Positions 1 through 64,000 of a stretch of DNA of 64,000 bases are shown one piece after another (position 1 is the stretch's first letter; the number at the start of each line of letters is the position of its first letter). The position numbers and the translations under genes are program-made. A model generated the notes under the pieces. It had not been told where the DNA came from and made no database searches. It saw nothing but the letters and a program-made list of their open reading frames with translations. The stretch spans positions 1-64,000 of the forward strand of contig JANQJC010000140.1 of NCBI GenBank assembly GCA_028281825.1. The letters run 5' to 3'. The DNA comes from Flavobacteriales bacterium (GTDB lineage: Bacteria > Bacteroidota > Bacteroidia > JANQJC01).

Positions 1-302
<302 letters not shown>

Positions 303-395
303 TTCTAACAGCTGAAACTTTAGTTTTTTTTCTCTATGTATTTTCTTGATATGTCAAATAGTATTTGTCCTGATAGCTATCGGGACTAACAGCTT

Positions 396-505
396 AAGGT
401 GACTATTGCGACGGGGCCCACCTCTTCCCATACCGAACAGAGAAGTTAAGCCCGTCTGCGCAGATGGTACTAGGGTTACACCTGGGAGAGTATGTCGTTG
501 CCACT
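396..505 (+). rRNA. 5S ribosomal RNA
   Basis: About 110 bases with the typical 5S core: the CCCATACCGAAC loop near 427-438, GAAGTTAAGCCC after it, and a closing stem formed by GGTGAC (398-403) and GTTGCC (497-502). It follows the 23S gene by about 90 bases and is followed at once by a terminator, so it ends the operon. Ends are set from the terminal stem and may be off by a few bases. Confidence 0.95.
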
Positions 506-511
506 TTTATT

Positions 512-542
512 AAAACCCTGACTTCGGTCGGGGTTTTTTTTT
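512..542 (+). terminator. Intrinsic terminator of the rRNA operon
   Basis: The arms CCCTGAC and GTCGGGG, joined by a TTCG tetraloop, form a stable stem followed by a run of nine T. It lies directly after 5S rRNA and closes the ribosomal operon. Confidence 0.9.
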
Positions 543-601
543 GATATTTGCGGCTATAATAAGGTAGGTTAAACCTCGTTATCCGAAAGACTACTTCTCA
601 G

Positions 602-2647
602 GTGTTGACAAAGAATTTTTTCTTTATTCTGTTTCTACTATCAGCCTTTGCCGTTAAGGGACAGGTGGTTGAATTGGATTCAACCAATACCTTTGAAGTT
701 GATACCATAATAAAGCTTGAACCCGAATTGACAAAAGTAGTTGCACCTGACACAACTGAGGTTAACTATGATAGTTTGGATGTAAGGGAATTTACCTTCA
801 ATAACTTAAAATACAGTTACAGACCGATTTCAAAGGGTGTTGGGAATACGTTGGAAGACTTCCAACTCTATAATCCTACCATTCAAAACAGGTTACAGGC
901 TTTTGGGTTAGGAAATCTCGGCTCTGCTTATTTTTCAGCACGTTTGGAGGATTACGACCATCAAGGTTTTCATTACTGGCAAAGAGATGTAAAGGAACCA
1001 TTTATGTTTTTCCCTGAAGAGTTGGTGTATTATACCAGCCAGGAGGCTTATAGCCAAGTGGATTATGTAGGTGGTTCAAAGAAGGAGAATTATGCAAGGG
1101 TGGTATTGGCCAGGAATTTTGGTAAGTATTTCAACCTTGGTTTTAAGTACACACGTGTTAACTCTGAAGGGTTTTACTTGCGTCAATTGAATTCTTACCA
1201 GAATATAGCAGCCTTTTCAAAACTATATTCAAAGGATAGAAGATACATGTTACTGGTTAATGGAGCTTTTAATGGTAACACCAATCAGGAAAATGGTGGT
1301 ATAGCAGCTGATACTATTTTTGAAGATAACTTGAGTGGCAATAGAAAGTTGATACCTATTAATCTTTCAGATGCACAAACGCGACTGCGAAAAAGGCATG
1401 CCTTTGTTTACCAGCACTTTGATTTTGGAAGAAAAACCACTCCCCCCCAAGCGATTGATACCCTGGCAACTGATAGCTTAGGATTAGATACCCTTCAGAT
1501 AGATACGATTAAACCAGAGATAACCGAAGGACGGCTTTTTCGTGTAGGCCATACTTTTAAGTACACCATGCAAGCCTCTGCATATGATGATAATGTGCCA
1601 TCTGGTGGCTTCTACAATGATATCTATCTCGATTCAACGGTAACAGCGGATTCAACCAGAATAAGAAATTTCTCTAATACGGTATCACTCATCTATTTTG
1701 GGAAGGGAATTATAGATAGCCTTTATAAGAAGAATACTATCGCACTTGATTTTAGCTTGGATAATATCAAGATAAACCAATCGCTCAACGATACTTTGGA
1801 TACGCTCAGAGTAGCAGACCACTTTAGCAATATTGGTGGACACGTAAAATGGCTAAGCAGAGGAAAGGTAGTGGACAGAACGGAAGTAGCCGCCAGTTTT
1901 ATTTTTGCTGGATATAATAAGGCAGACCATACGGTTCGAGTAAAAGCTTTGAAGAAGCTAGGTGGTACCAGCTTACAATTGCAGTTGAACTACTTGCAAC
2001 AACAGCCAGCTTATTTCTTAACCCAATACTCTTCTAATCATTTCAGGTGGTTATACGATTTAAACCAGGTACTTACCCGAAATGCAGGAGTTGACTTTAC
2101 CTGGGATAAAGCTCACTTGGCTGTTGCAATAGACCATACAAGTATTAGCCGTTTCGCCTATCTCGACACACTCTCACAACCAGTGCAATCAGGTGGTGAA
2201 GTGAGCGTTCAGTCTGTAAAGTTGAGCCATTCCCTTAAGTTCGGTAAATTTCATTTGCAAACTACAGGTATTGTTCAGAACACAGGTGGAGAAGATATTT
2301 TACGTTTACCATTGGCAATTGTTCATGAAACATTTTCTTATCAGGATAAGTGGTTTAAAGACAAGCTAGTGGTGAGAATGGGAGTGGACTTGTTTTATAA
2401 CACTTCTTTCTATGCGAATGCTTACAACCCTGCATTGGCGCAGTTTCATTTACAAGACACGAAAGAAGTCGGCGGCTATCCCTATCTCGATTTCTTTTTT
2501 AGTTTCAAGATTAAGAAGTTCCGTGCATTCTTAAAACTGGAGCATCTTAACTCTGGACTAATGGGATATGAGTATTACCAAACACTGCATTACCCAAGTA
2601 ACGATAGAGCCTTTAAGTACGGAATTAGTTGGGCGTTTTTAGACTAG
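602..2647 (+). CDS. Putative outer-membrane porin (Porin_10-like)
   Basis: 681-residue predicted beta-barrel of the Bacteroidota putative-porin family. A hydrophobic signal peptide spans about residues 4-20, ending near KGQ. The family-typical stretch around residues 130-200 (FFPEELVYYTSQ, then GGSKKENYARV and FGKYFNLGF) is followed by alternating hydrophobic and polar strands to the C-terminus, which ends in an aromatic strand (ISWAFLD). An Asp/Thr-rich loop lies near residues 280-305. Likely role: diffusion or uptake channel of unknown substrate. The start is GTG at 602 or TTG at 605; no ATG gives a complete signal peptide. It stands alone after the rRNA terminator. Family assignment is good, substrate unknown. 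Confidence 0.82.
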   Translation: MLTKNFFFILFLLSAFAVKGQVVELDSTNTFEVDTIIKLEPELTKVVAPDTTEVNYDSLDVREFTFNNLKYSYRPISKGVGNTLEDFQLYNPTIQNRLQAFGLGNLGSAYFSARLEDYDHQGFHYWQRDVKEPFMFFPEELVYYTSQEAYSQVDYVGGSKKENYARVVLARNFGKYFNLGFKYTRVNSEGFYLRQLNSYQNIAAFSKLYSKDRRYMLLVNGAFNGNTNQENGGIAADTIFEDNLSGNRKLIPINLSDAQTRLRKRHAFVYQHFDFGRKTTPPQAIDTLATDSLGLDTLQIDTIKPEITEGRLFRVGHTFKYTMQASAYDDNVPSGGFYNDIYLDSTVTADSTRIRNFSNTVSLIYFGKGIIDSLYKKNTIALDFSLDNIKINQSLNDTLDTLRVADHFSNIGGHVKWLSRGKVVDRTEVAASFIFAGYNKADHTVRVKALKKLGGTSLQLQLNYLQQQPAYFLTQYSSNHFRWLYDLNQVLTRNAGVDFTWDKAHLAVAIDHTSISRFAYLDTLSQPVQSGGEVSVQSVKLSHSLKFGKFHLQTTGIVQNTGGEDILRLPLAIVHETFSYQDKWFKDKLVVRMGVDLFYNTSFYANAYNPALAQFHLQDTKEVGGYPYLDFFFSFKIKKFRAFLKLEHLNSGLMGYEYYQTLHYPSNDRAFKYGISWAFLD

Positions 2648-2811
2648 CTATTAGCAATTTTAAGTTCATAATTGACTATAGAGTTCGCAAGGCTGGCTCA
2701 AAGAGATTGCCATTATTTGGTATCGAGCTTGTAAATCCATCTATTTTTGCAATGGGGTTACAAACCCTGTAGAGCGGATACTTTCCACTTCGGGATTTCA
2801 AACTATCCATT

Positions 2812-3237
2812 TTAAATATCGAAATCTTGAATATCTGCTTCTTTGATATTGAACGGTTTCAGAACATGAAGGGTTTTAGCAGAGACTACAAGCCTGTAAT
2901 CTTTTGCTAAACCAAAATCATCCTTACCAGCTTTACCAAATACTTTTAACCAATAAAAATTTGGCAAACTCTTATTAGGATACAATTCTTTGAATGTACT
3001 GGAAACAGAAATGGTTAATTCAGAAAAAAGAACTCCAGTTAGGACATTGTTTTCTATTTCATTCTTTAGCTTTTCTGATACTAGAAAGCAAGGAAATGAC
3101 TCAACGATGTCATTGCCCAACCAACCATCAAACTCATAATGTAATTCCTTGACTAAGGGTGGATATACTGAATTATCTAGTTTAGTTCCTTCACCAAATC
3201 CTCCAGAAACTTCAGGCTCTAAATATTTAAATTTCAT
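2812..3237 (-). CDS. Hypothetical protein, possible immunity-type protein
   Basis: 141-residue cytoplasmic protein without signal peptide or membrane segment. It is acidic, with ESFPCFLVSEKL in the middle and FYWLKVFGKAGKDDFGLA followed by YRLVVS near the C-terminus. The general look, a short monodomain acidic protein with a Trp/Phe-rich core, resembles predicted immunity proteins of polymorphic toxin systems. That is inference from style, since no named family is certain. No toxin gene is adjacent; the neighbours are the porin (convergent) and a secreted protein. If it is an immunity gene it is an orphan. Confidence 0.6.
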   Translation of the reverse strand: MKFKYLEPEVSGGFGEGTKLDNSVYPPLVKELHYEFDGWLGNDIVESFPCFLVSEKLKNEIENNVLTGVLFSELTISVSSTFKELYPNKSLPNFYWLKVFGKAGKDDFGLAKDYRLVVSAKTLHVLKPFNIKEADIQDFDI

Positions 3238-3304
3238 AGGTTTGAAAACCTGGTTTTAATCATATCACATTACTAAAAGCTACATCAATAATTTTTCAAT
3301 CTCA

Positions 3305-4591
3305 TCAAGTCTTCTGTTTCTTCTTCTTAGCAGCAGGGAAAAGGATGTTATTCAGGATTAACCTATAGCCAGGTGAGTTAGGGTGCAGATTTAAATCTGT
3401 TGGTGGGTCACCTACAAAGTGTTGGTAGTCTTCCGGGTCATGGCCGCCGTAGAAAGTCCAGGTGCCATTACCAAACTCACCGTGAATATAACGGGCCTCG
3501 CCAATGGCTTTATTTTCACCCATTACCAATACTTCAGGCTTTACGAATTGTTTGGTGAAAGCAGTAGTTTGCCCCATGAAGCCTTTGATGACATGCTCAT
3601 GGTTTTGGCAAAGCATAGTTGGGACGGGGTCCCATTTGGCTGAGAATTCAAATAGGGTAAAGTAATCCGTTGTTTTGGTTACTTTTCTGCCCCTTGTGCG
3701 AGTTGCATCAATGTTAGAAAACTCATATTGCAAAGGGTTGGTCTCTAACTGAAAATCATGAAAAGCAAATGAATTACCATAATTCAACTTTTGGTTGTAT
3801 CCTGGTTCTGAAGGGTCGCCATCATACATTGACTCGCAGATATCAATTCCTTCAGCAGCAAGGGCTATGTCATAAGAGTCAGTAGCTGAGCACATCGCAA
3901 ATAGGAAACCACCACCTGCTGTGAAGTCACGTATTTTTTTGGCAACAGCTAACTTTAACTGTGATACCTTATTGAAGCCATATTTTTTGGCCATTGCTTC
4001 AGAATACCTCACTTGTTCCTGATACCAAATTTGGTTTTTATAGGCATTATAGAACCTACCATATTGTCCAGTGAAATCTTCATGGTGCAGATGCAGCCAG
4101 TCGTAAAGCGGTAACTTATCACCCAATATTTCTTCATCATAAACCACATCGTAGGGTACTTCTGCATAGGTGAGGACGAGCGTAACGGCATCATCCCAAG
4201 GTTGCTTGTTTTTAGGTGAGTATACCGCAACTTTGGGTGGTTTTTCCAGCTTTACCATGTCCATATTCACTTCGGGGTCAGCTATTTCTTGCAAAATGGC
4301 TGTTGATTGCACATCTGCTATTATCTCATAAGAAACTCCGCGGATGATGCATTCATTTTCCAACGGCTTAGCGTTTTTAAACATGAAGCTACCGCCTCGA
4401 TAGTTGAGCAACCAATCTACTTCAACATCTTTTTGTAGTACCCAATATGCAATGCCATAGGCTTTCAGGTGATTTTTCTGTGATTGGTCCATCGGGATTA
4501 GGATATAGGATGCCAATCCTTGAAATGATAGCCCAAGTACCAAGAAAAGAGTGGTTAAAAAGCTCAATATTTTAGAAAGGTGGTTCTTCAT
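3305..4591 (-). CDS. Secreted class I glutamine-amidotransferase-like protein
   Basis: 428 residues with an N-terminal hydrophobic signal or anchor (about 8-27). The body contains VAVYSPKNKQPWDDAVTLVL, LHLHHEDFTGQYGRF and a flavodoxin-like core with GGGFLFAMCSATDSYD, where the Cys could be a nucleophile as in class I amidotransferase folds. Near the C-terminus is GTWTFYGGHDPED. Similar Bacteroidota proteins are often labelled asparagine synthetase B, but I see neither the N-terminal Cys-2 glutaminase nor the PPi-type ATP site of AsnB, so that label is probably wrong. The start codon lies inside the 3' end of dnaB (20-base overlap), implying translational coupling. The tail is basic (KKKKQKT). 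Function unknown. Confidence 0.75.
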   Translation of the reverse strand: MKNHLSKILSFLTTLFLVLGLSFQGLASYILIPMDQSQKNHLKAYGIAYWVLQKDVEVDWLLNYRGGSFMFKNAKPLENECIIRGVSYEIIADVQSTAILQEIADPEVNMDMVKLEKPPKVAVYSPKNKQPWDDAVTLVLTYAEVPYDVVYDEEILGDKLPLYDWLHLHHEDFTGQYGRFYNAYKNQIWYQEQVRYSEAMAKKYGFNKVSQLKLAVAKKIRDFTAGGGFLFAMCSATDSYDIALAAEGIDICESMYDGDPSEPGYNQKLNYGNSFAFHDFQLETNPLQYEFSNIDATRTRGRKVTKTTDYFTLFEFSAKWDPVPTMLCQNHEHVIKGFMGQTTAFTKQFVKPEVLVMGENKAIGEARYIHGEFGNGTWTFYGGHDPEDYQHFVGDPPTDLNLHPNSPGYRLILNNILFPAAKKKKQKT

Positions 4592-6104
4592 CTTCCATAT
4601 CGTTCATGCGTGACCCTCGAATAATCGTATTCGAACCACTATTGTCATCAAACTCGTTTGAAGTTGGTAACGTGAAATTCTCAAAATTGTTGTCGTCTCC
4701 GTCTGTAAATTTCGCGAAATGCGCAATGAATTTAAGGAATACAGTATCAAGGGCACCATTTCTGTGCTTGGCAATTATCAGTTCAGCCAAACCATTGGTT
4801 GGACGTCCGTCTTCAAGGGTGTCCAGTCCGTAATACTCAGGGCGATAAATAAACATTACCATATCTGCATCCTGCTCAATCGCTCCTGATTCCCTCAAGT
4901 CAGACAACTGGGGACGCTTGGCGCTTCCTCTTTGTTCTACGTTACGGCTTAGCTGTGATAGCGCAATGATAGGCACATCCAATTCTTTGGCTATACTTTT
5001 CAATGTTCTTGAAATGGTGCTGATTTCTTGCTCTCTGTTGCCTTTATTGTCACCGCCTGTAGTCATCAATTGCAGGTAATCCACTATGATTATTTTGATG
5101 TCGTGTCTTTGCTTGAGCCTGCGACACTTAGCCCTGAACTCGAACACGGTAAGCGAAGGCGTGTCATCTATGAATAAAGGTGCATCCGATAGTCGGCCAA
5201 TTTTCGCATGCAGTTGCTCCCATTCATGGTCTTCCAGGTCACCTTTTCTAAGTTTATCTTGTGTCAGTTCGGCTTCACTGGCTATCAACCTGTTAACCAA
5301 CTGGATGGATGACATTTCTAATGAGAAAATACCAACGGGTGTATTGTGTTCAACAGCCATATTGCGCGCCATTGACAGTACAAATGCAGTTTTGCCCATA
5401 CCCGGCCTAGCAGCTAATATCAATAAGTCGGACCTTTGCCAACCTGAAGTAATTCTATCCAGGTCAGTGAAACCCGAGGGTACACCTGTAACATTCGATT
5501 GATGTTCTTTGGCTGCCTCTATCTGGTCTAGCGCCTGACGGATGAGTGAGCTCATTTTGTCATAGTTCTTCCTGATACTGCCTTCTGCAACACCGAAAAG
5601 CTCACTTTCAGACTTATCCAGCAATTGGAAGACATCCGTGGTATCCTCATAGGCATCCCTTATGATGACAGATGAAATGCGGATAAGTTCTCTTTGGATA
5701 TATTTTTGAACGATTATTCTTGCGTGATATTCAGCATTTGCGGTTGAAGCCACGCGGTTGGTAAGTTGGCTGATATAAAAGGGGCCACCAACAATTTCCA
5801 GTTCACCTGATTTTTTTAGTTGAGAAGTTACTGTTAAGATATCAACAGGTTCGCCTTTTTCAAAAAGTTTTTGAATGCCTGAGAAAATCCTTTGATGTGC
5901 TTCTTTGTAAAAACTTTCAGGCTTTAGAATTTCAATCACATCAGTAACGGCATCACGCTCCAACATAAGTGCTCCCAATACGGCCTCTTCCAAGTCTACA
6001 GCCTGTGGTGGCAGCTTTCCATGCTCTAGAGACATTGCCTTAAATGAGTCATTTTTTGACCTATTTTTCCTCTTATCTGTTAACTTTTCGTCCATTGGGT
6101 CCAT
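4572..6104 (-). CDS. dnaB: Replicative DNA helicase DnaB
   Basis: 510 residues, a normal length for DnaB and without an intein. The N-terminal helical domain (about 30-135, starting LPPQAVDLEEAVLGALMLE) is followed by a linker and the RecA-like C-terminal motor. Walker A (RPGMGKTA) is at about 233-240, Walker B is in IIIVDYLQLM, and the DnaB-specific SQLSRNVEQR and SDLRESGAIEQDADMVMF motifs follow. It unwinds DNA ahead of the replisome as a hexamer. The first 25 residues are a basic extension of low conservation, so translation could also begin at the Met near residue 24. It heads a two-gene leftward unit with the overlapping secreted protein. Confidence 0.97.
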   Translation of the reverse strand: MDPMDEKLTDKRKNRSKNDSFKAMSLEHGKLPPQAVDLEEAVLGALMLERDAVTDVIEILKPESFYKEAHQRIFSGIQKLFEKGEPVDILTVTSQLKKSGELEIVGGPFYISQLTNRVASTANAEYHARIIVQKYIQRELIRISSVIIRDAYEDTTDVFQLLDKSESELFGVAEGSIRKNYDKMSSLIRQALDQIEAAKEHQSNVTGVPSGFTDLDRITSGWQRSDLLILAARPGMGKTAFVLSMARNMAVEHNTPVGIFSLEMSSIQLVNRLIASEAELTQDKLRKGDLEDHEWEQLHAKIGRLSDAPLFIDDTPSLTVFEFRAKCRRLKQRHDIKIIIVDYLQLMTTGGDNKGNREQEISTISRTLKSIAKELDVPIIALSQLSRNVEQRGSAKRPQLSDLRESGAIEQDADMVMFIYRPEYYGLDTLEDGRPTNGLAELIIAKHRNGALDTVFLKFIAHFAKFTDGDDNNFENFTLPTSNEFDDNSGSNTIIRGSRMNDMEDEEPPF

Positions 6105-6108
6105 TTCT

Positions 6109-6116
6109 CAAAGATA
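6109..6116 (-). promoter_or_regulatory. Bacteroidota-type -7 box upstream of dnaB
   Basis: On the minus strand this reads TATCTTTG, an exact match to the TAnnTTTG box used by the Bacteroidota primary sigma factor. It sits five bases before the dnaB start. A TTG lies on the minus strand at 6141-6143, 24 bases away and slightly beyond the usual 17-23 spacing. If this is the promoter, the message has almost no leader or starts at an internal Met. Confidence 0.4.
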
Positions 6117-6231
6117 GGTATTCTTGCAGCTTTGATGGGTCAATCTTGCTAACATAAGTTAATAACTATAAAAGATAGTGATTTAGCGTGTTAACACTCA
6201 ATTAACATGATATCCACAGGTTATTAACTAG

Positions 6232-6582
6232 TTATTCACTAGCAGGTGGTTGGTTTGCGGGGTCAACTGTAAAAAGAAAGTTAAAATGTTCCCAGGGAAT
6301 GAAGCCAAATCTTTGGTCCAGTTTAATCACAATGATGATGAGCAGTGGGAGAACGATAAAAAGCACAGCCACAACTTGCATGAGGTCTTTCCTGTTGTTG
6401 AGCCACCTTTTTTTGATTTTTCTCCGAATATTGGACTTTTTGCGGTATAAGACTTTTTTGCGATACTTCTTACGGTGCCTTTTTCTTCTGGGGATGTCTC
6501 CTTCCTCCATTTCAAGTCGATGAACTATTCTTTCGCCGTCATTATCCCTTTCCTGCTCACTATTTTTATGTTCCTCGCTCAT
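6232..6582 (-). CDS. Small highly basic single-pass membrane protein
   Basis: 116 residues. The N-terminal third is acidic and charged, residues about 30-65 are extremely Arg/Lys-rich (RRKRHRKKYRKK and similar), and one transmembrane helix (about 68-87, VVAVLFIVLPLLIIIVI) precedes a short C-terminal tail. The basic block next to the membrane suggests a cytoplasmic N-terminus that could contact nucleic acid or lipid headgroups; function unknown. The ATG at 6582 is preferred over an upstream GTG at 6591. The gene is divergent from the lipoprotein at 6634, with 51 bases between the starts. Confidence 0.65.
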   Translation of the reverse strand: MSEEHKNSEQERDNDGERIVHRLEMEEGDIPRRKRHRKKYRKKVLYRKKSNIRRKIKKRWLNNRKDLMQVVAVLFIVLPLLIIIVIKLDQRFGFIPWEHFNFLFTVDPANQPPASE

Positions 6583-6633
6583 TGCTATCACTCTTATGAT
6601 GTAAATTTATGACATATTTCTCCGTTAAGGGTT

Positions 6634-7953
6634 ATGATGTTAGAAAAAACAACAAAATGTATAATAACTAAATGCGTGCCCCTAGGCTTTGTATTGCTGC
6701 TGGTTCTAACCCAATCGTGTAAGAAGGAGATAGACAATGAGTTGCCCAAGATTGATATCCTTACCCCTTCAGAAAATAAGTTGTTCTTTATTCCTGATGC
6801 TGTCACGATAAATGTTGAAGTGACTGACAATAAAGCTTTAGAATACGTGCGGCTTACAGTTACCAATGAAAATTATGTGTCTGTTGCTCCGGCGGTAGTG
6901 AGGTATCCAGATGCCAATACTACAACTATTAGCCAGTCCATTGTGGTTGATGACCCTCAATTGGCTAGTGGTGATTACTATGTTGTGGTGACGGCATCCG
7001 ATGGTGGAAATGAGAAATCTGCTTACAGAAAAATACGTTTTTATGGACTCGAAAGGAGATATATGGGCGCTGTATTTGTTGATGATGCAACGAGTAACCA
7101 AGTGAATGTTTATCTGGTGGATACCCTATATAATAAACAGTTGATAAGCACTCAATCAGATGACTTTGGAGCCAGCGCCATAAGTTCAAGAAATCAGGCT
7201 TATTACTTGATGGGAAATGTTACAGGGGACATGCAATCGGTAGCGTTATCCTCCAGTGGGGTTGACTGGGCCTTGCCTGCGCAATCAACACCTCCGGCGT
7301 CTTATTTTACTGGTGTTGCGACTTATGATGGTAAGGTTTATATTTCTTCTTATGACAGGAAGATACAGGGTGTAGGTAAGGCTGGTAATGGAATCTTGAG
7401 CATCGAAACCGGAAGTTATATTCCCTATGCCATACATAGGCAGGGTGATGCGCTTTTCAGCGAACAGAGGAATAGTTCATCGGGCCAAAAAAAACTGGTG
7501 CAATACTATGAAGCTAGTGGGGGTTTTAAGAAAGAAATCTCACTAGATATTGAGGTAGTGGAGTTTTGCCATCGAACGGGAGGCGGGGTTTTGGTTTTTG
7601 GAAATAATGGGAGCCAAGGGGTGATGAAAGACTATGATGCTGAAAACAATTCTTTTTGGGAGCCACATGACTTGCCCAATGGAAAAGTACTGAGCGCTTG
7701 CAGGGTTGATGAGAACAATTTTATGATTGGACATGAGAGTGGGGTTTTGTGGTACAGGTACAATGCCAATAGCTTGGTAATTTTCAAGACTGGAGTTCAG
7801 GCAACAGGAATTCAATACAATGATGTTGATAACATAATAGTAGTAGCGACGGGTAGTGAGCTTAAATATTATAGTTTTCCGTCAGGAAGCTTGGTGCAAT
7901 CAATCGGGCACTCCAATCCTATAAAGGGTATTGAAGTTTTCTTCAATAAGTAA
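6634..7953 (+). CDS. Lipoprotein with Ig-like domain and predicted beta-propeller
   Basis: 439 residues. A type II signal peptide ends in the lipobox LTQSC (Cys about residue 29), so the protein is predicted to be lipid-anchored in the envelope. Residues about 35-135 look like an Ig-like/cadherin-like beta sandwich (PKIDILTPSENK, NVEVTDNKALEYVRLTV, VVVTASDGG). The rest has short repeating beta blades of the propeller kind, with a seven-bladed pattern guessed from repeats such as GVATYDGKVYISSYD and GIQYNDVDNIIVVATGS. It ends two bases before aceK, so the pair is co-transcribed and probably translationally coupled. No functional link to AceK is known to me. Confidence 0.75.
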   Translation: MMLEKTTKCIITKCVPLGFVLLLVLTQSCKKEIDNELPKIDILTPSENKLFFIPDAVTINVEVTDNKALEYVRLTVTNENYVSVAPAVVRYPDANTTTISQSIVVDDPQLASGDYYVVVTASDGGNEKSAYRKIRFYGLERRYMGAVFVDDATSNQVNVYLVDTLYNKQLISTQSDDFGASAISSRNQAYYLMGNVTGDMQSVALSSSGVDWALPAQSTPPASYFTGVATYDGKVYISSYDRKIQGVGKAGNGILSIETGSYIPYAIHRQGDALFSEQRNSSSGQKKLVQYYEASGGFKKEISLDIEVVEFCHRTGGGVLVFGNNGSQGVMKDYDAENNSFWEPHDLPNGKVLSACRVDENNFMIGHESGVLWYRYNANSLVIFKTGVQATGIQYNDVDNIIVVATGSELKYYSFPSGSLVQSIGHSNPIKGIEVFFNK

Positions 7954-7955
7954 GA

Positions 7956-9692
7956 ATGGAAGACGTTGTAAAAATAACCGCCAGAAAAATACAGGAAGGC
8001 TTTGACACTTTTCATGTGGAGTTTAAAGCCATGACACGCGCTGCTGCCCGAAGATTTGCTGAGCGAAGATGGCATGAAGTTCATCCTGCTTCGATGGAAA
8101 GGCTAGACCATTATAAGAAATATGTGAAAGCCTCTGTTAAAGAAACCAAGGAACTACTAGCAGATAAGAGAGAGGACAGGGAGACGTGGATTGCGCTGAA
8201 AAAAGAATTCTCAACCCTGGTTGAAAAACGCTATGATGGCCCAATTGTGGAGACTTTCTTTAACTCAGTCCTCAGAAAGATATTTATTACAGAAGGTATC
8301 AACGAGGAAGTCGAGTTTATTGACTTTGAGCGTGAAGTAATATTTGTCAACCCTGATGAGCCCATTTACAATAGTTACTATTTGGGAACGGATGATATTG
8401 AAGTGCTGGTGACCCACATGATGGAAGATTTCGATTTCCAGTTTAAGTTTGCTGACTTTGAAGGTGATGTGCGGTATATTTCCCAAAGGTTTACCGAGGT
8501 ATTGAAAGAAGCTTTTTATAAAGTGGATTTTGATAGGCTGGATATGCTCAAGTCTGTTTTTTACCGAAACAAAGGGGGCTACTTGGTGGGTAGGATAATA
8601 AGAGGGAATAAGATGATACCCGTGGTGATACCATTGGTGCATTTTGAGAATGGAGTGGAAGTGGATAACGTATTGCTTACCCCCAGTGCTATCAGTATTG
8701 TATTTAGTTTCACCCGTTCATACTTTTTTGTTGAAGCCGAGAATCCAATCGAGTTAATCCATTTTTTGCGCCCATTGATGAGCCATAAAGCGGTGTCAGA
8801 ATTGTATGCTTCAATAGGTTATAATCGTCATTCTAAAACGGTTCTTTACAAAGAAATATACCAGCAACTGGATAGACTGGACGAGAGTTTTGAGTTTGCG
8901 CCCGGTATTAAAGGGATGGTGATGAGTGTATTTGATTTGCCCTCATATAATGTGGTATTTAAGGTAATCAAAGACAACTTTAAACCACCAAAGACGGTAA
9001 CGCGTGAGCATGTGATAAAAAGCTATCGCCTGGTTTTTATGCATGATAGGGTGGGACGCCTGGCTGATGCCCAGGAATTTGAGTATCTAAAGTTTCCAAA
9101 AGATAGGTTTAAGCAAGAGGTGTTGGAAGAGTTGCTTGAGAAGTGCTCAAATGATGTGTATGTTGAAGATGATACGGTGGTTATAAAACAGCTATTTACC
9201 GAGCGGAAAATGGTGCCACTTAATATTTATTTGGCTAATGCAGGTACCGAGGCTGCGAAAAAAGTTGTTATAGAATATGGGAATGCCATAAAAGAGTTGG
9301 CTGCGGCTAATATTTTCCCTGGTGATTTACTGTTGAAAAATTTTGGTGTTACCCGACATGGAAGGGTGGTGTTTTATGACTACGATGAGTTGTGTTTTCT
9401 TAATGATTGCAATTTTAGGGTGAAGCCTGAACCCAGAAATGCAGAGCAAGAATACTCCAATGAGGCTTGGTATACGGTGGCTGAAAACGACGTTTTTCCA
9501 GAGGAGTTTAGGTCGTTTATGATACCAAGCGGTGAGTTGAGAAAGCATTTTTTAAAAGCCCATGCAGACTTGTTTGATGCAGCCTGGTGGAGAAGCATGC
9601 AAGAGATGCACAAGAACAAGGAGTTAGCAGATTTTTATCCTTATCAAAGGAGAGAAAAAAGTGAGGAAAGACAACCTACACTGCTAGAATAA
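7956..9692 (+). CDS. aceK: Isocitrate dehydrogenase kinase/phosphatase
   Basis: 578 residues, the same length as the E. coli enzyme. AceK phosphorylates and dephosphorylates isocitrate dehydrogenase, switching carbon between the TCA cycle and the glyoxylate bypass. The N-terminal regulatory half begins with the family-typical helices (IQEGFDTFHVEFKAMTRAA). The C-terminal kinase-like domain has LKNFGVTRHGRVVFYDYDE, with the active-site Asp pair falling at residues 475 and 477, the E. coli numbers. The ATG is two bases after the upstream lipoprotein stop. The substrate gene icd lies about 4.4 kb downstream on the other strand and retains the target serine. No aceA or aceB is in the window. Confidence 0.97.
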   Translation: MEDVVKITARKIQEGFDTFHVEFKAMTRAAARRFAERRWHEVHPASMERLDHYKKYVKASVKETKELLADKREDRETWIALKKEFSTLVEKRYDGPIVETFFNSVLRKIFITEGINEEVEFIDFEREVIFVNPDEPIYNSYYLGTDDIEVLVTHMMEDFDFQFKFADFEGDVRYISQRFTEVLKEAFYKVDFDRLDMLKSVFYRNKGGYLVGRIIRGNKMIPVVIPLVHFENGVEVDNVLLTPSAISIVFSFTRSYFFVEAENPIELIHFLRPLMSHKAVSELYASIGYNRHSKTVLYKEIYQQLDRLDESFEFAPGIKGMVMSVFDLPSYNVVFKVIKDNFKPPKTVTREHVIKSYRLVFMHDRVGRLADAQEFEYLKFPKDRFKQEVLEELLEKCSNDVYVEDDTVVIKQLFTERKMVPLNIYLANAGTEAAKKVVIEYGNAIKELAAANIFPGDLLLKNFGVTRHGRVVFYDYDELCFLNDCNFRVKPEPRNAEQEYSNEAWYTVAENDVFPEEFRSFMIPSGELRKHFLKAHADLFDAAWWRSMQEMHKNKELADFYPYQRREKSEERQPTLLE

Positions 9693-9772
9693 TTATCCTA
9701 AAAAATATTTTCTTTGTATGTTGCTTACGAAGTCCGGATGCCAGTTTGCAATATGATTAATTACCGGATTAC

Positions 9773-10243
9773 ATGATAACAAAAGAAGATATCAGGTTTT
9801 TCCTGAAGCATGGAACCCTCGAGAATATTCCCTTTGGAGTAACTCGTGAGGAGCTAGAAGATAAGCTGGGCAAGGCTGGCAAAATAAAGTTTGCATCGGC
9901 TAAAGATACTTTTCCATCGGTATTTGTATATGGCAGGGTTGAATTCCATTTTGCCAAGTATAAAAAGGCAGTTTTTTATGGCATTAAGTTTGACCCATGG
10001 GTTGACCCGGTAGAGAGAGGAAATCTAGACTTCAATGCCTTTCAATGGGCCAAGGAGATGACTAGGAAAAAGTCCATCACTTTTTTGAGAAATAATAAGA
10101 TTAAGTTTTTAGACAAAAAGTTTAGTCATGATGACAAGGCATGGGAACTAGAGACCGAGGGAGGTGTGCGACTGTTTTATGCCAACCAGGAGAGCCCTGA
10201 TGTTTACCAATTGAAGCGATTCGAGCGGTTTATACAACTCTAA
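9773..10243 (+). CDS. Hypothetical cytoplasmic protein
   Basis: 156 residues without signal or membrane segments; mixed alpha/beta with many Lys and Phe. It begins MITKEDIRFFLKHG and contains LENIPFGVTREELEDKLG, a phrase seen in small Bacteroidota proteins of unknown function that I cannot tie to a named family. It lies 80 bases after aceK on the same strand and converges with trkH, whose stop is two bases away. An immunity-like or small regulatory protein is possible, but nothing in the sequence decides it. Confidence 0.65.
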   Translation: MITKEDIRFFLKHGTLENIPFGVTREELEDKLGKAGKIKFASAKDTFPSVFVYGRVEFHFAKYKKAVFYGIKFDPWVDPVERGNLDFNAFQWAKEMTRKKSITFLRNNKIKFLDKKFSHDDKAWELETEGGVRLFYANQESPDVYQLKRFERFIQL

Positions 10244-10244
10244 C

Positions 10245-11708
10245 TTATTTGCTCCTCCAGAAGAATGGAGTGAAGAGAATTAGTACCGTAAAGAGCTCAA
10301 GTCGCCCTACTAGCATTAAAAAAGAAAGAAACCATTTGCCAGCAGTTGTTTGACCTGCAAAATTATCCATAGGTCCCACATTCCCGATTCCAGGGCCTAT
10401 ATTTCCTAAACAGGTGGCAACTGACCCGACCGAAGTGAGGACATCATCTTCACCAAGTATGGCCATGAAAAAAGAGCTGATGCTAAAAATCATGATGTAC
10501 ATGATAATAAATGCCAGCACATTGAAGGTTACATTTTGTGATACCGCCCTGTTGTTCAACCTCAATGGTATAACTGCAGATGGGTGAAGCAGGCGTTTAA
10601 ACTCGAGGAAGGTGTTCTTAACCAGCACGATGTGCCTCACGATTTTAACCCCACCAGCTGTTGAACCGGCAGAACCTCCGAAGAACATCATCATTACAAA
10701 CAGTATCAGTATAAAGTAACCCCAGGCTGTGTAGTCGGCAGTTACAAACCCTGTGGTAGTAATAATAGAGACTACCTGGAAAATGGAATTGCGAAATGCT
10801 TTTTCAAGGCTTACATCACCTCTTAGGAATACTGTTACTGTAATGATGATGGTGAATAGCAAGATAAATGCCAAGTAAGACCTGAATTCTTCGTTTTGAG
10901 CGAGCTTATTGAGCTTGCCCTTAGCAAGGAAATAAAGCAGTGTGAAGCTGGTACCCGCCAAAAACATGAAGAATGTAATGGTGTATTGTATAAATGGCGA
11001 GTCATAATGTGCTATACTGGCATTTTTTGTAGAGAAACCACCGGTAGCCATAGTGGTTAATGAATGATTGACGGCATCATAGAAGCTCATGCCACCTAGC
11101 TTGAGAAGTACTACTTCGGCTATGGTAAACGCTACATAAACTAACCAAAGCCTCTTTGCTGTTTCTGTAATTCTAGGTTGTAATTTGTCTGGCGATATAC
11201 CAGGAGCTTCAGCCACAAAAAGTTCCATGCCACCTATACCTAAAACCGGAAGAATGGCCACTGCTAATACAATGATTCCCATACCACCCATCCATTGAGT
11301 CATACTGCGCCAGAGCAAGATATCCTGGGGCATAGCTTCTATATCATTGATGATAGAAGCTCCGGTAGTGGTATAGCCAGACATGGTTTCGAAAAAAGCG
11401 TCAGTGAAACTGGGTATCATGCCGCTTAAGACGTATGGCAGTGTCCCGGACAAAGACATGATGACCCAACCCAGTGTTACTATTAAGTAGCCATCGCGCT
11501 TGCGTATCAATCCATCCTTGCTTTTTCTGTTAAACAGGTATAGCAGGCAGCCAGCCAAAAGCGTTACACAGCCAGAAAATGATATGGGTACTATATCAAC
11601 TTCATTGTGGTAGTATATGGTAGCTGGTAGGCACAGTAGCATAAAAATACCATTGATTATCAATAGTATTCCCAGGATACCACCTATTATTCTGAGGTTT
11701 AAACTCAT
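10245..11708 (-). CDS. trkH: Trk-type potassium uptake protein, membrane subunit
   Basis: 487 residues of mostly hydrophobic sequence matching TrkH/KtrB channels, with four pseudo-repeats of helix-P-loop-helix. The selectivity-filter turns are visible as TTTGAS (about 117), ATGGFST (about 224), TTTGFVT (about 325) and LGNIGPG (about 430). These hold the conserved Gly that lines the K+ path. It works with the cytosolic NAD-binding gating ring TrkA, whose gene lies just upstream and overlaps by four bases, so the two are coupled. The length is typical (E. coli TrkH is 483). Confidence 0.96.
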   Translation of the reverse strand: MSLNLRIIGGILGILLIINGIFMLLCLPATIYYHNEVDIVPISFSGCVTLLAGCLLYLFNRKSKDGLIRKRDGYLIVTLGWVIMSLSGTLPYVLSGMIPSFTDAFFETMSGYTTTGASIINDIEAMPQDILLWRSMTQWMGGMGIIVLAVAILPVLGIGGMELFVAEAPGISPDKLQPRITETAKRLWLVYVAFTIAEVVLLKLGGMSFYDAVNHSLTTMATGGFSTKNASIAHYDSPFIQYTITFFMFLAGTSFTLLYFLAKGKLNKLAQNEEFRSYLAFILLFTIIITVTVFLRGDVSLEKAFRNSIFQVVSIITTTGFVTADYTAWGYFILILFVMMMFFGGSAGSTAGGVKIVRHIVLVKNTFLEFKRLLHPSAVIPLRLNNRAVSQNVTFNVLAFIIMYIMIFSISSFFMAILGEDDVLTSVGSVATCLGNIGPGIGNVGPMDNFAGQTTAGKWFLSFLMLVGRLELFTVLILFTPFFWRSK

Positions 11709-13045
11709 TTGAAGTAGGCTTCAATTTTTCGGATGCATTCGGGGCTTGATAAAACCACGACATGATCCTTAGCCTTAAAGGTAAAGTCACCGCCAGGTAC
11801 AATTCCATTGCCATCGCGGATAACGCCTCCAATAATTGCAGATTTAGGAAAATTTAAATCTTTTACTTTTTTCTTAGTAATTTTTGATGTTTCAGTTACT
11901 TCAAATTCGAGTATTTCGGCGTCAACGCCATGCATGCTGGTAAGGGAGACAACTTCACCCTGGCGTATGTACCTAAACACGAAGTTTGCTGCAATCAGTT
12001 TTTTATTGATGAGCGTATCTACTCCAATCTTTTGTGATAGGTGGATGTAGTTGATGTTTTCAACCATTGCGATGGTTTTCGCAACACCATGGTTTTTGGC
12101 CATGAGGCAAGAGATAATGTTTGTCTCAGAGTTTTCGGTAACTGCTATAAAGGCATCCATGTTGTCAATACCTTCTTCTTCAAGCAACTCAACGTTACTC
12201 ACATCACCGTTAATCACCAGGGTGCTATCCAATTCATCAGCAAGTTGAAAACACTTATCCTTATCGGGTTCAATCAACTTTACCTTGTATTTAAGGCTTA
12301 GTTTTTTTGCCGCATGAAATCCAACCTTGCTACCGCCAATAATCATGATGTTTTTGATGTTCACATCTTCTTTATTGGCCATGGCTTTCACCTTGAAAAC
12401 CCCCATTGTTTGAGCCACAAAATAGGCATGGTCATTTACTCTAAAACGGGTATTGCCCCTGGGGATTATAGTTTGATTATCGCGAAGTATAGCTACAGTA
12501 ATAAAGTCCAGGTCAGGATTAAGGTGAGCCGCTTCTTCAATGGTTTTGCCCGCAAGTTCACTATCTTCTTCCACCACAAAACCCACAAGAGAAAGAACGC
12601 CCCCACCAAAGTCAAATGAGTCAGTAAATGCAGCGTTTTTTATCAGTCTCTTAATCTCTCGGGCGGCTAATGATTCAGGTGATATAAGCTCATCTATACC
12701 TAGCTCCATAAGGTCATTTTTTTCCTTCTTGAGCAGATATTCCACATTGGTTATCCGAGCCACTGTTCTTTGTGCTCCCAGATGTTTGGCTATAATAGCG
12801 GTTGTGATGTTTGAATCCTCGGATGAAGTGGCAGCTATTACCAAATCGCTGCGGTTAACTCCCGCCGACTCAAGGCTGCTATGCAAAGCCGAATTACCTT
12901 TAAGTACAGCTACATCAAGGTGGCTAGAGGCATAGTTAAGCTTCTCCTCGTCTAAGTCTATAAGGGTGATATCATGTTTCTCGTTGGCTAAAAGCCTTGC
13001 AATATGGAAACCAACATCACCGGCACCTGCAATTATTATTCTCAT
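11705..13045 (-). CDS. trkA: Trk potassium uptake regulator, NAD-binding
   Basis: 446 residues arranged as two tandem RCK units, each a Rossmann RCK_N domain plus a TrkA_C domain. The first nucleotide-binding motif is IIAGAGDVGFHIA (about 3-15) and the second IIGGSKVGFHAA (about 228-239). TrkA_C domains lie at about 140-220 and 365-446. It assembles as a ring on TrkH and gates K+ flux in response to nucleotides. It is the first gene of the trkA-trkH pair, with a four-base overlap to trkH. Confidence 0.97.
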   Translation of the reverse strand: MRIIIAGAGDVGFHIARLLANEKHDITLIDLDEEKLNYASSHLDVAVLKGNSALHSSLESAGVNRSDLVIAATSSEDSNITTAIIAKHLGAQRTVARITNVEYLLKKEKNDLMELGIDELISPESLAAREIKRLIKNAAFTDSFDFGGGVLSLVGFVVEEDSELAGKTIEEAAHLNPDLDFITVAILRDNQTIIPRGNTRFRVNDHAYFVAQTMGVFKVKAMANKEDVNIKNIMIIGGSKVGFHAAKKLSLKYKVKLIEPDKDKCFQLADELDSTLVINGDVSNVELLEEEGIDNMDAFIAVTENSETNIISCLMAKNHGVAKTIAMVENINYIHLSQKIGVDTLINKKLIAANFVFRYIRQGEVVSLTSMHGVDAEILEFEVTETSKITKKKVKDLNFPKSAIIGGVIRDGNGIVPGGDFTFKAKDHVVVLSSPECIRKIEAYFK

Positions 13046-13179
13046 TAGTATTGGCGCGCTCGCAAATCAACCACAATACTATCAATTATTCAATTAATAG
13101 TAAAATAAAATACGCTGATTTGATGCTATTTATCGATGACTGTATATTGTTTTTATGATAGTCGCTCAATTGTTAGGAT

Positions 13180-14043
13180 TTAAGCATGAAAAGCCAAAAG
13201 AGGTGTGTGGGTATGATACAGCATTTTTTTGGTATGGCTTGGGCTAAATAAGCGGGTAAAGAAATTGCGCTTGTGTGTAGTCATAGCCACCAGGTTGATG
13301 TTGTGCTGTTTGATGTAGCTTTCCATACCATCCTCGAGTTTTGGGCATTCAACTATATCAAATTGGATGTTTCCTTCAAACTCTCCGTAATTAAGCTGTT
13401 CATGAATATCATCCATTAAAACCCGAACATCATCGGCGTAAGTATCAATACTAAAATGGATGCAATGAATATTCACTTTCTTGTCTTTGAAAATGAGCAT
13501 GAGTTTTGATAGGGCGTCAATATCTGACCTGTCAAAGTCTGACGCGTAAAGTACTTTATCAAATGATGTGATATCAGTGCTTTCAGGGATGGCCAATACA
13601 GGTATCTCCAAACTTTCGATTACGCTGGCAGTCACACTGCCCATTATTGTGCGAGTAGTTTTATCTAAACCACGTGTGCCCATAACTACGATGTTTGGCT
13701 TGAACTCGTCACTCACCAATTGTACGATATCTGAAGGAATGCCGCGTTTTAACTCATGGGAGAGCAGGACATGCTGTTTGTTAAGGTTATTTAGCCTTTC
13801 TCTGTATACAGCTATCAGTTTGTCCATTTTTTTGCTAGCCTCGCTTTCCATGTTTGCCAGCACATCTTCTTTACTAGTTATATCAAGTAAGGGTAAATCA
13901 GCGTCAGGCAACATCTCACTATATGGGTCGAAGTAGGCATGTAGTAATCTTATCTCACTGTTTTCATGAGCCAATGAGATAGTAGCATCAATAGCCTTAT
14001 TGGAGTATTCTGAAAAATCGACTGGTATTAAAAACTTTTTCAT
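13180..14043 (-). CDS. Tandem universal stress protein (UspA family)
   Basis: 287 residues made of two Usp domains (about 1-150 and 155-287). The first has an intact nucleotide-binding signature, G-x2-G-x9-G-S, seen as GTRGLDKTTRTIMGS near 122-136. The second has degenerated at that site (MTTHKRNFFTRLFSPSHTKK), so probably only one domain binds ATP. Such proteins are cytosolic stress or dormancy factors. It lies between trkA and icd with its own spacing of about 130 bases on each side, so it is probably a separate transcript. Confidence 0.92.
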   Translation of the reverse strand: MKKFLIPVDFSEYSNKAIDATISLAHENSEIRLLHAYFDPYSEMLPDADLPLLDITSKEDVLANMESEASKKMDKLIAVYRERLNNLNKQHVLLSHELKRGIPSDIVQLVSDEFKPNIVVMGTRGLDKTTRTIMGSVTASVIESLEIPVLAIPESTDITSFDKVLYASDFDRSDIDALSKLMLIFKDKKVNIHCIHFSIDTYADDVRVLMDDIHEQLNYGEFEGNIQFDIVECPKLEDGMESYIKQHNINLVAMTTHKRNFFTRLFSPSHTKKMLYHTHTPLLAFHA

Positions 14044-14079
14044 GATTTAGTGGAGTGCAAGATTGACATTAATAAAAAC

Positions 14080-14118
14080 AAAAACACCGCAGACGAAGTT
14101 AATCAATCTGCGGTGTTT
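14080..14118 (-). terminator. Intrinsic terminator of icd
   Basis: A perfect 12-bp inverted repeat (AAACACCGCAGA at 82-93 and TCTGCGGTGTTT at 107-118, offset 14000) with a 13-base loop. On the minus strand it is followed by TTTTTGTTTTT, so it terminates leftward transcription leaving icd. Confidence 0.88.
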
Positions 14119-14136
14119 GCAATAAATTTAGTGCGA

Positions 14137-15420
14137 TTAGGCAGTAACTTCAGCTCCCATGTTAGCGATTATCTCATCACCAAACTCAGAGCATTTCAAT
14201 TGAGTTGCGCCTTCCATTAGTCGGGCGAAATCATAAGTCACACGCTTGTTGTCAATAGCACCTTCGATGCCTTTGTATATCAACTGAGCAACTTCATTCC
14301 AGCCAAGGTGCTCAAACATCATAGCACCACTTAATATAACTGAACTTGGGTTCACCTTATCCAAACCAGCATACTTAGGAGCGGTACCGTGTGTTGCTTC
14401 AAATACCGCATGACCACTGTGATAATTGATATTTGCACCAGGAGCAATACCAATGCCACCCACCATGGCAGCAAGGGCATCTGAGATATAATCACCATTC
14501 AGGTTCATAGTAGCAATTACAGAGTACTCTTGTGGACGCAACTGTATTTGTTGCAAGAAAGCATCAGCAATAGAGTCTTTCACGATGATTTTACCAGCAG
14601 CTTCAGCATCGCTTTGAGCTTTATTGGCAGCTTCAGCGCCTTGCTCGGCAGCTATCCTGTCATATTGAGCCCAGGTGAAAGTCTTATCACCATATTCTCT
14701 TTCAGCTAGTTCATAACCCCATTTTTTGAAGCCACCCTCAGTAAACTTCATGATGTTACCTTTATGTACCAACGTTACAGAAGGCTTATTGTGCTTGATA
14801 GCGTAATCAATAGCAGCGCTAATCAACCTTTCGGAACCCTCTTGTGAAACTGGCTTAATACCTAGTGAAGAAGTTTCAGGGAAACGGATTTTATTAACAC
14901 CCATTTCAGTGTTCAGGAAGTTCATTAATTTTTTCACTTCATCGGTACCAGCCATCCACTCAACACCTGCGTAGATATCCTCGGTATTCTCACGGAAGAT
15001 AACCATATCAACATATTCAGGGTGCTTAAATGGTGAGGGTACACCATCAAAATACCTTACTGGGCGAAGGCAGGTATACAAATCCAACTCCTGGCGGATA
15101 GCCACATTCAATGAGCGGATACCCCCACCAACAGGGGTAGTCAAAGGCCCTTTAATAGCAATCAGGTATTCACGTACTGCATCAAGGGTATCTTTTGGCA
15201 ACCACTCACCAGTTTGGTTATAAGCCTTTTCACCAGCTAAAATTTCTTTCCACTGAATTTTCTTTTCACCACCATAAGCCTTCTCAACTGCTGCATTGAA
15301 AACCTTTTCTGCCGCAGCCCAAATATCCGGTCCTATGCCGTCACCTTCAATAAAAGGGATAATAGGGTCATTAGGAACATTCAATACACCGTTGGTAGTC
15401 GTAATTTTACTTCCAGCCAT
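14137..15420 (-). CDS. icd: NADP-dependent isocitrate dehydrogenase
   Basis: 427 residues, the E. coli-type dimeric enzyme (416 in E. coli). It oxidatively decarboxylates isocitrate to 2-oxoglutarate in the TCA cycle. Visible motifs are [13 protein letters not shown] near the N-terminus, the substrate loop [13 protein letters not shown] with Ser103 matching E. coli Ser113 (the AceK phosphorylation site), and the metal-binding [17 protein letters not shown] preference is inferred from [10 protein letters not shown] short insertion of about ten residues lies near 270-285 (Ala-rich). It has its own terminator downstream and a -7 box upstream, so it is monocistronic. The presence of aceK in the window makes phospho-control likely. 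Confidence 0.97.
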
Positions 15421-15460
15421 TTTATCAATTTTTAATTATTTCTACTCAATTTTGAACTCA

Positions 15461-15468
15461 CAAATCTA
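15461..15468 (-). promoter_or_regulatory. Bacteroidota-type -7 box upstream of icd
   Basis: Reads TAGATTTG on the minus strand, an exact TAnnTTTG, 40 bases before the icd start. A TTTG on the minus strand at 15484-15487 could be the -33 element, but the spacing of 15 is a little short. Reasonable promoter candidate for icd. Confidence 0.45.
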
Positions 15469-15828
15469 ACAAAAGAAGCCAATCAAAGGTTCTTTTAATT
15501 TTACTACATCGTTAAAATTAGACCAATTTAACGATGATTTTACTCAAACTAGCAATTTTAGCGACGAGCAAAGCCAAAACTAAACACCCAAAAAAGTAAA
15601 CGGTGTTACACGCCGACCAAGATTTTCCGTGAGTCCCTCGGGGGTGTCGACGAACGCGTTTTTCGCCCTTTTTTCTCCATTTTAACACTGTTAATTTACA
15701 GTGATACACTGTTTAAAAAGGTAGTACTATACTATAAGGTTATTGGTGTAAATAACTGGTTACGAGTACTTTAAGGCTGGTATTTAAGCCGCAGCGCGGC
15801 TAAATATTAATAGCAAGAAAAGTACAGC
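15469..15828 (-). other. Intergenic region upstream of icd, no gene seen
   Basis: About 360 bases without a convincing gene; the one open frame here (63 codons) is Arg-rich and has no family resemblance. It contains a GC-richer island at about 15605-15665 that stands out from AT-rich flanks, three alternating copies of CACTGT/ACAGTG at 15684-15714 that can form two mutually exclusive hairpins, and a small hairpin at 15783-15804 (AGCCGC/GCGGCT) just beyond lolA that could be a weak lolA terminator. It may hold icd control sites or a small RNA; nothing is proven. Confidence 0.4.
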
Positions 15829-16503
15829 CTACCTAAAATCCACCACCTCAATATCGGGGTATTTCTTAGGGTCAAAGGTAAAGTCGCTGTCGGCCGTCTT
15901 AGGGTTAGGGGTAAACTTCTTCACCAATAATGAAAAAGTGCTGCCATCCTTATCTTGCGGAAAAGTAGTCGATTTTACCACATGGTGGGTGCCTTGCTCC
16001 ACTTCCATCCTTATTTTCTCGTAGTCTTTTTCGCCTTTGGCTGGTGAGATGTCAATCACATCCACCTTTTTGCCATCCACCACATCGCTTTTGATGTATT
16101 TGTAGTCAAAACCATCGTCGTACTTATTGAAAATGGTCTGCGGGTTCAGGTCAGGCTCTTCTTCGTTAAAGTCCTCCTGAGTCATGATATTCACTGAGTT
16201 ATCAGCTTTTGAATAAATCCAAACCGTTTCGCCATCGCTGATAATTTCGCGACCTGCGGCGGATACTTTGTACTTATCACCTTTCAATATCAGGCTACCG
16301 TCTTTGGTCTCATTAATGCCAGCGCCCTTGTTTACCATCGTGTAAGTAAAATCAGCTTTAATGGCGTCATAGCCTTTGATGGTTTTACTCACGGCATCCA
16401 AAACAGCCTTGGCTTTCTCGTCTCTTTGGGCATTGGCGTTAAGTGCAAATACCACTAATCCAATTAATAGTGTCGATATAATTCTCATTGTATTATGCTT
16501 CAT
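15829..16503 (-). CDS. lolA: Outer-membrane lipoprotein carrier protein LolA
   Basis: 224 residues with a signal peptide (MRIISTLLIGLVVFALNANA, cut before Q). The mature part is the LolA half-barrel: AVLDAVSKTIKGYDAIKADF near the N-terminus, GSLILKGDKYKV, ISDGETVWIYSK and NIMTQEDF. It ferries lipoproteins through the periplasm to the outer membrane. Two starts are possible. The ATG at 16503 overlaps the end of ftsK by 11 bases; the ATG at 16488 lies four bases after the ftsK stop and gives a cleaner signal peptide. It is coupled to ftsK in either case. Confidence 0.92.
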   Translation of the reverse strand: MKHNTMRIISTLLIGLVVFALNANAQRDEKAKAVLDAVSKTIKGYDAIKADFTYTMVNKGAGINETKDGSLILKGDKYKVSAAGREIISDGETVWIYSKADNSVNIMTQEDFNEEEPDLNPQTIFNKYDDGFDYKYIKSDVVDGKKVDVIDISPAKGEKDYEKIRMEVEQGTHHVVKSTTFPQDKDGSTFSLLVKKFTPNPKTADSDFTFDPKKYPDIEVVDFR

Positions 16504-18982
16504 TATTGTTGTTCAATATTCTGTCCAAACTTGCTTCATCCTGGATAAGCACCTGCCTGGCTTTACTACCTTCAAAGGGGCCAATGATACCAGCGGCCTC
16601 CAGTTGGTCGATAATTCTACCAGCCCGATTATATCCAAGCTTTAACTTCCTCTGCAAAAGTGATGCCGAACCTTGCTGATGCGTCACAATAATGCGTGCG
16701 GCATCTTCAAACATACTATCCCTTTCGCTTGGGTCAAGGCCTCCAATAGTTTCGCCCGCATTCTCATCTACATATTCAGGTAAGTGCAAGGCATCGGGAT
16801 ATCCCTGTTGCGAACCAATAAACTCGGTAATCTTGTCTACCTCAGGTGTATCCACAAAGGCGCACTGTATCCTTATCATATCACTACCTGTTGAAAGCAA
16901 CATATCACCACGACCTATCAATTGGTCAGCACCCGGTGCATCCAATATGGTTCTTGAGTCAATTTTTGAAGTCACCTTGAAGGCAATCCTCGCTGGGAAG
17001 TTGGCCTTAATGGTACCTGTAATAATATTCACCGATGGCCTTTGTGTGGCGATAATCAGGTGAATGCCAATGGCCCTTGCCAACTGCGCCAAACGGGCAA
17101 TTGGTGTTTCCACTTCCTTGCCAGCCGTCATAATCAGGTCGGCAAACTCATCCACCACCAATACTATATAAGGTAAGAACCTATGGCCCTCATTGGGGTT
17201 CAGCTTACGCTGAACAAACTTGGCGTTGTATTCCCTCAGGTTTCTCACCTGCGCATCCTTCAGCAACTCATAGCGCTGGTCCATCTCAATGCACAGTGAG
17301 TTGAGGGTGTGCACTACCTTGGTAGTGTCAGTGATGATAGCATCTTCCGAGTCGGGAAGTTTTGCCAAATAATGCCTTTCTATTTTTGAGAATAGGGTGA
17401 GTTCCACCTTTTTTGGGTCTACCAACACAAACTTCAATTGTGATGGGTGCTTCTTATAGAGTAATGAAACCAATATGGCATTCAGTCCTACTGACTTACC
17501 TTGACCCGTAGCACCCGCCATTAGCAAGTGGGGCATTTTGGCTAAGTCGGCAATATAGGTCTCGTTGGAGATAGTCTTACCCAAGCCGATAGGCAGGTCA
17601 AACTTTGAATTCTGAAACTTATCTGAACCAATGATGGAATGCATAGACACGATATCAGGGTTCTGATTAGGCACTTCAATACCTATAGTTCCTTTCCCAG
17701 GTATCGGGGCAATAATACGAATACCCAAAGCCGCCAGGCTCAATGCAATATCATCCTCAAGGTTCTTGATTTTGGAGATACGCACACCCGCCGCAGGCAC
17801 TATTTCATATAGTGTAACAGTAGGGCCAATGGTCGCCTTTATCTTCTCAATCTCAATGCCGTAATTATTCAGCGTTTGAACAATCTTGTTCTTGTTGCTC
17901 TCAAGCTCTTCCTTGTTTACACTGATTTCTGAACTGCCGTGCTCCTCCAGCATATCCAGCCCCGGGAACTTATATTTCGGTAAGTCCAGCGTAGGGTCAT
18001 ATTCACCGTACTTATCAACAATACTTTCAGCGGTCACCTCCGTATTTTCTTCATCAGGGGCATCTTCACCCTTTTCTACCTCAAAAGAAACGCCTTCCAA
18101 ACCTTCGGTTTCTGCCTTTGGCTCAGGCTCCGGGTCGGTTTCCTCAAAAGCTACAAAAGGCTCTTCAGTGGACTCTTCCTCAGGTTCTTCCTTTATCACA
18201 GGTTCAGGAGCATCCTCAATTGGTATTTCATCTTCTTCCTCTGGCCCGCTTTCATTGAAGTCAACTGCTTGCGGGGTTTCCCTCAATTGGTTTTGAGCCA
18301 CCTCTTCTTCGGTCTCTTCTTCAGCTACTTCCTCTTTTGTCTCCTTGATAAATAGGTTTTGCAGCCAATCAAAGGAGAGGTTGAACACTATCACACTGTA
18401 TGCAACGGCACTAAATAAGATGACAAAAAAAGCACCGATGGAACCTACCAGGCTGTTCAGCCATCGGTCCATCACCGTTCCGTAATATCCACCTAAAAAA
18501 CCACCTTGAACGCTACCCAAAAAATAAGCGCAGGTAACAGGCAACCACACCAGCACTAAAAGAGAATGCTTGAAAGCAGTCCCAATCCTTAACAGCGTAA
18601 CTTTAAAAAGGGCTTTAACCCCTAGGATAAAAGAGAGGAAAACAAATACGTATGAGGCAAGGCCAAAGCTTTTATTCACCAGTTTAGAGGCCAAAATAGC
18701 TCCAAACTTGCCCATCCAGTTGTCTACTTTTAGTTCATTGTCACTAATAAGTTCCCAAAGCGATTGGTTCATCACGCGGCTATAATCAGCACCGCCGGTA
18801 AAGAAAAATGAAGTGAGGGCAAGCAACAGGTAAAAGCTGAAAAGTAAAAGAAAAACACCAACTACTGCCCTAAACTTGGGGTCAGTAAAAACGGCTTTAA
18901 CCTTAGCGCCGAAATTCTTTACGCCACCGGACTTTTTTGTTTTACTTCCCGATTTTTCTCCTTTGAGGGTGTTTTTGGCCAC
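16493..18982 (-). CDS. ftsK: DNA translocase FtsK/SpoIIIE
   Basis: 829 residues. Four N-terminal transmembrane segments lie in about 30-200. A long acidic Glu/Pro-rich linker follows (about 225-330, with EEETEEEVAQNQ and similar). The motor has alpha and beta domains with Walker A GATGQGKSVGLNA (about 500) and Walker B FVLVDPKKVELTLF followed by YIVLVVDEFADLIM, and a winged-helix gamma domain (about 765-829, LLQRKLKLGYNRAGRIIDQL) reads polar DNA sites. It pumps chromosome termini at the division septum. The start is GTG at 18982; no suitable ATG precedes it. The lolA gene overlaps its 3' end. Confidence 0.97.
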   Translation of the reverse strand: MAKNTLKGEKSGSKTKKSGGVKNFGAKVKAVFTDPKFRAVVGVFLLLFSFYLLLALTSFFFTGGADYSRVMNQSLWELISDNELKVDNWMGKFGAILASKLVNKSFGLASYVFVFLSFILGVKALFKVTLLRIGTAFKHSLLVLVWLPVTCAYFLGSVQGGFLGGYYGTVMDRWLNSLVGSIGAFFVILFSAVAYSVIVFNLSFDWLQNLFIKETKEEVAEEETEEEVAQNQLRETPQAVDFNESGPEEEDEIPIEDAPEPVIKEEPEEESTEEPFVAFEETDPEPEPKAETEGLEGVSFEVEKGEDAPDEENTEVTAESIVDKYGEYDPTLDLPKYKFPGLDMLEEHGSSEISVNKEELESNKNKIVQTLNNYGIEIEKIKATIGPTVTLYEIVPAAGVRISKIKNLEDDIALSLAALGIRIIAPIPGKGTIGIEVPNQNPDIVSMHSIIGSDKFQNSKFDLPIGLGKTISNETYIADLAKMPHLLMAGATGQGKSVGLNAILVSLLYKKHPSQLKFVLVDPKKVELTLFSKIERHYLAKLPDSEDAIITDTTKVVHTLNSLCIEMDQRYELLKDAQVRNLREYNAKFVQRKLNPNEGHRFLPYIVLVVDEFADLIMTAGKEVETPIARLAQLARAIGIHLIIATQRPSVNIITGTIKANFPARIAFKVTSKIDSRTILDAPGADQLIGRGDMLLSTGSDMIRIQCAFVDTPEVDKITEFIGSQQGYPDALHLPEYVDENAGETIGGLDPSERDSMFEDAARIIVTHQQGSASLLQRKLKLGYNRAGRIIDQLEAAGIIGPFEGSKARQVLIQDEASLDRILNNNNEA

Positions 18983-19008
18983 TACCTTTTCCTGTTAATG
19001 CTAGTGCC

Positions 19009-19016
19009 CAAAGGTA
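19009..19016 (-). promoter_or_regulatory. Bacteroidota-type -7 box upstream of ftsK
   Basis: Reads TACCTTTG on the minus strand, an exact TAnnTTTG, 27 bases before the GTG start of ftsK and just beyond the stop of the upstream lipoprotein gene. No clear -33 TTG is present, so this is supported by one element and by position only. Confidence 0.42.
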
Positions 19017-19021
19017 AAAAT

Positions 19022-20476
19022 TTAATGTCTTTCGTAAGCACCTATATCTGGCGACAATTTTCTGCTCTTGCCTTCAAGGTCTAAAAACAGTTCTCCCGAG
19101 TGGGCTGTAATAGAAGGGTCGCCCTTATCAATGGCTGGGGACTCCTCTTTCAACATAAAGCGATGAACCTGGGTTGAATCAAACTTCGGGTTTTGGTTCA
19201 CAATTAGGTTTTTATAGTGCACAGGGTCGCTAACATCCGTTTCACTGGGGTCTATTTTCACCATACACCTGTCAAAAAGGTAGTTGGTAGTTCCTGTGGT
19301 TACTAAGTCAATACCAAGCTCTTCGGTCAGGTTGCCATAAAAGATGCAATTACCAAAATAGGCATTAGCCATATCGAAGGGGATAGGTGCCTGGCCTTCC
19401 ACTTCCTGGTAGTTATTCAGCAACACCAAAGGCGTTTGGCGGTTCCCATTGGAGTAATAATTAGCAAAGGTACAATGACGGAATTCATAGTCCCCGCCAT
19501 GCGTATACAAGCCTGAGAACTGTCCTGCACTTCCATATACACTATTGGTAGACCTTATTCTTGAAGCCCTTCCCCAAATTGACATCCCCGAGCAATTCTG
19601 CACAACGGTATTTCTAACGGTAGCAGCAGTATTGGCATCAACAATAAGCACATTGGGGTCACTAGGGTCACTTCTAAAGGCATCCACCCAAATACCAATG
19701 CTGGAGTTTTTTACAATAGCATGGTTGATATTGGTGCCCGTGCTTCCACCGCGTATCCATATGGTAGCCCATTGACCGGGTATGTCATCATAGTCATGCT
19801 CCAACCTGTCCCCCTGGAATACCACAGGTGAGCCAGGTGTTCCATTCACGATAAGTGAGCCACCGGTTTCCACTGCAATCCCCGAATTGGCATGGCAATG
19901 CACCTGTGTGCCTTGATTGATGGTTAGCGTACAATTGGTATCCACCACCACAAAACCATATATCACATGCGGCTTGTCATTATTCCATACCGCACCGCAT
20001 ATTTCAACACCAAAGCCCACTTGCCCATAGAAGTATGCATCCTGCCCCCAGGCTACCAGGTCAACATCCTGAAAGTTGCCATTGGTAACAAACGTTACCG
20101 AGTCGGTAATTATCATTGGGGTGTTCTGGTTGTTGGGGTCTAGGGTTACTTCGGCAAACACCCAAAGGCTATCTTCTGGTGGTATCTCCACATCAGTAAA
20201 AGAAATACCTGAAACACCATCTACATTAATGCGAAAGTTAGAGGCGGCACCCCTGGCCAGGTTTATCTCTGATATCCTGATGCTCCTATTATGCGGGTTG
20301 TGAATGGTGAATCTTCGTGTTGCCGAGCCCACGGTAGTAAATACCGTATCAAAAATCACGGTGTCTTTCGAAAACTCCAGCTTATTACTTGAATCAGTAG
20401 TAAAAACATCCTTTCGGCAGCCTACAATACCTGCCAGGATAGCTAAAGAGAAAAGAAAGGGTATGCGTAGTTTCAT
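19022..20476 (-). CDS. Lipoprotein with predicted right-handed parallel beta-helix
   Basis: 484 residues. A lipoprotein signal peptide ends in the lipobox AGIVGC. An N-terminal sandwich (about 30-140) contains SNKLEFSKDTVIFDTVFTT, TRRFTIHNPHNRSIRISEI and repeated beta strands. It is followed by a long beta-helix-like region with rungs such as GVEICGAVW, HCHANSGIAVETGGSLIVNG, HAIVKNSSIGIWVDAF and TVRNTVVQNCSGMSIWGRA. The end is DIGAYERH, a finish often seen in choice-of-anchor or parallel beta-helix surface proteins. Likely cell-surface binding or polysaccharide-related, substrate unknown. The ATG at 20476 is chosen over a TTG at 20479. Confidence 0.82.
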   Translation of the reverse strand: MKLRIPFLFSLAILAGIVGCRKDVFTTDSSNKLEFSKDTVIFDTVFTTVGSATRRFTIHNPHNRSIRISEINLARGAASNFRINVDGVSGISFTDVEIPPEDSLWVFAEVTLDPNNQNTPMIITDSVTFVTNGNFQDVDLVAWGQDAYFYGQVGFGVEICGAVWNNDKPHVIYGFVVVDTNCTLTINQGTQVHCHANSGIAVETGGSLIVNGTPGSPVVFQGDRLEHDYDDIPGQWATIWIRGGSTGTNINHAIVKNSSIGIWVDAFRSDPSDPNVLIVDANTAATVRNTVVQNCSGMSIWGRASRIRSTNSVYGSAGQFSGLYTHGGDYEFRHCTFANYYSNGNRQTPLVLLNNYQEVEGQAPIPFDMANAYFGNCIFYGNLTEELGIDLVTTGTTNYLFDRCMVKIDPSETDVSDPVHYKNLIVNQNPKFDSTQVHRFMLKEESPAIDKGDPSITAHSGELFLDLEGKSRKLSPDIGAYERH

Positions 20477-20489
20477 CAATAAATTTCGC

Positions 20490-20497
20490 CAAAGATA
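20490..20497 (-). promoter_or_regulatory. Bacteroidota-type -7 box upstream of the beta-helix lipoprotein
   Basis: Reads TATCTTTG on the minus strand, an exact TAnnTTTG, 14 bases before the ATG at 20476. No good -33 element is visible at the expected distance. Confidence 0.42.
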
Positions 20498-20667
20498 ACT
20501 AAAGTGTATTTACGGCAGATGCTGGTTAATATTGTATTTTTATACCCCTCCAATGTTCTGGCATAATGGGGCCAAGATTGCAGTCTGCCCCTTCAAGGGG
20601 ACTGACAATACAAAAAGGGGGTGTTCTTGTGTACAAACAAGTAAAACCAAAAATCATATCATTAATA

Positions 20668-20698
20668 TTGCACGAATAATAAAGAATATATATCTTTG
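20668..20698 (+). promoter_or_regulatory. Promoter of the L31 gene
   Basis: A TTG at 20668-20670 and an exact -7 box TATCTTTG at 20691-20698 are separated by 20 bases, matching the Bacteroidota primary promoter TTG-N17-23-TAnnTTTG. The predicted start of transcription falls 15-20 bases before the ATG at 20722. Confidence 0.7.
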
Positions 20699-20721
20699 CA
20701 CTCCCAAAAATTTGAGAGGAA

Positions 20722-21003
20722 ATGAAGAAAGACATTCATCCGGAAAACTATAGGTTGGTAGTATTCAAAGATATTTCTATCGACTACGCATTCTTGACTA
20801 AGTCAACTGCTGAGACTAAAGAGACTATTAAATGGGAGGACGGCAACGAGTACCCATTGGTGAAACTGGAGATATCTCACAAGTCACACCCATTCTACAC
20901 CGGTAAGATGAAACTGATTGATACAGCTGGTAGGGTGGATAAATTCCGTAGTAAATACAAAAAGCACTTGGACAAAAAAGGCCCGGCTGCTACTGAAGAA
21001 TAA
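20722..21003 (+). CDS. rpmE2: 50S ribosomal protein L31, type B
   Basis: 93 residues beginning [17 protein letters not shown], with [20 protein letters not shown] and a basic tail [11 protein letters not shown]. The cysteines of the zinc-binding CxxC type are absent, so this is the zinc-independent (C-minus, type B) form of L31. It has its own promoter and terminator and is monocistronic. Confidence 0.97.
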
Positions 21004-21021
21004 TCGAACCAAGCGATATAC

Positions 21022-21054
21022 AAAGCCTCCAAGTGTCTTGGGGGCTTTTTTTTT
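21022..21054 (+). terminator. Intrinsic terminator of the L31 gene
   Basis: The arms AAGCCTCCAAG and CTTGGGGGCTT with a three-base loop (one T-G wobble) are followed by nine T. It lies 19 bases after the L31 stop codon. Confidence 0.92.
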
Positions 21055-21142
21055 GGTCGATTGTCATAAAAACCAATCTTCCCGTCGAAATTTCTGCCAA
21101 GCCTGAAAAATTAGTCATATAATTGAACTGTATTTAGCCGCC

Positions 21143-22330
21143 ATGAATATTATTCTATTTGACAGTGAGGCGAGAGAAAACCTCTTGCCATTAACATACA
21201 CAAGGCCAGTTGCCAATCTAAGAGTGGGTATACTGACCATTAGAGAGAAGTGGGAAAAGCATTTGAGTGGAAAGTCATCCACTATTACCGTTGGTTATCT
21301 TTCAAAACTATTCCCCAGTCATGTTGAAGAAGAGAATTTATTGATAAACGCCACAGCTTGCCCTGATGCGGAATTAGTAAAGGCTATAAGCAGATTAGTA
21401 TTCAATGAAGCTTTGGTTGTTGGAGAAGACATAATAGCAGTTAAAGCAGATAAGGCAAGTACTGAAAACTTCGCTTCAGGTGATACATCAGGTTTTAGTA
21501 ACAAACCTTACGAAGCAGAAATTGTGACCATCAACCGCCCTTGGGACATATTCAAAAAGAATGGGGCAGAGCTGGAGAAAGATTTTGAACTGATAACTAA
21601 AGGAAAAGAGTCATTGCCGGTACCATCAAGCAATACGGTAATAGGCAACGGTAAGATATTTTTAGAAGAAGGTGCCAAAGTGGAAGCGGCAATATTAAAT
21701 ACCAACTCAGGGCCTATATATATAGGTAAAGATGCTGAAGTAATGGAAGGCAGCATTGTGCGTGGGCCTTTTGCCCTTTGTGAACATGCAACTGTAAAGA
21801 TGGGCGCCAAGATATACGGGCCAACCACTGTGGGGCCTCACTCCAAAGTGGGCGGTGAGGTTAATAATAGCGTCATAATAGGCTATTCCAACAAGGGGCA
21901 CGACGGCTTTTTAGGTAACTCAGTTTTGGGCGAATGGGTCAACATAGGTGCCGATAGCAATAACTCTAACCTTAAAAACAACTATGATGAAGTAAGGTTA
22001 TGGAATTATAAGGCTGAGCGTTTTGAAAAGACGGGATTACAATTTTGCGGCCTTATAATGGCAGACCACTCCAAATGTGGGATTAACACCATGTTTAATA
22101 CTGGAACCGTAGTAGGGGTGAGTGCCAATGTGTTTGGTTCGGGTTTCCCGAGAAACTTTATCCCTTCATTTGCTTGGGGTGGGGCAGCTGGCTTCGCAGA
22201 ATATAAATTTGAAAAAGCCATAGAAACATCTCAGAGGATGATGGAGAGAAGAGGCATAACTTTAGACGAAAATGGCAGGGAAATGCTAAAAACGGTGAAT
22301 GACCTGACAAAAAAGTATAGAAACTTCTGA
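21143..22330 (+). CDS. GlmU-like sugar nucleotidyltransferase
   Basis: 395 residues. The N-terminal domain begins MNIILFDSEARENLLPLTYTRPVANLR, the start of the Bacteroidota GlmU-family nucleotidyltransferase (NTP_transf_4 type), in which the classic LxxGxGTRM loop of GlmU is not seen. From about residue 165 comes a left-handed beta-helix of hexapeptide repeats (IGNGKIFLEEGAKVEAAILN, IYIGKDAEVMEGSIVRGPFA, KIYGPTTVGPHSKVGG). It probably activates a sugar-1-phosphate for envelope glycans, but the exact substrate is unclear. It is 84 bases before lon on the same strand and may be co-transcribed. Confidence 0.9.
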   Translation: MNIILFDSEARENLLPLTYTRPVANLRVGILTIREKWEKHLSGKSSTITVGYLSKLFPSHVEEENLLINATACPDAELVKAISRLVFNEALVVGEDIIAVKADKASTENFASGDTSGFSNKPYEAEIVTINRPWDIFKKNGAELEKDFELITKGKESLPVPSSNTVIGNGKIFLEEGAKVEAAILNTNSGPIYIGKDAEVMEGSIVRGPFALCEHATVKMGAKIYGPTTVGPHSKVGGEVNNSVIIGYSNKGHDGFLGNSVLGEWVNIGADSNNSNLKNNYDEVRLWNYKAERFEKTGLQFCGLIMADHSKCGINTMFNTGTVVGVSANVFGSGFPRNFIPSFAWGGAAGFAEYKFEKAIETSQRMMERRGITLDENGREMLKTVNDLTKKYRNF

Positions 22331-22414
22331 CATTTTAGCAATAATCAGCATAAAATAAAGTTGGCATAGGTATTGAACACAATAAGCCGAATTAAGAAAA
22401 CGAGCGAGTAGACA

Positions 22415-24865
22415 ATGAGTGAATTATTTGATAGTGACGCATTAAATTTTAATAATATAATTGACGAAGAAGCAGAGTTCATACCCTTGTTATCTTCTGA
22501 GGAAGAGCAGAATATGGACTCTGAGGATATTCCTGACGTCCTTTCTATACTGCCATTAAGAAACACGGTGCTTTTCCCCGGGGTGGTTATTCCAATCACT
22601 GTCGGCAGGGATAAGTCCATCAAGTTGATTAAGGAGGCCTACAAAGGCACTAAGATAATAGGGGTGGTTTCACAGAAAGACCAGGCCATTGAAGACCCTG
22701 AGTTTGACCAATTGAATAGCATTGGTACTGTGGCCTATATCATCAAAATGTTGCGCATGCCCGATGGAAGTACTACTGTTATCATACAGGGTAAAAAGCG
22801 CTTTGAGATGAATGAGTTCTTACAAAGCGAACCATATATCAAAGCATCCATCACTCCTTTTGCCGAAGTTAAACCAGGTAAAAAAGATAAGGAGTTTAAT
22901 GCATTGGTTGGCTCATTGAAGGACATGTCGCTTCAAATTATCAAGAGCTCGCCTAATATCCCTTCTGAGGCGTCATTTGCGATAAAGAATATTGAGAGCC
23001 CTTCTTTCTTGATTAATTTCATTTCTTCAAACATGAATGCCGAAGTGGCAGTGAAGCAACAAATGTTGGAAGTAGCCGACTTGAAAAAAAGGGCAACTAT
23101 GGTTCTTGAACATTTAAGTAAAGAACTACAATTACTTGAAATCAAGAACCAGATACAATCCAAGGTTAAGACGGATATTGATAAGCAGCAAAGGGAGTAC
23201 TTCTTAAGCCAACAGTTGAAAACCATTCAAGAGGAACTGGGTGGTAGCGCATTTGACCAGGAGATTGATGAATTCCGCGTGAAAGCGAAAAAGAAAAAGT
23301 GGGAGGAGAAAACAGCGGCGCTTTTCAATAAAGAATTAGACAAACTGGGGCGTATGAACCCGGCAGCGGCTGAGTATTCGGTGCAGGTAAACTATTTGGA
23401 TACTTTGCTTGAGTTACCTTGGAAAGAATACACCAAAGACAATTTTGACCTGAAAAGGGCTCAAAAAGTGCTTGACCGTGACCATTATGGCTTAAAAGAA
23501 GTTAAGAACAGGATTTTAGAGCATTTGGCAGTCTTGAAACTGAAAGGTGATATGAAATCACCAATATTATGTTTGGTTGGTCCTCCCGGGGTGGGTAAGA
23601 CATCTTTAGGTAAATCCATTGCATCAGCATTGGGCAGAAAGTATGTGAGAATGTCACTTGGTGGCTTGAAGGATGAAGCCGAAATTCGCGGACACAGGAA
23701 AACCTATATCGGTGCCATGCCAGGTAGGGTGTTGCAAAACATCAAAAAGGCCAAGACATCCAACCCTGTGTTTATATTAGATGAGATTGATAAGGTGGGC
23801 AATGATTTTCATGGCGACCCATCGTCGGCATTACTGGAAGTGCTTGACCCAGAGCAAAACGATTCATTCTATGATAACTATGTAGAAACAGAATACGATT
23901 TATCAAAAGTGATGTTCATTGCTACGGCGAATACCTTGAATACCATACAGCCAGCATTGCGCGACCGTCTGGAAATTATCGAAGTAACAGGCTATACAGT
24001 TGAAGAAAAGATTGAAATTGCCAAAAGGCACTTGATACCAAAGCAGTTGGAAGAGCATGGACTTAAGAAAGCTGACGTTTCTTTCACTAAGCGTGTTTTG
24101 GAGAAAATGATAGAGGGCTACACTCGTGAGTCAGGAGTGAGGGCATTGGAAAAAGTGATAGCCAAGGTAGTAAGGCATGCTGCTAAGTCTATCGCTATGG
24201 GTGATGAGTATAATGTATCTATCACCTTAGATGACCTACAAAAGATACTTGGCCGTGCAAGGTTTTTGAAAGACCTATACCAGGATGTAGATATTGCTGG
24301 TGTAGTTACTGGTTTGGCATGGACGGCTTTTGGTGGTGACATTCTATTTATTGAGACCAGCCTAAGTAAAGGCAAAGGTAAATTGACCCTAACGGGTAAC
24401 CTGGGTGATGTGATGAAAGAGTCTGCTGTAATCGCTTTAGAGCACTTGAAAGCGCATAGCGATGACTTGGGTATCAAGCCAGAGATATTTGACGAGTGGA
24501 ATATCCACATTCACGTACCGGAGGGCGCTACGCCAAAAGATGGGCCTTCTGCGGGTATCACCATTTTCACGGCACTGGCATCGGCATTTACACAGCGCAA
24601 AGTGAAGCCATATATAGCTATGACAGGCGAGATAACCCTTCGAGGAAAAGTATTACCGGTAGGTGGTATCAAAGAGAAGATATTGGCTGCTAAGCGTGCC
24701 AAGATTAAGGAGATTATCCTTTCTGAAGAAAACGAAAAAGATATCCTGGAAATAGAACCAGAATACCTAAAGGGGTTGAAGTTCCATTATGTGAAAGATA
24801 TGATGGATGTAATGAAGGCAGCACTGTTGCAGCAAAAAGTGAAGAACCCCTTGGTGTTGAACTAA
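22415..24865 (+). CDS. lon: ATP-dependent protease Lon
   Basis: 816 residues. The N-terminal substrate-binding domain (about 45-245, [19 protein letters not shown]) is followed by a coiled-coil part and the AAA+ module with Walker [14 protein letters not shown] (about 390) and Walker [13 protein letters not shown]. The C-terminal Ser/Lys peptidase domain holds the catalytic Ser in [10 protein letters not shown] and the catalytic Lys in [12 protein letters not shown]. It degrades misfolded and regulatory proteins in the cytosol. An acidic 40-residue extension precedes the N-domain. The stop overlaps the stop of the convergent gene at 24862 by three bases. Confidence 0.98.
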
Positions 24866-25575
24866 GCAGTAGCCTTCTCACTCACCTTTATGCTGCCAAT
24901 AGCTATCAGGTATTGGGCTGTGATGTACAGGGTCATAATGATAACCCTGTAATAGGGTAGTGGGTCTTCAGGGGTAAAAACAAACTTACTCAATGCAATA
25001 GTGCTGTCAGACATGATAAAGAGAATGGCACCCACCAACACCCATGTGTAACTGGTTCTGTTCACTGCATTACCCCTCAGGCTGGCTGTAATGCCCATCA
25101 ATGATATAACGATGGTATAAGCTGCTACGGGAACCAGCATATCACCTAAGCCATCTTTAATGAAGTAGAAAAAGCAGCCTGAGAAGATAAGAAACGGCAC
25201 TATGCCCGTCACCAATTGCGTTGCCGACAGTGGAATAGGGGAGGACTTGATATTGTTCACGAATGCCAGTACATAAAAGATATGAGCTATCAAGAATGAA
25301 CCTAGCCCCGCTACAAAGAAAAGCGAATGGTAAGGCTGAAACATCAGGAATACATCACCCCCCCACGAAAAAATAATACCAAACAACACAAACTTGAAAA
25401 ACGTGGTGGACACCTTAGTTTGAGAGTAGAAATACCATCCCAGTATTATCATCAGCAGGGGTTTCAGCACATACATCAAACTCCGGTATTCAAGATGGTC
25501 TACGGTAATTTCAGCTAAACCTAATAAAGCATATACAATGGTAAAGCGGTTAAGGGTGGTGCGGTTGGTTTCCAA
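24862..25575 (-). CDS. YhhN/TMEM86-family lysoplasmalogenase-like protein
   Basis: 237 residues and about eight transmembrane helices. The conserved charged and polar points of the YhhN family are seen as IIFSWGGDVFLMF, FLIAHIFYVLAF, YTIVISLMG and GAILFIMSDSTIAL. The Asp residues in GGDVFL and MSDS are candidate catalytic residues. Characterised members (TMEM86B and some bacterial homologues) hydrolyse the vinyl-ether bond of lysoplasmalogens. It follows the alkylglycerol-monooxygenase-like gene by 12 bases, so the pair is an operon. The activity itself is inferred from family. Confidence 0.85.
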   Translation of the reverse strand: METNRTTLNRFTIVYALLGLAEITVDHLEYRSLMYVLKPLLMIILGWYFYSQTKVSTTFFKFVLFGIIFSWGGDVFLMFQPYHSLFFVAGLGSFLIAHIFYVLAFVNNIKSSPIPLSATQLVTGIVPFLIFSGCFFYFIKDGLGDMLVPVAAYTIVISLMGITASLRGNAVNRTSYTWVLVGAILFIMSDSTIALSKFVFTPEDPLPYYRVIIMTLYITAQYLIAIGSIKVSEKATA

Positions 25576-25587
25576 ATGATATTAGTA

Positions 25588-26823
25588 TTAGGCTACGGTA
25601 GTGGCTCTTTGCTTATTCAATGAGTAGAACCATATGAATGAGCCAGCAGCATACACTACCGAAACAGCGAGTATAATATTAAACACTTCAAAATTCTTGA
25701 ACAAGAAAGCAAAACCTACTGTCATGATAAACCTGAAAAACTCTGATAAATAAACCCAGTTTTTTTGCTCAAATATTCCTCCAAGGTTAACGATGGAAAG
25801 TAGGACAAAAACGCCAAGTGCTGCTTTTTGAGCCACATTCATATCCTTTTGAAAAAAGATAAATACTGTGGAAAGTAACAATACAAACACAAATTGAAAA
25901 AAAGCATAAGCACCAGCATTGGTGGTAGCTCCAACGTCATATTTCCTGTACTTGCTTTTATCAACTTCTGGCGGGGCTTGAAAACCTCCCAACTCTTCCG
26001 GGTGCCAGCCTGGTGGCTTGAGGAACACTTTTATTTTATCCGGCCACTTTTTGGTTTTAGCGGCAATGCCAAACAACTCAAACCAATAGTGGAAGTTAGC
26101 CCAAAGTGGGTTCCAACTGGCAAGTGGCTTGGTGATGCCATACACAGGCTCATCTTCTTCCTCTTGAAAAGTACCAAACATCCTGTCCCAAATAATAAAT
26201 GTGCCTGCATGGTTTCTGTCAATGTACTTTGGGTTAGAGCCATGGTGCACCCTGTGGTGCGATGGTGTATTGAATATCCATTCAAAAGGCCCTAGCTTAC
26301 CTATGGCGCGGGTGTGTATCCAAAACTGGTAAAGCGTGTTAAAAGAGGCTAAGGTAGCAAACATAACAGGCTCAAAACCAATAATGGCAAGTGGCAAGTA
26401 CCACGCCCATGAAAACCACCCCTGAAACCACGATTGGCGCAACGCAACCGATAAGTTATAATCCTCACTCTGGTGATGAACAATGTGTGCTGCCCACAAG
26501 GCATTAATCTCATGGCTCATCCTATGAAACCAATAATAAAAAAAATCAACCCCAAGAAAAAGCGCCAGCCACACCAGGGCACTGTGACCTATATCATCTA
26601 CCAGCCTATAGTTTTTGTATAGCCAAATATAACCTATACTAAATACCCCTTTCATGAAAATGCCCACCAACTGTTGGCCAATCCCCAAGGTGATATTGGT
26701 AATAGAATCATTCAGTCTGTACAACTTTCTCTTTTGAAGAAAACCTACCAACAATTCCACACCAATCAGTATGAAAAAAACGGGGATAGCGAGGGCAATA
26801 TAACTTACTTTCTCCATGGGCAA
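25588..26823 (-). CDS. Alkylglycerol-monooxygenase-like sterol desaturase/fatty acid hydroxylase
   Basis: 411 residues. The membrane di-iron hydroxylase domain has all eight-histidine blocks: HRMSH (HxxxH), HIVHH (HxxHH) and HHRVHH. The text around them, SEDYNLSVALRQS and NTPSHHRVHHGSNP, and the C-terminal PPGWHPEE segment with further helices, is closer to animal alkylglycerol monooxygenase (TMEM195/AGMO) than to sterol desaturases. AGMO cleaves the ether bond of alkylglycerols using tetrahydrobiopterin. There are about seven to nine membrane helices. Together with the lysoplasmalogenase-like gene 12 bases downstream, this suggests ether-lipid breakdown. The catalytic class is firm, substrate and cofactor are inferred. 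Confidence 0.88.
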   Translation of the reverse strand: MPMEKVSYIALAIPVFFILIGVELLVGFLQKRKLYRLNDSITNITLGIGQQLVGIFMKGVFSIGYIWLYKNYRLVDDIGHSALVWLALFLGVDFFYYWFHRMSHEINALWAAHIVHHQSEDYNLSVALRQSWFQGWFSWAWYLPLAIIGFEPVMFATLASFNTLYQFWIHTRAIGKLGPFEWIFNTPSHHRVHHGSNPKYIDRNHAGTFIIWDRMFGTFQEEEDEPVYGITKPLASWNPLWANFHYWFELFGIAAKTKKWPDKIKVFLKPPGWHPEELGGFQAPPEVDKSKYRKYDVGATTNAGAYAFFQFVFVLLLSTVFIFFQKDMNVAQKAALGVFVLLSIVNLGGIFEQKNWVYLSEFFRFIMTVGFAFLFKNFEVFNIILAVSVVYAAGSFIWFYSLNKQRATTVA

Positions 26824-26844
26824 CTGATTTCATAAAGGTACAAA

Positions 26845-26872
26845 AAAAGGGAAAATTTCAATTTTCCCTTTT
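26845..26872 (-). terminator. Intrinsic terminator after the small secreted protein gene
   Basis: A perfect 13-bp inverted repeat, AAAAGGGAAAATT and AATTTTCCCTTTT, with a two-base loop. On the minus strand it continues into seven T, so it ends leftward transcription from the gene at 26896. It separates the barrel-protein locus from the ether-lipid genes. Confidence 0.82.
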
Positions 26873-26895
26873 CAAGCTTATTGTGTCAGTTTTGC

Positions 26896-27264
26896 TTACT
26901 TCTTTGCAGCTGATGGAGCTTTTTTTACTTCTCGTACACTCATCACTTTTGAGTCCCTTAAGCTCTTCTTCTTGACTGTGCCTTCAGTAGGCTGGCTGGT
27001 ACTCATTTTAGAGGTTTGAGTAGTCGTCGCGCTTTCAGCTTTGGTACTTCCAGTTGCAGACTTGGCTTTTGCCCTTTTCATCAAAATGGGGTTAGCCTGA
27101 TCTGCTTTTTGAGGAGCATTTATAGTTGTCGAATTCACTGGTTGAGCCTTAAACTCCGAGTTGGTCTTTTTCTCAAGTTTAGTGTCTTGAGCAAAAAGTG
27201 CTGTCGGTAAAAAAAATGCTAAGGCTATTGTTGTTACTTTTAATATGGCTTTCATTTTATTCAT
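26896..27264 (-). CDS. Small secreted Lys/Ser/Thr-rich protein
   Basis: 122 residues. It has a signal peptide (hydrophobic about 5-24, ending FAQD) and a mature part that is low-complexity, basic and probably unstructured, with KSATGSTKAESATTTQTS and tail VREVKKAPSAAKK. No domain is recognised. It lies 45 bases downstream of the barrel/SPOR gene at 27310 and ends at a strong terminator, so it may be the last gene of the barrel-protein cluster. It could be a periplasmic or peptidoglycan-contact peptide; function unknown. Confidence 0.65.
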   Translation of the reverse strand: MNKMKAILKVTTIALAFFLPTALFAQDTKLEKKTNSEFKAQPVNSTTINAPQKADQANPILMKRAKAKSATGSTKAESATTTQTSKMSTSQPTEGTVKKKSLRDSKVMSVREVKKAPSAAKK

Positions 27265-27309
27265 TTTTTGGTTTATACTTCAAGAGCTAACCAACTTTCA
27301 TGCCTAAAA

Positions 27310-29031
27310 TTATTTGCCCTGCAATTCAAGTGCCTTTTCTATTGATACAGCTTCATTATTATATGAAGCTACAATATTAGCATTTTTTATACCCAACTTC
27401 AGTATTCTATCTTTAAGAGCTTTAGCTTCTTCAAGGTTTTCGAAGTTACCAATGGTAAATATCTTCAAGCCACCTTTTGAGGTTCTCAGTTCAGTTCCAT
27501 GCTCTGCCATTATCTGAGACAACTTGGTAAGCTCTATACGCATTCTATACTCTGTCAACTGCACCTTGTAAAGCACTTGCTTATCTTTTTCCTTAGTATC
27601 AATTCTAACATTCACTCGTCTTTCACCTTGGGTAGTTTTGATGGACTTTTTCACTTCATGAGCATCAGATGCAACAGCATCAACTACATCGTCAGCCACT
27701 GCAAACGACTCATCAATACCTTTGTAAATCAACTCGTTTTGCTTTTTCTCGGCTGCCTCAAAGTTGTCATAAGTACCAAGCGTATATACAGTCAATGTAT
27801 CATTTACCTTTTTCTCAACCAAACCAGGAAGGGCTTTTAATTTTTTGTGCAACGAGGTTGGTATTTCTCTGCCAAATGTGCCCACATGCACTGTATACTG
27901 ATAACCTTGTCTTGGTTGTGAATTTACGTATGACTCAGTAATTGCACGTCTCAGCATACCGATAGTATCTGCTGTTTCAGCACTCTCAGCAATTTTTTGG
28001 TAGTTAAGTGCAACACCTTCGGGGTCAACCACACGCCCTCTTTTGGTTTTGGGTTCTTTATCAAGATAATCAGGGATACCATCATGGTCACTATCCAATG
28101 GGCAACCAAACTCATCTACCTTAACTGATTTTGGCGTTTGTAAGCACTTGTCTATGAAATCCTTCACCCCATCACCATCTTCATCTTCTTTCTCAAGGCT
28201 TTCAAAATCGGCAAAGTAGTAGGTCTGCGCTTTCTTGGCAGCCTTTTCTTTCTTTCTTGGTAAAAAGTGCCACTGAACAGAAGCAGATGTGTACAAGAAC
28301 CTGTCATTGTGCTTAGATAGGTCAGGATTATCAAAATTGTCAATCAAATCAGTGAAAGTATAGAAGTACTTAGCCGATAACCTGAACGAAATAGCCTTAC
28401 TCACCTCCAGGCTGATACCTAAGGCAGCTGGTATAGCAAATGAAACAACAGGCTTCTCTCTTAGGCTGGTCTCATACTTGTAGTCACGGTCAACATACGT
28501 TAGGTCTTCTGACTCTGGAGTACCTTCAGGTGAGTTTCTAATCAAACCATCATTCCAATAGTAATAGTAGTGCCCCGAACGGTCGTTGTATAAATCGGCC
28601 TTCACCTCATAATCGGTATAACTAAAACCAATGGAGAAGAATGGCTTTAAAGACCTTTCTCTTTTGTAGAGGTTACTGAAGTTGTAAATAAGGTTAAGAC
28701 CCAATGCAAACACATCAGACTCAAAATTTCTATGCCAAAGTGTACCATTTTCGTTGCCGCTCAATTTGGCTCTCATAAAGTCAATATCAAGGTACAACGA
28801 GTTAGTAAAGTTACCAGAAAGGTTAAAGTTATATCCAAAACGGTTACCAATACGGTGTATACTCGTTTCAGCACCATCTTCAACATCTCCAAAATACTTC
28901 AAAATACCTGCGCCCGCACCTATACTTGGATTAAAGCGATATTTTTTACTTGGAGGAATTACAGTTTCCTGCGTGAAACCAATGCTGGTGGTAAAGGCCA
29001 GCAATACAACAACTAGTAATACTCTTTTCAT
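27310..29031 (-). CDS. Outer-membrane barrel protein with TSP3 repeats and SPOR-like domains
   Basis: 573 residues with a signal peptide (ending IGFTQ). Residues about 30-260 form a predicted beta-barrel sharing landmarks with four neighbouring paralogues: GAGILKYFGDV, LKPFFSIGFSYTDYEVKADL, YYYWNDGLIR, YKYETSLRE and FTDLIDN. Then come thrombospondin type 3 calcium-binding repeats (DEDGDGVKDFIDKC and DSDHDGIPDYLDKEP, about 280-325). The C-terminal half has two SPOR-like repeats (YQYTVHVGTFGREIPTSLHK and VLYKVQLTEYRM) that may bind peptidoglycan glycan strands. It ends EKALELQGK, close to the end of the SPOR protein at 32345. It lacks the EF-hand tail found in the other four paralogues. Confidence 0.82.
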   Translation of the reverse strand: MKRVLLVVVLLAFTTSIGFTQETVIPPSKKYRFNPSIGAGAGILKYFGDVEDGAETSIHRIGNRFGYNFNLSGNFTNSLYLDIDFMRAKLSGNENGTLWHRNFESDVFALGLNLIYNFSNLYKRERSLKPFFSIGFSYTDYEVKADLYNDRSGHYYYYWNDGLIRNSPEGTPESEDLTYVDRDYKYETSLREKPVVSFAIPAALGISLEVSKAISFRLSAKYFYTFTDLIDNFDNPDLSKHNDRFLYTSASVQWHFLPRKKEKAAKKAQTYYFADFESLEKEDEDGDGVKDFIDKCLQTPKSVKVDEFGCPLDSDHDGIPDYLDKEPKTKRGRVVDPEGVALNYQKIAESAETADTIGMLRRAITESYVNSQPRQGYQYTVHVGTFGREIPTSLHKKLKALPGLVEKKVNDTLTVYTLGTYDNFEAAEKKQNELIYKGIDESFAVADDVVDAVASDAHEVKKSIKTTQGERRVNVRIDTKEKDKQVLYKVQLTEYRMRIELTKLSQIMAEHGTELRTSKGGLKIFTIGNFENLEEAKALKDRILKLGIKNANIVASYNNEAVSIEKALELQGK

Positions 29032-29122
29032 ATCGTTACTTTTTCCGACTGGCTAAAGTAAGATAATTTGGCGGTTTATCGAAATAAATTAGCCAATCGT
29101 CATAAAAAAGTAACGTTTTGTC

Positions 29123-31060
29123 TTATTCTTCGAAATACAGGTCGATTAATTCGAGTATCATTTCTTTTGTATAAAGCTCACTTCCAGCCTCATACAATTT
29201 TATCACGCTGTTTACTTCATCTGGAGTTATAATACCATCCTTGTTTAGGTCACAAGATTTGAATTTTTTGGCCAGGAATGTTTTTTCAGGGTCAGCTAGT
29301 CCATCTTCCAATGGTGGTAGTATGTTAAGCTGCCCATTAATATAAACACCTTTTTTGCCCCCGAAGTCAATTACACGGGCACCTTTCATATTGTCCTCGT
29401 AGTATTCAACCAGGTCATATATTTCCTCAAGGCTGTAAGTCTCATCTCCGTCAAGAAAACGCTCTATTATCAAGAGTACTTCGTCTGCTGATATCAGTTC
29501 ATCCTTGTTTAGGTCGCTATCTTTAAACTTAAGCGGGATAATATTAACGTTCTCACTCTGTTCTTTCACTACCAATGAACTCTGAGAACCAGCATCATTA
29601 CCTTTGGTAAGCTCTTTAAACACAATATCATTAGCTCTTACCACTGAGTCAATTTTTTCAGGGCTTTCTATGTTGTTTTCCTTGATGGTTTTGCTCAATT
29701 CATCAAAAGCCTTATCCATTTCTTTCGATTTGAGCAGTTCGTCCTGAAGTTGCTTGGCCTTTTGGCTCAAGTTATCCATGTCCCTTTCTGTAACGGTAAC
29801 AGTTTTCTTGATGTCCACAACTTCGTCTGTAGGGCCAAGCTTATCAAGTTCAGCCGAACGCATGGCATCCAATTGACTTTCATCTCTACTAGGTTCCAGC
29901 ACACCACTTGGATAAATAATATCAATTTTGCTGCGAGGCACCGCTATTGAGTCCTCAAATTCTGCCAGGGCCATTGAGTCAGTGTAAGTTACCCCAACAG
30001 TATTCACTACTGCATTCAAGGCTGAGTTTTCTTCTTCATCAGTCTCTCTTATACCATCATCGTCATTGTCAAATGGACAACCCTTGTAGTCAACAGGAAT
30101 ACCTTTAGGCGTACCTTGGCATTCATCTGAGAAATCAATTACTCCATCTCCATCAGTATCCTCTGTAAATAGAATGTCGAAGTTGTAGTTGTCATAATAC
30201 TCATTTCTCTGATCATCAAATGAGCCATCATCTTTCCATAGGTTGTAGGTAAGGGAGGCATTGGTAAACAGCAGCAAGTCATTGGACGAGTTACCTTCTC
30301 TTGTGCCTGTCCCAGCATCAGAAATATTATCAATTAGGTCAGTGAAGTTGTAATAGAATGTCGTACCAATGCGGAAATTCACCCTTGGTGAAACCCTAAA
30401 ATTCATACCGCCAGAAATAGGAATACTTAGCGAGCTTTGGCTGTATTTACCCAGGCTGTCTAGATTCATTTGTCTTAGGTCGGTCTCAAATTCATAATCC
30501 CTCTGCAATATTTCCGCTGCTTCAGCCAGTTCGTCATCTTCAGCCAAACTGCGTATAGAACCATCTGACCAGTAGTGATATCTTACACCATTGGCATCAT
30601 ACAAGTCAGTTTTTGAATCAAAATGCAGATAACCAATACCTACAGAAAGGTAGGGATGTAACATCTTTGGGCGCTTGTACAAGTTATTGAAGTTATACAC
30701 CAGGTTAGCACTTCCGTTAAATATACCAGACGAAAAGTTAAGGTTTCTCTCCAGGCTTCTCTCATTGATGGTTAGATTACCCAATACTGCTTTCAGTTCA
30801 AGGTCAAAGCTTTTAGAGATATTTCTCGCAAACATCAGTTCATAGCCAATACTACTGGTAAAAAGGTGAGAGTAATTGTTATCGTGAACATCTCCAAAAA
30901 AAGTAAATATACCAGCACCCAATCCCACTTTAGGTTTTATTTCAGCATTGGTACCAAAATCAGATGGGTCTGTAACCTGGGCATGCAAACTTGAACTGCC
31001 AGCCAATAGCACAACTACTAACAGTGCAAGGGTAGTTAAGAGGTGGTTTTTGGTTTTCAT
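29123..31060 (-). CDS. Outer-membrane barrel protein with TSP3 repeats and two EF-hand-like modules
   Basis: 645 residues from the ATG at 31060, which is preferred because it starts directly at a signal peptide (MKTKNHLLTTLALLVVVLLA, ending SLHAQ) and avoids overlap with the upstream gene. The barrel region (about 45-310) has GAGIFTFFGDV, LHPYLSVGIGYLHFDSKTDL, YHYWSDGSIRSL, YEFETDLRQ and FTDLIDN. TSP3 repeats follow (TEDTDGDGVIDFSDEC, DNDDDGIRETDEEE), then a long charged, partly helical linker (about 400-525). Uniquely among the paralogues it carries two EF-hand-like modules (DLNKDELISADEV and DLNKDGIITPDEV), ending LIDLYFEE. Probably a calcium-dependent envelope protein. Confidence 0.82.
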   Translation of the reverse strand: MKTKNHLLTTLALLVVVLLAGSSSLHAQVTDPSDFGTNAEIKPKVGLGAGIFTFFGDVHDNNYSHLFTSSIGYELMFARNISKSFDLELKAVLGNLTINERSLERNLNFSSGIFNGSANLVYNFNNLYKRPKMLHPYLSVGIGYLHFDSKTDLYDANGVRYHYWSDGSIRSLAEDDELAEAAEILQRDYEFETDLRQMNLDSLGKYSQSSLSIPISGGMNFRVSPRVNFRIGTTFYYNFTDLIDNISDAGTGTREGNSSNDLLLFTNASLTYNLWKDDGSFDDQRNEYYDNYNFDILFTEDTDGDGVIDFSDECQGTPKGIPVDYKGCPFDNDDDGIRETDEEENSALNAVVNTVGVTYTDSMALAEFEDSIAVPRSKIDIIYPSGVLEPSRDESQLDAMRSAELDKLGPTDEVVDIKKTVTVTERDMDNLSQKAKQLQDELLKSKEMDKAFDELSKTIKENNIESPEKIDSVVRANDIVFKELTKGNDAGSQSSLVVKEQSENVNIIPLKFKDSDLNKDELISADEVLLIIERFLDGDETYSLEEIYDLVEYYEDNMKGARVIDFGGKKGVYINGQLNILPPLEDGLADPEKTFLAKKFKSCDLNKDGIITPDEVNSVIKLYEAGSELYTKEMILELIDLYFEE

Positions 31061-31082
31061 ATACTTTTTAGCCGATACGAAT

Positions 31083-32234
31083 TTAATCTTGTTCGAAGTA
31101 ATATTCAAGTAAATCATTCATTTCCTGCAAAGTTATTTTGCTATCACCTTCCAAAAATTCGTCAATTTTCTCGTAAACTTCAGTTGCTTCAATCTTTCCG
31201 TTTTTGTCTACATCTGCCCAATGATACGTTTTTTTATCACTCAAATCAGTTTCTGAGGCTGGTTTTTCATCCTTGGCAGTCTCTTTTGCCTCGTCTTTTG
31301 TGTCGCTATTTTCGTCAACAGTAACATTTTCTTCTGTCTCACTGTCTTTGTCAAATATATCCGCAATTACTTCATCATCCGAATCTTTTTCAGGTTTTGT
31401 TTCAACCTTGGGCTTAATCGGGACTATCTGCCAAACCAATCCAAGAGACGTATAAAGATAGGCATCATTTCCTTTATTGCCCTGCCTTGCACCAATGCCA
31501 TCCGCTGTAATATTATCAATATGGTCCGTAAATGTCATATGATAAGTGCCTTGAGCCCTGATAGAGAAACCTTTGGTGATATTTACATCCACACCAGCCG
31601 AAAAAGGCAAGCTTAGGCCAATAAGCGGGTATTTACCAATTCCATCCAGGTCTAAATCCCTCAATTCAGTCTCATATTCATAGTCTCTTTCAATATCCGT
31701 GGCTATATCTTGGTTTTGAGGCGTATTGGGTAAATCTTTTATCGTTTCCCTATCCCAATAATAATAGGTCTTGTTATCACCATTCATCAGGTCAGCTTTA
31801 GGGCGAAAGATAACTGAGGCTACACCAACTGACACAAAAGGAGTTAAAAGCGATTTTTCGCTATTGAAAAAGTGATTAAAATTATATTGCAAATTCAGTG
31901 ATTGGGAGAAAAGCGAAGTTCTGAAATTGATATTAGTAGTTGAATCTTGTTTTTCACCATACACTTTACCGGCAAAGAGATTTAGAGATAAATTCAAGTA
32001 GGGTGTGATGCGTTGCTCGCCAAAAAACGAATAACCTAATCGCTCGGTAATGGCTGGTGTGTAATCCTCCATCTTTATATCACCAAAGAAGAATACAGGG
32101 CCACTGGTAAGTCCCAGTTTAAGTGGGTAGCTGGTTTTGGCTGTAGTGTAGTAACTATCATCTTCAACAGCTTCTTGAGCAAGTGCAATAGCTGATACAA
32201 TCAGGGATAACACAAAAGGAAAAAGTTTCTTCAT
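31083..32234 (-). CDS. Outer-membrane barrel protein with C-terminal EF-hand-like module
   Basis: About 383 residues from the Met that begins the signal peptide MKKLFPFVLSLIVSAIALAQ; the longer frame would start inside a terminator hairpin and is rejected. The barrel part (about 35-265) has TSGPVFFFGDI, LTPFVSVGVASVIFRPKADL, YYYWDRETIKDL, YEYETELRDLDLDGIGKYP and FTDHIDN. TSP3 repeats are missing, replaced by an acidic Asp/Glu/Lys linker (about 270-340). A single EF-hand-like module, ADVDKNGKIEATEV, ends in NDLLEYYFEQD at the C-terminus. The next gene in the same direction begins 22 bases downstream, so these are probably co-transcribed. Confidence 0.82.
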   Translation of the reverse strand: MKKLFPFVLSLIVSAIALAQEAVEDDSYYTTAKTSYPLKLGLTSGPVFFFGDIKMEDYTPAITERLGYSFFGEQRITPYLNLSLNLFAGKVYGEKQDSTTNINFRTSLFSQSLNLQYNFNHFFNSEKSLLTPFVSVGVASVIFRPKADLMNGDNKTYYYWDRETIKDLPNTPQNQDIATDIERDYEYETELRDLDLDGIGKYPLIGLSLPFSAGVDVNITKGFSIRAQGTYHMTFTDHIDNITADGIGARQGNKGNDAYLYTSLGLVWQIVPIKPKVETKPEKDSDDEVIADIFDKDSETEENVTVDENSDTKDEAKETAKDEKPASETDLSDKKTYHWADVDKNGKIEATEVYEKIDEFLEGDSKITLQEMNDLLEYYFEQD

Positions 32235-32295
32235 ACTGGCTAAAACTTCTTCTTTTACGGGCTTTTGCCTAAAGAGTTCGATGGAAAGATAACAA

Positions 32296-32322
32296 AAAAG
32301 CAGCCTCATTGAGGCTGCTTTT
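32296..32322 (-). terminator. Intrinsic terminator after the SPOR protein gene
   Basis: A 12-bp perfect stem, AAAAGCAGCCTC and GAGGCTGCTTTT, with a three-base loop. On the minus strand it runs on into six T. It ends transcription of the SPOR gene at 32345 and therefore splits the barrel cluster into at least two transcripts. Confidence 0.88.
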
Positions 32323-32344
32323 CCAAATAATTATAAACGTATGA

Positions 32345-33346
32345 TTATTGGCCTTGAAGGTCAAGTGCCTCACGTGTTGAAATTCTAGTGCCGTTATTGT
32401 AAGCAGTAACAAATGCACCTTCGCATCCATTATTGTCTCTCAAGCTGCTTCTAAAGGTATGAGCAGCAGTATATGAGCTGAATTCACCAACAGTAAACTT
32501 AATCCAACCTTCGTGGTCTTCCTTATATACTTGGTCTGAAATACTGTACTTGGAAGCAAAGTCATTTGCAGTTGAATTAGCATTGTGCGTAGCTGCAATT
32601 TGAACACGGTATATCACACCACTACCTGAGTTAGCTGATTTCGCTGTCTCCACCTTTTTAGGTGTTTCCTTCTTGGCTTCAGCCTTCATTCTTTCCTCTT
32701 CTTCTTTTTTGCGCTTAGCTTCTTCAGCTGCTTTTTTATCAGCGGCTGCTTTTGCTTTTTCAGCTTCTTCTTTTGCCTTTTTAGCGGCTGCTTCTTCAGC
32801 CTTTTTCGCGTCAGCTTCAGCCTGGCTATTGTCCGCTACAGGCTCTTCTTTCTTAGGCTCATCTTTTACAACAGGCTTTTCAGTGGCTGGGTCAACAGTG
32901 GTCACTTCCTGTTCTGGTTGTGTAGCCCCAACTTCCACTTTTATAATCTCTTGAAAAGAGAACTTTTGTGTCTCGTTATCCTTGATATAAGAAAATGCCC
33001 CATCAAAAACCTGGGTCCCTGAAACACTTGGGTCTATAGTTAAGTTGTATGAAACGGTAAACTCATCACCATTAGGTAAAGCCATCCAAAGGTATTTTAC
33101 CTTTTTATCCTTAAAGGAAAAAGTGGAGTTGGCTGTTTCTACGGCTGTTGCATTAAAACCTGAAGGCAGTTCTTGCTGTAGCTTGGCAAAGCCAGTAATA
33201 CCAGGCTTGCTTACTGTCAATTCTACTTTATGTGTACTTCCTGGTGCAGCAGCAGCAGGAAGATTGGTTTTAACAGTAGCCACTTGAGCGAAAGCAAAAG
33301 ACCCTGACAAAACAGCCGCAATAGTTAGTGTAAGATTCCTCATCAT
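32345..33346 (-). CDS. SPOR-domain envelope protein with TolA-like helix
   Basis: 333 residues. A signal peptide ends FAFAQ. Residues about 25-140 form a beta-rich domain with ITGFAKLQQELPSGF and DEFTVSYNLTID. A Lys/Glu/Ala-rich helix follows (about 170-235, KKAEEAAAKKAKEEAEKAKA), of the kind that spans the periplasm in TolA. A C-terminal SPOR domain (about 247-325, YRVQIAATHNANSTANDFAS) would bind denuded peptidoglycan. The last residues, REALDLQGQ, match the end of the barrel/SPOR protein at 27310. It has its own likely promoter and terminator. Probable role: linking the outer-membrane barrels to the cell wall; this is inference. Confidence 0.85.
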   Translation of the reverse strand: MMRNLTLTIAAVLSGSFAFAQVATVKTNLPAAAAPGSTHKVELTVSKPGITGFAKLQQELPSGFNATAVETANSTFSFKDKKVKYLWMALPNGDEFTVSYNLTIDPSVSGTQVFDGAFSYIKDNETQKFSFQEIIKVEVGATQPEQEVTTVDPATEKPVVKDEPKKEEPVADNSQAEADAKKAEEAAAKKAKEEAEKAKAAADKKAAEEAKRKKEEEERMKAEAKKETPKKVETAKSANSGSGVIYRVQIAATHNANSTANDFASKYSISDQVYKEDHEGWIKFTVGEFSSYTAAHTFRSSLRDNNGCEGAFVTAYNNGTRISTREALDLQGQ

Positions 33347-33373
33347 AGTGGTAAATTTGTTTTTTTAGGCGCT

Positions 33374-33404
33374 TAAAGGTATATGATTTTTGTTATTGTT
33401 CAAA
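33374..33404 (-). promoter_or_regulatory. Promoter of the SPOR protein gene
   Basis: On the minus strand TTTG (33404-33401) and TACCTTTA (33381-33374) are 19 bases apart, matching the -33 element exactly and the -7 box in seven of eight positions. It is 28 bases before the start codon at 33346 and overlaps the last codons of the upstream barrel gene. Confidence 0.55.
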
Positions 33405-34838
33405 AAGGTAGTCAATGATATCAAAAATTTCTCTAGTTGTGAAATTTTCCGAACCATCGAAAAACTCATCAATTATTTTCTCGACTTCATCCGGTGTTAT
33501 AATTCCGTCATTGTTTCTATCTACCAATGCAATTTTATCCTCTGTTAGAGTGGTGGCAGGAGAGGTTTCCGTAGAGTTAAAGTCCTCAGAAATTTGTACA
33601 TTATTTTCTTCACCTTGAGCTTTAGGGCGCTCAACTGGTTTATATAACTCTTTCATCTCTGGGAAAATGTCATACATTTTGGCACGCTCAGTTCCCAATG
33701 AATCCGCCGAATTCTCTTCGATTTGCTCATCGGTCAATGTATTTCCATTCACGTCAACAGGCACTCCCGGTGCACTTGAAGGCTCTTCATCTGCATAGTC
33801 AGGGATACCATCACCATCAGTATCTACTGGGCAACCTTCTTCATCCACTTTTACTGAAGCAGGTGAGTCAGGGCATTTGTCCTTTACGTCATTAACTCCG
33901 TCATTGTCAGCATCATCAGCCACCAGGCCATCAAAACTCACATCATCGTAGATAGTTTTCTTCACCTTTTTAGGCGAAAACAAGTCAAAATGCAAAGAGA
34001 AAGCATTATAAAGAAACATATCTTGACTTTCGTCACCTTTTCTTACTCCTTTTCCTTCTGATGTATAATTGTCAATGAGGTCAGTTAGATTATAATATAA
34101 TGTACTGCTCAACCTCATGCTCGTTCTGTGCGACACTTTAAAATTGAAACCAAAAGTGAAAGGGAACGAAACGGCCGAAGTAGGATATTTACCCAAAGAG
34201 TCAAGGTTAGCCTCCCTTAAATCAGTTTCATAAGTATGGTCTCTTTGCAAAACAACAGCATTTTCTGCAAATTCGTCATCTTCAGACAGGCTTCTTAGTG
34301 AGCCATCATTCCACACGTTGTAAGTAACTCCGTTCTTGTCTTTAAGGTCAGCTTTCGAGTCAAAATTCAAGTAACCAACACCCGCAGAAATAAATGGGTT
34401 GAGTATCCTATCTGGCCTTTGCAACGCAGCAAAATTGTAGGTTAAGCTCACGCTACCAGTAACTATATTAGACTCAAAGTTCCTGAAATCGCCTTCCTTT
34501 TCGTTGGCGTGCAACTTACCAAGGTTAAAATTAAAGTCGATAGCAAATGATGGGCTTACATTCTTGCCTACATATAAACCAACACCATGGCTAGATACAG
34601 AAGGACTGGTGAATTTGTTGTGATTAACCTCACCAAAAAAGTTGTAAAAACCAGCACCAATTCCTAGCAAAGGCTTGTAACTGGTGTTTTCTTCCCTCAA
34701 TTGTTTTTTAGTGGGTTCTTCAGTAGCAGATGTATCGGTTAGAGAAATCGTTTCTTGCCCTTCCTGAGCAATGCCCTTCAAAGAAATAGCCGCCATAAAG
34801 GCGACTATTAATAATAATTTCGAGGGTACTTTTTTCAA
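33393..34838 (-). CDS. Outer-membrane barrel protein with TSP3 repeats and EF-hand-like tail
   Basis: 481 residues. A signal peptide is MKKVPSKLLLIVAFMAAIS, ending KGIAQ. The start codon is TTG at 34838: the frame is open only back to a TAG and no ATG occurs, so a rare start is likely. Barrel landmarks (about 55-300): GIGAGFYNFFGEV, LNPFISAGVGYLNFDSKADL, YNVWNDGSLRSL, YETDLREANLDSLGKYP, LTDLIDN. TSP3 repeats are DADNDGVNDVKDKC and DTDGDGIPDYADEEP. After a linker comes one EF-hand-like module (VDRNNDGIITPDEVEKII) ending FDIIDYLFEQ. It is the closest relative of the product of 29123, judged by shared phrases. Confidence 0.82.
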   Translation of the reverse strand: MKKVPSKLLLIVAFMAAISLKGIAQEGQETISLTDTSATEEPTKKQLREENTSYKPLLGIGAGFYNFFGEVNHNKFTSPSVSSHGVGLYVGKNVSPSFAIDFNFNLGKLHANEKEGDFRNFESNIVTGSVSLTYNFAALQRPDRILNPFISAGVGYLNFDSKADLKDKNGVTYNVWNDGSLRSLSEDDEFAENAVVLQRDHTYETDLREANLDSLGKYPTSAVSFPFTFGFNFKVSHRTSMRLSSTLYYNLTDLIDNYTSEGKGVRKGDESQDMFLYNAFSLHFDLFSPKKVKKTIYDDVSFDGLVADDADNDGVNDVKDKCPDSPASVKVDEEGCPVDTDGDGIPDYADEEPSSAPGVPVDVNGNTLTDEQIEENSADSLGTERAKMYDIFPEMKELYKPVERPKAQGEENNVQISEDFNSTETSPATTLTEDKIALVDRNNDGIITPDEVEKIIDEFFDGSENFTTREIFDIIDYLFEQ

Positions 34839-34889
34839 AGCAGATAGTTTAGTTTCCCTTATACTGATGCAACTAAGCTACAGTTTCAA

Positions 34890-36464
34890 TTATTGATCAA
34901 AGAAGAAATCAATCAATGAGTGAAGCTTAGATGCAGTATAGTCAAGTTCTCCATCAAAGAAGGCGTCGATAGCATTTGAAATCTCATCAGCTGAGATATA
35001 ACCATCGTTGTTCAGGTCTACTTCCCTAAACTCACCAAGGTCAACTTTTGAACCAGTCTTAACTTCTTCAAACTTGTGGTATTGTCCAACAGGTTCTGGT
35101 GCCGAACTTGGGTATACTTCCTTCAGGTGTTTTCTTTGAGCTGCCAATGTATCATCTTTAACCAGCACAGCCTCTTCACCTATGGTGATACCATTGATAT
35201 CCACAATTGCACCTACTGGTGAGTTTGGCTCCTCATCCTTGTAATCAGGAACCCCATCCAAATCCATATCTGGAGGACAACCATTTTCATCAACTGGAAC
35301 TCCGTCAGGCGTGTCAGCACATTGGTCAGTCATGTTAGGTACGCCATCGCCATCATCATCACCATCATCAATACCATCAAAACTCACATCATCGTAAACA
35401 CTTGGCTCCTTGCCTGGCGTTTTACTTCCAAGATTGTAGCTAAGGTTAATTTCAGTATACAGGAATTGGTCGTTATCCATAATACTGCCATCACCAACTT
35501 TAAAGTTGTCTAGGTAGTCAGTTTGAGTTAACACAAAAGTTCCCCTCACATCAAAGTTAAACTTGTCAGATAGCTTATACCTTAAACCGACACCCACAGG
35601 TATAGTCAGTGAAGTTTTTTCATAAGTGGCTGAGTCGCCATAAGCAAAATCCAATGCAGTTTCATAATCGCCGTCAAAGTTAGTCCTGTTGTAATCAGGG
35701 CTGTTTGGGTCTATATGGCTGATGGTGGTTTCATCAGGCAGCTCAGTCCTTATGGTACCATCTTCCCACAAAATGTAAGGCTTGCCATCTTCATTCAAGA
35801 AATCACCTTTAGGCTCAAACATCATGTAGCCTACACCACCAAACAAATATGGTGAAAACCTCGATGCCCTGTTAATGAATAAGTTATTGTCTAGGTAAAG
35901 TATTACGTCTAACTCACCATGCATGATGGTCGACTCGAAGTTCTTGTAAGTTAGATTGTCTCTTTGGCTCTCTGAAACTTGACCATACAAACCACCCAGG
36001 GAAACACCTAGTGCGCTCCAAATCCTTTCTTCAATGCGAAGAGAATATCCATAACGCATTTGATGGTACTTAAAGTAAGAGTTGCGATTATCTATATCGC
36101 CAAAGAAAGAAATAGGACCAACACCCACACCGATAGAAGGAAGTTTATTCACTACATAAGGAGGGCGCTCACGCTTTTCCTTTTTCTCCTTTTCAGGTTT
36201 TTCTTCCTTCACCTTTTCGGCCTTCGGCTCTTTTTCCTTTTTCTCCTTCTCAGGCTTTTCTTTCTTCACCTTCTCAGCCTTTGGCTCTTTTTCCTTTTTT
36301 TCCTTCTTCTCTTTCTCTTTTTTCTCCTTCTTTTTCTTTTCCTTTTTGTCCTTACCTTTCTTGGTTTCGGTCTTAGTTGGTTCAGTAGTTTCCTGGGCAA
36401 GAGCTAGGTAGTTCTCCCCGATTAATAAAACTGCTAATAAAAGTAGTAAATGTTTTAACCTCAT
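34890..36464 (-). CDS. Outer-membrane barrel protein with Lys/Glu-rich N-terminus, TSP3 repeats and EF-hand-like tail
   Basis: 524 residues. After the signal peptide (MRLKHLLLLLAVLLIGENYL, ending LALAQ) comes a striking Lys/Glu/Pro block (about 30-100) built from repeats such as KEPKAEKVKKEKPEKEKK, probably an extended periplasmic spacer. The barrel (about 105-345) has GVGVGPISFFGDI, FSPYLFGGVGYMMFEPKGDF, YILWEDGTIRTEL and YETALDFAYG. TSP3 repeats are DGDDDGDGVPNMTDQC and DMDLDGVPDYKDEEP. A single EF-hand-like module, VDLNNDGYISADEISNAI, ends LIDFFFDQ. It is the first gene of the leftward barrel cluster; the next gene starts 51 bases downstream. Confidence 0.82.
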   Translation of the reverse strand: MRLKHLLLLLAVLLIGENYLALAQETTEPTKTETKKGKDKKEKKKKEKKEKEKKEKKEKEPKAEKVKKEKPEKEKKEKEPKAEKVKEEKPEKEKKEKRERPPYVVNKLPSIGVGVGPISFFGDIDNRNSYFKYHQMRYGYSLRIEERIWSALGVSLGGLYGQVSESQRDNLTYKNFESTIMHGELDVILYLDNNLFINRASRFSPYLFGGVGYMMFEPKGDFLNEDGKPYILWEDGTIRTELPDETTISHIDPNSPDYNRTNFDGDYETALDFAYGDSATYEKTSLTIPVGVGLRYKLSDKFNFDVRGTFVLTQTDYLDNFKVGDGSIMDNDQFLYTEINLSYNLGSKTPGKEPSVYDDVSFDGIDDGDDDGDGVPNMTDQCADTPDGVPVDENGCPPDMDLDGVPDYKDEEPNSPVGAIVDINGITIGEEAVLVKDDTLAAQRKHLKEVYPSSAPEPVGQYHKFEEVKTGSKVDLGEFREVDLNNDGYISADEISNAIDAFFDGELDYTASKLHSLIDFFFDQ

Positions 36465-36595
36465 AATGAAAGCTTTGCATGCCAGTTCAGCGGGCTAAAA
36501 TTAAACAAAAAATTATATTCTCTTCAGAAACTGAAAATAATTTGCGTTATAAAGGTTTTATGAGCCTATTTATCCTTGCTGAAAGCCGCTAAACG

Positions 36596-39439
36596 CTAGG
36601 CTATTTCTAATTCCTTCCTTAGGAACTCTGCCGTATAACTTTTTTTGTTAGCAAGTACTTCTTCAGGAGTGCCCGTGCAGAGTATTTCACCGCCCCTGTG
36701 ACCGCCTTCCAGGCCTAGGTCTATGATATGGTCTGCAGCTTTTATTACATCCATATTGTGTTCAATAATTAACACGGTATTTCCGCGGTCTACTAATTGA
36801 TTGAGCACGTTCAGTAATACCCTCACATCTTCAAAATGCAAGCCTGTGGTAGGCTCATCCAAAATGTAAAAGGTTTGGCCGGTATCTCTTTTTGATAGTT
36901 CAGAAGCCAATTTGATGCGTTGCGCCTCACCACCGGATAGGGTAGTGGATTTTTGACCAAGCTCTATATATCCTAAGCCTACACTTTGAAGTGTTGTGAG
37001 CTTTTGTGAGATAGAAGGGATATTCTCAAAGAAATCTACTGCTTGATCTATGTCCATGTTCAACACGTCATTGATGGACTTGCCTTTGTAGCGTATTTCT
37101 AGTGTTTCCCTGTTGTAGCGCTTGCCATTACAAGTTTCACATATCACATATACATCTGGCAAAAAGTTCATCTCAATGGTTCGTACACCAGCACCCTGGC
37201 AAGTTTCACACCTGCCGCCCTTTACGTTAAATGAAAAACGACCAGGCTTGTATCCCCTTATTTTAGCCTCTGGTAGCTCTGAGAATAAGCTTCTAATATC
37301 AGTGAGAACATTAGTATAAGTAGCTGGGTTTGAACGAGGTGTCCTGCCTATAGGTGATTGGTCAATGTCAATTACTTTATCTACATTTTTCAACCCTGTG
37401 ATGGATTTGTAAGGCAAAGCCTTCTTTTCACTTCTGTAAAAGTGTTTGCTTAAAGCTGGATATAATGTTTCATTAATAAGTGTTGACTTTCCACTACCTG
37501 ATACACCAGTCACGCAAATCAGTTTTTCCAGTGGAAATTCAGCAGTCACGTCTTTGAGGTTATTGCCCGATGCACCCTTTATAATGAGAGACTTTCCATT
37601 TCCTTTCCTGCGCTTGGTTGGGATGGGGATTTCAATCTCATGCTTTAAATAAGATGTGGTCAGGCTCTTGTATTCAAGAAGCTCTTGGTAGGAGCCGTTG
37701 GCAACAATTCTTCCGCCATTTACGCCTGCATGTGGGCCGATATCAATCACATAATCGGCTGCTTCCATCATGTCTTTGTCGTGCTCTACAACAATTACAG
37801 AGTTACCGGCATCCCTCAGGTTTTGCAGGGCCTTTATCAATCGCTGATTGTCTCGTTGATGCAGGCCAATACTTGGTTCATCCAATATATAAAGCACGCC
37901 AACAAGTTGAGAGCCAATTTGAGTGGCCAACCTTATTCTTTGTGCTTCACCACCTGAAAGGCTTTTGGCTGGGCGGTTCAAACTCACATAATCCAAACCT
38001 ACATCCAATAAAAAATGAATGCGGGAGCGTATTTCTTTTAGAACTTCTTTGGCAATGATGTTTTGCTTGTCATTCAGCCTTTCTTCAACATTTTCAAACC
38101 ATTTCTGTAAACTAATCACGTCCATGGCAGATAATTCCTGTATGTTTTTGCTATCTACTTTAAAGTAAAGCGCTTCTTTTTTCAAGCGAGCTCCATTGCA
38201 ATCAGGGCAAGTTACTTTATTGGTAAAGCCTAACGCCCACTTTTGTATAGAGTATGATTTAGCTTCTTCGCGTTGCTTCTCAATAAAACTCACGATACCT
38301 TCAAAAGATAGTGAATAGGAAGTAGCTGAACTGAAAGCACTTTCTTTTACCCTGAAAACTTCATCAGAACCATTCAAAATCACCTTCATGGCGTCTTCTG
38401 AGATATCACGGATGGGGTCATCAAGCGTGAAGTCATATTTCTCACCAATAGCCTCAATCTGCCTGAATATCCAATTGTTCTTGTATTTGCCAAGCGGTGC
38501 TATTCCTCCTTTACGGATGCTTTTACTATCATCGGGTATAATTTTGCTGGGGTCTATTTCCGTCACAGTGCCCAGGCCATTGCATGATGGGCAAGCACCA
38601 TAAGGTGAGTTGAAAGAAAATAGGTTAGGGGCTGGCTCATCATAAGCTATGCTGGTGGTAGGGCACATCAATTGCCGACTAAAAAATTTCACTTCTCCAC
38701 TCTCTTGCTCCATCACCATCATTGAGCCTTTGCCATGGCGCATAGCTGTCTGCATCGATTCTCTCAACCTTGAAATAACACCTTTGGTCACTTCAAGCCT
38801 GTCAATTATCATTTCAATGTCGTGTACCTTATACCTATCCAGCTTATTTACGCTTGAAAGGTCTCTCACCTCTCCATCAACCCTAACCTTTAAAAAGCCT
38901 TGTTTCCTCAAGTTTACAAACAGCTCACGGTAGTGCCCTTTGCGGCCTTTCACTATTGGTGATAGTAAACTGATGCGCTGGCCCTTGTATGTTTTTACAA
39001 TGATGTCCAGTATCTCATCGTCAGAGTACTTCACCATTTCTTCTCCAGTATTGTAAGAATAGGCTATCGATGCGCGGGCAAACAGCAGGCGTAAAAAGTC
39101 ATATATCTCGGTGATAGTGCCTACGGTAGAGCGAGGGCTCTTGCTGGTCGTTTTCTGCTCAATGGATATTACAGGGCTTAGGCCATTTATCTTATCCACG
39201 TCAGGCCTTTCCATTGAACCGAGAAATTGACGGGCATAAGCAGAGAAACTCTCAATATACCTCCTTTGCCCCTCGGCATATATGGTATCAAAAGCCAGTG
39301 ATGATTTGCCACTTCCGCTCAAGCCCGTAATAACCACCAGCTTATTACGCGGAATAATGACATCTATATTTTTGAGGTTGTGGACTCGGGCGCCGAAAAC
39401 TTCAATTTGCTCTCTATCAACTGCTTCCTGTACTTCCAT
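36596..39439 (-). CDS. uvrA: Excinuclease ABC subunit A
   Basis: 947 residues, normal for UvrA, the damage-recognition ATPase of nucleotide excision repair. It has two ABC modules: the first Walker A is [14 protein letters not shown] (about 38-51), the second [17 protein letters not shown] (about 645). ABC signatures are [14 protein letters not shown] and [14 protein letters not shown]. Zinc modules are CPSCNGLG with [10 protein letters not shown], and [10 protein letters not shown] with [10 protein letters not shown]. It starts five bases after the transglycosylase gene, so it may be the last cistron of the long leftward run. Confidence 0.98.
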
Positions 39440-39444
39440 CGGCG

Positions 39445-40629
39445 CTACTCAGTAATGGTATTGGGTATGATTATTTTTTGGTTCTCAGTAATAACATCTG
39501 TATCACCCAAATGGTTTATCGTTCTCAAGTCTTTTTCGCTCACCTTGTACTTTTTAGCCAGGCTGCTCACTGTTTCGCCATTCTTCACCAGATGTAAAAT
39601 GTTTTGAGCCAATTCCTCTTTCATTTCCTGAACGTCAAGTTTATATACTTCATCATTTTCTCTCACTCCGGCTGCTTCTAAAAGATTATCGTGCTCAATA
39701 AAGCCCTTCTCAGGCAGCTTGATATTGTATACTTTTTGAGAAGAATTGTTCAGGTTGGTTTGTCTTAGCCACGGGTTGAATATTTTAAGCAACTTATAGT
39801 TGATACCCTGCTGCTTGGCAAAGGCAGCCAGGTCAGAAATACTTGTATCCACAGCTACTTCAAAGGTTTTTAACGGGGGATACAAATCTTGCTTTCTAAG
39901 ATAGAATCCGTATTTCTGAGGGTTAGATAATATCTCCTTTACGGCTACAATCCTGAATACATACCTTTCCGTCTCAGAGTTAAGGTATAGGTCGTAATAA
40001 TTATCTACTCGTTGTCTATTCAACTGCTTGCTTAACCCATTCATACCCATGTTGTATGAAGCAGCTGCTAATGTCCAGTTGCCAAACAATTCATATGCTT
40101 CTTTAAGATAGTCGCAAGCAGCCACCGTCGCTTTTTCGATGTGATATCTCTCATCCACGTCTTTACTCACCTCTAAGCCATAGTGCTCCCCTGTAGATTT
40201 CAATATTTGCCAAAAACCAGTTGCCCCAGATGGCGATACCACTTGCATCAATCCACTCTCAATCACAGCCAGGTATTTGAAATCTTCTGGCACTCCTTCC
40301 TTCTTCAAGATAGGCTCAATAATTGGAAACCACTGATATGCCCTCTTGTGAAAGAGTAGCGTGTTAGATTGCCAATAGGTGTTAACAAGAATCTCCCTAT
40401 CCAGCCTTTCCCTGATGTCAAATTCATTTAGGGGAACAGCTTCACCCGCAAAACTTAAAGTATCGGGCAGGTGTACTGAGAAGATTTTATAGTTCTTTTG
40501 AAAATACTGTTGGTATACTTCATTGGCTTCTCTTTCAGTCTGTGAAAAACTGAATAACTGCCAAACCACAAGCAAAGCCATGAATGTTAGAAATGCGAAA
40601 AGGTATTTACGTGCGTAGGAAGGTACCAT
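39445..40629 (-). CDS. MltD-like lytic transglycosylase with LysM
   Basis: 394 residues. An N-terminal hydrophobic anchor or signal lies at about 9-28. The SLT/goose-lysozyme-like domain (about 110-240) holds the catalytic Glu in AVIESGLMQ, then [11 protein letters not shown] and [10 protein letters not shown]-terminal LysM (about 347-391, [18 protein letters not shown]) binds peptidoglycan. It cleaves the MurNAc-GlcNAc bond to give anhydro ends during wall turnover. Its ATG directly abuts the stop of the WecA-like gene (no spacer), so the two are coupled. Confidence 0.93.
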
Positions 40630-41718
40630 CTATTGTGCTTCTTTGTCTTTATTTTTTCTGGTTATACCATATAGAACGCCAAAAACCAGTAAAAAATATA
40701 ATGCAAAGATAGCGAAGTGTATGTAATCCCAGTTAGGGATAAACGCTTCAATTAAAATTAAAAACAATAGAGATAGCAATGAAAGGTCAAGAAATATCCA
40801 GGCTACCTGCCTGTCTGTGAACCCAAGATAGGAAAGGTGGTGGGTAGTATGGTCCTTACCTCCAACAAATGGAGACTGTCCTTTCATAAGCCTGTTGATT
40901 ACCACGGTGGTGGTGTCAATTATAGGCATAATAAATACCAGGGCGGGAATGATTAGTTGTTTGGTTTGTATGCGAAAACCCTCACCGTCGTATATATTCC
41001 AGAAATAGGTCATGCCAATAGCTGCGAGAAACACACCAAGGAATTGACTGCCTGTATCGCCCATGTACATTTTAGATGGATGCCAGTTAAAAAAAAGGAA
41101 ACCCAACAAGGATGAAAGCACACCCAATAAAATGATAAAGTGGATATTGCTGTAATCACTATTTAGCACCAACATTAATATGGCTGCCAATATCACTGAG
41201 ATAGAAATACTCGCTGTAATGGCATCCATGTTATCCAGCATATTAATGGAGTTCATTAAGCCCACCACCCAGAAAATAGTTAGTATATAATTGAGAATGG
41301 GAGTATTAAAAAAGTCAATGTAGGTACCACTGACAATTAGGATAATTGCGCAGGATACCTGTCCAAGAAACTTTAAAAGTGGTTTGGTGTTGTAAGCATC
41401 ATCAGCTAAGCCAATAATGAAGCCTAAGGTGCATGAGGCAAGAAAACCAATGAAGGCCTTATTGCTCAGCATGTCATCTGCTTTAAAAAATATGGAATAG
41501 CAGGCAATAGACAAGAGAAAGAGTATATAAAAAGAAATCCCTCCTAACGCAGGCTTTGATTGTGTACTCCAGCGAATTACCGTATTGTCAGTATCCCTTA
41601 TTCCTAAGGTTTTTGAAAACTTGAGAAACAGTCCATTAATAAGAAATGAAAACAAAATAGTGGTTACAAAAAACGCACTAAATATGATAACGATATAGGC
41701 GGGAGTATCGGTTTGCAA
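40630..41718 (-). CDS. WecA/MraY-family undecaprenyl-phosphate sugar-phosphate transferase
   Basis: 362 residues and about eleven membrane helices. It starts lipid-linked glycan synthesis by moving a sugar-1-phosphate to undecaprenyl phosphate. Active-site landmarks are GLADDAYNTKPLLKF (the DD pair), NSINMLDNMDAITAS (the NxxNxxDNxD motif, where most WecA have DGxDG) and GGKDHTTHHL (the His loop). It is 44 bases after rfbC and carries a -7 box in that gap, so it may also be transcribed on its own. Sugar specificity is unknown. Confidence 0.92.
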   Translation of the reverse strand: MQTDTPAYIVIIFSAFFVTTILFSFLINGLFLKFSKTLGIRDTDNTVIRWSTQSKPALGGISFYILFLLSIACYSIFFKADDMLSNKAFIGFLASCTLGFIIGLADDAYNTKPLLKFLGQVSCAIILIVSGTYIDFFNTPILNYILTIFWVVGLMNSINMLDNMDAITASISISVILAAILMLVLNSDYSNIHFIILLGVLSSLLGFLFFNWHPSKMYMGDTGSQFLGVFLAAIGMTYFWNIYDGEGFRIQTKQLIIPALVFIMPIIDTTTVVINRLMKGQSPFVGGKDHTTHHLSYLGFTDRQVAWIFLDLSLLSLLFLILIEAFIPNWDYIHFAIFALYFLLVFGVLYGITRKNKDKEAQ

Positions 41719-41743
41719 GTTCAGTCTGTTGTCAAGAAGACTG

Positions 41744-41751
41744 CAAAATTA
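41744..41751 (-). promoter_or_regulatory. Bacteroidota-type -7 box upstream of the WecA-like gene
   Basis: Reads TAATTTTG on the minus strand, an exact TAnnTTTG, 25 bases before the start at 41718. No convincing -33 element is visible, so an internal promoter is only suggested. Confidence 0.35.
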
Positions 41752-41762
41752 GAAATCATTTA

Positions 41763-42305
41763 CTAAAAATGGGAAATAAAGTCCTTAAAAAGTTTGGCTT
41801 TCAGGTCTTTATCAGAAATAATTGGATTGACAGCTTGCCAATCTATACCCAGTTCTGGGTCATTCCACAAAATGGCATCTTCGGATTCTTTATTGTAAAC
41901 ATTGGTACACTTGTACGAAAACAGCGTGTTATCCTCAAGTGTGTGGAAACCATGAGCAAAGCCAGCTGGTATCCACAGAGCCAGATGATTGCTTTCACTC
42001 AACTCTAGTTTGTAATGCTTGCCATAGGTTAGGGAATCTTTTCTTATGTCAACTACCACGTCCAAAACTGCCCCACGCAATACTCTAACCAATTTACCCT
42101 GAGCAAAAGGTGGATTTTGGAGGTGAAGGCCTCTAAGCACATTTTTGTTGGAGAGTGAAAGGTTATCTTGTAAAAAATTAACGTCTATGCCCTTCTTGTT
42201 GTATTGCTCTTTATTGTAAGTCTCAAGGAAATACCCTCTTTCATCCTTAAAGACTTTTGCCTTTACAACATACAGTCCATCAAAACCTGTCTCTTGAAGC
42301 TCCAT
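41763..42305 (-). CDS. rfbC: dTDP-4-dehydrorhamnose 3,5-epimerase
   Basis: 180 residues, the usual cupin length for RmlC/RfbC. It contains DERGYFLETYNKEQY, DNLSLSNKNVLRGLHLQ (the catalytic His is in RGLHLQ), VVVDIRKDSLTYGKH and IPAGFAHGFHTLEDNTLFSYK. It epimerises dTDP-4-keto-6-deoxyglucose on the way to dTDP-L-rhamnose. The other rhamnose genes rfbA, rfbB and rfbD are not in the window and must lie elsewhere if rhamnose is made. It starts nine bases after the tyrosine-kinase gene. Confidence 0.96.
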   Translation of the reverse strand: MELQETGFDGLYVVKAKVFKDERGYFLETYNKEQYNKKGIDVNFLQDNLSLSNKNVLRGLHLQNPPFAQGKLVRVLRGAVLDVVVDIRKDSLTYGKHYKLELSESNHLALWIPAGFAHGFHTLEDNTLFSYKCTNVYNKESEDAILWNDPELGIDWQAVNPIISDKDLKAKLFKDFISHF

Positions 42306-42314
42306 ATCTATTAC

Positions 42315-44780
42315 CTATGATTTCTTAGAGAAAAACCTCTTTAGTAAACCACCTTTGTTTTCCGTTTCGTCTTCTTCATAATATCCATACCCGTAGCCAT
42401 ATCCATAACCATAGCCATACCCGTATCCATAGCCGTAACCATACCCGTATCCGTATCCGTACCCGTATCCATAGCCATAGCCCGGTCTTTGTATCTCAAA
42501 ACCATTCAATATCACAGTAAGTTTGCTGATGTTATTACGGTGTATCAACTGCTCAATATTATTCAAAAAGGCCTTCTTTGAATAGTTTGCCCTAAGAATA
42601 TAGATTGGGAAGTCAGCCTTTTGCAGATTAACGATACCATCCGTTACAATACCCACTGGCGGGTTATCAATAATGATGATATCATAAACACTTTTCAGGT
42701 AGTCCAATACCTCATCCATCTTTTGGCTAATAATAAGCTCTGATGGGTTAGGGGGGATAGGGCCTGCTGTGATGTAGTCTAGATTATCCAGGTTACTTTT
42801 CTTGATACAATCTTGTGGAGTATCCTTGTCAATAAGGATGGTACTCATCCCCTTGTTGTTTTCAACATTAAAACCAAGGTGAATCTTAGGCTTCCTCATG
42901 TCCAAGTCGATAATCACCACCTTCTTACCTCCATAGGCAATGATACCACCCAGGTTAATAGCCACGAAGGTTTTTCCTTCACCTGATATAGTGGAAGTAA
43001 TGGATATAATTTTGGCTGAGTCCTCTTTTGAGATAAATTGCATATTGGTTCTGATGGACCTAAATGCTTCTGAAATCATTGATTTAGGGCTCTTATCAAC
43101 CAACAGTTGTGAGTTCGGGATATCCTTTTTATACCTTGGTACCACGCCCAAAACACCCGCAGTGGAATATTTCTGAATATCTACTGGAGCAGTAATATCA
43201 TTGTGCATCAGGTATTTCACACTCACCAGTGAGATACTTAATACCAAGCTAGCTAAGGCACAGGTTAAAATCACATTATCCCTCTTAGGTGAAACAGGGT
43301 CATCTGGTGGGCTGGCTCTTTCAAGTATTTCGTTTTTAGATACATAACCTGCTTTAGCTATTGAGAAGGTTGCCTTTTTCTCAATCAATTCATTATAGAA
43401 ATTCTCATTTACCGAGTAGATGCGCTGTAGCCTGTTGTATTCCAATTCATTGATGTTGGCTTGCTTGCTATGCACATTAGCCACTATATCATCTCGTTTT
43501 TTTGCCAACTCGCTCTTTCTGGTTTGTAGGTTGTCAAGTATTGACTTTATACTTTCGGTAACTAGCTTTTTTTGAATTTCTATCTGGTAGTCAAGTGATT
43601 TGATTTGTTCACTGTTCTCTTTTACCATATAAGCCAATTCTTCTCTCTTGAAAAGAAGCTGTTGCAACTTATCAAGGTATTGAGATACAGTACCCTCATA
43701 GCTGGTGCCTGAAACAAGCGCAATAAGCCCATAAATATCAAGGTCTTCCTCTTTTGATATTTCTTTATCTATTCTTCCAAGTACACTTTCCTGAAAATCC
43801 ATTTCAAGCAGTTGGTTGTCAAGGCTTTCAATAATCATCAGAGTTCCCTCTGTTATCCTTTCCTCGGTTTCAGATTTCTTTATCTGATGCTGCGTTTGAA
43901 AGTTTTGAAGGGCTATTTCAGCATCATATAGTTTATCATAAATAACAGAAAGTTGTTCATCGATAAACATCAATACTTTGGTAGCACTTTCAGATTTTTT
44001 CTCTACATCATAGTCCTTAAATTCTTCACACACAGAATTGACAATATCAGAGGCTTTGGTTGCATTTCTATCCTGCATGCTCACAGATACGGTCTTGGCA
44101 AACTCGTTAATTACTTCTACTTTGAGCTTTGAGGCATAAGACGGTACAATCCTGGTAGGGTCGTTGATTACAAAGAAGAAGTTATTCTCAAGAGCAGTAC
44201 TTTCTTGATATATCTTATCGGGGTCAAGCAGTTTGACCTTCATTTTCATATATCGGGTCTCAAAAGTATCTTGAAGCAAGAAACTTTCCTTCACCTGGTA
44301 CTTACCAATATTGAACTCAATTGATACTTCAAAATTGTCTTTGAACTCAATATCAATGGGTATACCATAGATTTCAGGAGCCATGATGTCATAATGAATC
44401 CGATAAGGGCAGTTTTTGTACTGCTCAAAACTTAATACTGTTCCCTTATTGAAATAACTCACATCCAGTGGAAGGTCTCTAAGCACGCGCTCAATAAACA
44501 CATTGGACTTCATCAGTTCAATCTCCTTAAAAACCTGTTGGTCGTAAAGGCTGTTTACTGGCATTATACCAAACTGTTGGTCGCTAACAGTAAGCTGTAA
44601 TACACCCTTTGATTCATAAATGGGGTGTGTGTATCTAAGGTATAATACGGCTATTGTGATAAAAATGGCGAAGAATAGAATTATCCATAGCAAGTTTTTT
44701 CTAGTGGTGAACAGGATAAGCCCCAAATCGAACTCATCGTTCAAACTAGTAATCTTCTTTTTCTCTATTCCTGCTGCCAT
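42315..44780 (-). CDS. Wzc-like polysaccharide chain-length regulator and tyrosine autokinase
   Basis: 821 residues. A Wzz domain with two membrane helices (about 30-52 and 508-525) flanks a long periplasmic part with coiled coils. The C-terminal cytoplasmic BY-kinase has Walker A ISGEGKTFVAINLGG, Walker A' VVIIDLDMRKP and Walker B IIIIDNPPVG. It couples exopolysaccharide length and export to cycles of Tyr autophosphorylation. The tail is exceptional: 17 successive Gly-Tyr pairs plus one more Tyr, then an acidic patch and KKS, where other Wzc proteins have a short Tyr cluster. It sits between the Wza-like gene (nine bases) and rfbC (nine bases). Confidence 0.95.
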   Translation of the reverse strand: MAAGIEKKKITSLNDEFDLGLILFTTRKNLLWIILFFAIFITIAVLYLRYTHPIYESKGVLQLTVSDQQFGIMPVNSLYDQQVFKEIELMKSNVFIERVLRDLPLDVSYFNKGTVLSFEQYKNCPYRIHYDIMAPEIYGIPIDIEFKDNFEVSIEFNIGKYQVKESFLLQDTFETRYMKMKVKLLDPDKIYQESTALENNFFFVINDPTRIVPSYASKLKVEVINEFAKTVSVSMQDRNATKASDIVNSVCEEFKDYDVEKKSESATKVLMFIDEQLSVIYDKLYDAEIALQNFQTQHQIKKSETEERITEGTLMIIESLDNQLLEMDFQESVLGRIDKEISKEEDLDIYGLIALVSGTSYEGTVSQYLDKLQQLLFKREELAYMVKENSEQIKSLDYQIEIQKKLVTESIKSILDNLQTRKSELAKKRDDIVANVHSKQANINELEYNRLQRIYSVNENFYNELIEKKATFSIAKAGYVSKNEILERASPPDDPVSPKRDNVILTCALASLVLSISLVSVKYLMHNDITAPVDIQKYSTAGVLGVVPRYKKDIPNSQLLVDKSPKSMISEAFRSIRTNMQFISKEDSAKIISITSTISGEGKTFVAINLGGIIAYGGKKVVIIDLDMRKPKIHLGFNVENNKGMSTILIDKDTPQDCIKKSNLDNLDYITAGPIPPNPSELIISQKMDEVLDYLKSVYDIIIIDNPPVGIVTDGIVNLQKADFPIYILRANYSKKAFLNNIEQLIHRNNISKLTVILNGFEIQRPGYGYGYGYGYGYGYGYGYGYGYGYGYGYGYGYGYYEEDETENKGGLLKRFFSKKS
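42381..42482 (-). repeat. 17 x 6-bp tandem repeat coding for Gly-Tyr
   Basis: 102 bases made of 17 units of GGN-TAY at the 3' end of the tyrosine-kinase gene. All four Gly codons and both Tyr codons are mixed without a simple order, so the DNA is degenerate while the peptide is perfect. Units of six bases can expand or shrink without shifting the frame. Confidence 0.97.
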
Positions 44781-44789
44781 GTTAATTCG

Positions 44790-45548
44790 CTATCTATTGA
44801 AAGGACTATTAACTACCAGTGTGAATACTAATAATACAGTTGACAAAATTGAAAAATAGGGTGCTGCAAGCGCAAGGGTTTTAGAGGCATATTCTTTGCG
44901 CGTTTCGATATAGATTATATCCTGGCTTTGCATGACTACATCAGCGTTTTTCAAAGTTTCGAGTGAAGATAGGTCAATCAGATATACTTCTGGGTTGTCC
45001 AAATCTCCTCGAATTAGTTTTATAAACTGTGCCTTACCATTTTCTGGTATGCCTCCTGCTTTTGCCAATACCTCGAAAATAGTGGTGTTGTCGTTTTCAA
45101 GATTAACAACAGATGCACTTCCTTCTGAGAAAATGTATACCCTTCTGTTGGAGACTTCTACAAGCACAAATGGGTCGTTGTAAAATTCTGCGTATAAATC
45201 TTCAAGATAAAACTCTAGTTGCCTTATAGTTAACCCTGATATATACTTTCTGCCTATGACGGGTAAGTTGATAAATCCGTCAAACTCTACCTTCAGCTCC
45301 AGAGCCGAACCTCCAACAGAAGTGTTTTGTGCAGCTTGATTAAGGATATTAAGCAAAGCACTTCCTTCATTCGTAAACAAACGAATTAGTATAACATCAT
45401 TGGGCGCAACTTTGTACTCTAGGTCACGGGTAGCTGGCATCTCATCAAACTGAAAATCTTCATCAGTTGTGAGCATATGGTTTTGTATTAAGCTCTTGCA
45501 CGAGCTTAACATAATCATTGCCAATAGTATGAGCAGGCTTTTTCTCAT
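44790..45548 (-). CDS. Wza-like polysaccharide export lipoprotein
   Basis: 252 residues. A lipoprotein signal ends in the lipobox MLSSC. The polysaccharide export domain (about 40-130, YKVAPNDVILIRLFTNEGSA) is followed by a SLBB-like domain (about 140-215, ILAKAGGIPENGKAQFIKLI) and a C-terminal hydrophobic helix (about 225-248). It should form the outer-membrane export pore that works with the Wzc-like kinase encoded nine bases downstream. It is shorter than E. coli Wza (379), with fewer SLBB repeats, as is common in Bacteroidota. Confidence 0.92.
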   Translation of the reverse strand: MRKSLLILLAMIMLSSCKSLIQNHMLTTDEDFQFDEMPATRDLEYKVAPNDVILIRLFTNEGSALLNILNQAAQNTSVGGSALELKVEFDGFINLPVIGRKYISGLTIRQLEFYLEDLYAEFYNDPFVLVEVSNRRVYIFSEGSASVVNLENDNTTIFEVLAKAGGIPENGKAQFIKLIRGDLDNPEVYLIDLSSLETLKNADVVMQSQDIIYIETRKEYASKTLALAAPYFSILSTVLLVFTLVVNSPFNR

Positions 45549-45581
45549 CAGGCTGCTAAAATACCAAATGTCTGCATATAA

Positions 45582-46769
45582 TTACTTGGGTAACAATTCT
45601 AAATACAAATCACGCATATCTTTCACCAATCTTTCATAATGGTATCGCTCCCTCACGTGCGCCCACCCACTTTCACTCATTTGCTTGCGTAATTCCTTAT
45701 TCTCGGTTAATTGTAACAGGTTTTGCGCAAATACTGATGAGTCTCCGCTGTTGCATAATAAGGCCGTTTTTCCCTCGGCTACCACATCTTCTACACCACC
45801 TACTTTGGTTGAGACAATGGGCTTATCTGTTGCCTGGGCTTCTATCAAGCTCACAGGTGTACCTTCATTAAGAGAAGTAAGTGCAACAATATCTAGTCCT
45901 GCGTAGGCCCAGTCTACATCCTTTATCCATGATGTGAATACAAGGTTTGCTGATTCATCTTTGCTATCGGGGGTGCTAATTATAAAACCAAGCTGCTCGG
46001 CATATTCTCTTATACTTTGGCTCTCTTCGCCATCACCTATGATAAAGACCTTGGCTTTTTTTCGGGTGTTCTTCATCACCACATGCATGGCGTCCAAAAA
46101 CATGCGATGGTTCTTGATGGGCACCAACCTGCCAACAATTCCGATAGCAAGTTCATCATCCTTCATCTTATAGGTTTTTCTGAAGTTCACTCTTTTTTGT
46201 TCTATATTCTCCCTAAATCGGGACAAATCAAAGCCAAGCGGAATGACATGGGTTTTATCAGAATTGGTAACCTTATGAATGTTGGTGAGCTCGTGCTTTT
46301 GCTGGTCACTGATAGCTATTATGGCGGAACTTCTATTAGCCATATACCTTTCTACTTTTTTGTAGAAAAGCGTTTTGGCTTTGCCGAAATAAGAGTGAAA
46401 TACATGCCCATGAAAAGTGTGTATTATTACTGGTACCCCACAATTATAAGCTGCCAGTCGGCCTAGTGCCCCAGCCTTGGACGCATGGGTATGTACTACA
46501 TCGGGCTTATAGTCTTTTATCAGTTCAACTAGTTTCCTATAAGCCGCATAATCTTTCTTGGGGTCAATTTCCCGAACCATTTCGTCAATTATCATTGGCT
46601 TCAATCCATATTTTTTCAGAATATGGTCTGATGATTCCTCATTCTCGCCAATGGCTCCACCTATCAATAGTGTTTCAAATGGTTCTCCTAGAAATTTAGT
46701 TAGCAGGGCTACGTTGTAGGAAGGTCCTCCAAGGTTAAATCGATTGGCTATTCTCAAGACCTTATACAT
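45582..46769 (-). CDS. Glycosyltransferase family 4
   Basis: 395 residues with a GT-B fold. The N-terminal part has RIANRFNLGGPSYNVALL and PDVVHTHASKAGALGRLAA; the C-terminal donor-binding part has GIVGRLVPIKNHRMFLDA, VFIIGDGEESQSI and ALTSLNEGTPVSLIEAQA (the E-x7-E motif typical of GT4). It adds a sugar to a lipid-linked intermediate, most likely for the exopolysaccharide handled by the genes downstream. Donor and acceptor are unknown. It is the first gene of the leftward polysaccharide run; the Wza-like gene follows after 33 bases. Confidence 0.94.
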   Translation of the reverse strand: MYKVLRIANRFNLGGPSYNVALLTKFLGEPFETLLIGGAIGENEESSDHILKKYGLKPMIIDEMVREIDPKKDYAAYRKLVELIKDYKPDVVHTHASKAGALGRLAAYNCGVPVIIHTFHGHVFHSYFGKAKTLFYKKVERYMANRSSAIIAISDQQKHELTNIHKVTNSDKTHVIPLGFDLSRFRENIEQKRVNFRKTYKMKDDELAIGIVGRLVPIKNHRMFLDAMHVVMKNTRKKAKVFIIGDGEESQSIREYAEQLGFIISTPDSKDESANLVFTSWIKDVDWAYAGLDIVALTSLNEGTPVSLIEAQATDKPIVSTKVGGVEDVVAEGKTALLCNSGDSSVFAQNLLQLTENKELRKQMSESGWAHVRERYHYERLVKDMRDLYLELLPK

Positions 46770-46946
46770 CTTTATCTAAAGTTTGAGGGCTCCGAAGGGT
46801 TCAATTGCAAGAGTCGGTGTAACGTATTGCTGATGACTTACAAACAAACACAAAATATTTGAAGATGAAATATTTTGAGAAGATATTTGTAAACAATTTT
46901 CTGGTGATATCAGGAATTGATATTTTTATGGAGTAATAACAGAACT

Positions 46947-47567
46947 ATGAGCAAGGACGATATTTTTGAGGCACTAGAAGATTATTTTAAGTATGAGTCT
47001 GATATCCCTGATATCTTTAAAACAGAGCAAGGTACTTACTTCAAAACTTGCATATCTTGTGATGTAAATGTTGTAGAGAGCGGAGAGCCATATATGATTG
47101 AGAAGGCTGTGAAAAGATATAGCAACATGGACGGGGTAGAGGTAGTTATTTTTGAATATGCTATTTGTAGTAAATGCGCAGAAAAAATGAGGAAGAGCTT
47201 ATCTCGTGAATCACTACAACGCTTGGAGAAACACTTTATGGAAAAAGCCAATTGGGATGGGAAAATGAACCTATTAAGCAAGGAGAAACCACCCAAAGTG
47301 GCTGATTTTATTGGTGATTGCATTTTTACAGGAAAGAGCATTAACGACAAAGAGATTGATGAGTATCAAGTGGTGGGTTATTTTCAAGGGGATAAACTGA
47401 GGCTTGACAGAATGCCATTTATGATGTGCTCAGCTGCCGCTGAAGAAATTGGAGATTTACTATCTGCAAAAACCAAGGATGAGTTAGATGGCTTTATAGA
47501 TGATAACTTTGGATTACCTCCCGAATGGAAAATGGCTCTTAAAGAAAGAGATTTTGTGTTGGTTTAG
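46947..47567 (+). CDS. Hypothetical protein with paired CxxC motifs
   Basis: 206 residues from the ATG at 46947 (an upstream in-frame start at 46917 has no support). Cytoplasmic and acidic. Two CxxC pairs, CISCDVN (about 35) and CSKCAEKM (about 75), could hold zinc in a split ribbon; a third Cys pair is looser (GDCIF and MMCSA). It has no recognised family. It is oriented away from the polysaccharide run and is followed by a decayed response-regulator fragment. Confidence 0.7.
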   Translation: MSKDDIFEALEDYFKYESDIPDIFKTEQGTYFKTCISCDVNVVESGEPYMIEKAVKRYSNMDGVEVVIFEYAICSKCAEKMRKSLSRESLQRLEKHFMEKANWDGKMNLLSKEKPPKVADFIGDCIFTGKSINDKEIDEYQVVGYFQGDKLRLDRMPFMMCSAAAEEIGDLLSAKTKDELDGFIDDNFGLPPEWKMALKERDFVLV

Positions 47568-47599
47568 GTTTTCTTTAATACATTTCGTAAAACACGTAT

Positions 47600-47754
47600 A
47601 TGAAAATACTTCTTGTTGAAGATGAACCTAAGCTCTCTGAGTTTATTTCAAAGTGAGCACTGCCAAGCTGTTGATTAAAGTAGATGAAACCCTTCTGAAA
47701 CAAGGTTTGCAATATATCCCTCAGAAGGTAGTTCAAGTGCTAGACAAAATTTGA
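47600..47754 (+). pseudogene. Remnant of a response regulator gene and an unidentified 3' fragment
   Basis: An ATG at 47600 opens MKILLVEDEPKLSEFISK and stops at once (TGA at 47654). That is the exact start of an OmpR-type response regulator, with the acidic pocket DE included. In another frame, 47653-47754 encodes a 33-residue piece (STAKLLIKVDETLLKQGLQY onward) that looks like the tail of a different coding sequence. The two are joined without the receiver and DNA-binding domains, so a deletion or recombination has destroyed the genes here. Confidence 0.65.
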
Positions 47755-47847
47755 GGAATAACTAAGATATATCGCCAAGGTACTCGGCCCACACACCATA
47801 CGTTCTCATCTTGGCCGGGGGGGTTGGTTAGGAAGACTCCCTCTCTG

Positions 47848-47867
47848 CCCGCGCGGCGGGTTGTTTT
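47848..47867 (+). terminator. Possible intrinsic terminator in the decayed region
   Basis: The GC stem CCCGC/GCGGG with a three-base loop is followed by TTGTTTTTT. The stem is short but very stable, set in a GC-rich patch (about 47780-47860) that differs from the AT-rich surroundings. It would stop rightward transcription. Confidence 0.5.
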
Positions 47868-47920
47868 TTATGGCTAAGCCAGTATTAAGTGTTAGGACTC
47901 ATGAAGAGTAAATCTAAAAG

Positions 47921-47958
47921 CGTAATTGCGAGGAAGAATGGAATGACGAAGCAATCTC
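47921..47958. repeat. REP-like dispersed palindromic element
   Basis: The ends ATTGCGAGGA and GACGAAGCAATCTC flank a short AT-rich centre, with ATTGC pairing with GCAAT. This is the widespread 'ATTGCGAGG...GACGAAGCAATC' type of interspersed bacterial repeat, seen as many copies in diverse genomes. Only this copy is visible in the window. It lies between the decayed gene and the nuclease-fold gene. Confidence 0.7.
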
Positions 47959-47992
47959 ATATTTTTTTCATTGGGTGTTTTTATATGAGGTA

Positions 47993-48754
47993 TTATACAG
48001 ATTCCCCAGCATTAAGAAACACAAACTTATGCCCCCTTTTCACTATTTCTTGCTCAAGCTTTCCAATATCGGGATGTCTAAATATGTCATTAAACCCTGC
48101 AAAAACTGCAATTACATTTTCTTTTTCATAACCACTAAGTTTGTAACTTTCCAATTGAAATAATAAGTCCTCTCTTTTCTTTCTATTAACGCTTTTGTGC
48201 CAAACTTTTATTTCCACACCAACTTTTCCATGTCCTACGTCAATGTCTATAAACCTCGAACCATCAGCATTACTATCCTGCATTTGTTTTTGGTTTCTTA
48301 CATTTTGGTACACATTACGCAAGTGCTTTAACATCTGTTTCTCGATGTCTAGTTCAGTAAAACCATTCTTTCTGGAGGGGTTAAGGGCAGGTCTCATTTC
48401 TTTTATGCTTTCTAGCACTTTATCCACAGTTACCTCTTTGTCCTGAATTAAATGAGCCTGATAAGTTTCAAGACTGTTGCGGTCTATTTCAATTTCTTCT
48501 TCCTTAGATTCTTCAGATTGAAGCTTTTTTAATACGCCAACAACAATTACAATAACTAATGAGCCTCCTATGAGGTAAAGGAGAGTATTATCTTCTGAAC
48601 TGGTAGCATTATTGTTTGTTGGAACAGGCCTTCTTTGAGCATCTTCTCGATTCAAAGTTTTATCAGGCTTTCTTTGAGCACTAGTCATTATCGCAATGCT
48701 GCTAAAAACGAGTACCAATAATGATGTAATGATAAACTTTTGCTTGTTTTTCAT
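47993..48754 (-). CDS. Membrane-anchored protein with PD-(D/E)xK-like nuclease fold
   Basis: 253 residues from the ATG at 48754. A first hydrophobic segment (about 6-26, ending TSAQ) looks like a signal, and a second (about 58-78, LLYLIGGSLVIVIVVGVL) is a transmembrane helix. After a charged linker, the C-terminal half (about 130-250) contains RFIDIDVGHGKVGVEIKVW, a D...ExK pattern typical of restriction-endonuclease-like folds, then LLFQLESYKLSGY and NVIAVFAG. Whether it cuts nucleic acid is unknown; the D-ExK reading is by eye. It has no methylase or partner nearby. Confidence 0.7.
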   Translation of the reverse strand: MKNKQKFIITSLLVLVFSSIAIMTSAQRKPDKTLNREDAQRRPVPTNNNATSSEDNTLLYLIGGSLVIVIVVGVLKKLQSEESKEEEIEIDRNSLETYQAHLIQDKEVTVDKVLESIKEMRPALNPSRKNGFTELDIEKQMLKHLRNVYQNVRNQKQMQDSNADGSRFIDIDVGHGKVGVEIKVWHKSVNRKKREDLLFQLESYKLSGYEKENVIAVFAGFNDIFRHPDIGKLEQEIVKRGHKFVFLNAGESV

Positions 48755-48923
48755 TTTCACTTATTTAGTCAAAAAAATCCATTTGCGACTTTTCTTGTTT
48801 CAAACCTAACAAAAAACTAATTATTACAAAAGGTGTTTTTTGGTACTTGTGGTAATTTGTTTTTAAAGCAAGCTGGAATTGTTTTTTTATAGCCTATTCC
48901 CTTCTCTCGTTTTCCGTTTAGTC

Positions 48924-48953
48924 TTGTATAGTTTCCAGCTTTTTCTATATTTG
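48924..48953 (+). promoter_or_regulatory. Promoter of the EF-G-like gene
   Basis: TTG at 48924-48926 and an exact -7 box TATATTTG at 48946-48953 are 19 bases apart, a full match to the Bacteroidota primary promoter. The predicted transcript starts near 48960, about 80 bases before the ATG at 49039 and just before a hairpin. Confidence 0.68.
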
Positions 48954-48968
48954 AATAGACTTTCTTCT

Positions 48969-48995
48969 AAAGCCCTCTACTTAAGGGCTTTTTTT
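48969..48995 (+). terminator. Hairpin with T-run in the leader of the EF-G-like gene
   Basis: AAAGCCCT (48969-48976) and AGGGCTTT (48984-48991) form a perfect 8-bp stem with a seven-base loop, followed by four more T. It has the form of an intrinsic terminator, yet it lies only about ten bases after the predicted start of transcription and about 45 before the gene. It may act as an attenuator or as a leader-stabilising stem. Confidence 0.6.
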
Positions 48996-49038
48996 GTCTG
49001 CACTTGTTCTTTGTCTAACTTGTAAAAATATCCTAGCC

Positions 49039-51168
49039 ATGAAAGCATTCGATGAAAAACACATCAAAAATGTGACCATTGTTGGCGCTGCGAAAAGCGG
49101 CAAGACTACACTTGCCGAAACTATGATGTATGAAGGTGGCCTCATTCCTCGCCGAGGTTCAGTGGAAAACAAAAACACCGTATCAGATTACCATGAAGTA
49201 GAACATGAAAGGGGAAGTAGTGTGTACGCGACACCCTTGCATACAGAGTGGCGGAGTTATAAAATTAATTTGATTGATACCCCTGGGTTAGATGATTTTG
49301 TAGGTGAGATAATCCCTTCACTTCGCGTTGCTGATACTTGCATTATGCTGCTCAATGCCCAAAATGGTGTTGAAGTGGGTACTGAGCTTCTTTGGAACTA
49401 TGTGGAGCAATTCCGAAGGCCAGTGATATTTGCCATCAACCAGGTAGACCACCCTAAGGCTGATTTTGATATGACCGTTGAATCTGCCAAAGAGAGATTT
49501 GGGAATGGAGTAACCTTGATGCAGTATCCAGTGAATACTGGTGAGGGCTTCAATAAAATCATCGACCTGCTGAAAATGACTATGTATGAGTTTCCGCCTG
49601 AAGGTGGTAAGCCTAACAAACTTCCTATCCCTGACAGCGAAAAAGAGAAAGCCAATCGTTTGCACAATGAATTGGTAGAGAAAGCAGCGGAGAATGATGA
49701 AGGCTTAATGGAATTGTATTTCGAAAAAGGTGAGTTAGACGAAGACGAAATGCGCCAGGGGCTTAAAATTGGTATGATGAAACAACAGGTCTATCCGGTG
49801 TTCTGCATGTCTGCCGAGAAAGATATGGGAAGCGGAAGAATGATGGGCTTTATAGATAATGTAGCACCATCTTCATTAGAGTCTCCACCTCTGGAGACAG
49901 AACAAGGCAAGGGGATTTCATATGACCCGGGGAAGCCACCTGTGTTGTTTGTGTTCAGAACATTTATTGAGCCTCACTTGGGGCAGTTAAGCGTCTTTAA
50001 AGTAATAAGTGGAGAAGTTCATACAGGAATGGAATTAGAGAACGAGCAAACCAGAGAGGTGGAAAGGCTGGGTCAGCTTTATATTATGGATGGGAAGAAA
50101 CGCACTGCCGTTGATAAACTGGTAACTGGAGACATAGGTGTGATTATGAAATTGAAAGGTACCAAAACCAATCATACCTTGCATGAGAAAGGTGAGTCCG
50201 TGGCGGTTAAACCTACCACCTTCCCAGACGCAAGAATGGTGATGGTGATAGAGTCTGAAGAGGGGGGTGAAGATAAATTGAGTGAAGCATTACACGCCAT
50301 ACAAGACGAAGACCCAACAATCAAAGTTCATTACTCTAAAGAACTAAAACAACTACTGATATCGGCGCAGGGCGAGTTGCATCTTAGTTTGGTGGAGTGG
50401 AAACTCAACCACCTTTATGGTCAAAAAGTGCGCTTTAATGCGCCCAGGATAGCCTATCGTGAAACGATACAAAAGTCAGCCATTGCCAGCTACAGGCATA
50501 AGAAACAATCAGGTGGGGCAGGGCAATTTGGTGAAGTGCATTTAAAAATAGAGCCCTATGTTGAAGGGATGCCAGAGCCAACAGAATACAATGTTCGCGG
50601 TAAGGAAGAAGTTGATTTACCTTGGGGTGGTAAATTGGTTTTTTATAACTGCATAGTAGGTGGGGTGATTGATACACGTTTCATACCTTCTATCAAGAAA
50701 GGGATACTCGAAAAAATGGAAGAAGGCCCACTCACTGGTTCTTATGTGAGGGATGTGAGGGTAATGGTGTTTGATGGTAAAATGCATCCCGTTGATTCCA
50801 ACGATGTATCCTTTAAAATAGCTGGTATGATGGCTTTCAAAGAAGCATTTGAAAACGCCAATCCAAAGATATTAGAGCCTGTGCAAGAATTGGAAGTAGT
50901 AGTACCCGAAGAATTGATGGGAGACGTAATGACAGACTTGCAAACCCGTCGCTCAGTAATTACGGGCATGGATAATAAGGGAAATTACAAGGTAATTAAG
51001 TCTAATACTCCATTGGCTGAACTGGATAGGTATAGCACTTCTTTGCGTTCAATAACGCAAGGTAGGGGTAATTTTAGTGGTAAGTTCCATGATTACCAGG
51101 CGGTACCAGGTGAAATCCAGAAAAAGCTGATAGATACTTATCAAAGCACTAATGGGGTGAGTAACTAA
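49039..51168 (+). CDS. Elongation factor G-like GTPase (EF-G paralogue)
   Basis: 709 residues from the ATG at 49039. All EF-G domains are present: the G domain (G1 GAAKSGKTTLAE, G3 DTPGLDDF, G4 NQVD where EF-G has NKxD), a beta-barrel domain II, and domains III-V ending in a fold that includes GRGNFSGKFHDYQAVP. The switch I region reads ERGSSVYATPL instead of the classic ERGITI. These differences mark it as one of the EF-G-like paralogues rather than the housekeeping translocase. It may act in ribosome recycling, stress or antibiotic response; role uncertain. It is monocistronic with its own promoter and hairpin leader. Confidence 0.93.
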   Translation: MKAFDEKHIKNVTIVGAAKSGKTTLAETMMYEGGLIPRRGSVENKNTVSDYHEVEHERGSSVYATPLHTEWRSYKINLIDTPGLDDFVGEIIPSLRVADTCIMLLNAQNGVEVGTELLWNYVEQFRRPVIFAINQVDHPKADFDMTVESAKERFGNGVTLMQYPVNTGEGFNKIIDLLKMTMYEFPPEGGKPNKLPIPDSEKEKANRLHNELVEKAAENDEGLMELYFEKGELDEDEMRQGLKIGMMKQQVYPVFCMSAEKDMGSGRMMGFIDNVAPSSLESPPLETEQGKGISYDPGKPPVLFVFRTFIEPHLGQLSVFKVISGEVHTGMELENEQTREVERLGQLYIMDGKKRTAVDKLVTGDIGVIMKLKGTKTNHTLHEKGESVAVKPTTFPDARMVMVIESEEGGEDKLSEALHAIQDEDPTIKVHYSKELKQLLISAQGELHLSLVEWKLNHLYGQKVRFNAPRIAYRETIQKSAIASYRHKKQSGGAGQFGEVHLKIEPYVEGMPEPTEYNVRGKEEVDLPWGGKLVFYNCIVGGVIDTRFIPSIKKGILEKMEEGPLTGSYVRDVRVMVFDGKMHPVDSNDVSFKIAGMMAFKEAFENANPKILEPVQELEVVVPEELMGDVMTDLQTRRSVITGMDNKGNYKVIKSNTPLAELDRYSTSLRSITQGRGNFSGKFHDYQAVPGEIQKKLIDTYQSTNGVSN

Positions 51169-51232
51169 CCTCATTGTTTACCAACCACCACCTTACGAAG
51201 AACGTTAGCGGATTTCCCCTGGCGTTCTTCTG

Positions 51233-51616
51233 TTATTCCCTGGAGTGTAAAGCCACCCTATTGCCTTCAGTATCTTCAAACAGCCCCATGTATCCAACAT
51301 CTTCGGCAATCAGTCGCTTTTCAACCAATACTTTGCCACCTGCCGCTTCAACCCTGCCTAACTCATTAGCCAGGTCACCTGAACGGGGAGTGAAATAAAC
51401 CAAAGTGCCCTTATGAGATGGGGTATACATTTGCTCAAAACACACCAAACTACCACTGGCACCCATTCCTTCATCTCCATCAGGGAATAAAGCCATATCC
51501 AATGGGCCCATGGGCATCGGGGTAAGTTTCAGGTCTAATACTGTTTCATAGAATTTGGTGGCCCTTGCCATATCTTTCACTGGTATTTCAAACCAGCCTA
51601 CTACATTTTTTGCCAT
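51233..51616 (-). CDS. VOC (glyoxalase/dioxygenase-like) family protein
   Basis: 127 residues with the two beta-alpha-beta-beta-beta halves of the vicinal oxygen chelate fold: VVGWFEIPVKDMARATKFYE at the start and LVYFTPRSGDLANELGRVEA in the second half, ending EDTEGNRVALHS. Family members include glyoxalase, antibiotic-resistance and small-molecule-binding proteins, so the substrate is unknown. It lies 16 bases after the acetyltransferase gene and is likely part of the sigma-factor operon. Confidence 0.9.
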   Translation of the reverse strand: MAKNVVGWFEIPVKDMARATKFYETVLDLKLTPMPMGPLDMALFPDGDEGMGASGSLVCFEQMYTPSHKGTLVYFTPRSGDLANELGRVEAAGGKVLVEKRLIAEDVGYMGLFEDTEGNRVALHSRE

Positions 51617-51632
51617 TGTATTTGGTTATTGG

Positions 51633-52067
51633 TTAATCTATTTTCAAATCTAAAACTTTCTGTTCTTTCTGCTCAACAAAACCACAATTATGATAAAACT
51701 GGAAGGTATCAGTTCTTTGGGTATTACATCGAACCCTTAGCCTATTAATACCCTTTTCTTTTGCCCAATTTTTTGTGGCTTCAATAAGTAGTTTACCAAT
51801 ACCCATATTTCTATGGCCTTCATTTACCACCATAGCAGCTATTTCAGCAAATGGCTCTGAAGTGAGCCTGGGAAGGTAAAAGCCATGCAGCCATCCAATG
51901 ACGGCATTTTCAATAGTTGCTATGAAAATGCAATGGCTATCTGCAGATAAAATCTGTTCTAGTTTTTTAGCAGTTTTCTTTTCTGAAATGGAATATCCTA
52001 ACTGAGCGGAAAGTTGAGAAATGGAATGGGCATCTGTATACGTAGCTTTGCGGATAGTAACATCCAT
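51633..52067 (-). CDS. GNAT-family N-acetyltransferase
   Basis: 144 residues from the ATG at 52067 (an in-frame TTG upstream is rejected). It shows the GNAT fold: TIRKATYTDAHSISQL at the N-terminus, the acetyl-CoA pyrophosphate-binding loop in NEGHRNMGIGKLLIE (Q/RxxGxG/A form), and the C-terminal RCNTQRTDTFQFYHNCGF. The acceptor substrate is not predictable. It is 23 bases downstream of the sigma-factor gene and 16 before the VOC gene. Confidence 0.92.
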   Translation of the reverse strand: MDVTIRKATYTDAHSISQLSAQLGYSISEKKTAKKLEQILSADSHCIFIATIENAVIGWLHGFYLPRLTSEPFAEIAAMVVNEGHRNMGIGKLLIEATKNWAKEKGINRLRVRCNTQRTDTFQFYHNCGFVEQKEQKVLDLKID

Positions 52068-52090
52068 AGAAAAGGAATTGATGAGCAAAC

Positions 52091-53359
52091 TTAAGATTTT
52101 AATTTTCTTTCCAGTAACTCAAGTTCCGCCTTTGATTGGGTGAGTTTTTTGGCCTTTTCAAAATAAGTTTTAGCCCTTTCCTTATTGTTCACTTGCAAAT
52201 AGAATTCACCTAGGGAAGCTGGCAGAAGGTAATAATTAACTAGGTTTTTGTCCTTTTCTAAACGGTGCAATTCGATAATAGCTTCTTCTGGGCCATACAC
52301 TCTTCCCGCTATGATGGCCTTGTTCAATTGTATAACAGGCGAGGGTTTGATTTCATACAGTTTGTCATAGAAGGTATATATCTGCTTCCAATTGGTTTCT
52401 TTAAAGCTTTTCGCCATGCAATGCTGTAACGCTATACTTGCTTCCAGATGGAATGAACTCAAATGTTCACCATGAGCGGATTTGGTTAAATAATCTATTC
52501 CTTTACCAATTAATTCCTTGTTCCATAGGCTACGGTCTTGCTCTTCAAGTATAATTATGCATCCCTTATCATCAATTCGAGAATCAAACCTGGCAGCATG
52601 GAAACACATTAAAGCCAATAAAGCGTGGGTTTTAGGGTAGGCATCTAAAGGTTTCTCGGTCAGTAGTAGTGTTAATCTCATAGCTTCAGAGCACAGGTCC
52701 TTCCTGATGAGTAAGTCATCGGTGGAGGAATTATACCCTTCATTAAACAGGAGATATATGGTTAAGTAAACTGCGTCTAACCTTCTTAGAAGCTCATTGC
52801 CAAGGGGTACTTCAAATCTGATGTCTCCCTTTCTTATTTTTTCTTTGGCTCGGTAAAGTCGTTTGTTAATGGTTGATTCAGTAGTAAGTAGGGCATTGGC
52901 AATTTCTTTAATACTGAAACCGCAAAGGGTTTTGAGAGTGAGCGCCAGTTGAGATTCATGAGACAGTTCAGGATGGCAACAAGTGAATATCATCCTGAGT
53001 TGACTGTCTTTTATCTCAGTCTCAAGAAAAACGTTGTCAATGGTGTAGGAGAGTGTCCATTCAGATTTGAGGAATGGGTCGATGTCATCAGCAAAGTTTT
53101 GAGTGTATCGCTCACGGCGCAGAAGGTTAATGGCTTTGCGCCTGGCAACTACCATCAGCCAGCCTTCAGGGTTGTTTGGTATACCAGATTTCTGCCAATC
53201 TGATAAGGCCTGGTGTAGGGTATCTTGCACTACATCTTCAGCTAATTCAAGATTATGTACACCAAACAAGCGTGTTAAAACAGCAACCATCTTCCCCGAC
53301 TCACGGCGGAAAAGATGGTCAACTAGTTCATTTACTTTTGATGTGTTAGCAGGTTGCAT
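52091..53359 (-). CDS. ECF42-type RNA polymerase sigma factor with C-terminal helical domain
   Basis: 422 residues. Sigma-70 regions 2 and 4 occupy the first 175 (LAEDVVQDTLHQAL and NPEGWLMVVARRKAINLLRR in region 2, CGFSIKEIANALLTTESTIN as the region 4 helix-turn-helix). The remaining 245 residues are a TPR-like helical domain (AVYLTIYLLFNEGYNSSTDD, LNKAIIAGRVYGPEEAI, GEFYLQVNNKERAKTYFEKA). Such ECF42-type factors are usually encoded beside DGPF/YCII proteins, and this one directly abuts one: the stop of that gene is followed at once by this ATG. No anti-sigma gene is nearby, which is typical. Confidence 0.94.
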   Translation of the reverse strand: MQPANTSKVNELVDHLFRRESGKMVAVLTRLFGVHNLELAEDVVQDTLHQALSDWQKSGIPNNPEGWLMVVARRKAINLLRRERYTQNFADDIDPFLKSEWTLSYTIDNVFLETEIKDSQLRMIFTCCHPELSHESQLALTLKTLCGFSIKEIANALLTTESTINKRLYRAKEKIRKGDIRFEVPLGNELLRRLDAVYLTIYLLFNEGYNSSTDDLLIRKDLCSEAMRLTLLLTEKPLDAYPKTHALLALMCFHAARFDSRIDDKGCIIILEEQDRSLWNKELIGKGIDYLTKSAHGEHLSSFHLEASIALQHCMAKSFKETNWKQIYTFYDKLYEIKPSPVIQLNKAIIAGRVYGPEEAIIELHRLEKDKNLVNYYLLPASLGEFYLQVNNKERAKTYFEKAKKLTQSKAELELLERKLKS

Positions 53360-53692
53360 TTAGTCCATTGCCTTCAATTCCCTCACCTCAAGTGCACAAT
53401 GGTCAAGCAGTGGACAGGCTTTGGCATGCTCAACAGCTTCTTCGTAGTTGTTTGCGTTAATGATAACATATCCGCCAATTACTTCTTTGGCTTCCATAAA
53501 TGGGCCATCGGTCAAAACTTCACTTGGGTTTTTCACCAAACGGCCTTCGTCTTGGGTAAGCGGCTGACCACCTTTGTAAAGACCTTTGTCCATCATGCCT
53601 TGCATCCATGTTACATACTTTTGCATGCTCTGCTGTGATTCTTCTTCGGTTAGTTTATGGTAACCACGTACTAAAAACATAAATTCTTTCAT
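53360..53692 (-). CDS. YCII-related (DGPF-domain) protein
   Basis: 110 residues of ferredoxin-like fold. The defining motif TDGPFMEAKEVIGGYVI is present at about 66-82, preceded by GGQPLTQDEGRLV. In ECF41/ECF42 contexts these proteins are the partner genes of the sigma factor and are thought to be its targets or regulators. It is the first gene of the four-gene run and abuts the sigma-factor gene with no spacer. Confidence 0.94.
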   Translation of the reverse strand: MKEFMFLVRGYHKLTEEESQQSMQKYVTWMQGMMDKGLYKGGQPLTQDEGRLVKNPSEVLTDGPFMEAKEVIGGYVIINANNYEEAVEHAKACPLLDHCALEVRELKAMD

Positions 53693-53784
53693 TTCTTTTG
53701 TGTTTTATAAGGTTAATATACCACTATATCACTTGAGTTTTTGAAAATAGGACACTAAGTTGAAAATAATTTTAAGTTCGCATT

Positions 53785-54330
53785 ATGGCTTCTATATTTT
53801 CTCATGCCATAGCGGCTGTTGCAATAGGTAAAACCTTTCCTAAAGCTGTTACAACCGCTAAGGTCTTGATACTCGGTGCCTTGTGTGCTATGCTACCTGA
53901 TGCCGATGTAATTGCTTTCAGTTTTGGAATACCTTATGAACATGCTTTGGGTCATAGGGGATTTACGCACTCTATTCTGTTTGCTGTTGTTTTGGCTTTT
54001 GTGTTGGGCCATGTATTTTTCAAGGAGTTAAGGCTGGGCACTAGCAAATGGTGGCTTTTGGTTCTGTTCCTGTTTCTGAGCACAGTATCACATGGACTGC
54101 TGGATGCCATGACTACTGGAGGCAGGGGAGTAGGCTTTTTTATTCCATTTGATAATGCTAGGTATTTTTTACCATGGAGGCCGATAAAGGTATCGCCTAT
54201 TGGTGTTAGCAGGTTTTTTAGTGAGTGGGGGATGGAAGTGATAAAGAGCGAGATAGTGTACGTAGTTCTTCCCTGCTTTATCTGGATTGGATTAATTAGG
54301 GTATTTCGTTCTACTAAAAAGGTCCATTAA
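53785..54330 (+). CDS. YdjM/YbcI-like membrane-bound metal-dependent hydrolase
   Basis: 181 residues with about four membrane helices. Conserved polar clusters of the family are FSHAIAAVAIG, LPDADVIAF, HRGFTHSILFA and SHGLLDAMTTGG, which could bind a metal at the membrane face. Homologues in E. coli are LexA-controlled and of unknown substrate. It ends over the last bases of the convergent DoxX gene (four-base overlap). Confidence 0.88.
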   Translation: MASIFSHAIAAVAIGKTFPKAVTTAKVLILGALCAMLPDADVIAFSFGIPYEHALGHRGFTHSILFAVVLAFVLGHVFFKELRLGTSKWWLLVLFLFLSTVSHGLLDAMTTGGRGVGFFIPFDNARYFLPWRPIKVSPIGVSRFFSEWGMEVIKSEIVYVVLPCFIWIGLIRVFRSTKKVH

Positions 54331-54707
54331 AATGGAATGAACTTTTTTAGTTTTTTCCAGTCGTATATCACAATAAAGGCTGAAAGCAGGAATACGGCTG
54401 CCGCCATGCCAAAAAGCATTCCCCCATCATCATAAACCTCAATGCCTAAAAGCGTTAGGTGAAAGAAAATAGCACCCGATATCACTCCCAGGCTTAAAAG
54501 GGCACCCAGCACATAAACATTGGGCAATAGAAGTAAAACTCCAGCTATTAGTTCAGCCACACCAGAGCCTATTCTGCCCCAAGGCTCCATACCAACGGTG
54601 GCAAAGATGTAAACACTATCTGGATGAGCAGTAAACTTGAAATAGAGCGTTTGTAATAGAATAATGGCCACGATAAGCCTTGGAAAAAATAGAAGTACTT
54701 TTTTCAT
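54327..54707 (-). CDS. DoxX-family membrane protein
   Basis: 126 residues from the ATG at 54707. Four membrane helices: LFFPRLIVAIILLQTLYFKF, the SGVAELIAGVLLLL segment, GALLSLGVISGAIFFH and FGMAAAVFLLSAFIVIYDW. The pattern is typical of DoxX, a small family linked to thiol/quinone redox chemistry in a few cases. Function here is open. Confidence 0.82.
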   Translation of the reverse strand: MKKVLLFFPRLIVAIILLQTLYFKFTAHPDSVYIFATVGMEPWGRIGSGVAELIAGVLLLLPNVYVLGALLSLGVISGAIFFHLTLLGIEVYDDGGMLFGMAAAVFLLSAFIVIYDWKKLKKFIPF

Positions 54708-54807
54708 GTTGGCGCTGTTGAGGCATCGCAAGTACTTATGAAAATTACAAAGACTATGTCTTTAAGGCAACAAATGGCAGCCTTAAACTCAGGATACCAA
54801 GGTTAAT

Positions 54808-57108
54808 CTATATTTTGAAATTAAGTTGTAAGGTGAAGTTTCGCGGTGGGTCAAGCCTTCCAGGCCTCAGGGCATACTCGTGATTGGTCAAGTTCTTGAT
54901 TATAAAACTAACCCGGAGCTTATCTGTGATTTTATATGCAAGTCGAGCACCCATTACCGTATCCCCTTTTTTATGTTTTTCCGCGTAAGTATCCAGGCTT
55001 GGAATCACAAAAAAGAACAACTCTTCGATTTTCTCGGGGAAACTGCCATAATAAATGGTATATCCGAGAGACACTTTTTTGAAAGTGAACTCAATGTCGC
55101 CTTTTATCAAATGCCTTACCCTGTAATTCAATAAGCTCAATATAGATGAATCTCCTTCTACCCTGTTTGTAATTCCGTGTATTGCATTTCTTAGGAATAC
55201 GCCAATATCCTGTTGTGTAGAGTCTTGTGTCAGGTTACCAGGGTAGGTATAAGTATATCCCGTAAGCGTTCTAAACTCGACAGGTCCAATACTGCCTTTA
55301 CCGATTAATGAGGCCTCAAATCCTGCTATCCTGGCACTTTCAATATTGAATGGTTTTAGGCCTAGCCAATCTAAAGAAGGGGCAGAATCTGGTGGTGGGT
55401 AAATTCCAAGCCTGTATTCCACGAAATCTTGATACTCACTCCAGAATGCAGAAACATCCAGGTAACCCATCCATTTGCTAATCTTAATACCTTGCTTGAT
55501 ACCAATCTCATAGCTCCATCCTTTTTCAGGCAAAAGGGTGGGGTTGGGAATAATCTTTGCAACAGAGAACTCTGCATCAATAAAACGCTCTCCTATACTT
55601 GGCAGGCGATAAGCCTGACCCAATGAAGTTCTAAGAAAGGTGTTTTCAGCAAGTTGGTAGTTAATGCCGCCTCTAAACACTGGAATAGATGTTTCGAATA
55701 GGGTATCTACGGCATTTATCTCATATCTAACCCCACCGACAAGAGAGAGTCTTTTTGATTTATATTCACCCTGCAAGTAAATAGCTCCAGAGTAATTTAA
55801 TCGAGTACCTTCATATAGATTACTCCTTGAGAAACCAAAATTGAGAGGAAAACCAGTCGTCAGGTAGAATTTATCCTTCCAGTTTTTTTGATATTGGTAA
55901 TCCCCGGTAATACCATTAGAACTGGCGTCTGGGTCGTCACCGTTACCATAGCGATATACATTAAGATACCTGAAGCGTAATGTGTGCTTGCTACCTTTTT
56001 CATTTAAATAATTCCACTGTGGGTCAATATTAGTCCTTACATATCTATCAAATGAGCCATCACCAATCCTCAAGATGTTGGTGTCAACATCTTGAGCAAT
56101 AAAGAAACGGCCACTGGTTTCTTTCATGATATTCCCGCTCAGGCTAAAGTTCATCCCTTTGATTTTTGGATGCCTGTACCTGGTCTTGAAGTTAGCTCTA
56201 AAACGGAATTCATTGTTTTCTTCTAGATAACTATTTACATAATTAATGTTTGCCCCTGCTACAACATCAAATTGCTTTACCTTTTGCTGGTAGTTGAAAA
56301 ACATACCGGAGAAACCTGGCCTTGCGTCTTTGTCCCACCAAATGGTTTCCCTTCTCTCAGGGTCGTCATAAACTCCCTGAAAAACCGAGAACTCAGCTTG
56401 AGGTACTTCTGAGGTTGGCCATGATGTGATAACGTTTACTACTCCGTTCAATGCCGAAGAACCATATACCACTGAAGAAGCACCTTTAATTACTTCAACC
56501 TGTTCAGCATTTTCAAGTGGGGTGAATTTCAATTGCGCTTCACCTAAGTCAGCACTCATCATGCTCATATTGTCCATCATTACTGCAGTGCGGCTACCAA
56601 CTCCATAAGAGTACGAACTACCCCCACGGATACTGACTTGACCATCCTGGACCTGAACACCCACACTTTTGTCAAGTGCTTCACCCAATTCGGTAACGTT
56701 ATTGTTTTTTAATAGGTCTTTGTCCAACACCTCCATAGACACAGTTTCTTCAGCTATATTCTTCTCATACTGGCTGGCTGAAACCACAATGTAATCAAGT
56801 TCAGTACTTGCATTTTTCATTTCAATATTCACAACAATAGTTTGCCCAGCTTTTACATCTACTGTTTTAACATTTTCCTTATAACCCACATATTTGAAGC
56901 GCAGTTTTTGTAATCCAGGCTTCACAGTTAGGGTGTAGTTGCCATCAAAGTCGGTCACCGTTGCATTATCACCGGCCTGTATGCCCACTCCTATTAATGG
57001 TTCTTTATCTTCATCACCTATCACTTTACCTTTAATAGTACCGTCCTGAGCATAAGCAACAGATAGTAGTAAGCAGAAAATCAGAAAAAAAGAGTAGAGA
57101 TGTTTCAT
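54808..57108 (-). CDS. TonB-dependent outer-membrane receptor
   Basis: 766 residues. A signal peptide ends VAYAQ. A carboxypeptidase-regulatory-like domain (about 22-108, GTIKGKVIGDEDKEPLIGVG) is followed by the plug (about 118-230, LGEALDKSVGVQVQDGQVSI then VEVIKGASSVVYGSSALNGV) and a 22-strand barrel. It ends NFTLQLNFKI with a terminal aromatic-containing strand. It imports a chelated or bulky substrate (metal complex, vitamin or glycan) with TonB energy; no SusD partner is adjacent, so siderophore or vitamin uptake is more likely than glycan uptake. Its upstream region holds a minus-strand terminator and a structured leader. Confidence 0.94.
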   Translation of the reverse strand: MKHLYSFFLIFCLLLSVAYAQDGTIKGKVIGDEDKEPLIGVGIQAGDNATVTDFDGNYTLTVKPGLQKLRFKYVGYKENVKTVDVKAGQTIVVNIEMKNASTELDYIVVSASQYEKNIAEETVSMEVLDKDLLKNNNVTELGEALDKSVGVQVQDGQVSIRGGSSYSYGVGSRTAVMMDNMSMMSADLGEAQLKFTPLENAEQVEVIKGASSVVYGSSALNGVVNVITSWPTSEVPQAEFSVFQGVYDDPERRETIWWDKDARPGFSGMFFNYQQKVKQFDVVAGANINYVNSYLEENNEFRFRANFKTRYRHPKIKGMNFSLSGNIMKETSGRFFIAQDVDTNILRIGDGSFDRYVRTNIDPQWNYLNEKGSKHTLRFRYLNVYRYGNGDDPDASSNGITGDYQYQKNWKDKFYLTTGFPLNFGFSRSNLYEGTRLNYSGAIYLQGEYKSKRLSLVGGVRYEINAVDTLFETSIPVFRGGINYQLAENTFLRTSLGQAYRLPSIGERFIDAEFSVAKIIPNPTLLPEKGWSYEIGIKQGIKISKWMGYLDVSAFWSEYQDFVEYRLGIYPPPDSAPSLDWLGLKPFNIESARIAGFEASLIGKGSIGPVEFRTLTGYTYTYPGNLTQDSTQQDIGVFLRNAIHGITNRVEGDSSILSLLNYRVRHLIKGDIEFTFKKVSLGYTIYYGSFPEKIEELFFFVIPSLDTYAEKHKKGDTVMGARLAYKITDKLRVSFIIKNLTNHEYALRPGRLDPPRNFTLQLNFKI

Positions 57109-57204
57109 TTAAGGGCTTTGATGGTTTTTTATAGACCTGCAAAACTGTTTTTTAGAAAAAACTTGGGGTTAAACGGTGTGTTAACTTATTATTAAAAACC
57201 GCCA

Positions 57205-57233
57205 AAGAAAAAAGGTGGCCCGAAGCCACCTTT
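57205..57233 (-). terminator. Intrinsic terminator in the leader of the TonB receptor gene
   Basis: AAAGGTGGC and GCCACCTTT pair with a five-base loop at 57211-57233. On the minus strand a run of six T follows. No minus-strand gene lies upstream of it, so it acts on a leader transcript that would continue into the receptor gene starting at 57108. Confidence 0.72.
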
Positions 57234-57239
57234 TGCAAC

Positions 57240-57420
57240 TGTGCAGACAACCGTAGGGGGTTATCCTGCTGCCATTTTCTGCAAACCAACCTTCCCGCCA
57301 TGATAAGGTGATTAAATAGCAGCTGCAAAGTTGGAATCAATTTAACACCTGCCCATAAGACGAAGTAAAATGACGTAATGGTTGCCTTGTAATTAAGAAA
57401 AGCCAAAAGTTTCGGTAAAC
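57240..57420 (-). other. Candidate structured leader or small RNA upstream of the TonB receptor
   Basis: About 180 bases without a convincing gene. On the minus strand they precede the terminator at 57205. The inverted pair TGCAGA (57242-57247) and TCTGCA (57278-57283) encloses a G- and C-rich core, and GGTG/CACC-type segments lie further upstream near 57305-57350. I compared it by eye with cobalamin, TPP, SAM and FMN riboswitch cores and found no clear match. It could be an unrecognised riboswitch, an attenuator or a small RNA. Confidence 0.4.
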
Positions 57421-57467
57421 GACCTCTATAATATGTGCTGATGTAAGTCGTTTTTAATTAAAAGAAC

Positions 57468-57602
57468 ATGATGAAAAGAGTAGTGAAAATAGCACTTTTG
57501 ATACTTGCGTTAGCGTTTATATTCTCATCCTGTGCTAACACTTATGGTGCGCGAAAATGTAATGGTAAAAGGGCCATACAAACCCCAATGGGCCCAATGT
57601 AA
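57468..57602 (+). CDS. 44-residue lipoprotein
   Basis: A short gene starting with two ATG codons. The product begins MMKRVVKIALLILALAFIFS, then SCANTYGARKCNGKRAIQTP and a final MGPM. A basic n-region, hydrophobic h-region and the lipobox FSSC (Cys at residue 22) predict a lipoprotein with a mature part of only 23 residues, which has one further Cys. An A-rich stretch (TTAAAAGAAC) precedes the ATG. It lies 60 bases before the gene at 57662 on the same strand and may be co-transcribed. Confidence 0.65.
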   Translation: MMKRVVKIALLILALAFIFSSCANTYGARKCNGKRAIQTPMGPM

Positions 57603-57661
57603 ACTCAAAAGAATGGATACTTAAATGTGGAATGAATTATCTTTCGGACTCATTTAAGTAG

Positions 57662-58906
57662 ATGAGATACCTCCTTATTCTTTTATACAGTTTACTGTTT
57701 CCCATTTTAGCTTTAGGGCAGGATGTGGTTGTGACTGGTGTGGTGAAAACAGAAGGTGGACAGCCTATACCTTATGCTACCATTAAATTTAAGCAAGCTG
57801 GGAAAGGCACAGTGGCTAATGACAATGGTGGCTTTGTTCTGAAAATTAGCCCCGGTGATCAAAAAGATACCATTGAGTTTTCTTCCATGGGGTTTGAGCA
57901 TGTGACCCTAGCCGTGACGGATATCAATGTTAGTAATAAGCTTAACATTGGGCTTAAAGAAGAGTACTATGACCTTCCAGAAACTCAGGTAGAAGCAGAT
58001 GGATTAGAGAATATCATTAGAAAAGCGATTGGAAATATCCCGGGTAGTTTCCAGTCACAAGCATACTCCTATCCCATTTTTTATCGGCAACATCACTTAG
58101 AAAATGAAGAATGTGTAAGGCTTATCGAAGTTGCATTTGAAGTGCATGACCCTGGCTATGTATACACCACTGCTGCCAGCCAGCAAGAGCGGTTGAAACT
58201 ACTGGAAATGCGAAAAAGCAAGGTGTATGAAATGAATAACGGACAACATGGTAATCACCTGGCAGATTTAATACTGGAGAATAGTGTCCATTATAGAATT
58301 GGAACTGTTCTCAACGAAAAGGCGCTGTCTTTTTTTGAGTTCAGCAGGCCAAAGGATGAAGACTTGGGCGCTGATACCAAGCAAATACAATACTCGTACA
58401 AAAATCCAAAAGATGAGAAGGTGGTGAGAGGAAAGTTGTGGCTTGAAGGTGAGGAGTGTACAATAAATAGAATAGAAGAAACAACCTATCCAAATATTGA
58501 ATATTCAGGGCCATGGGCCAGAAATACAGGTGGCTATGACTGGATTTTTAGGGAAGGGAGAAAGGTGGTGCAGTATAAAAAGGTCGAAGGTAAAATGTAC
58601 TTGGATAGTATTTCGTTTTACTACAAACATGACCTTATACATCCTACTTTTCACAATATAGATTATACGGTTGAGGAATATTTTGAGATTTGGGCAGGTG
58701 AACCAAGGCTTGTGGTGCCGCAGACTTTGCCTATTAAAGAATTCAAGAAGTCATATGACCTGTATGGTAAGAGATACCAATACCACCCAACTTTCTGGGA
58801 ATCCTACTCGTTATATCAACAACACCCACTTGAGAGTAAGGCAATCAAAGAGCTTGAATGGAAGATGCCTTTAGAGGAGCAGTTTATGAAAAAAGGGATA
58901 GATTAA
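57662..58906 (+). CDS. Carboxypeptidase-regulatory-like domain protein of the envelope
   Basis: 414 residues. A signal peptide ends LALGQ. Residues about 22-108 are a CarboxypepD_reg-like beta sandwich (VVVTGVVKTEGGQPIPYATI, GFVLKISPGDQKDTIEFSSM). The remainder (about 115-400) is a beta-rich domain with LENIIRKAIGNIPGSFQSQA and EYSGPWARNTGGYDWIF, similar in layout to Bacteroidota proteins with a regulatory domain followed by an outer-membrane-associated region. No catalytic residues are evident. Exact role unknown. Confidence 0.82.
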   Translation: MRYLLILLYSLLFPILALGQDVVVTGVVKTEGGQPIPYATIKFKQAGKGTVANDNGGFVLKISPGDQKDTIEFSSMGFEHVTLAVTDINVSNKLNIGLKEEYYDLPETQVEADGLENIIRKAIGNIPGSFQSQAYSYPIFYRQHHLENEECVRLIEVAFEVHDPGYVYTTAASQQERLKLLEMRKSKVYEMNNGQHGNHLADLILENSVHYRIGTVLNEKALSFFEFSRPKDEDLGADTKQIQYSYKNPKDEKVVRGKLWLEGEECTINRIEETTYPNIEYSGPWARNTGGYDWIFREGRKVVQYKKVEGKMYLDSISFYYKHDLIHPTFHNIDYTVEEYFEIWAGEPRLVVPQTLPIKEFKKSYDLYGKRYQYHPTFWESYSLYQQHPLESKAIKELEWKMPLEEQFMKKGID

Positions 58907-58972
58907 CCTTGGTGAAATCTCGACAAATGTTTAAAAACTCTCGGTGTATGTTGATTATTAACACATATTAGC

Positions 58973-59004
58973 TTGTTTTTGTATTGATTTTTACCTTAAT
59001 TTTG
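58973..59004 (+). promoter_or_regulatory. Promoter of the SprB-repeat surface protein gene
   Basis: TTG at 58973-58975 and an exact -7 box TAATTTTG at 58997-59004 are 21 bases apart. Transcription would start near 59010, leaving a very short leader before the TTG start at 59024. Confidence 0.6.
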
Positions 59005-59023
59005 CTTCATATCACTTGACCCA

Positions 59024-61357
59024 TTGGAAAAACTATACACTTTTCGCTTTTTAGTTGCAATTGGGTTCACATTATTAACTTCTGTAAAGGGGTTTGCTCA
59101 ATGTGGTCCTTTACCAACCTTATTCAATCAGAATAATGGTCAGGATGGTATCATGTTTGACATTAAGTCATTGAACACTTGTGTTACCATTACCCAATTT
59201 GAGTGCCATATGGACCACGGCACTTATGATATGGAAATATATAGCAAAGCGGGAACGCATATTGGGTTTGAGGACACTCCGGGAGCATGGACTCTGGTTG
59301 GTACAGCAAATAATGTAGTAGGCCAGCCTACCGGCAGTCCAACTTTAATACCTGCTAACATAAGCGTTGTAATACAACCTGGACAATCAGCTGCTTTCTA
59401 TATAACAAGCACTGGTAATCCAAGTATAAGTTATACAAATGGCTCTTCTCCTACTGGTGGCCCACCCAATACGCCAATTTTATATCAATCCGATGCCAAT
59501 ATTGAAATATGGGAAGGTACAGGGCAAGCTTATCCATTTTCCACCAACTTTTTCCCTCGCCAGCCTAATATAGTGGTGCATTACACATGTAGTGGTTGTT
59601 GTACTCCTCCAATCATGGCTCAAGTTGATGCTAGTTGCAATGGAGCAACAGATGGTTCTGCGACTGCTCTGGGGCAAGATGTTGCTCCTTGGGACTATGA
59701 ATGGGCAGACGAAAATGGAAACATTATCCATACTGAGATGGGTGTTAACGGTCCCAGTACTGCCAATAACCTTGCAGCTGGCAATTATACTGTTTCAGTA
59801 ACAGATGGAAACGGTTGTACCGCTATCGAAATAATTACAATTACTGAACCACAACCTACAACGGCAGATATCTCAGGGGTTGATCCTACCTGTGCTGGCT
59901 CCAGCGATGGAACAGCTACTGCGTCTGGAATGGCTCCAGGGCCTTGGTCTTACGTGTGGGAAGATGATGGGGGTAATGTGGTTAGCACTGGAAATAATGT
60001 AAATGGTCCACACACGGCAACTGGCCTTGCCGTGGGGGATTATTTCGTAACGGTAACCGATTTTGATGGTTGTAATGCAACAGCTGATATTACCCTGCAA
60101 GACCCTCCTCCATTGGATGTAACACTTGAAAGTGAAGATGTGAGCTGTAATGCTGGTAATGATGGCACTGCAACAGCTACTGGTGAGGGCACCGCTCCCT
60201 GGACTTATGTTTGGACAGACGCTGGTGGTGCCAATGCTGGGGTTGGTAATGGTGTAAATGGCCCACATACTGCCACGGGACTTGCAGCAGGTACCTATAA
60301 TGTTACTGCTACTGATGCCAACGGTTGTACAGCTTCAGGTCAAATTATGGTAGATGAGCCAACGGCTATCGATGCTAATCAATCTCAAGAGGACAACTTA
60401 TGTAATGGTGATGCCAATGGTAGTGCTACCGTAAGTGGTATATCAGGTGGTGTACCTGGTTATACTGTAGAGTGGGATGATATCAATAATCAAACAGGAA
60501 ATACTGCTACTGGATTACCTGCAGGCTTATATACAGCCACTATAATGGATGCCAATGGTTGTGAGTTGGAACAAACGTTTATTATTGACCAACCAGACCC
60601 ATTTATCATCACTACTGAGCCTGCAACTGATACTTGTGGTAAATCGCTTGGTTCAATTGGGGTGTTGGTGCAAGGTGGTACTCCACCACTTGACTACAGG
60701 TGGTCAAATGGAGATAGTTTACAGGTAGCCGATAGCTTATTGCAAGGTACCTATCATGTGGTGATAACAGATGTTAATGGTTGTAAAGATTCAACCCAAG
60801 CTACTATTGGAAATATTCCGGCACCCAAAGCAGCCTTTACATTTGTGACCGACCCAGAAGATATATTTGAGTATGGTGTAGAGTTTACCAATCACTCCAC
60901 CAATGCAACCTTCTATAATTGGGATTTTGATGATGGTAATTATTCAGACGAGGAACATCCATCTCACATATATAATGAAGAAGGTACCTATGGCGTATAC
61001 CTGGTATCATTTAACGAGTATGGCTGCTTTGATACCATAATTGGTTATGTAAGGATTGAGCCGCCATTTACTATGTATATACCTAATGCCTTTACGCCTG
61101 GTAGAAATGGAATTAACGACGAGTTTGCGCCTAAAGGCTATGGATACGACTATGATAGTTTCCACATGACAATCTTTGACCGTTGGGGAAACATAGTGTT
61201 TCAAACCAATGATATTGCCCAAGGTTGGGATGGTACTTCGCACATCAATGGCGAATGGGTGCCAAGCGGTGTATACACCTATAAGATTTCAGTGAAGGAA
61301 CCTATTGGCCACGAGCCCAAGTACTTCTACGGGCACGTGACCATGCTGAAGCATTAA
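59024..61357 (+). CDS. T9SS type B sorted surface protein with SprB-like repeats and PKD domain
   Basis: 777 residues. The start is a TTG (59024), giving signal peptide MEKLYTFRFLVAIGFTLLTS, ending GFAQC. An N-terminal beta domain (about 30-190) precedes four SprB-like repeats of about 80 residues, each with a C-x-(6-8)-DG-(S/T)-A start and a GLA(A/V)G-Y-x-V-T-x-D-x-(N/D)-GC close, plus a fifth degenerate one. Next is a PKD-like domain (about 600-685, YNWDFDDGNYSDEEHPSHIY). The C-terminus is the gliding-associated sorting domain (IPNAFTPGRNGINDEFAP, FDRWGNIVFQTN, GVYTYKISV). It should be exported by the type IX system and fixed to the surface, as an adhesin or motility-type protein. Confidence 0.93.
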   Translation: MEKLYTFRFLVAIGFTLLTSVKGFAQCGPLPTLFNQNNGQDGIMFDIKSLNTCVTITQFECHMDHGTYDMEIYSKAGTHIGFEDTPGAWTLVGTANNVVGQPTGSPTLIPANISVVIQPGQSAAFYITSTGNPSISYTNGSSPTGGPPNTPILYQSDANIEIWEGTGQAYPFSTNFFPRQPNIVVHYTCSGCCTPPIMAQVDASCNGATDGSATALGQDVAPWDYEWADENGNIIHTEMGVNGPSTANNLAAGNYTVSVTDGNGCTAIEIITITEPQPTTADISGVDPTCAGSSDGTATASGMAPGPWSYVWEDDGGNVVSTGNNVNGPHTATGLAVGDYFVTVTDFDGCNATADITLQDPPPLDVTLESEDVSCNAGNDGTATATGEGTAPWTYVWTDAGGANAGVGNGVNGPHTATGLAAGTYNVTATDANGCTASGQIMVDEPTAIDANQSQEDNLCNGDANGSATVSGISGGVPGYTVEWDDINNQTGNTATGLPAGLYTATIMDANGCELEQTFIIDQPDPFIITTEPATDTCGKSLGSIGVLVQGGTPPLDYRWSNGDSLQVADSLLQGTYHVVITDVNGCKDSTQATIGNIPAPKAAFTFVTDPEDIFEYGVEFTNHSTNATFYNWDFDDGNYSDEEHPSHIYNEEGTYGVYLVSFNEYGCFDTIIGYVRIEPPFTMYIPNAFTPGRNGINDEFAPKGYGYDYDSFHMTIFDRWGNIVFQTNDIAQGWDGTSHINGEWVPSGVYTYKISVKEPIGHEPKYFYGHVTMLKH

Positions 61358-61363
61358 TCAAAA

Positions 61364-62206
61364 TTATGCATGCTTGAGGTGATATTCCACCAATCCATTG
61401 ATTGGTTTTTGGAGTATGTTGCCAACTTGTATGTTTAGCTTTTCTGCCTCCTCCTGCAAAATATCTTGAAAGTAGAAAGCTATTGAACCGACGAAGTGAC
61501 AAGGTAGCTGCTGGTAATCCTTGAGATACAAAACATGAGTCACAAAAAAGTCATTTAAACCTGTGGCAATTATTTCTTTAATATAGGGATGGCTTTTATT
61601 CTCACCAAAAAAGGTCATAAAGGACGCCAAGAAAGTATTGGGCCTGGGTTGGCGGTATACACTATCTATTATTTGGGTTTTACCAATGCTATACTTGTTG
61701 TTGAATAGTTCGTGGATATCTTGAGGTAGTTGCTTATACAAAAACTTAGTTACTAAGATTTTACCAAAATAGGCGCCACTGCCTTCATCGCCCAATATAT
61801 AACCCAGTGATGGCCTTTCTTGAGAAACTGTCTTTCCGTCAAAAAAGCAAGCGTTGGAGCCAGTTCCTAGAATACAAGAAATACCAGGTTTGCCTTCGCA
61901 AGTGGCATAAGCTGCTCCATCAAGGTCGTGGCTTACTTTTACTCGTGATGATGGAAATACTTTTCTAATTCCGTTGGCTACTATCCCTTGAAACTCCTGG
62001 CTTGAGCATCCGGCACCATAGAAAAAAACTTTTTCTATTTCGTTTGCATGTGAGGATAATGGATTGTCTTCGATAGCATGAGCTATTTCCTGAGCGTTTA
62101 CATAAACGGGATTGAAGCCAATAGTTTGGAAACTTTCTTTTAAGCCATTATGGTTGGCAAGTATCCAATCACATTTGGTAGAACCACTATCAGCTACAAG
62201 TATCAT
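61364..62206 (-). CDS. N-acetylglucosamine kinase-like protein (BadF/BadG/BcrA/BcrD family)
   Basis: 280 residues from the ATG at 62206. It has an actin-like ATPase fold: phosphate loop ADSGSTKCDWIL at the start, SHDLDGAAYATCEG, the second phosphate motif LGTGSNACFFDG and GYILGDEGSGAYFG for adenosine. Bacteroidota homologues phosphorylate amino sugars such as GlcNAc or MurNAc during wall recycling. Sugar choice is not certain. It converges with the SprB-repeat gene, stops six bases apart. Confidence 0.9.
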   Translation of the reverse strand: MILVADSGSTKCDWILANHNGLKESFQTIGFNPVYVNAQEIAHAIEDNPLSSHANEIEKVFFYGAGCSSQEFQGIVANGIRKVFPSSRVKVSHDLDGAAYATCEGKPGISCILGTGSNACFFDGKTVSQERPSLGYILGDEGSGAYFGKILVTKFLYKQLPQDIHELFNNKYSIGKTQIIDSVYRQPRPNTFLASFMTFFGENKSHPYIKEIIATGLNDFFVTHVLYLKDYQQLPCHFVGSIAFYFQDILQEEAEKLNIQVGNILQKPINGLVEYHLKHA

Positions 62207-62265
62207 CTTGACCAAATAAATTTGCCGTAATGATACTAAATTACTTGGTTCTTATCAGGCAAGAG

Positions 62266-62460
62266 CTACTTAGTCTGTTGAATCTTGAGGAAGCTCATTC
62301 CGAACTCTGAATAGTCGTCTTGGCGCACTCCGATTGGGCGTCTGTTTTTGTCGTGAACAAGCACTTTCAAAACACCATTTTCAACATCGTTATACAGTAC
62401 CTTCACTATCCACTGTGCGTACTTGTAAAACTCTCCTTCTTTCAAATAGTTAATCATCAT
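62266..62460 (-). CDS. Conserved small hypothetical protein
   Basis: 64 residues from the ATG at 62460 (the next codon is also ATG). No signal or membrane segment; mixed charged and beta-like: YLKEGEFYKYAQWIVKVLYN, VLKVLVHDKNRRPIGVRQDD. AAAGAGAG stands just before the ATG as a fair ribosome site. An exact TAnnTTTG box is 40 bases upstream, supporting a real gene. Function unknown. Confidence 0.65.
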   Translation of the reverse strand: MMINYLKEGEFYKYAQWIVKVLYNDVENGVLKVLVHDKNRRPIGVRQDDYSEFGMSFLKIQQTK

Positions 62461-62500
62461 CTCTCTTTTTAACACTTAATGTCAACAATAACGCAAGCCA

Positions 62501-62508
62501 CAAAGATA
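62501..62508 (-). promoter_or_regulatory. Bacteroidota-type -7 box upstream of the 64-residue protein gene
   Basis: Reads TATCTTTG on the minus strand, an exact TAnnTTTG, 41 bases before the ATG at 62460. No -33 TTG is found at the expected spacing. Confidence 0.42.
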
Positions 62509-62585
62509 AGTTCAAAATATCGACGAGCGACCACTATAGCGGTCAGAATGTTAAATTTTTAGACGAGAATTATTCTGGTATAAAT

Positions 62586-63284
62586 TTATGCGGCTTCAGC
62601 TCCGATAAATTTATACCCGACACCCTTTACGGTTTGTATCAGGTCATCCCCTATCTTCTCTCTAAGTTTGCGGATGTGCACATCAATAGTGCGGTTGCCC
62701 ACCACTATGTCATGTCCCCAAATTTCGCTGAGAATAACATCTCTGGTGAATACTTTACCGGGTTTAGATACCAATAGTGTTAGTAATTCAAATTCTTTTT
62801 TGGGCAGGCTAAGCTCTTTACCTTTTTTAATTACTATATACCTTTCCTTATCAATTTTCAGCGAGCCGTTTGCTTGAAGGACTGTAGCAGAGTCATTAGG
62901 TGAAGCATTTCTTCTTAAGAGGGCTTTAATTCTACTGATTAAAACCTTTGGCTTAATAGGCTTAGTGATATAATCATCAGCACCTGCACTAAACCCTGCA
63001 ATTTGGGAGTAATCTTCGCCACGAGCAGTAAGAAATGCTATAATAGTGTTGCTCAGTTCTTTGCGTTCCCTCATTCGGGTGCATGTTTCCATCCCATCCA
63101 TGTCGGGCATCATTACATCAAGAAGGATAAGGTCAGGAATATTAGCTAATGCAAGCTTTATCGCATCGGCCCCATTATCAGCAATGGTCACAGAGTACTT
63201 TTCTTTTTCTAGACTATACTTTAAGAACTCAAGGATATCCGGTTCGTCGTCTACTAGTAAAATTTTATGTGAATTTCCAGCCAT
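62586..63284 (-). CDS. OmpR/PhoB-family response regulator
   Basis: 232 residues from the ATG at 63284. Receiver domain (about 6-120): ILLVDDEPDILEFL with the acidic pair, phospho-acceptor Asp in LILLDVMMPDMDG (about 55), switch Thr in IAFLTARGED and Lys in YITKPIKP. A C-terminal winged-helix DNA-binding domain (about 138-228) has SLPKKEFELLTLLVSKPG and VGNRTIDVHIRKLREKIG. No histidine kinase gene is adjacent, so it is an orphan; the partner must be elsewhere. It acts as a phosphorylation-controlled transcription factor. Confidence 0.95.
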   Translation of the reverse strand: MAGNSHKILLVDDEPDILEFLKYSLEKEKYSVTIADNGADAIKLALANIPDLILLDVMMPDMDGMETCTRMRERKELSNTIIAFLTARGEDYSQIAGFSAGADDYITKPIKPKVLISRIKALLRRNASPNDSATVLQANGSLKIDKERYIVIKKGKELSLPKKEFELLTLLVSKPGKVFTRDVILSEIWGHDIVVGNRTIDVHIRKLREKIGDDLIQTVKGVGYKFIGAEAA

Positions 63285-63305
63285 ATCATTAACTCTAGTG
63301 CAGGA

Positions 63306-63313
63306 CAAAATTA
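63306..63313 (-). promoter_or_regulatory. Bacteroidota-type -7 box upstream of the response regulator gene
   Basis: Reads TAATTTTG on the minus strand, an exact TAnnTTTG, 22 bases before the ATG at 63284. The -33 element is not clear. Confidence 0.4.
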
Positions 63314-63597
63314 GAGGCGAGTTGATTCCTTGTCGTGAATGATGTGTTAAGGGAATCTTAATTCATTTTCAGGGTTCAGGATTGACTGAGTCGTAATTTT
63401 TGTTTGGTGAGGGAGTAGTTTAAAACCCTCGTTATTTAAGGGGTGTGGTTAATCTTTCTGAAAAGTATTGTTCGTTAACAGAGTTGATAAGACAATAATT
63501 TAATTAACAAATCTATAACATATGATTTCAAATGCTTTAAAGAAGTACACACACTTTTGCAGTCGGATAATAAAACTAAAAACCAAACATTTATCAA

Positions 63598-64000
63598 ATG
63601 AAAAAGATTTACCTAAGCTGTTTAGCACTTGTACTTACAATAGGTTCATTTGCGCAAACAGTAGTAACTATCAAAGATGGCGACTTAGTAGGTGGCCAAA
63701 CTTACAACTGGACTAACGACAAGATTTATTTGTTGGATGGTTTCGTGTACCTTGAAGACGGTGGTGTATTAAACATTCAACCAGGCACTGTTATTAAAGG
63801 AAAGGGAACTCCATCAACTAGTGACCTTGCTTCTACGCTAATCATTTGCCGCGGTGCTAAGATTATGGCTGAGGGTACTAAAGAAAGCCCAATTATCTTT
63901 ACTGCTGAAGATGATAACTTAGGTTCATCTCCAAATCTTGGTGTTAATGACCGTGGTGAGTGGGGTGGACTTCTTATTCTAGGTAAAGCTAGAGTTGGTG
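63598..64000 (+). CDS. Secreted beta-helix-like protein, N-terminal part (cut by window end)
   Basis: 134 codons are visible before the window ends, all open. A signal peptide starts MKKIYLSCLALVLTIGSFAQ. The mature part has short repeated beta strands: KIYLLDGFVYLEDGGVLNIQ, PGTVIKGKG, STLIICRGAKIMAEGT, SPIIFTAEDD and RGEWGGLLILG. This matches Bacteroidota surface proteins with a parallel beta-helix-like domain that usually carry a type IX sorting domain at the C-terminus, which is not visible here. The 284 bases upstream contain no gene; a near-consensus -7 box (CACTTTTG at 63553-63560) is present. Confidence 0.82.
   Translation, partial: MKKIYLSCLALVLTIGSFAQTVVTIKDGDLVGGQTYNWTNDKIYLLDGFVYLEDGGVLNIQPGTVIKGKGTPSTSDLASTLIICRGAKIMAEGTKESPIIFTAEDDNLGSSPNLGVNDRGEWGGLLILGKARVG

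Follow-up and report, generated by a model that had tools for sequence, protein, structure and literature searches.

The window, that is, the whole 64,000-nucleotide stretch of Flavobacteriales DNA analyzed here, encodes a Wzc-type tyrosine autokinase that ends in a perfect ladder of 17 Gly-Tyr pairs, and this tail is genuine and under selection, of a known and ordinary kind, with a length that is extreme. We consider it likely that the ladder is an enlarged multisite autophosphorylation tail, which would be threaded through the kinase by a YxY ratchet and act as a high-capacity switch. The anatomy of the tail, the conservation of the catalytic residues, the maintenance of both the ladder and its hydroxyls, and the synteny with Wza-like and sugar genes are all observed. 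Multisite tail phosphorylation, proposed in a preliminary description of this DNA, is the best reading by homology with E. coli Wzc and P. gingivalis Ptk1 (available parts of PMC11986026 and PMC6759763). How phosphorylation of Wzc-type tails sets polymer length is a question so far approached with proteins whose Tyr are few and irregular, and natural ladders of 1 to 17 uniform rungs with the same gene neighbors are a ready series in which to test the number against the identity of the sites. As far as the open literature shows, a class-wide Gly-Tyr (GY) ladder has not been described before; searches of that literature turned up no account of GY ladders in BY-kinases.

A Wzc-type kinase in a polysaccharide locus

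The kinase gene spans positions 42,315 to 44,780 (minus strand, as do all the genes and gene features located below) and encodes 821 residues, and its translation agrees with the initial report of 17 Gly-Tyr pairs at 42,381–42,482 and an 18th Tyr. The Pfam domains Wzz (residues 15–103), GNVR (450–522), and AAA_31 (590–731) all score above cut-off, with the N-terminal Wzz and GNVR and the C-terminal kinase domain in one chain, as is characteristic of PCP-2a proteins. The NCBIfam family TIGR01007 (eps_fam) matches at 172.7 bits for a cut-off of 108.05; the Wzc equivalog NF008568 reaches 230, far under its cut-off of 1068, so the protein is not an orthologue of enterobacterial Wzc. Its top sequence relatives in the PDB are Wzc structures (2.6e-48), and its AlphaFold model (mean pLDDT 78.9, pTM 0.55, 28 sequences) resembles Wzc over most of its length. 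The top Foldseek matches are Wzc, with 9r62 at 4.3e-39 (TM 0.43/0.51, a multidomain comparison), and VIA gives a Z of 33.1 against Wzc 7nhs, its best match being CapAB (Z 33.8); the kinase domain is close to those of CapAB and Wzc, with an rmsd of 2.1 over 243 residues against 3la6. The alignment shows that the catalytic Lys603, Asp627, and Asp705 are retained. They lie in the Walker A motif GEGKT (residues 600–604; 42,969–42,983), where Lys603 is aligned with Lys540 of E. coli Wzc, in the Walker A′ motif VVIIDLDMR (621–629; 42,894–42,920), where Asp627 is invariant, and in the Walker B motif IIIIDNPP (701–708; 42,657–42,680), where Asp705 and Pro708 are invariant. Two hydrophobic helices of the model, at residues 30–50 (44,631–44,693) and 500–525 (43,206–43,283), are putatively transmembrane by comparison with Wzc. 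The assignment as a Wzc-type tyrosine autokinase (PCP-2a/BY-kinase), already made in the preliminary description, is confirmed. A second BY-kinase of the same genome (L001, G000:C23:28969-31311) is ∼28% identical and has just four GY pairs in its tail.

The gene sits between a Wza-like gene and rmlC, with genes for a WecA-like transferase and a glycosyltransferase close by. Within 1.5-kb flanks of the kinase genes of 29 class relatives, counterparts of the Wza-like outer membrane polysaccharide export protein (OPX; 44,790–45,548; Pfam Poly_export and SLBB_2) and of RmlC, a dTDP-4-dehydrorhamnose 3,5-epimerase (41,763–42,305; Pfam/NCBIfam), were each found in 28, of the GT4-type glycosyltransferase (45,582–46,769; Pfam) in 25, and of the WecA-like initiating sugar-phosphate transferase (40,630–41,718; Pfam Glycos_transf_4) in 24, so that most of these are orthologous loci. 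Unlike in the E. coli Wzc locus, a Pfam scan of 16 ORFs of the window found no wzb-like phosphatase; outside the window, the same genome has one CpsB/CapC-type phosphatase and two members of the LMW-phosphatase family. Other repeats in the window are a Lys/Glu/Pro-rich tandem repeat of 57-bp and 24-bp units (36,175–36,353) near the N terminus of a PorG-like outer membrane protein (34,890–36,464) and an Ala/Lys/Glu-rich repeat (32,735–32,818) in a protein (32,345–33,346) with a C-terminal, slightly subthreshold SPOR match.

Tail anatomy and distribution

The ladder occupies residues 767–800 and is followed by Tyr801 (42,378–42,380), the 18 tail Tyr spanning residues 768–801 within a region (766–812) modeled with a pLDDT below 50. 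It is not a chance feature, because the array is the sole (GY)8 match in its own genome, where the reversed control pattern gave none. Beyond it come an acidic collar, EEDETE (802–807; 42,360–42,377), and a basic end, KGGLLKRFFSKKS (809–821; 42,318–42,356), with a short helix predicted at 812–817. The same order is seen in most class tails: the first six residues past the ladder have a mean net acid of +1.56 in class relatives, and the basic ends a net +4.37 (27 tails). These basic ends have a raised hydrophobic moment (0.612 against 0.499 in shuffles, sd 0.027; 22 tails), as do the ends of (GY)12 kinases (0.535 against 0.457, sd 0.013; 72 tails), with the cut point past the ladder set automatically and failing in a few rows (ends of 1–2 residues). 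Since 31 longer tails of the phylum draw described below also show it (0.605 against 0.494), an amphipathic end is not specific to ladders; the window protein's own end is basic, yet the moment of its last 11 residues is just 0.366. L096, L103, L141, L162, and others share GYY, then acidic residues, then a Lys/Phe/Leu-rich end, possibly a recurrent terminal motif.

The gene had been presented as an exception to tails with a few Tyr, a contrast that its relatives do not bear out: 30 class sequences carry 8–18 tail Tyr (median 12), with a longest GY run of 1 to 17. These 30—the window protein and its 29 best-scoring relatives, all from the same class—were joined by 20 fetched later, and at least three GY pairs are present in 45/50 tails (29/30 in the first set, 16/20 in the second), the window's 17 being the longest, followed by 16 and 15. 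The 50 tails were drawn from 60 genomes, counting the window's own; among the remaining 10, some lacked a complete kinase in the matches listed, and G021 and G057 were counted in the phylum set only. The phylum draw consists of 90 kinases, the 30 and next 60 top matches listed in 198 genomes without the window's own (G000). Among these top matches GY runs do not exceed 10, and at least three pairs are found in 23/27 kinases of the same class versus 6/63 of other classes, which makes the ladder a trait of the class and the window's ladder its long end. Other-class kinases often end in dense YYKYYYYY clusters, which are not ladders (L183–L212), and in some (L216 and L217) the tail Tyr alternate with spacers other than Gly, e.g., YKYNYKYNYKYKYDYAY.

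Arrays of (GY)8 or more occur in 28/395 genomes of the phylum, downstream of a BY-kinase domain in 27 and at a contig edge in the 28th. A scan of all genomes for (GY)12 or more gave at least 120 stretches; of the 120 listed, 100 lie in a BY-kinase ORF and one more, L134, is a tail of this form that has been cut. Among these listed matches the longest kinase ladder is also 17 (L156), and seven tails exceed the window's in total Tyr, with up to 23. The 100 kinases are labeled Bacteroidota (89), Bacillota (3), Lentisphaerota (2), Chlorobiota (2), Bdellovibrionota (1), Pseudomonadota (1), Fibrobacterota (1), and unassigned (1); because the labels come from the records, most of which are MAGs, an isolated odd phylum may reflect a binning error. 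Tail counts leave out L002, L049, L061, and L062, which repeat the same arrays, as well as identical tails, and L059, at a contig edge, has no domain. On a FastTree phylogeny of 182 kinase domains, a sample enriched for ladders, with flagged long branches and weak support, the minimum number of changes is 13 for GY≥8 and five for GY≥3, i.e., ladder length changes often and presence rarely. Counting ladder origins from this tree was dropped as too biased and too weakly supported.

Maintenance of the ladder and its hydroxyls

Codons in the ladder are well mixed, as had been claimed: GGA (6), GGC (5), GGG (4), and GGT (2) for Gly, TAT (10) and TAC (7) for Tyr. All eight possible GGN-TAY hexamers are present, and the hexamer heterozygosity of 0.83 is above that of each of the 100 other kinase arrays of at least 12 pairs among the matches listed. 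GGT encodes 2/17 Gly in the ladder versus 17/29 in the rest of the gene (Fisher p 0.002). The further claim that the peptide is kept and does not reflect recent slippage was borne out by comparing repeat number across relatives. L006 and L007, 53 and 52% identical to the window protein, retain 16 and 15 pairs, encoded by codons in another order, and their four-fold synonymous identity to the window gene (0.26 and 0.29) is at saturation. Within five same-genus pairs, substituted units counted, repeat length is equal in three and one unit apart in two. The ladder peptide is maintained by selection, as seen in the 16 and 15 pairs kept at saturated synonymous divergence and in the rarity with which Phe replaces a lost Tyr.

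Could the ladder nevertheless be a neutral expansion, by slippage, of a short Tyr cluster, with a length that has no functional effect? We find this very improbable. It would fit the differences in ladder length between families, the uniform or nearly uniform arrays of L007 (with its run of identical units), L054, and L057, which indicate that slippage does occur in some kinase ladders, and the loose 18-bp periodicity that Tandem Repeats Finder detects in the window array (5.7 copies, 80% match), which makes older block duplications possible; a lag-3 excess in this array is not significant, being reached by 114/500 permutations. Against it stand the lengths held across saturated synonymous divergence, the codons of the window array, the most mixed of the 101 kinase arrays among the matches listed, and the nature of the 120 listed (GY)12+ stretches, in which mixed codons (at least three hexamer types) are confined to BY-kinase tails. 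The remaining 19 of these stretches lack a kinase domain, are built from one or two hexamer types, and are near-pure DNA microsatellites. Mixed-codon kinase ladders set against pure hexamer microsatellites offer a clear example of a peptide repeat kept by selection.

Identical adjacent hexamers are depleted in the 100 listed kinase arrays (0.150 versus 0.240 permuted; 0/500 permutations as low) and in subsets of 46 representatives (z -4.9) and 16 (z -2.8), weakly so (z -1.0) in a second set, of 41 arrays that are for the most part shorter; the window array, taken alone, lacks the signal. The alternation is not accounted for by pooled codon context (Markov 0.321 versus 0.290 observed). A lag-2 excess is present in the 100 arrays and in the 46, not in the 16, and growth by 12-bp blocks could equally explain the alternation. 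Given the weak second set and this lag-2 excess, alternation was rejected as proof of selection against slippage; block growth and protection from slippage both fit the depletion.

Substitutions at the ladder Tyr bear on what they are kept for. In the frame YGxGY of 207 distinct ladder tails, x is Tyr 1792 times and another residue 55 times: Gln 9, Asn 8, Ser 7, His 5, Thr 5, Phe 4, Ala 4, Gly 3, Asp 3, Glu 3, Arg 2, and Lys 2. The replacements are mostly polar or small, and Trp is absent; once these 55 are collapsed by context, Phe is 2/45. A prior count on 188 tails gave 2/47 for Phe. Phe makes up 100/180 replacements in Tyr-majority control columns before the tail in 30 orthologues and 39/110 in alignment A1, with Fisher values of 3e-11 and 6e-5 that overstate independence, the rows being related; among single-base changes, Phe is not clearly depleted at ladder Tyr sites. 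At these Tyr the hydroxyl thus seems, from sequence comparison, to matter more than the ring, and the rarity of Phe fits phosphorylation better than aromatic stacking. A phase-separating tail, also envisaged in the preliminary description, is accordingly disfavored. That the GY run is a sticker-spacer segment of low complexity, clustering the complexes by phase separation or aromatic stacking, would suit its composition of Tyr stickers and Gly spacers and the probable disorder of residues 766–812, modeled with low confidence. It strikes us as barely credible with Phe, the expected aromatic substitute, at just 4/55 and Trp missing, although this argument is not airtight, as most control columns lie in folded regions, where Phe is favored for other reasons.

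A proposed ratcheted tail and known systems

For the window protein, phosphorylation, assembly into an octamer, the ratchet, and the link to a polysaccharide are proposed by analogy with its homologues. In E. coli Wzc, according to the available parts of PMC11986026 and PMC8285477, the tail enters the active site of the neighboring subunit, and no single tail Tyr is essential (PMC8285477). Phosphorylation proceeds stepwise from C to N by a YxY ratchet, in which a pocket holds the Tyr at i-2; the octamer is lost after about four phosphates, and its stability parallels polymerase activity; what counts is the extent of phosphorylation, with a tipping point, and not site identity (PMC11986026, available parts). 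The ladder fits this ratchet, because from its second Tyr onward each is preceded by another Tyr at i-2 (this does not hold for Tyr801), and a perfect GY ladder would be an ideal substrate for it. One Tyr would be phosphorylated while the Tyr at i-2 waits in the pocket, the tail would then advance one rung towards the kinase, and the Gly spacer would leave all rungs sterically equivalent. With so many rungs the tail could become a high-capacity switch: up to 18 phospho-Tyr per subunit would break up the ring and stop polymerization or export, and a phosphatase would reset the tail. Since E. coli Wzc disassembles after about four phosphates, the 18 sites may not all be used.

The tyrosine pocket of E. 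coli Wzc, Glu675 and Ser679, aligns with Phe738 (42,567–42,569) and Ile742 in the window protein, and the Glu675 column holds Phe in 29/29 aligned class sequences. With these residues not kept, the ratchet may differ in detail; the putative hydrophobic pocket may still serve as a tyrosine pocket. A link between pocket residues and ladders was discarded, as hydrophobic residues occupy the Glu675 column in ladder-less kinases too. The YxY spacing is not a phylum-wide rule: in the phylum draw, 47 distinct cores of ladder-poor tails (at most two GY pairs) show no excess of Tyr at i-2 (0.353 versus 0.375 shuffled), which ruled out a universal YxY periodicity. Where ladders are interrupted, point changes alone can explain why their phase stays coherent.

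Ptk1 of P. gingivalis is phosphorylated on each of Tyr775, 782, 784, 786, 788, and 790, so a series of Tyr at two-residue spacing can become phosphorylated throughout in a Bacteroidota BY-kinase, and the phosphatase Php1 drives Ptk1 to a low-phosphorylation state without intermediates, for which the authors favor a threshold (PMC6759763, available parts). This switch-like behavior makes a switch likelier than fine grading and, with the E. coli tipping point, goes against the graded control suggested in the preliminary description. It also weighs against the idea that rung number is a timer or counter that sets polymer length, more rungs giving longer assembly and longer chains, as does the span of the longest GY run from 1 to 17 among 30 class sequences. 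The near-constant length in same-genus pairs (equal in three, one unit apart in two of five), the 15–17 pairs kept by the window protein and by two relatives whose synonymous sites are saturated, and the stepwise phosphorylation and stability-activity parallel of E. coli Wzc would all be in keeping with such a counter, which we nonetheless judge improbable. A fuller model for long-track BY-kinases of Bacteroidia is rather unlikely as a whole: up to 17 equivalent YxY steps, an acidic collar that would mimic a phosphorylated start, a basic end that would anchor the tail, and a selected rung number, protected in the DNA by differing synonymous neighbor repeats, that would set the assembly time of the export machine.

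CpsD of Streptococcus pneumoniae reportedly has a (YGX)4 repeat domain (Morona 2003). It would thus be, like the window protein, a capsule BY-kinase with a Tyr-Gly repeat tail, but it is a separate kinase polypeptide with a three-residue unit and four repeats. CapAB of Staphylococcus aureus shares the kinase fold (Z 33.8) and a tail inserted in its neighbor, but is a two-polypeptide system with a shorter tail (PMC8285477, available parts). E. coli Wzc shares with the window protein the Wzz domain, the pair of hydrophobic helices, the BY-kinase at the C terminus, the Tyr-rich tail, the Wza-like neighbor gene, and the fold (Z 33); unlike the window protein, the K-12 protein has six tail Tyr (705–715) in a mixed sequence with no long GY run, its C terminus following soon after. 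Ptk1 is, like the window protein, a Bacteroidota Wzc-type kinase whose last residue is 821 and whose gene has a wza-like neighbor (available parts of PMC6759763, PMC8863745, and PMC4082711), and it is served by PHP and LMW phosphatases (same sources). It differs in having six phosphorylated Tyr within 16 residues against the 18 tail Tyr here, while its tail Tyr 782–790, all phosphorylated, are spaced by two exactly as in the ladder (PMC6759763, available parts).
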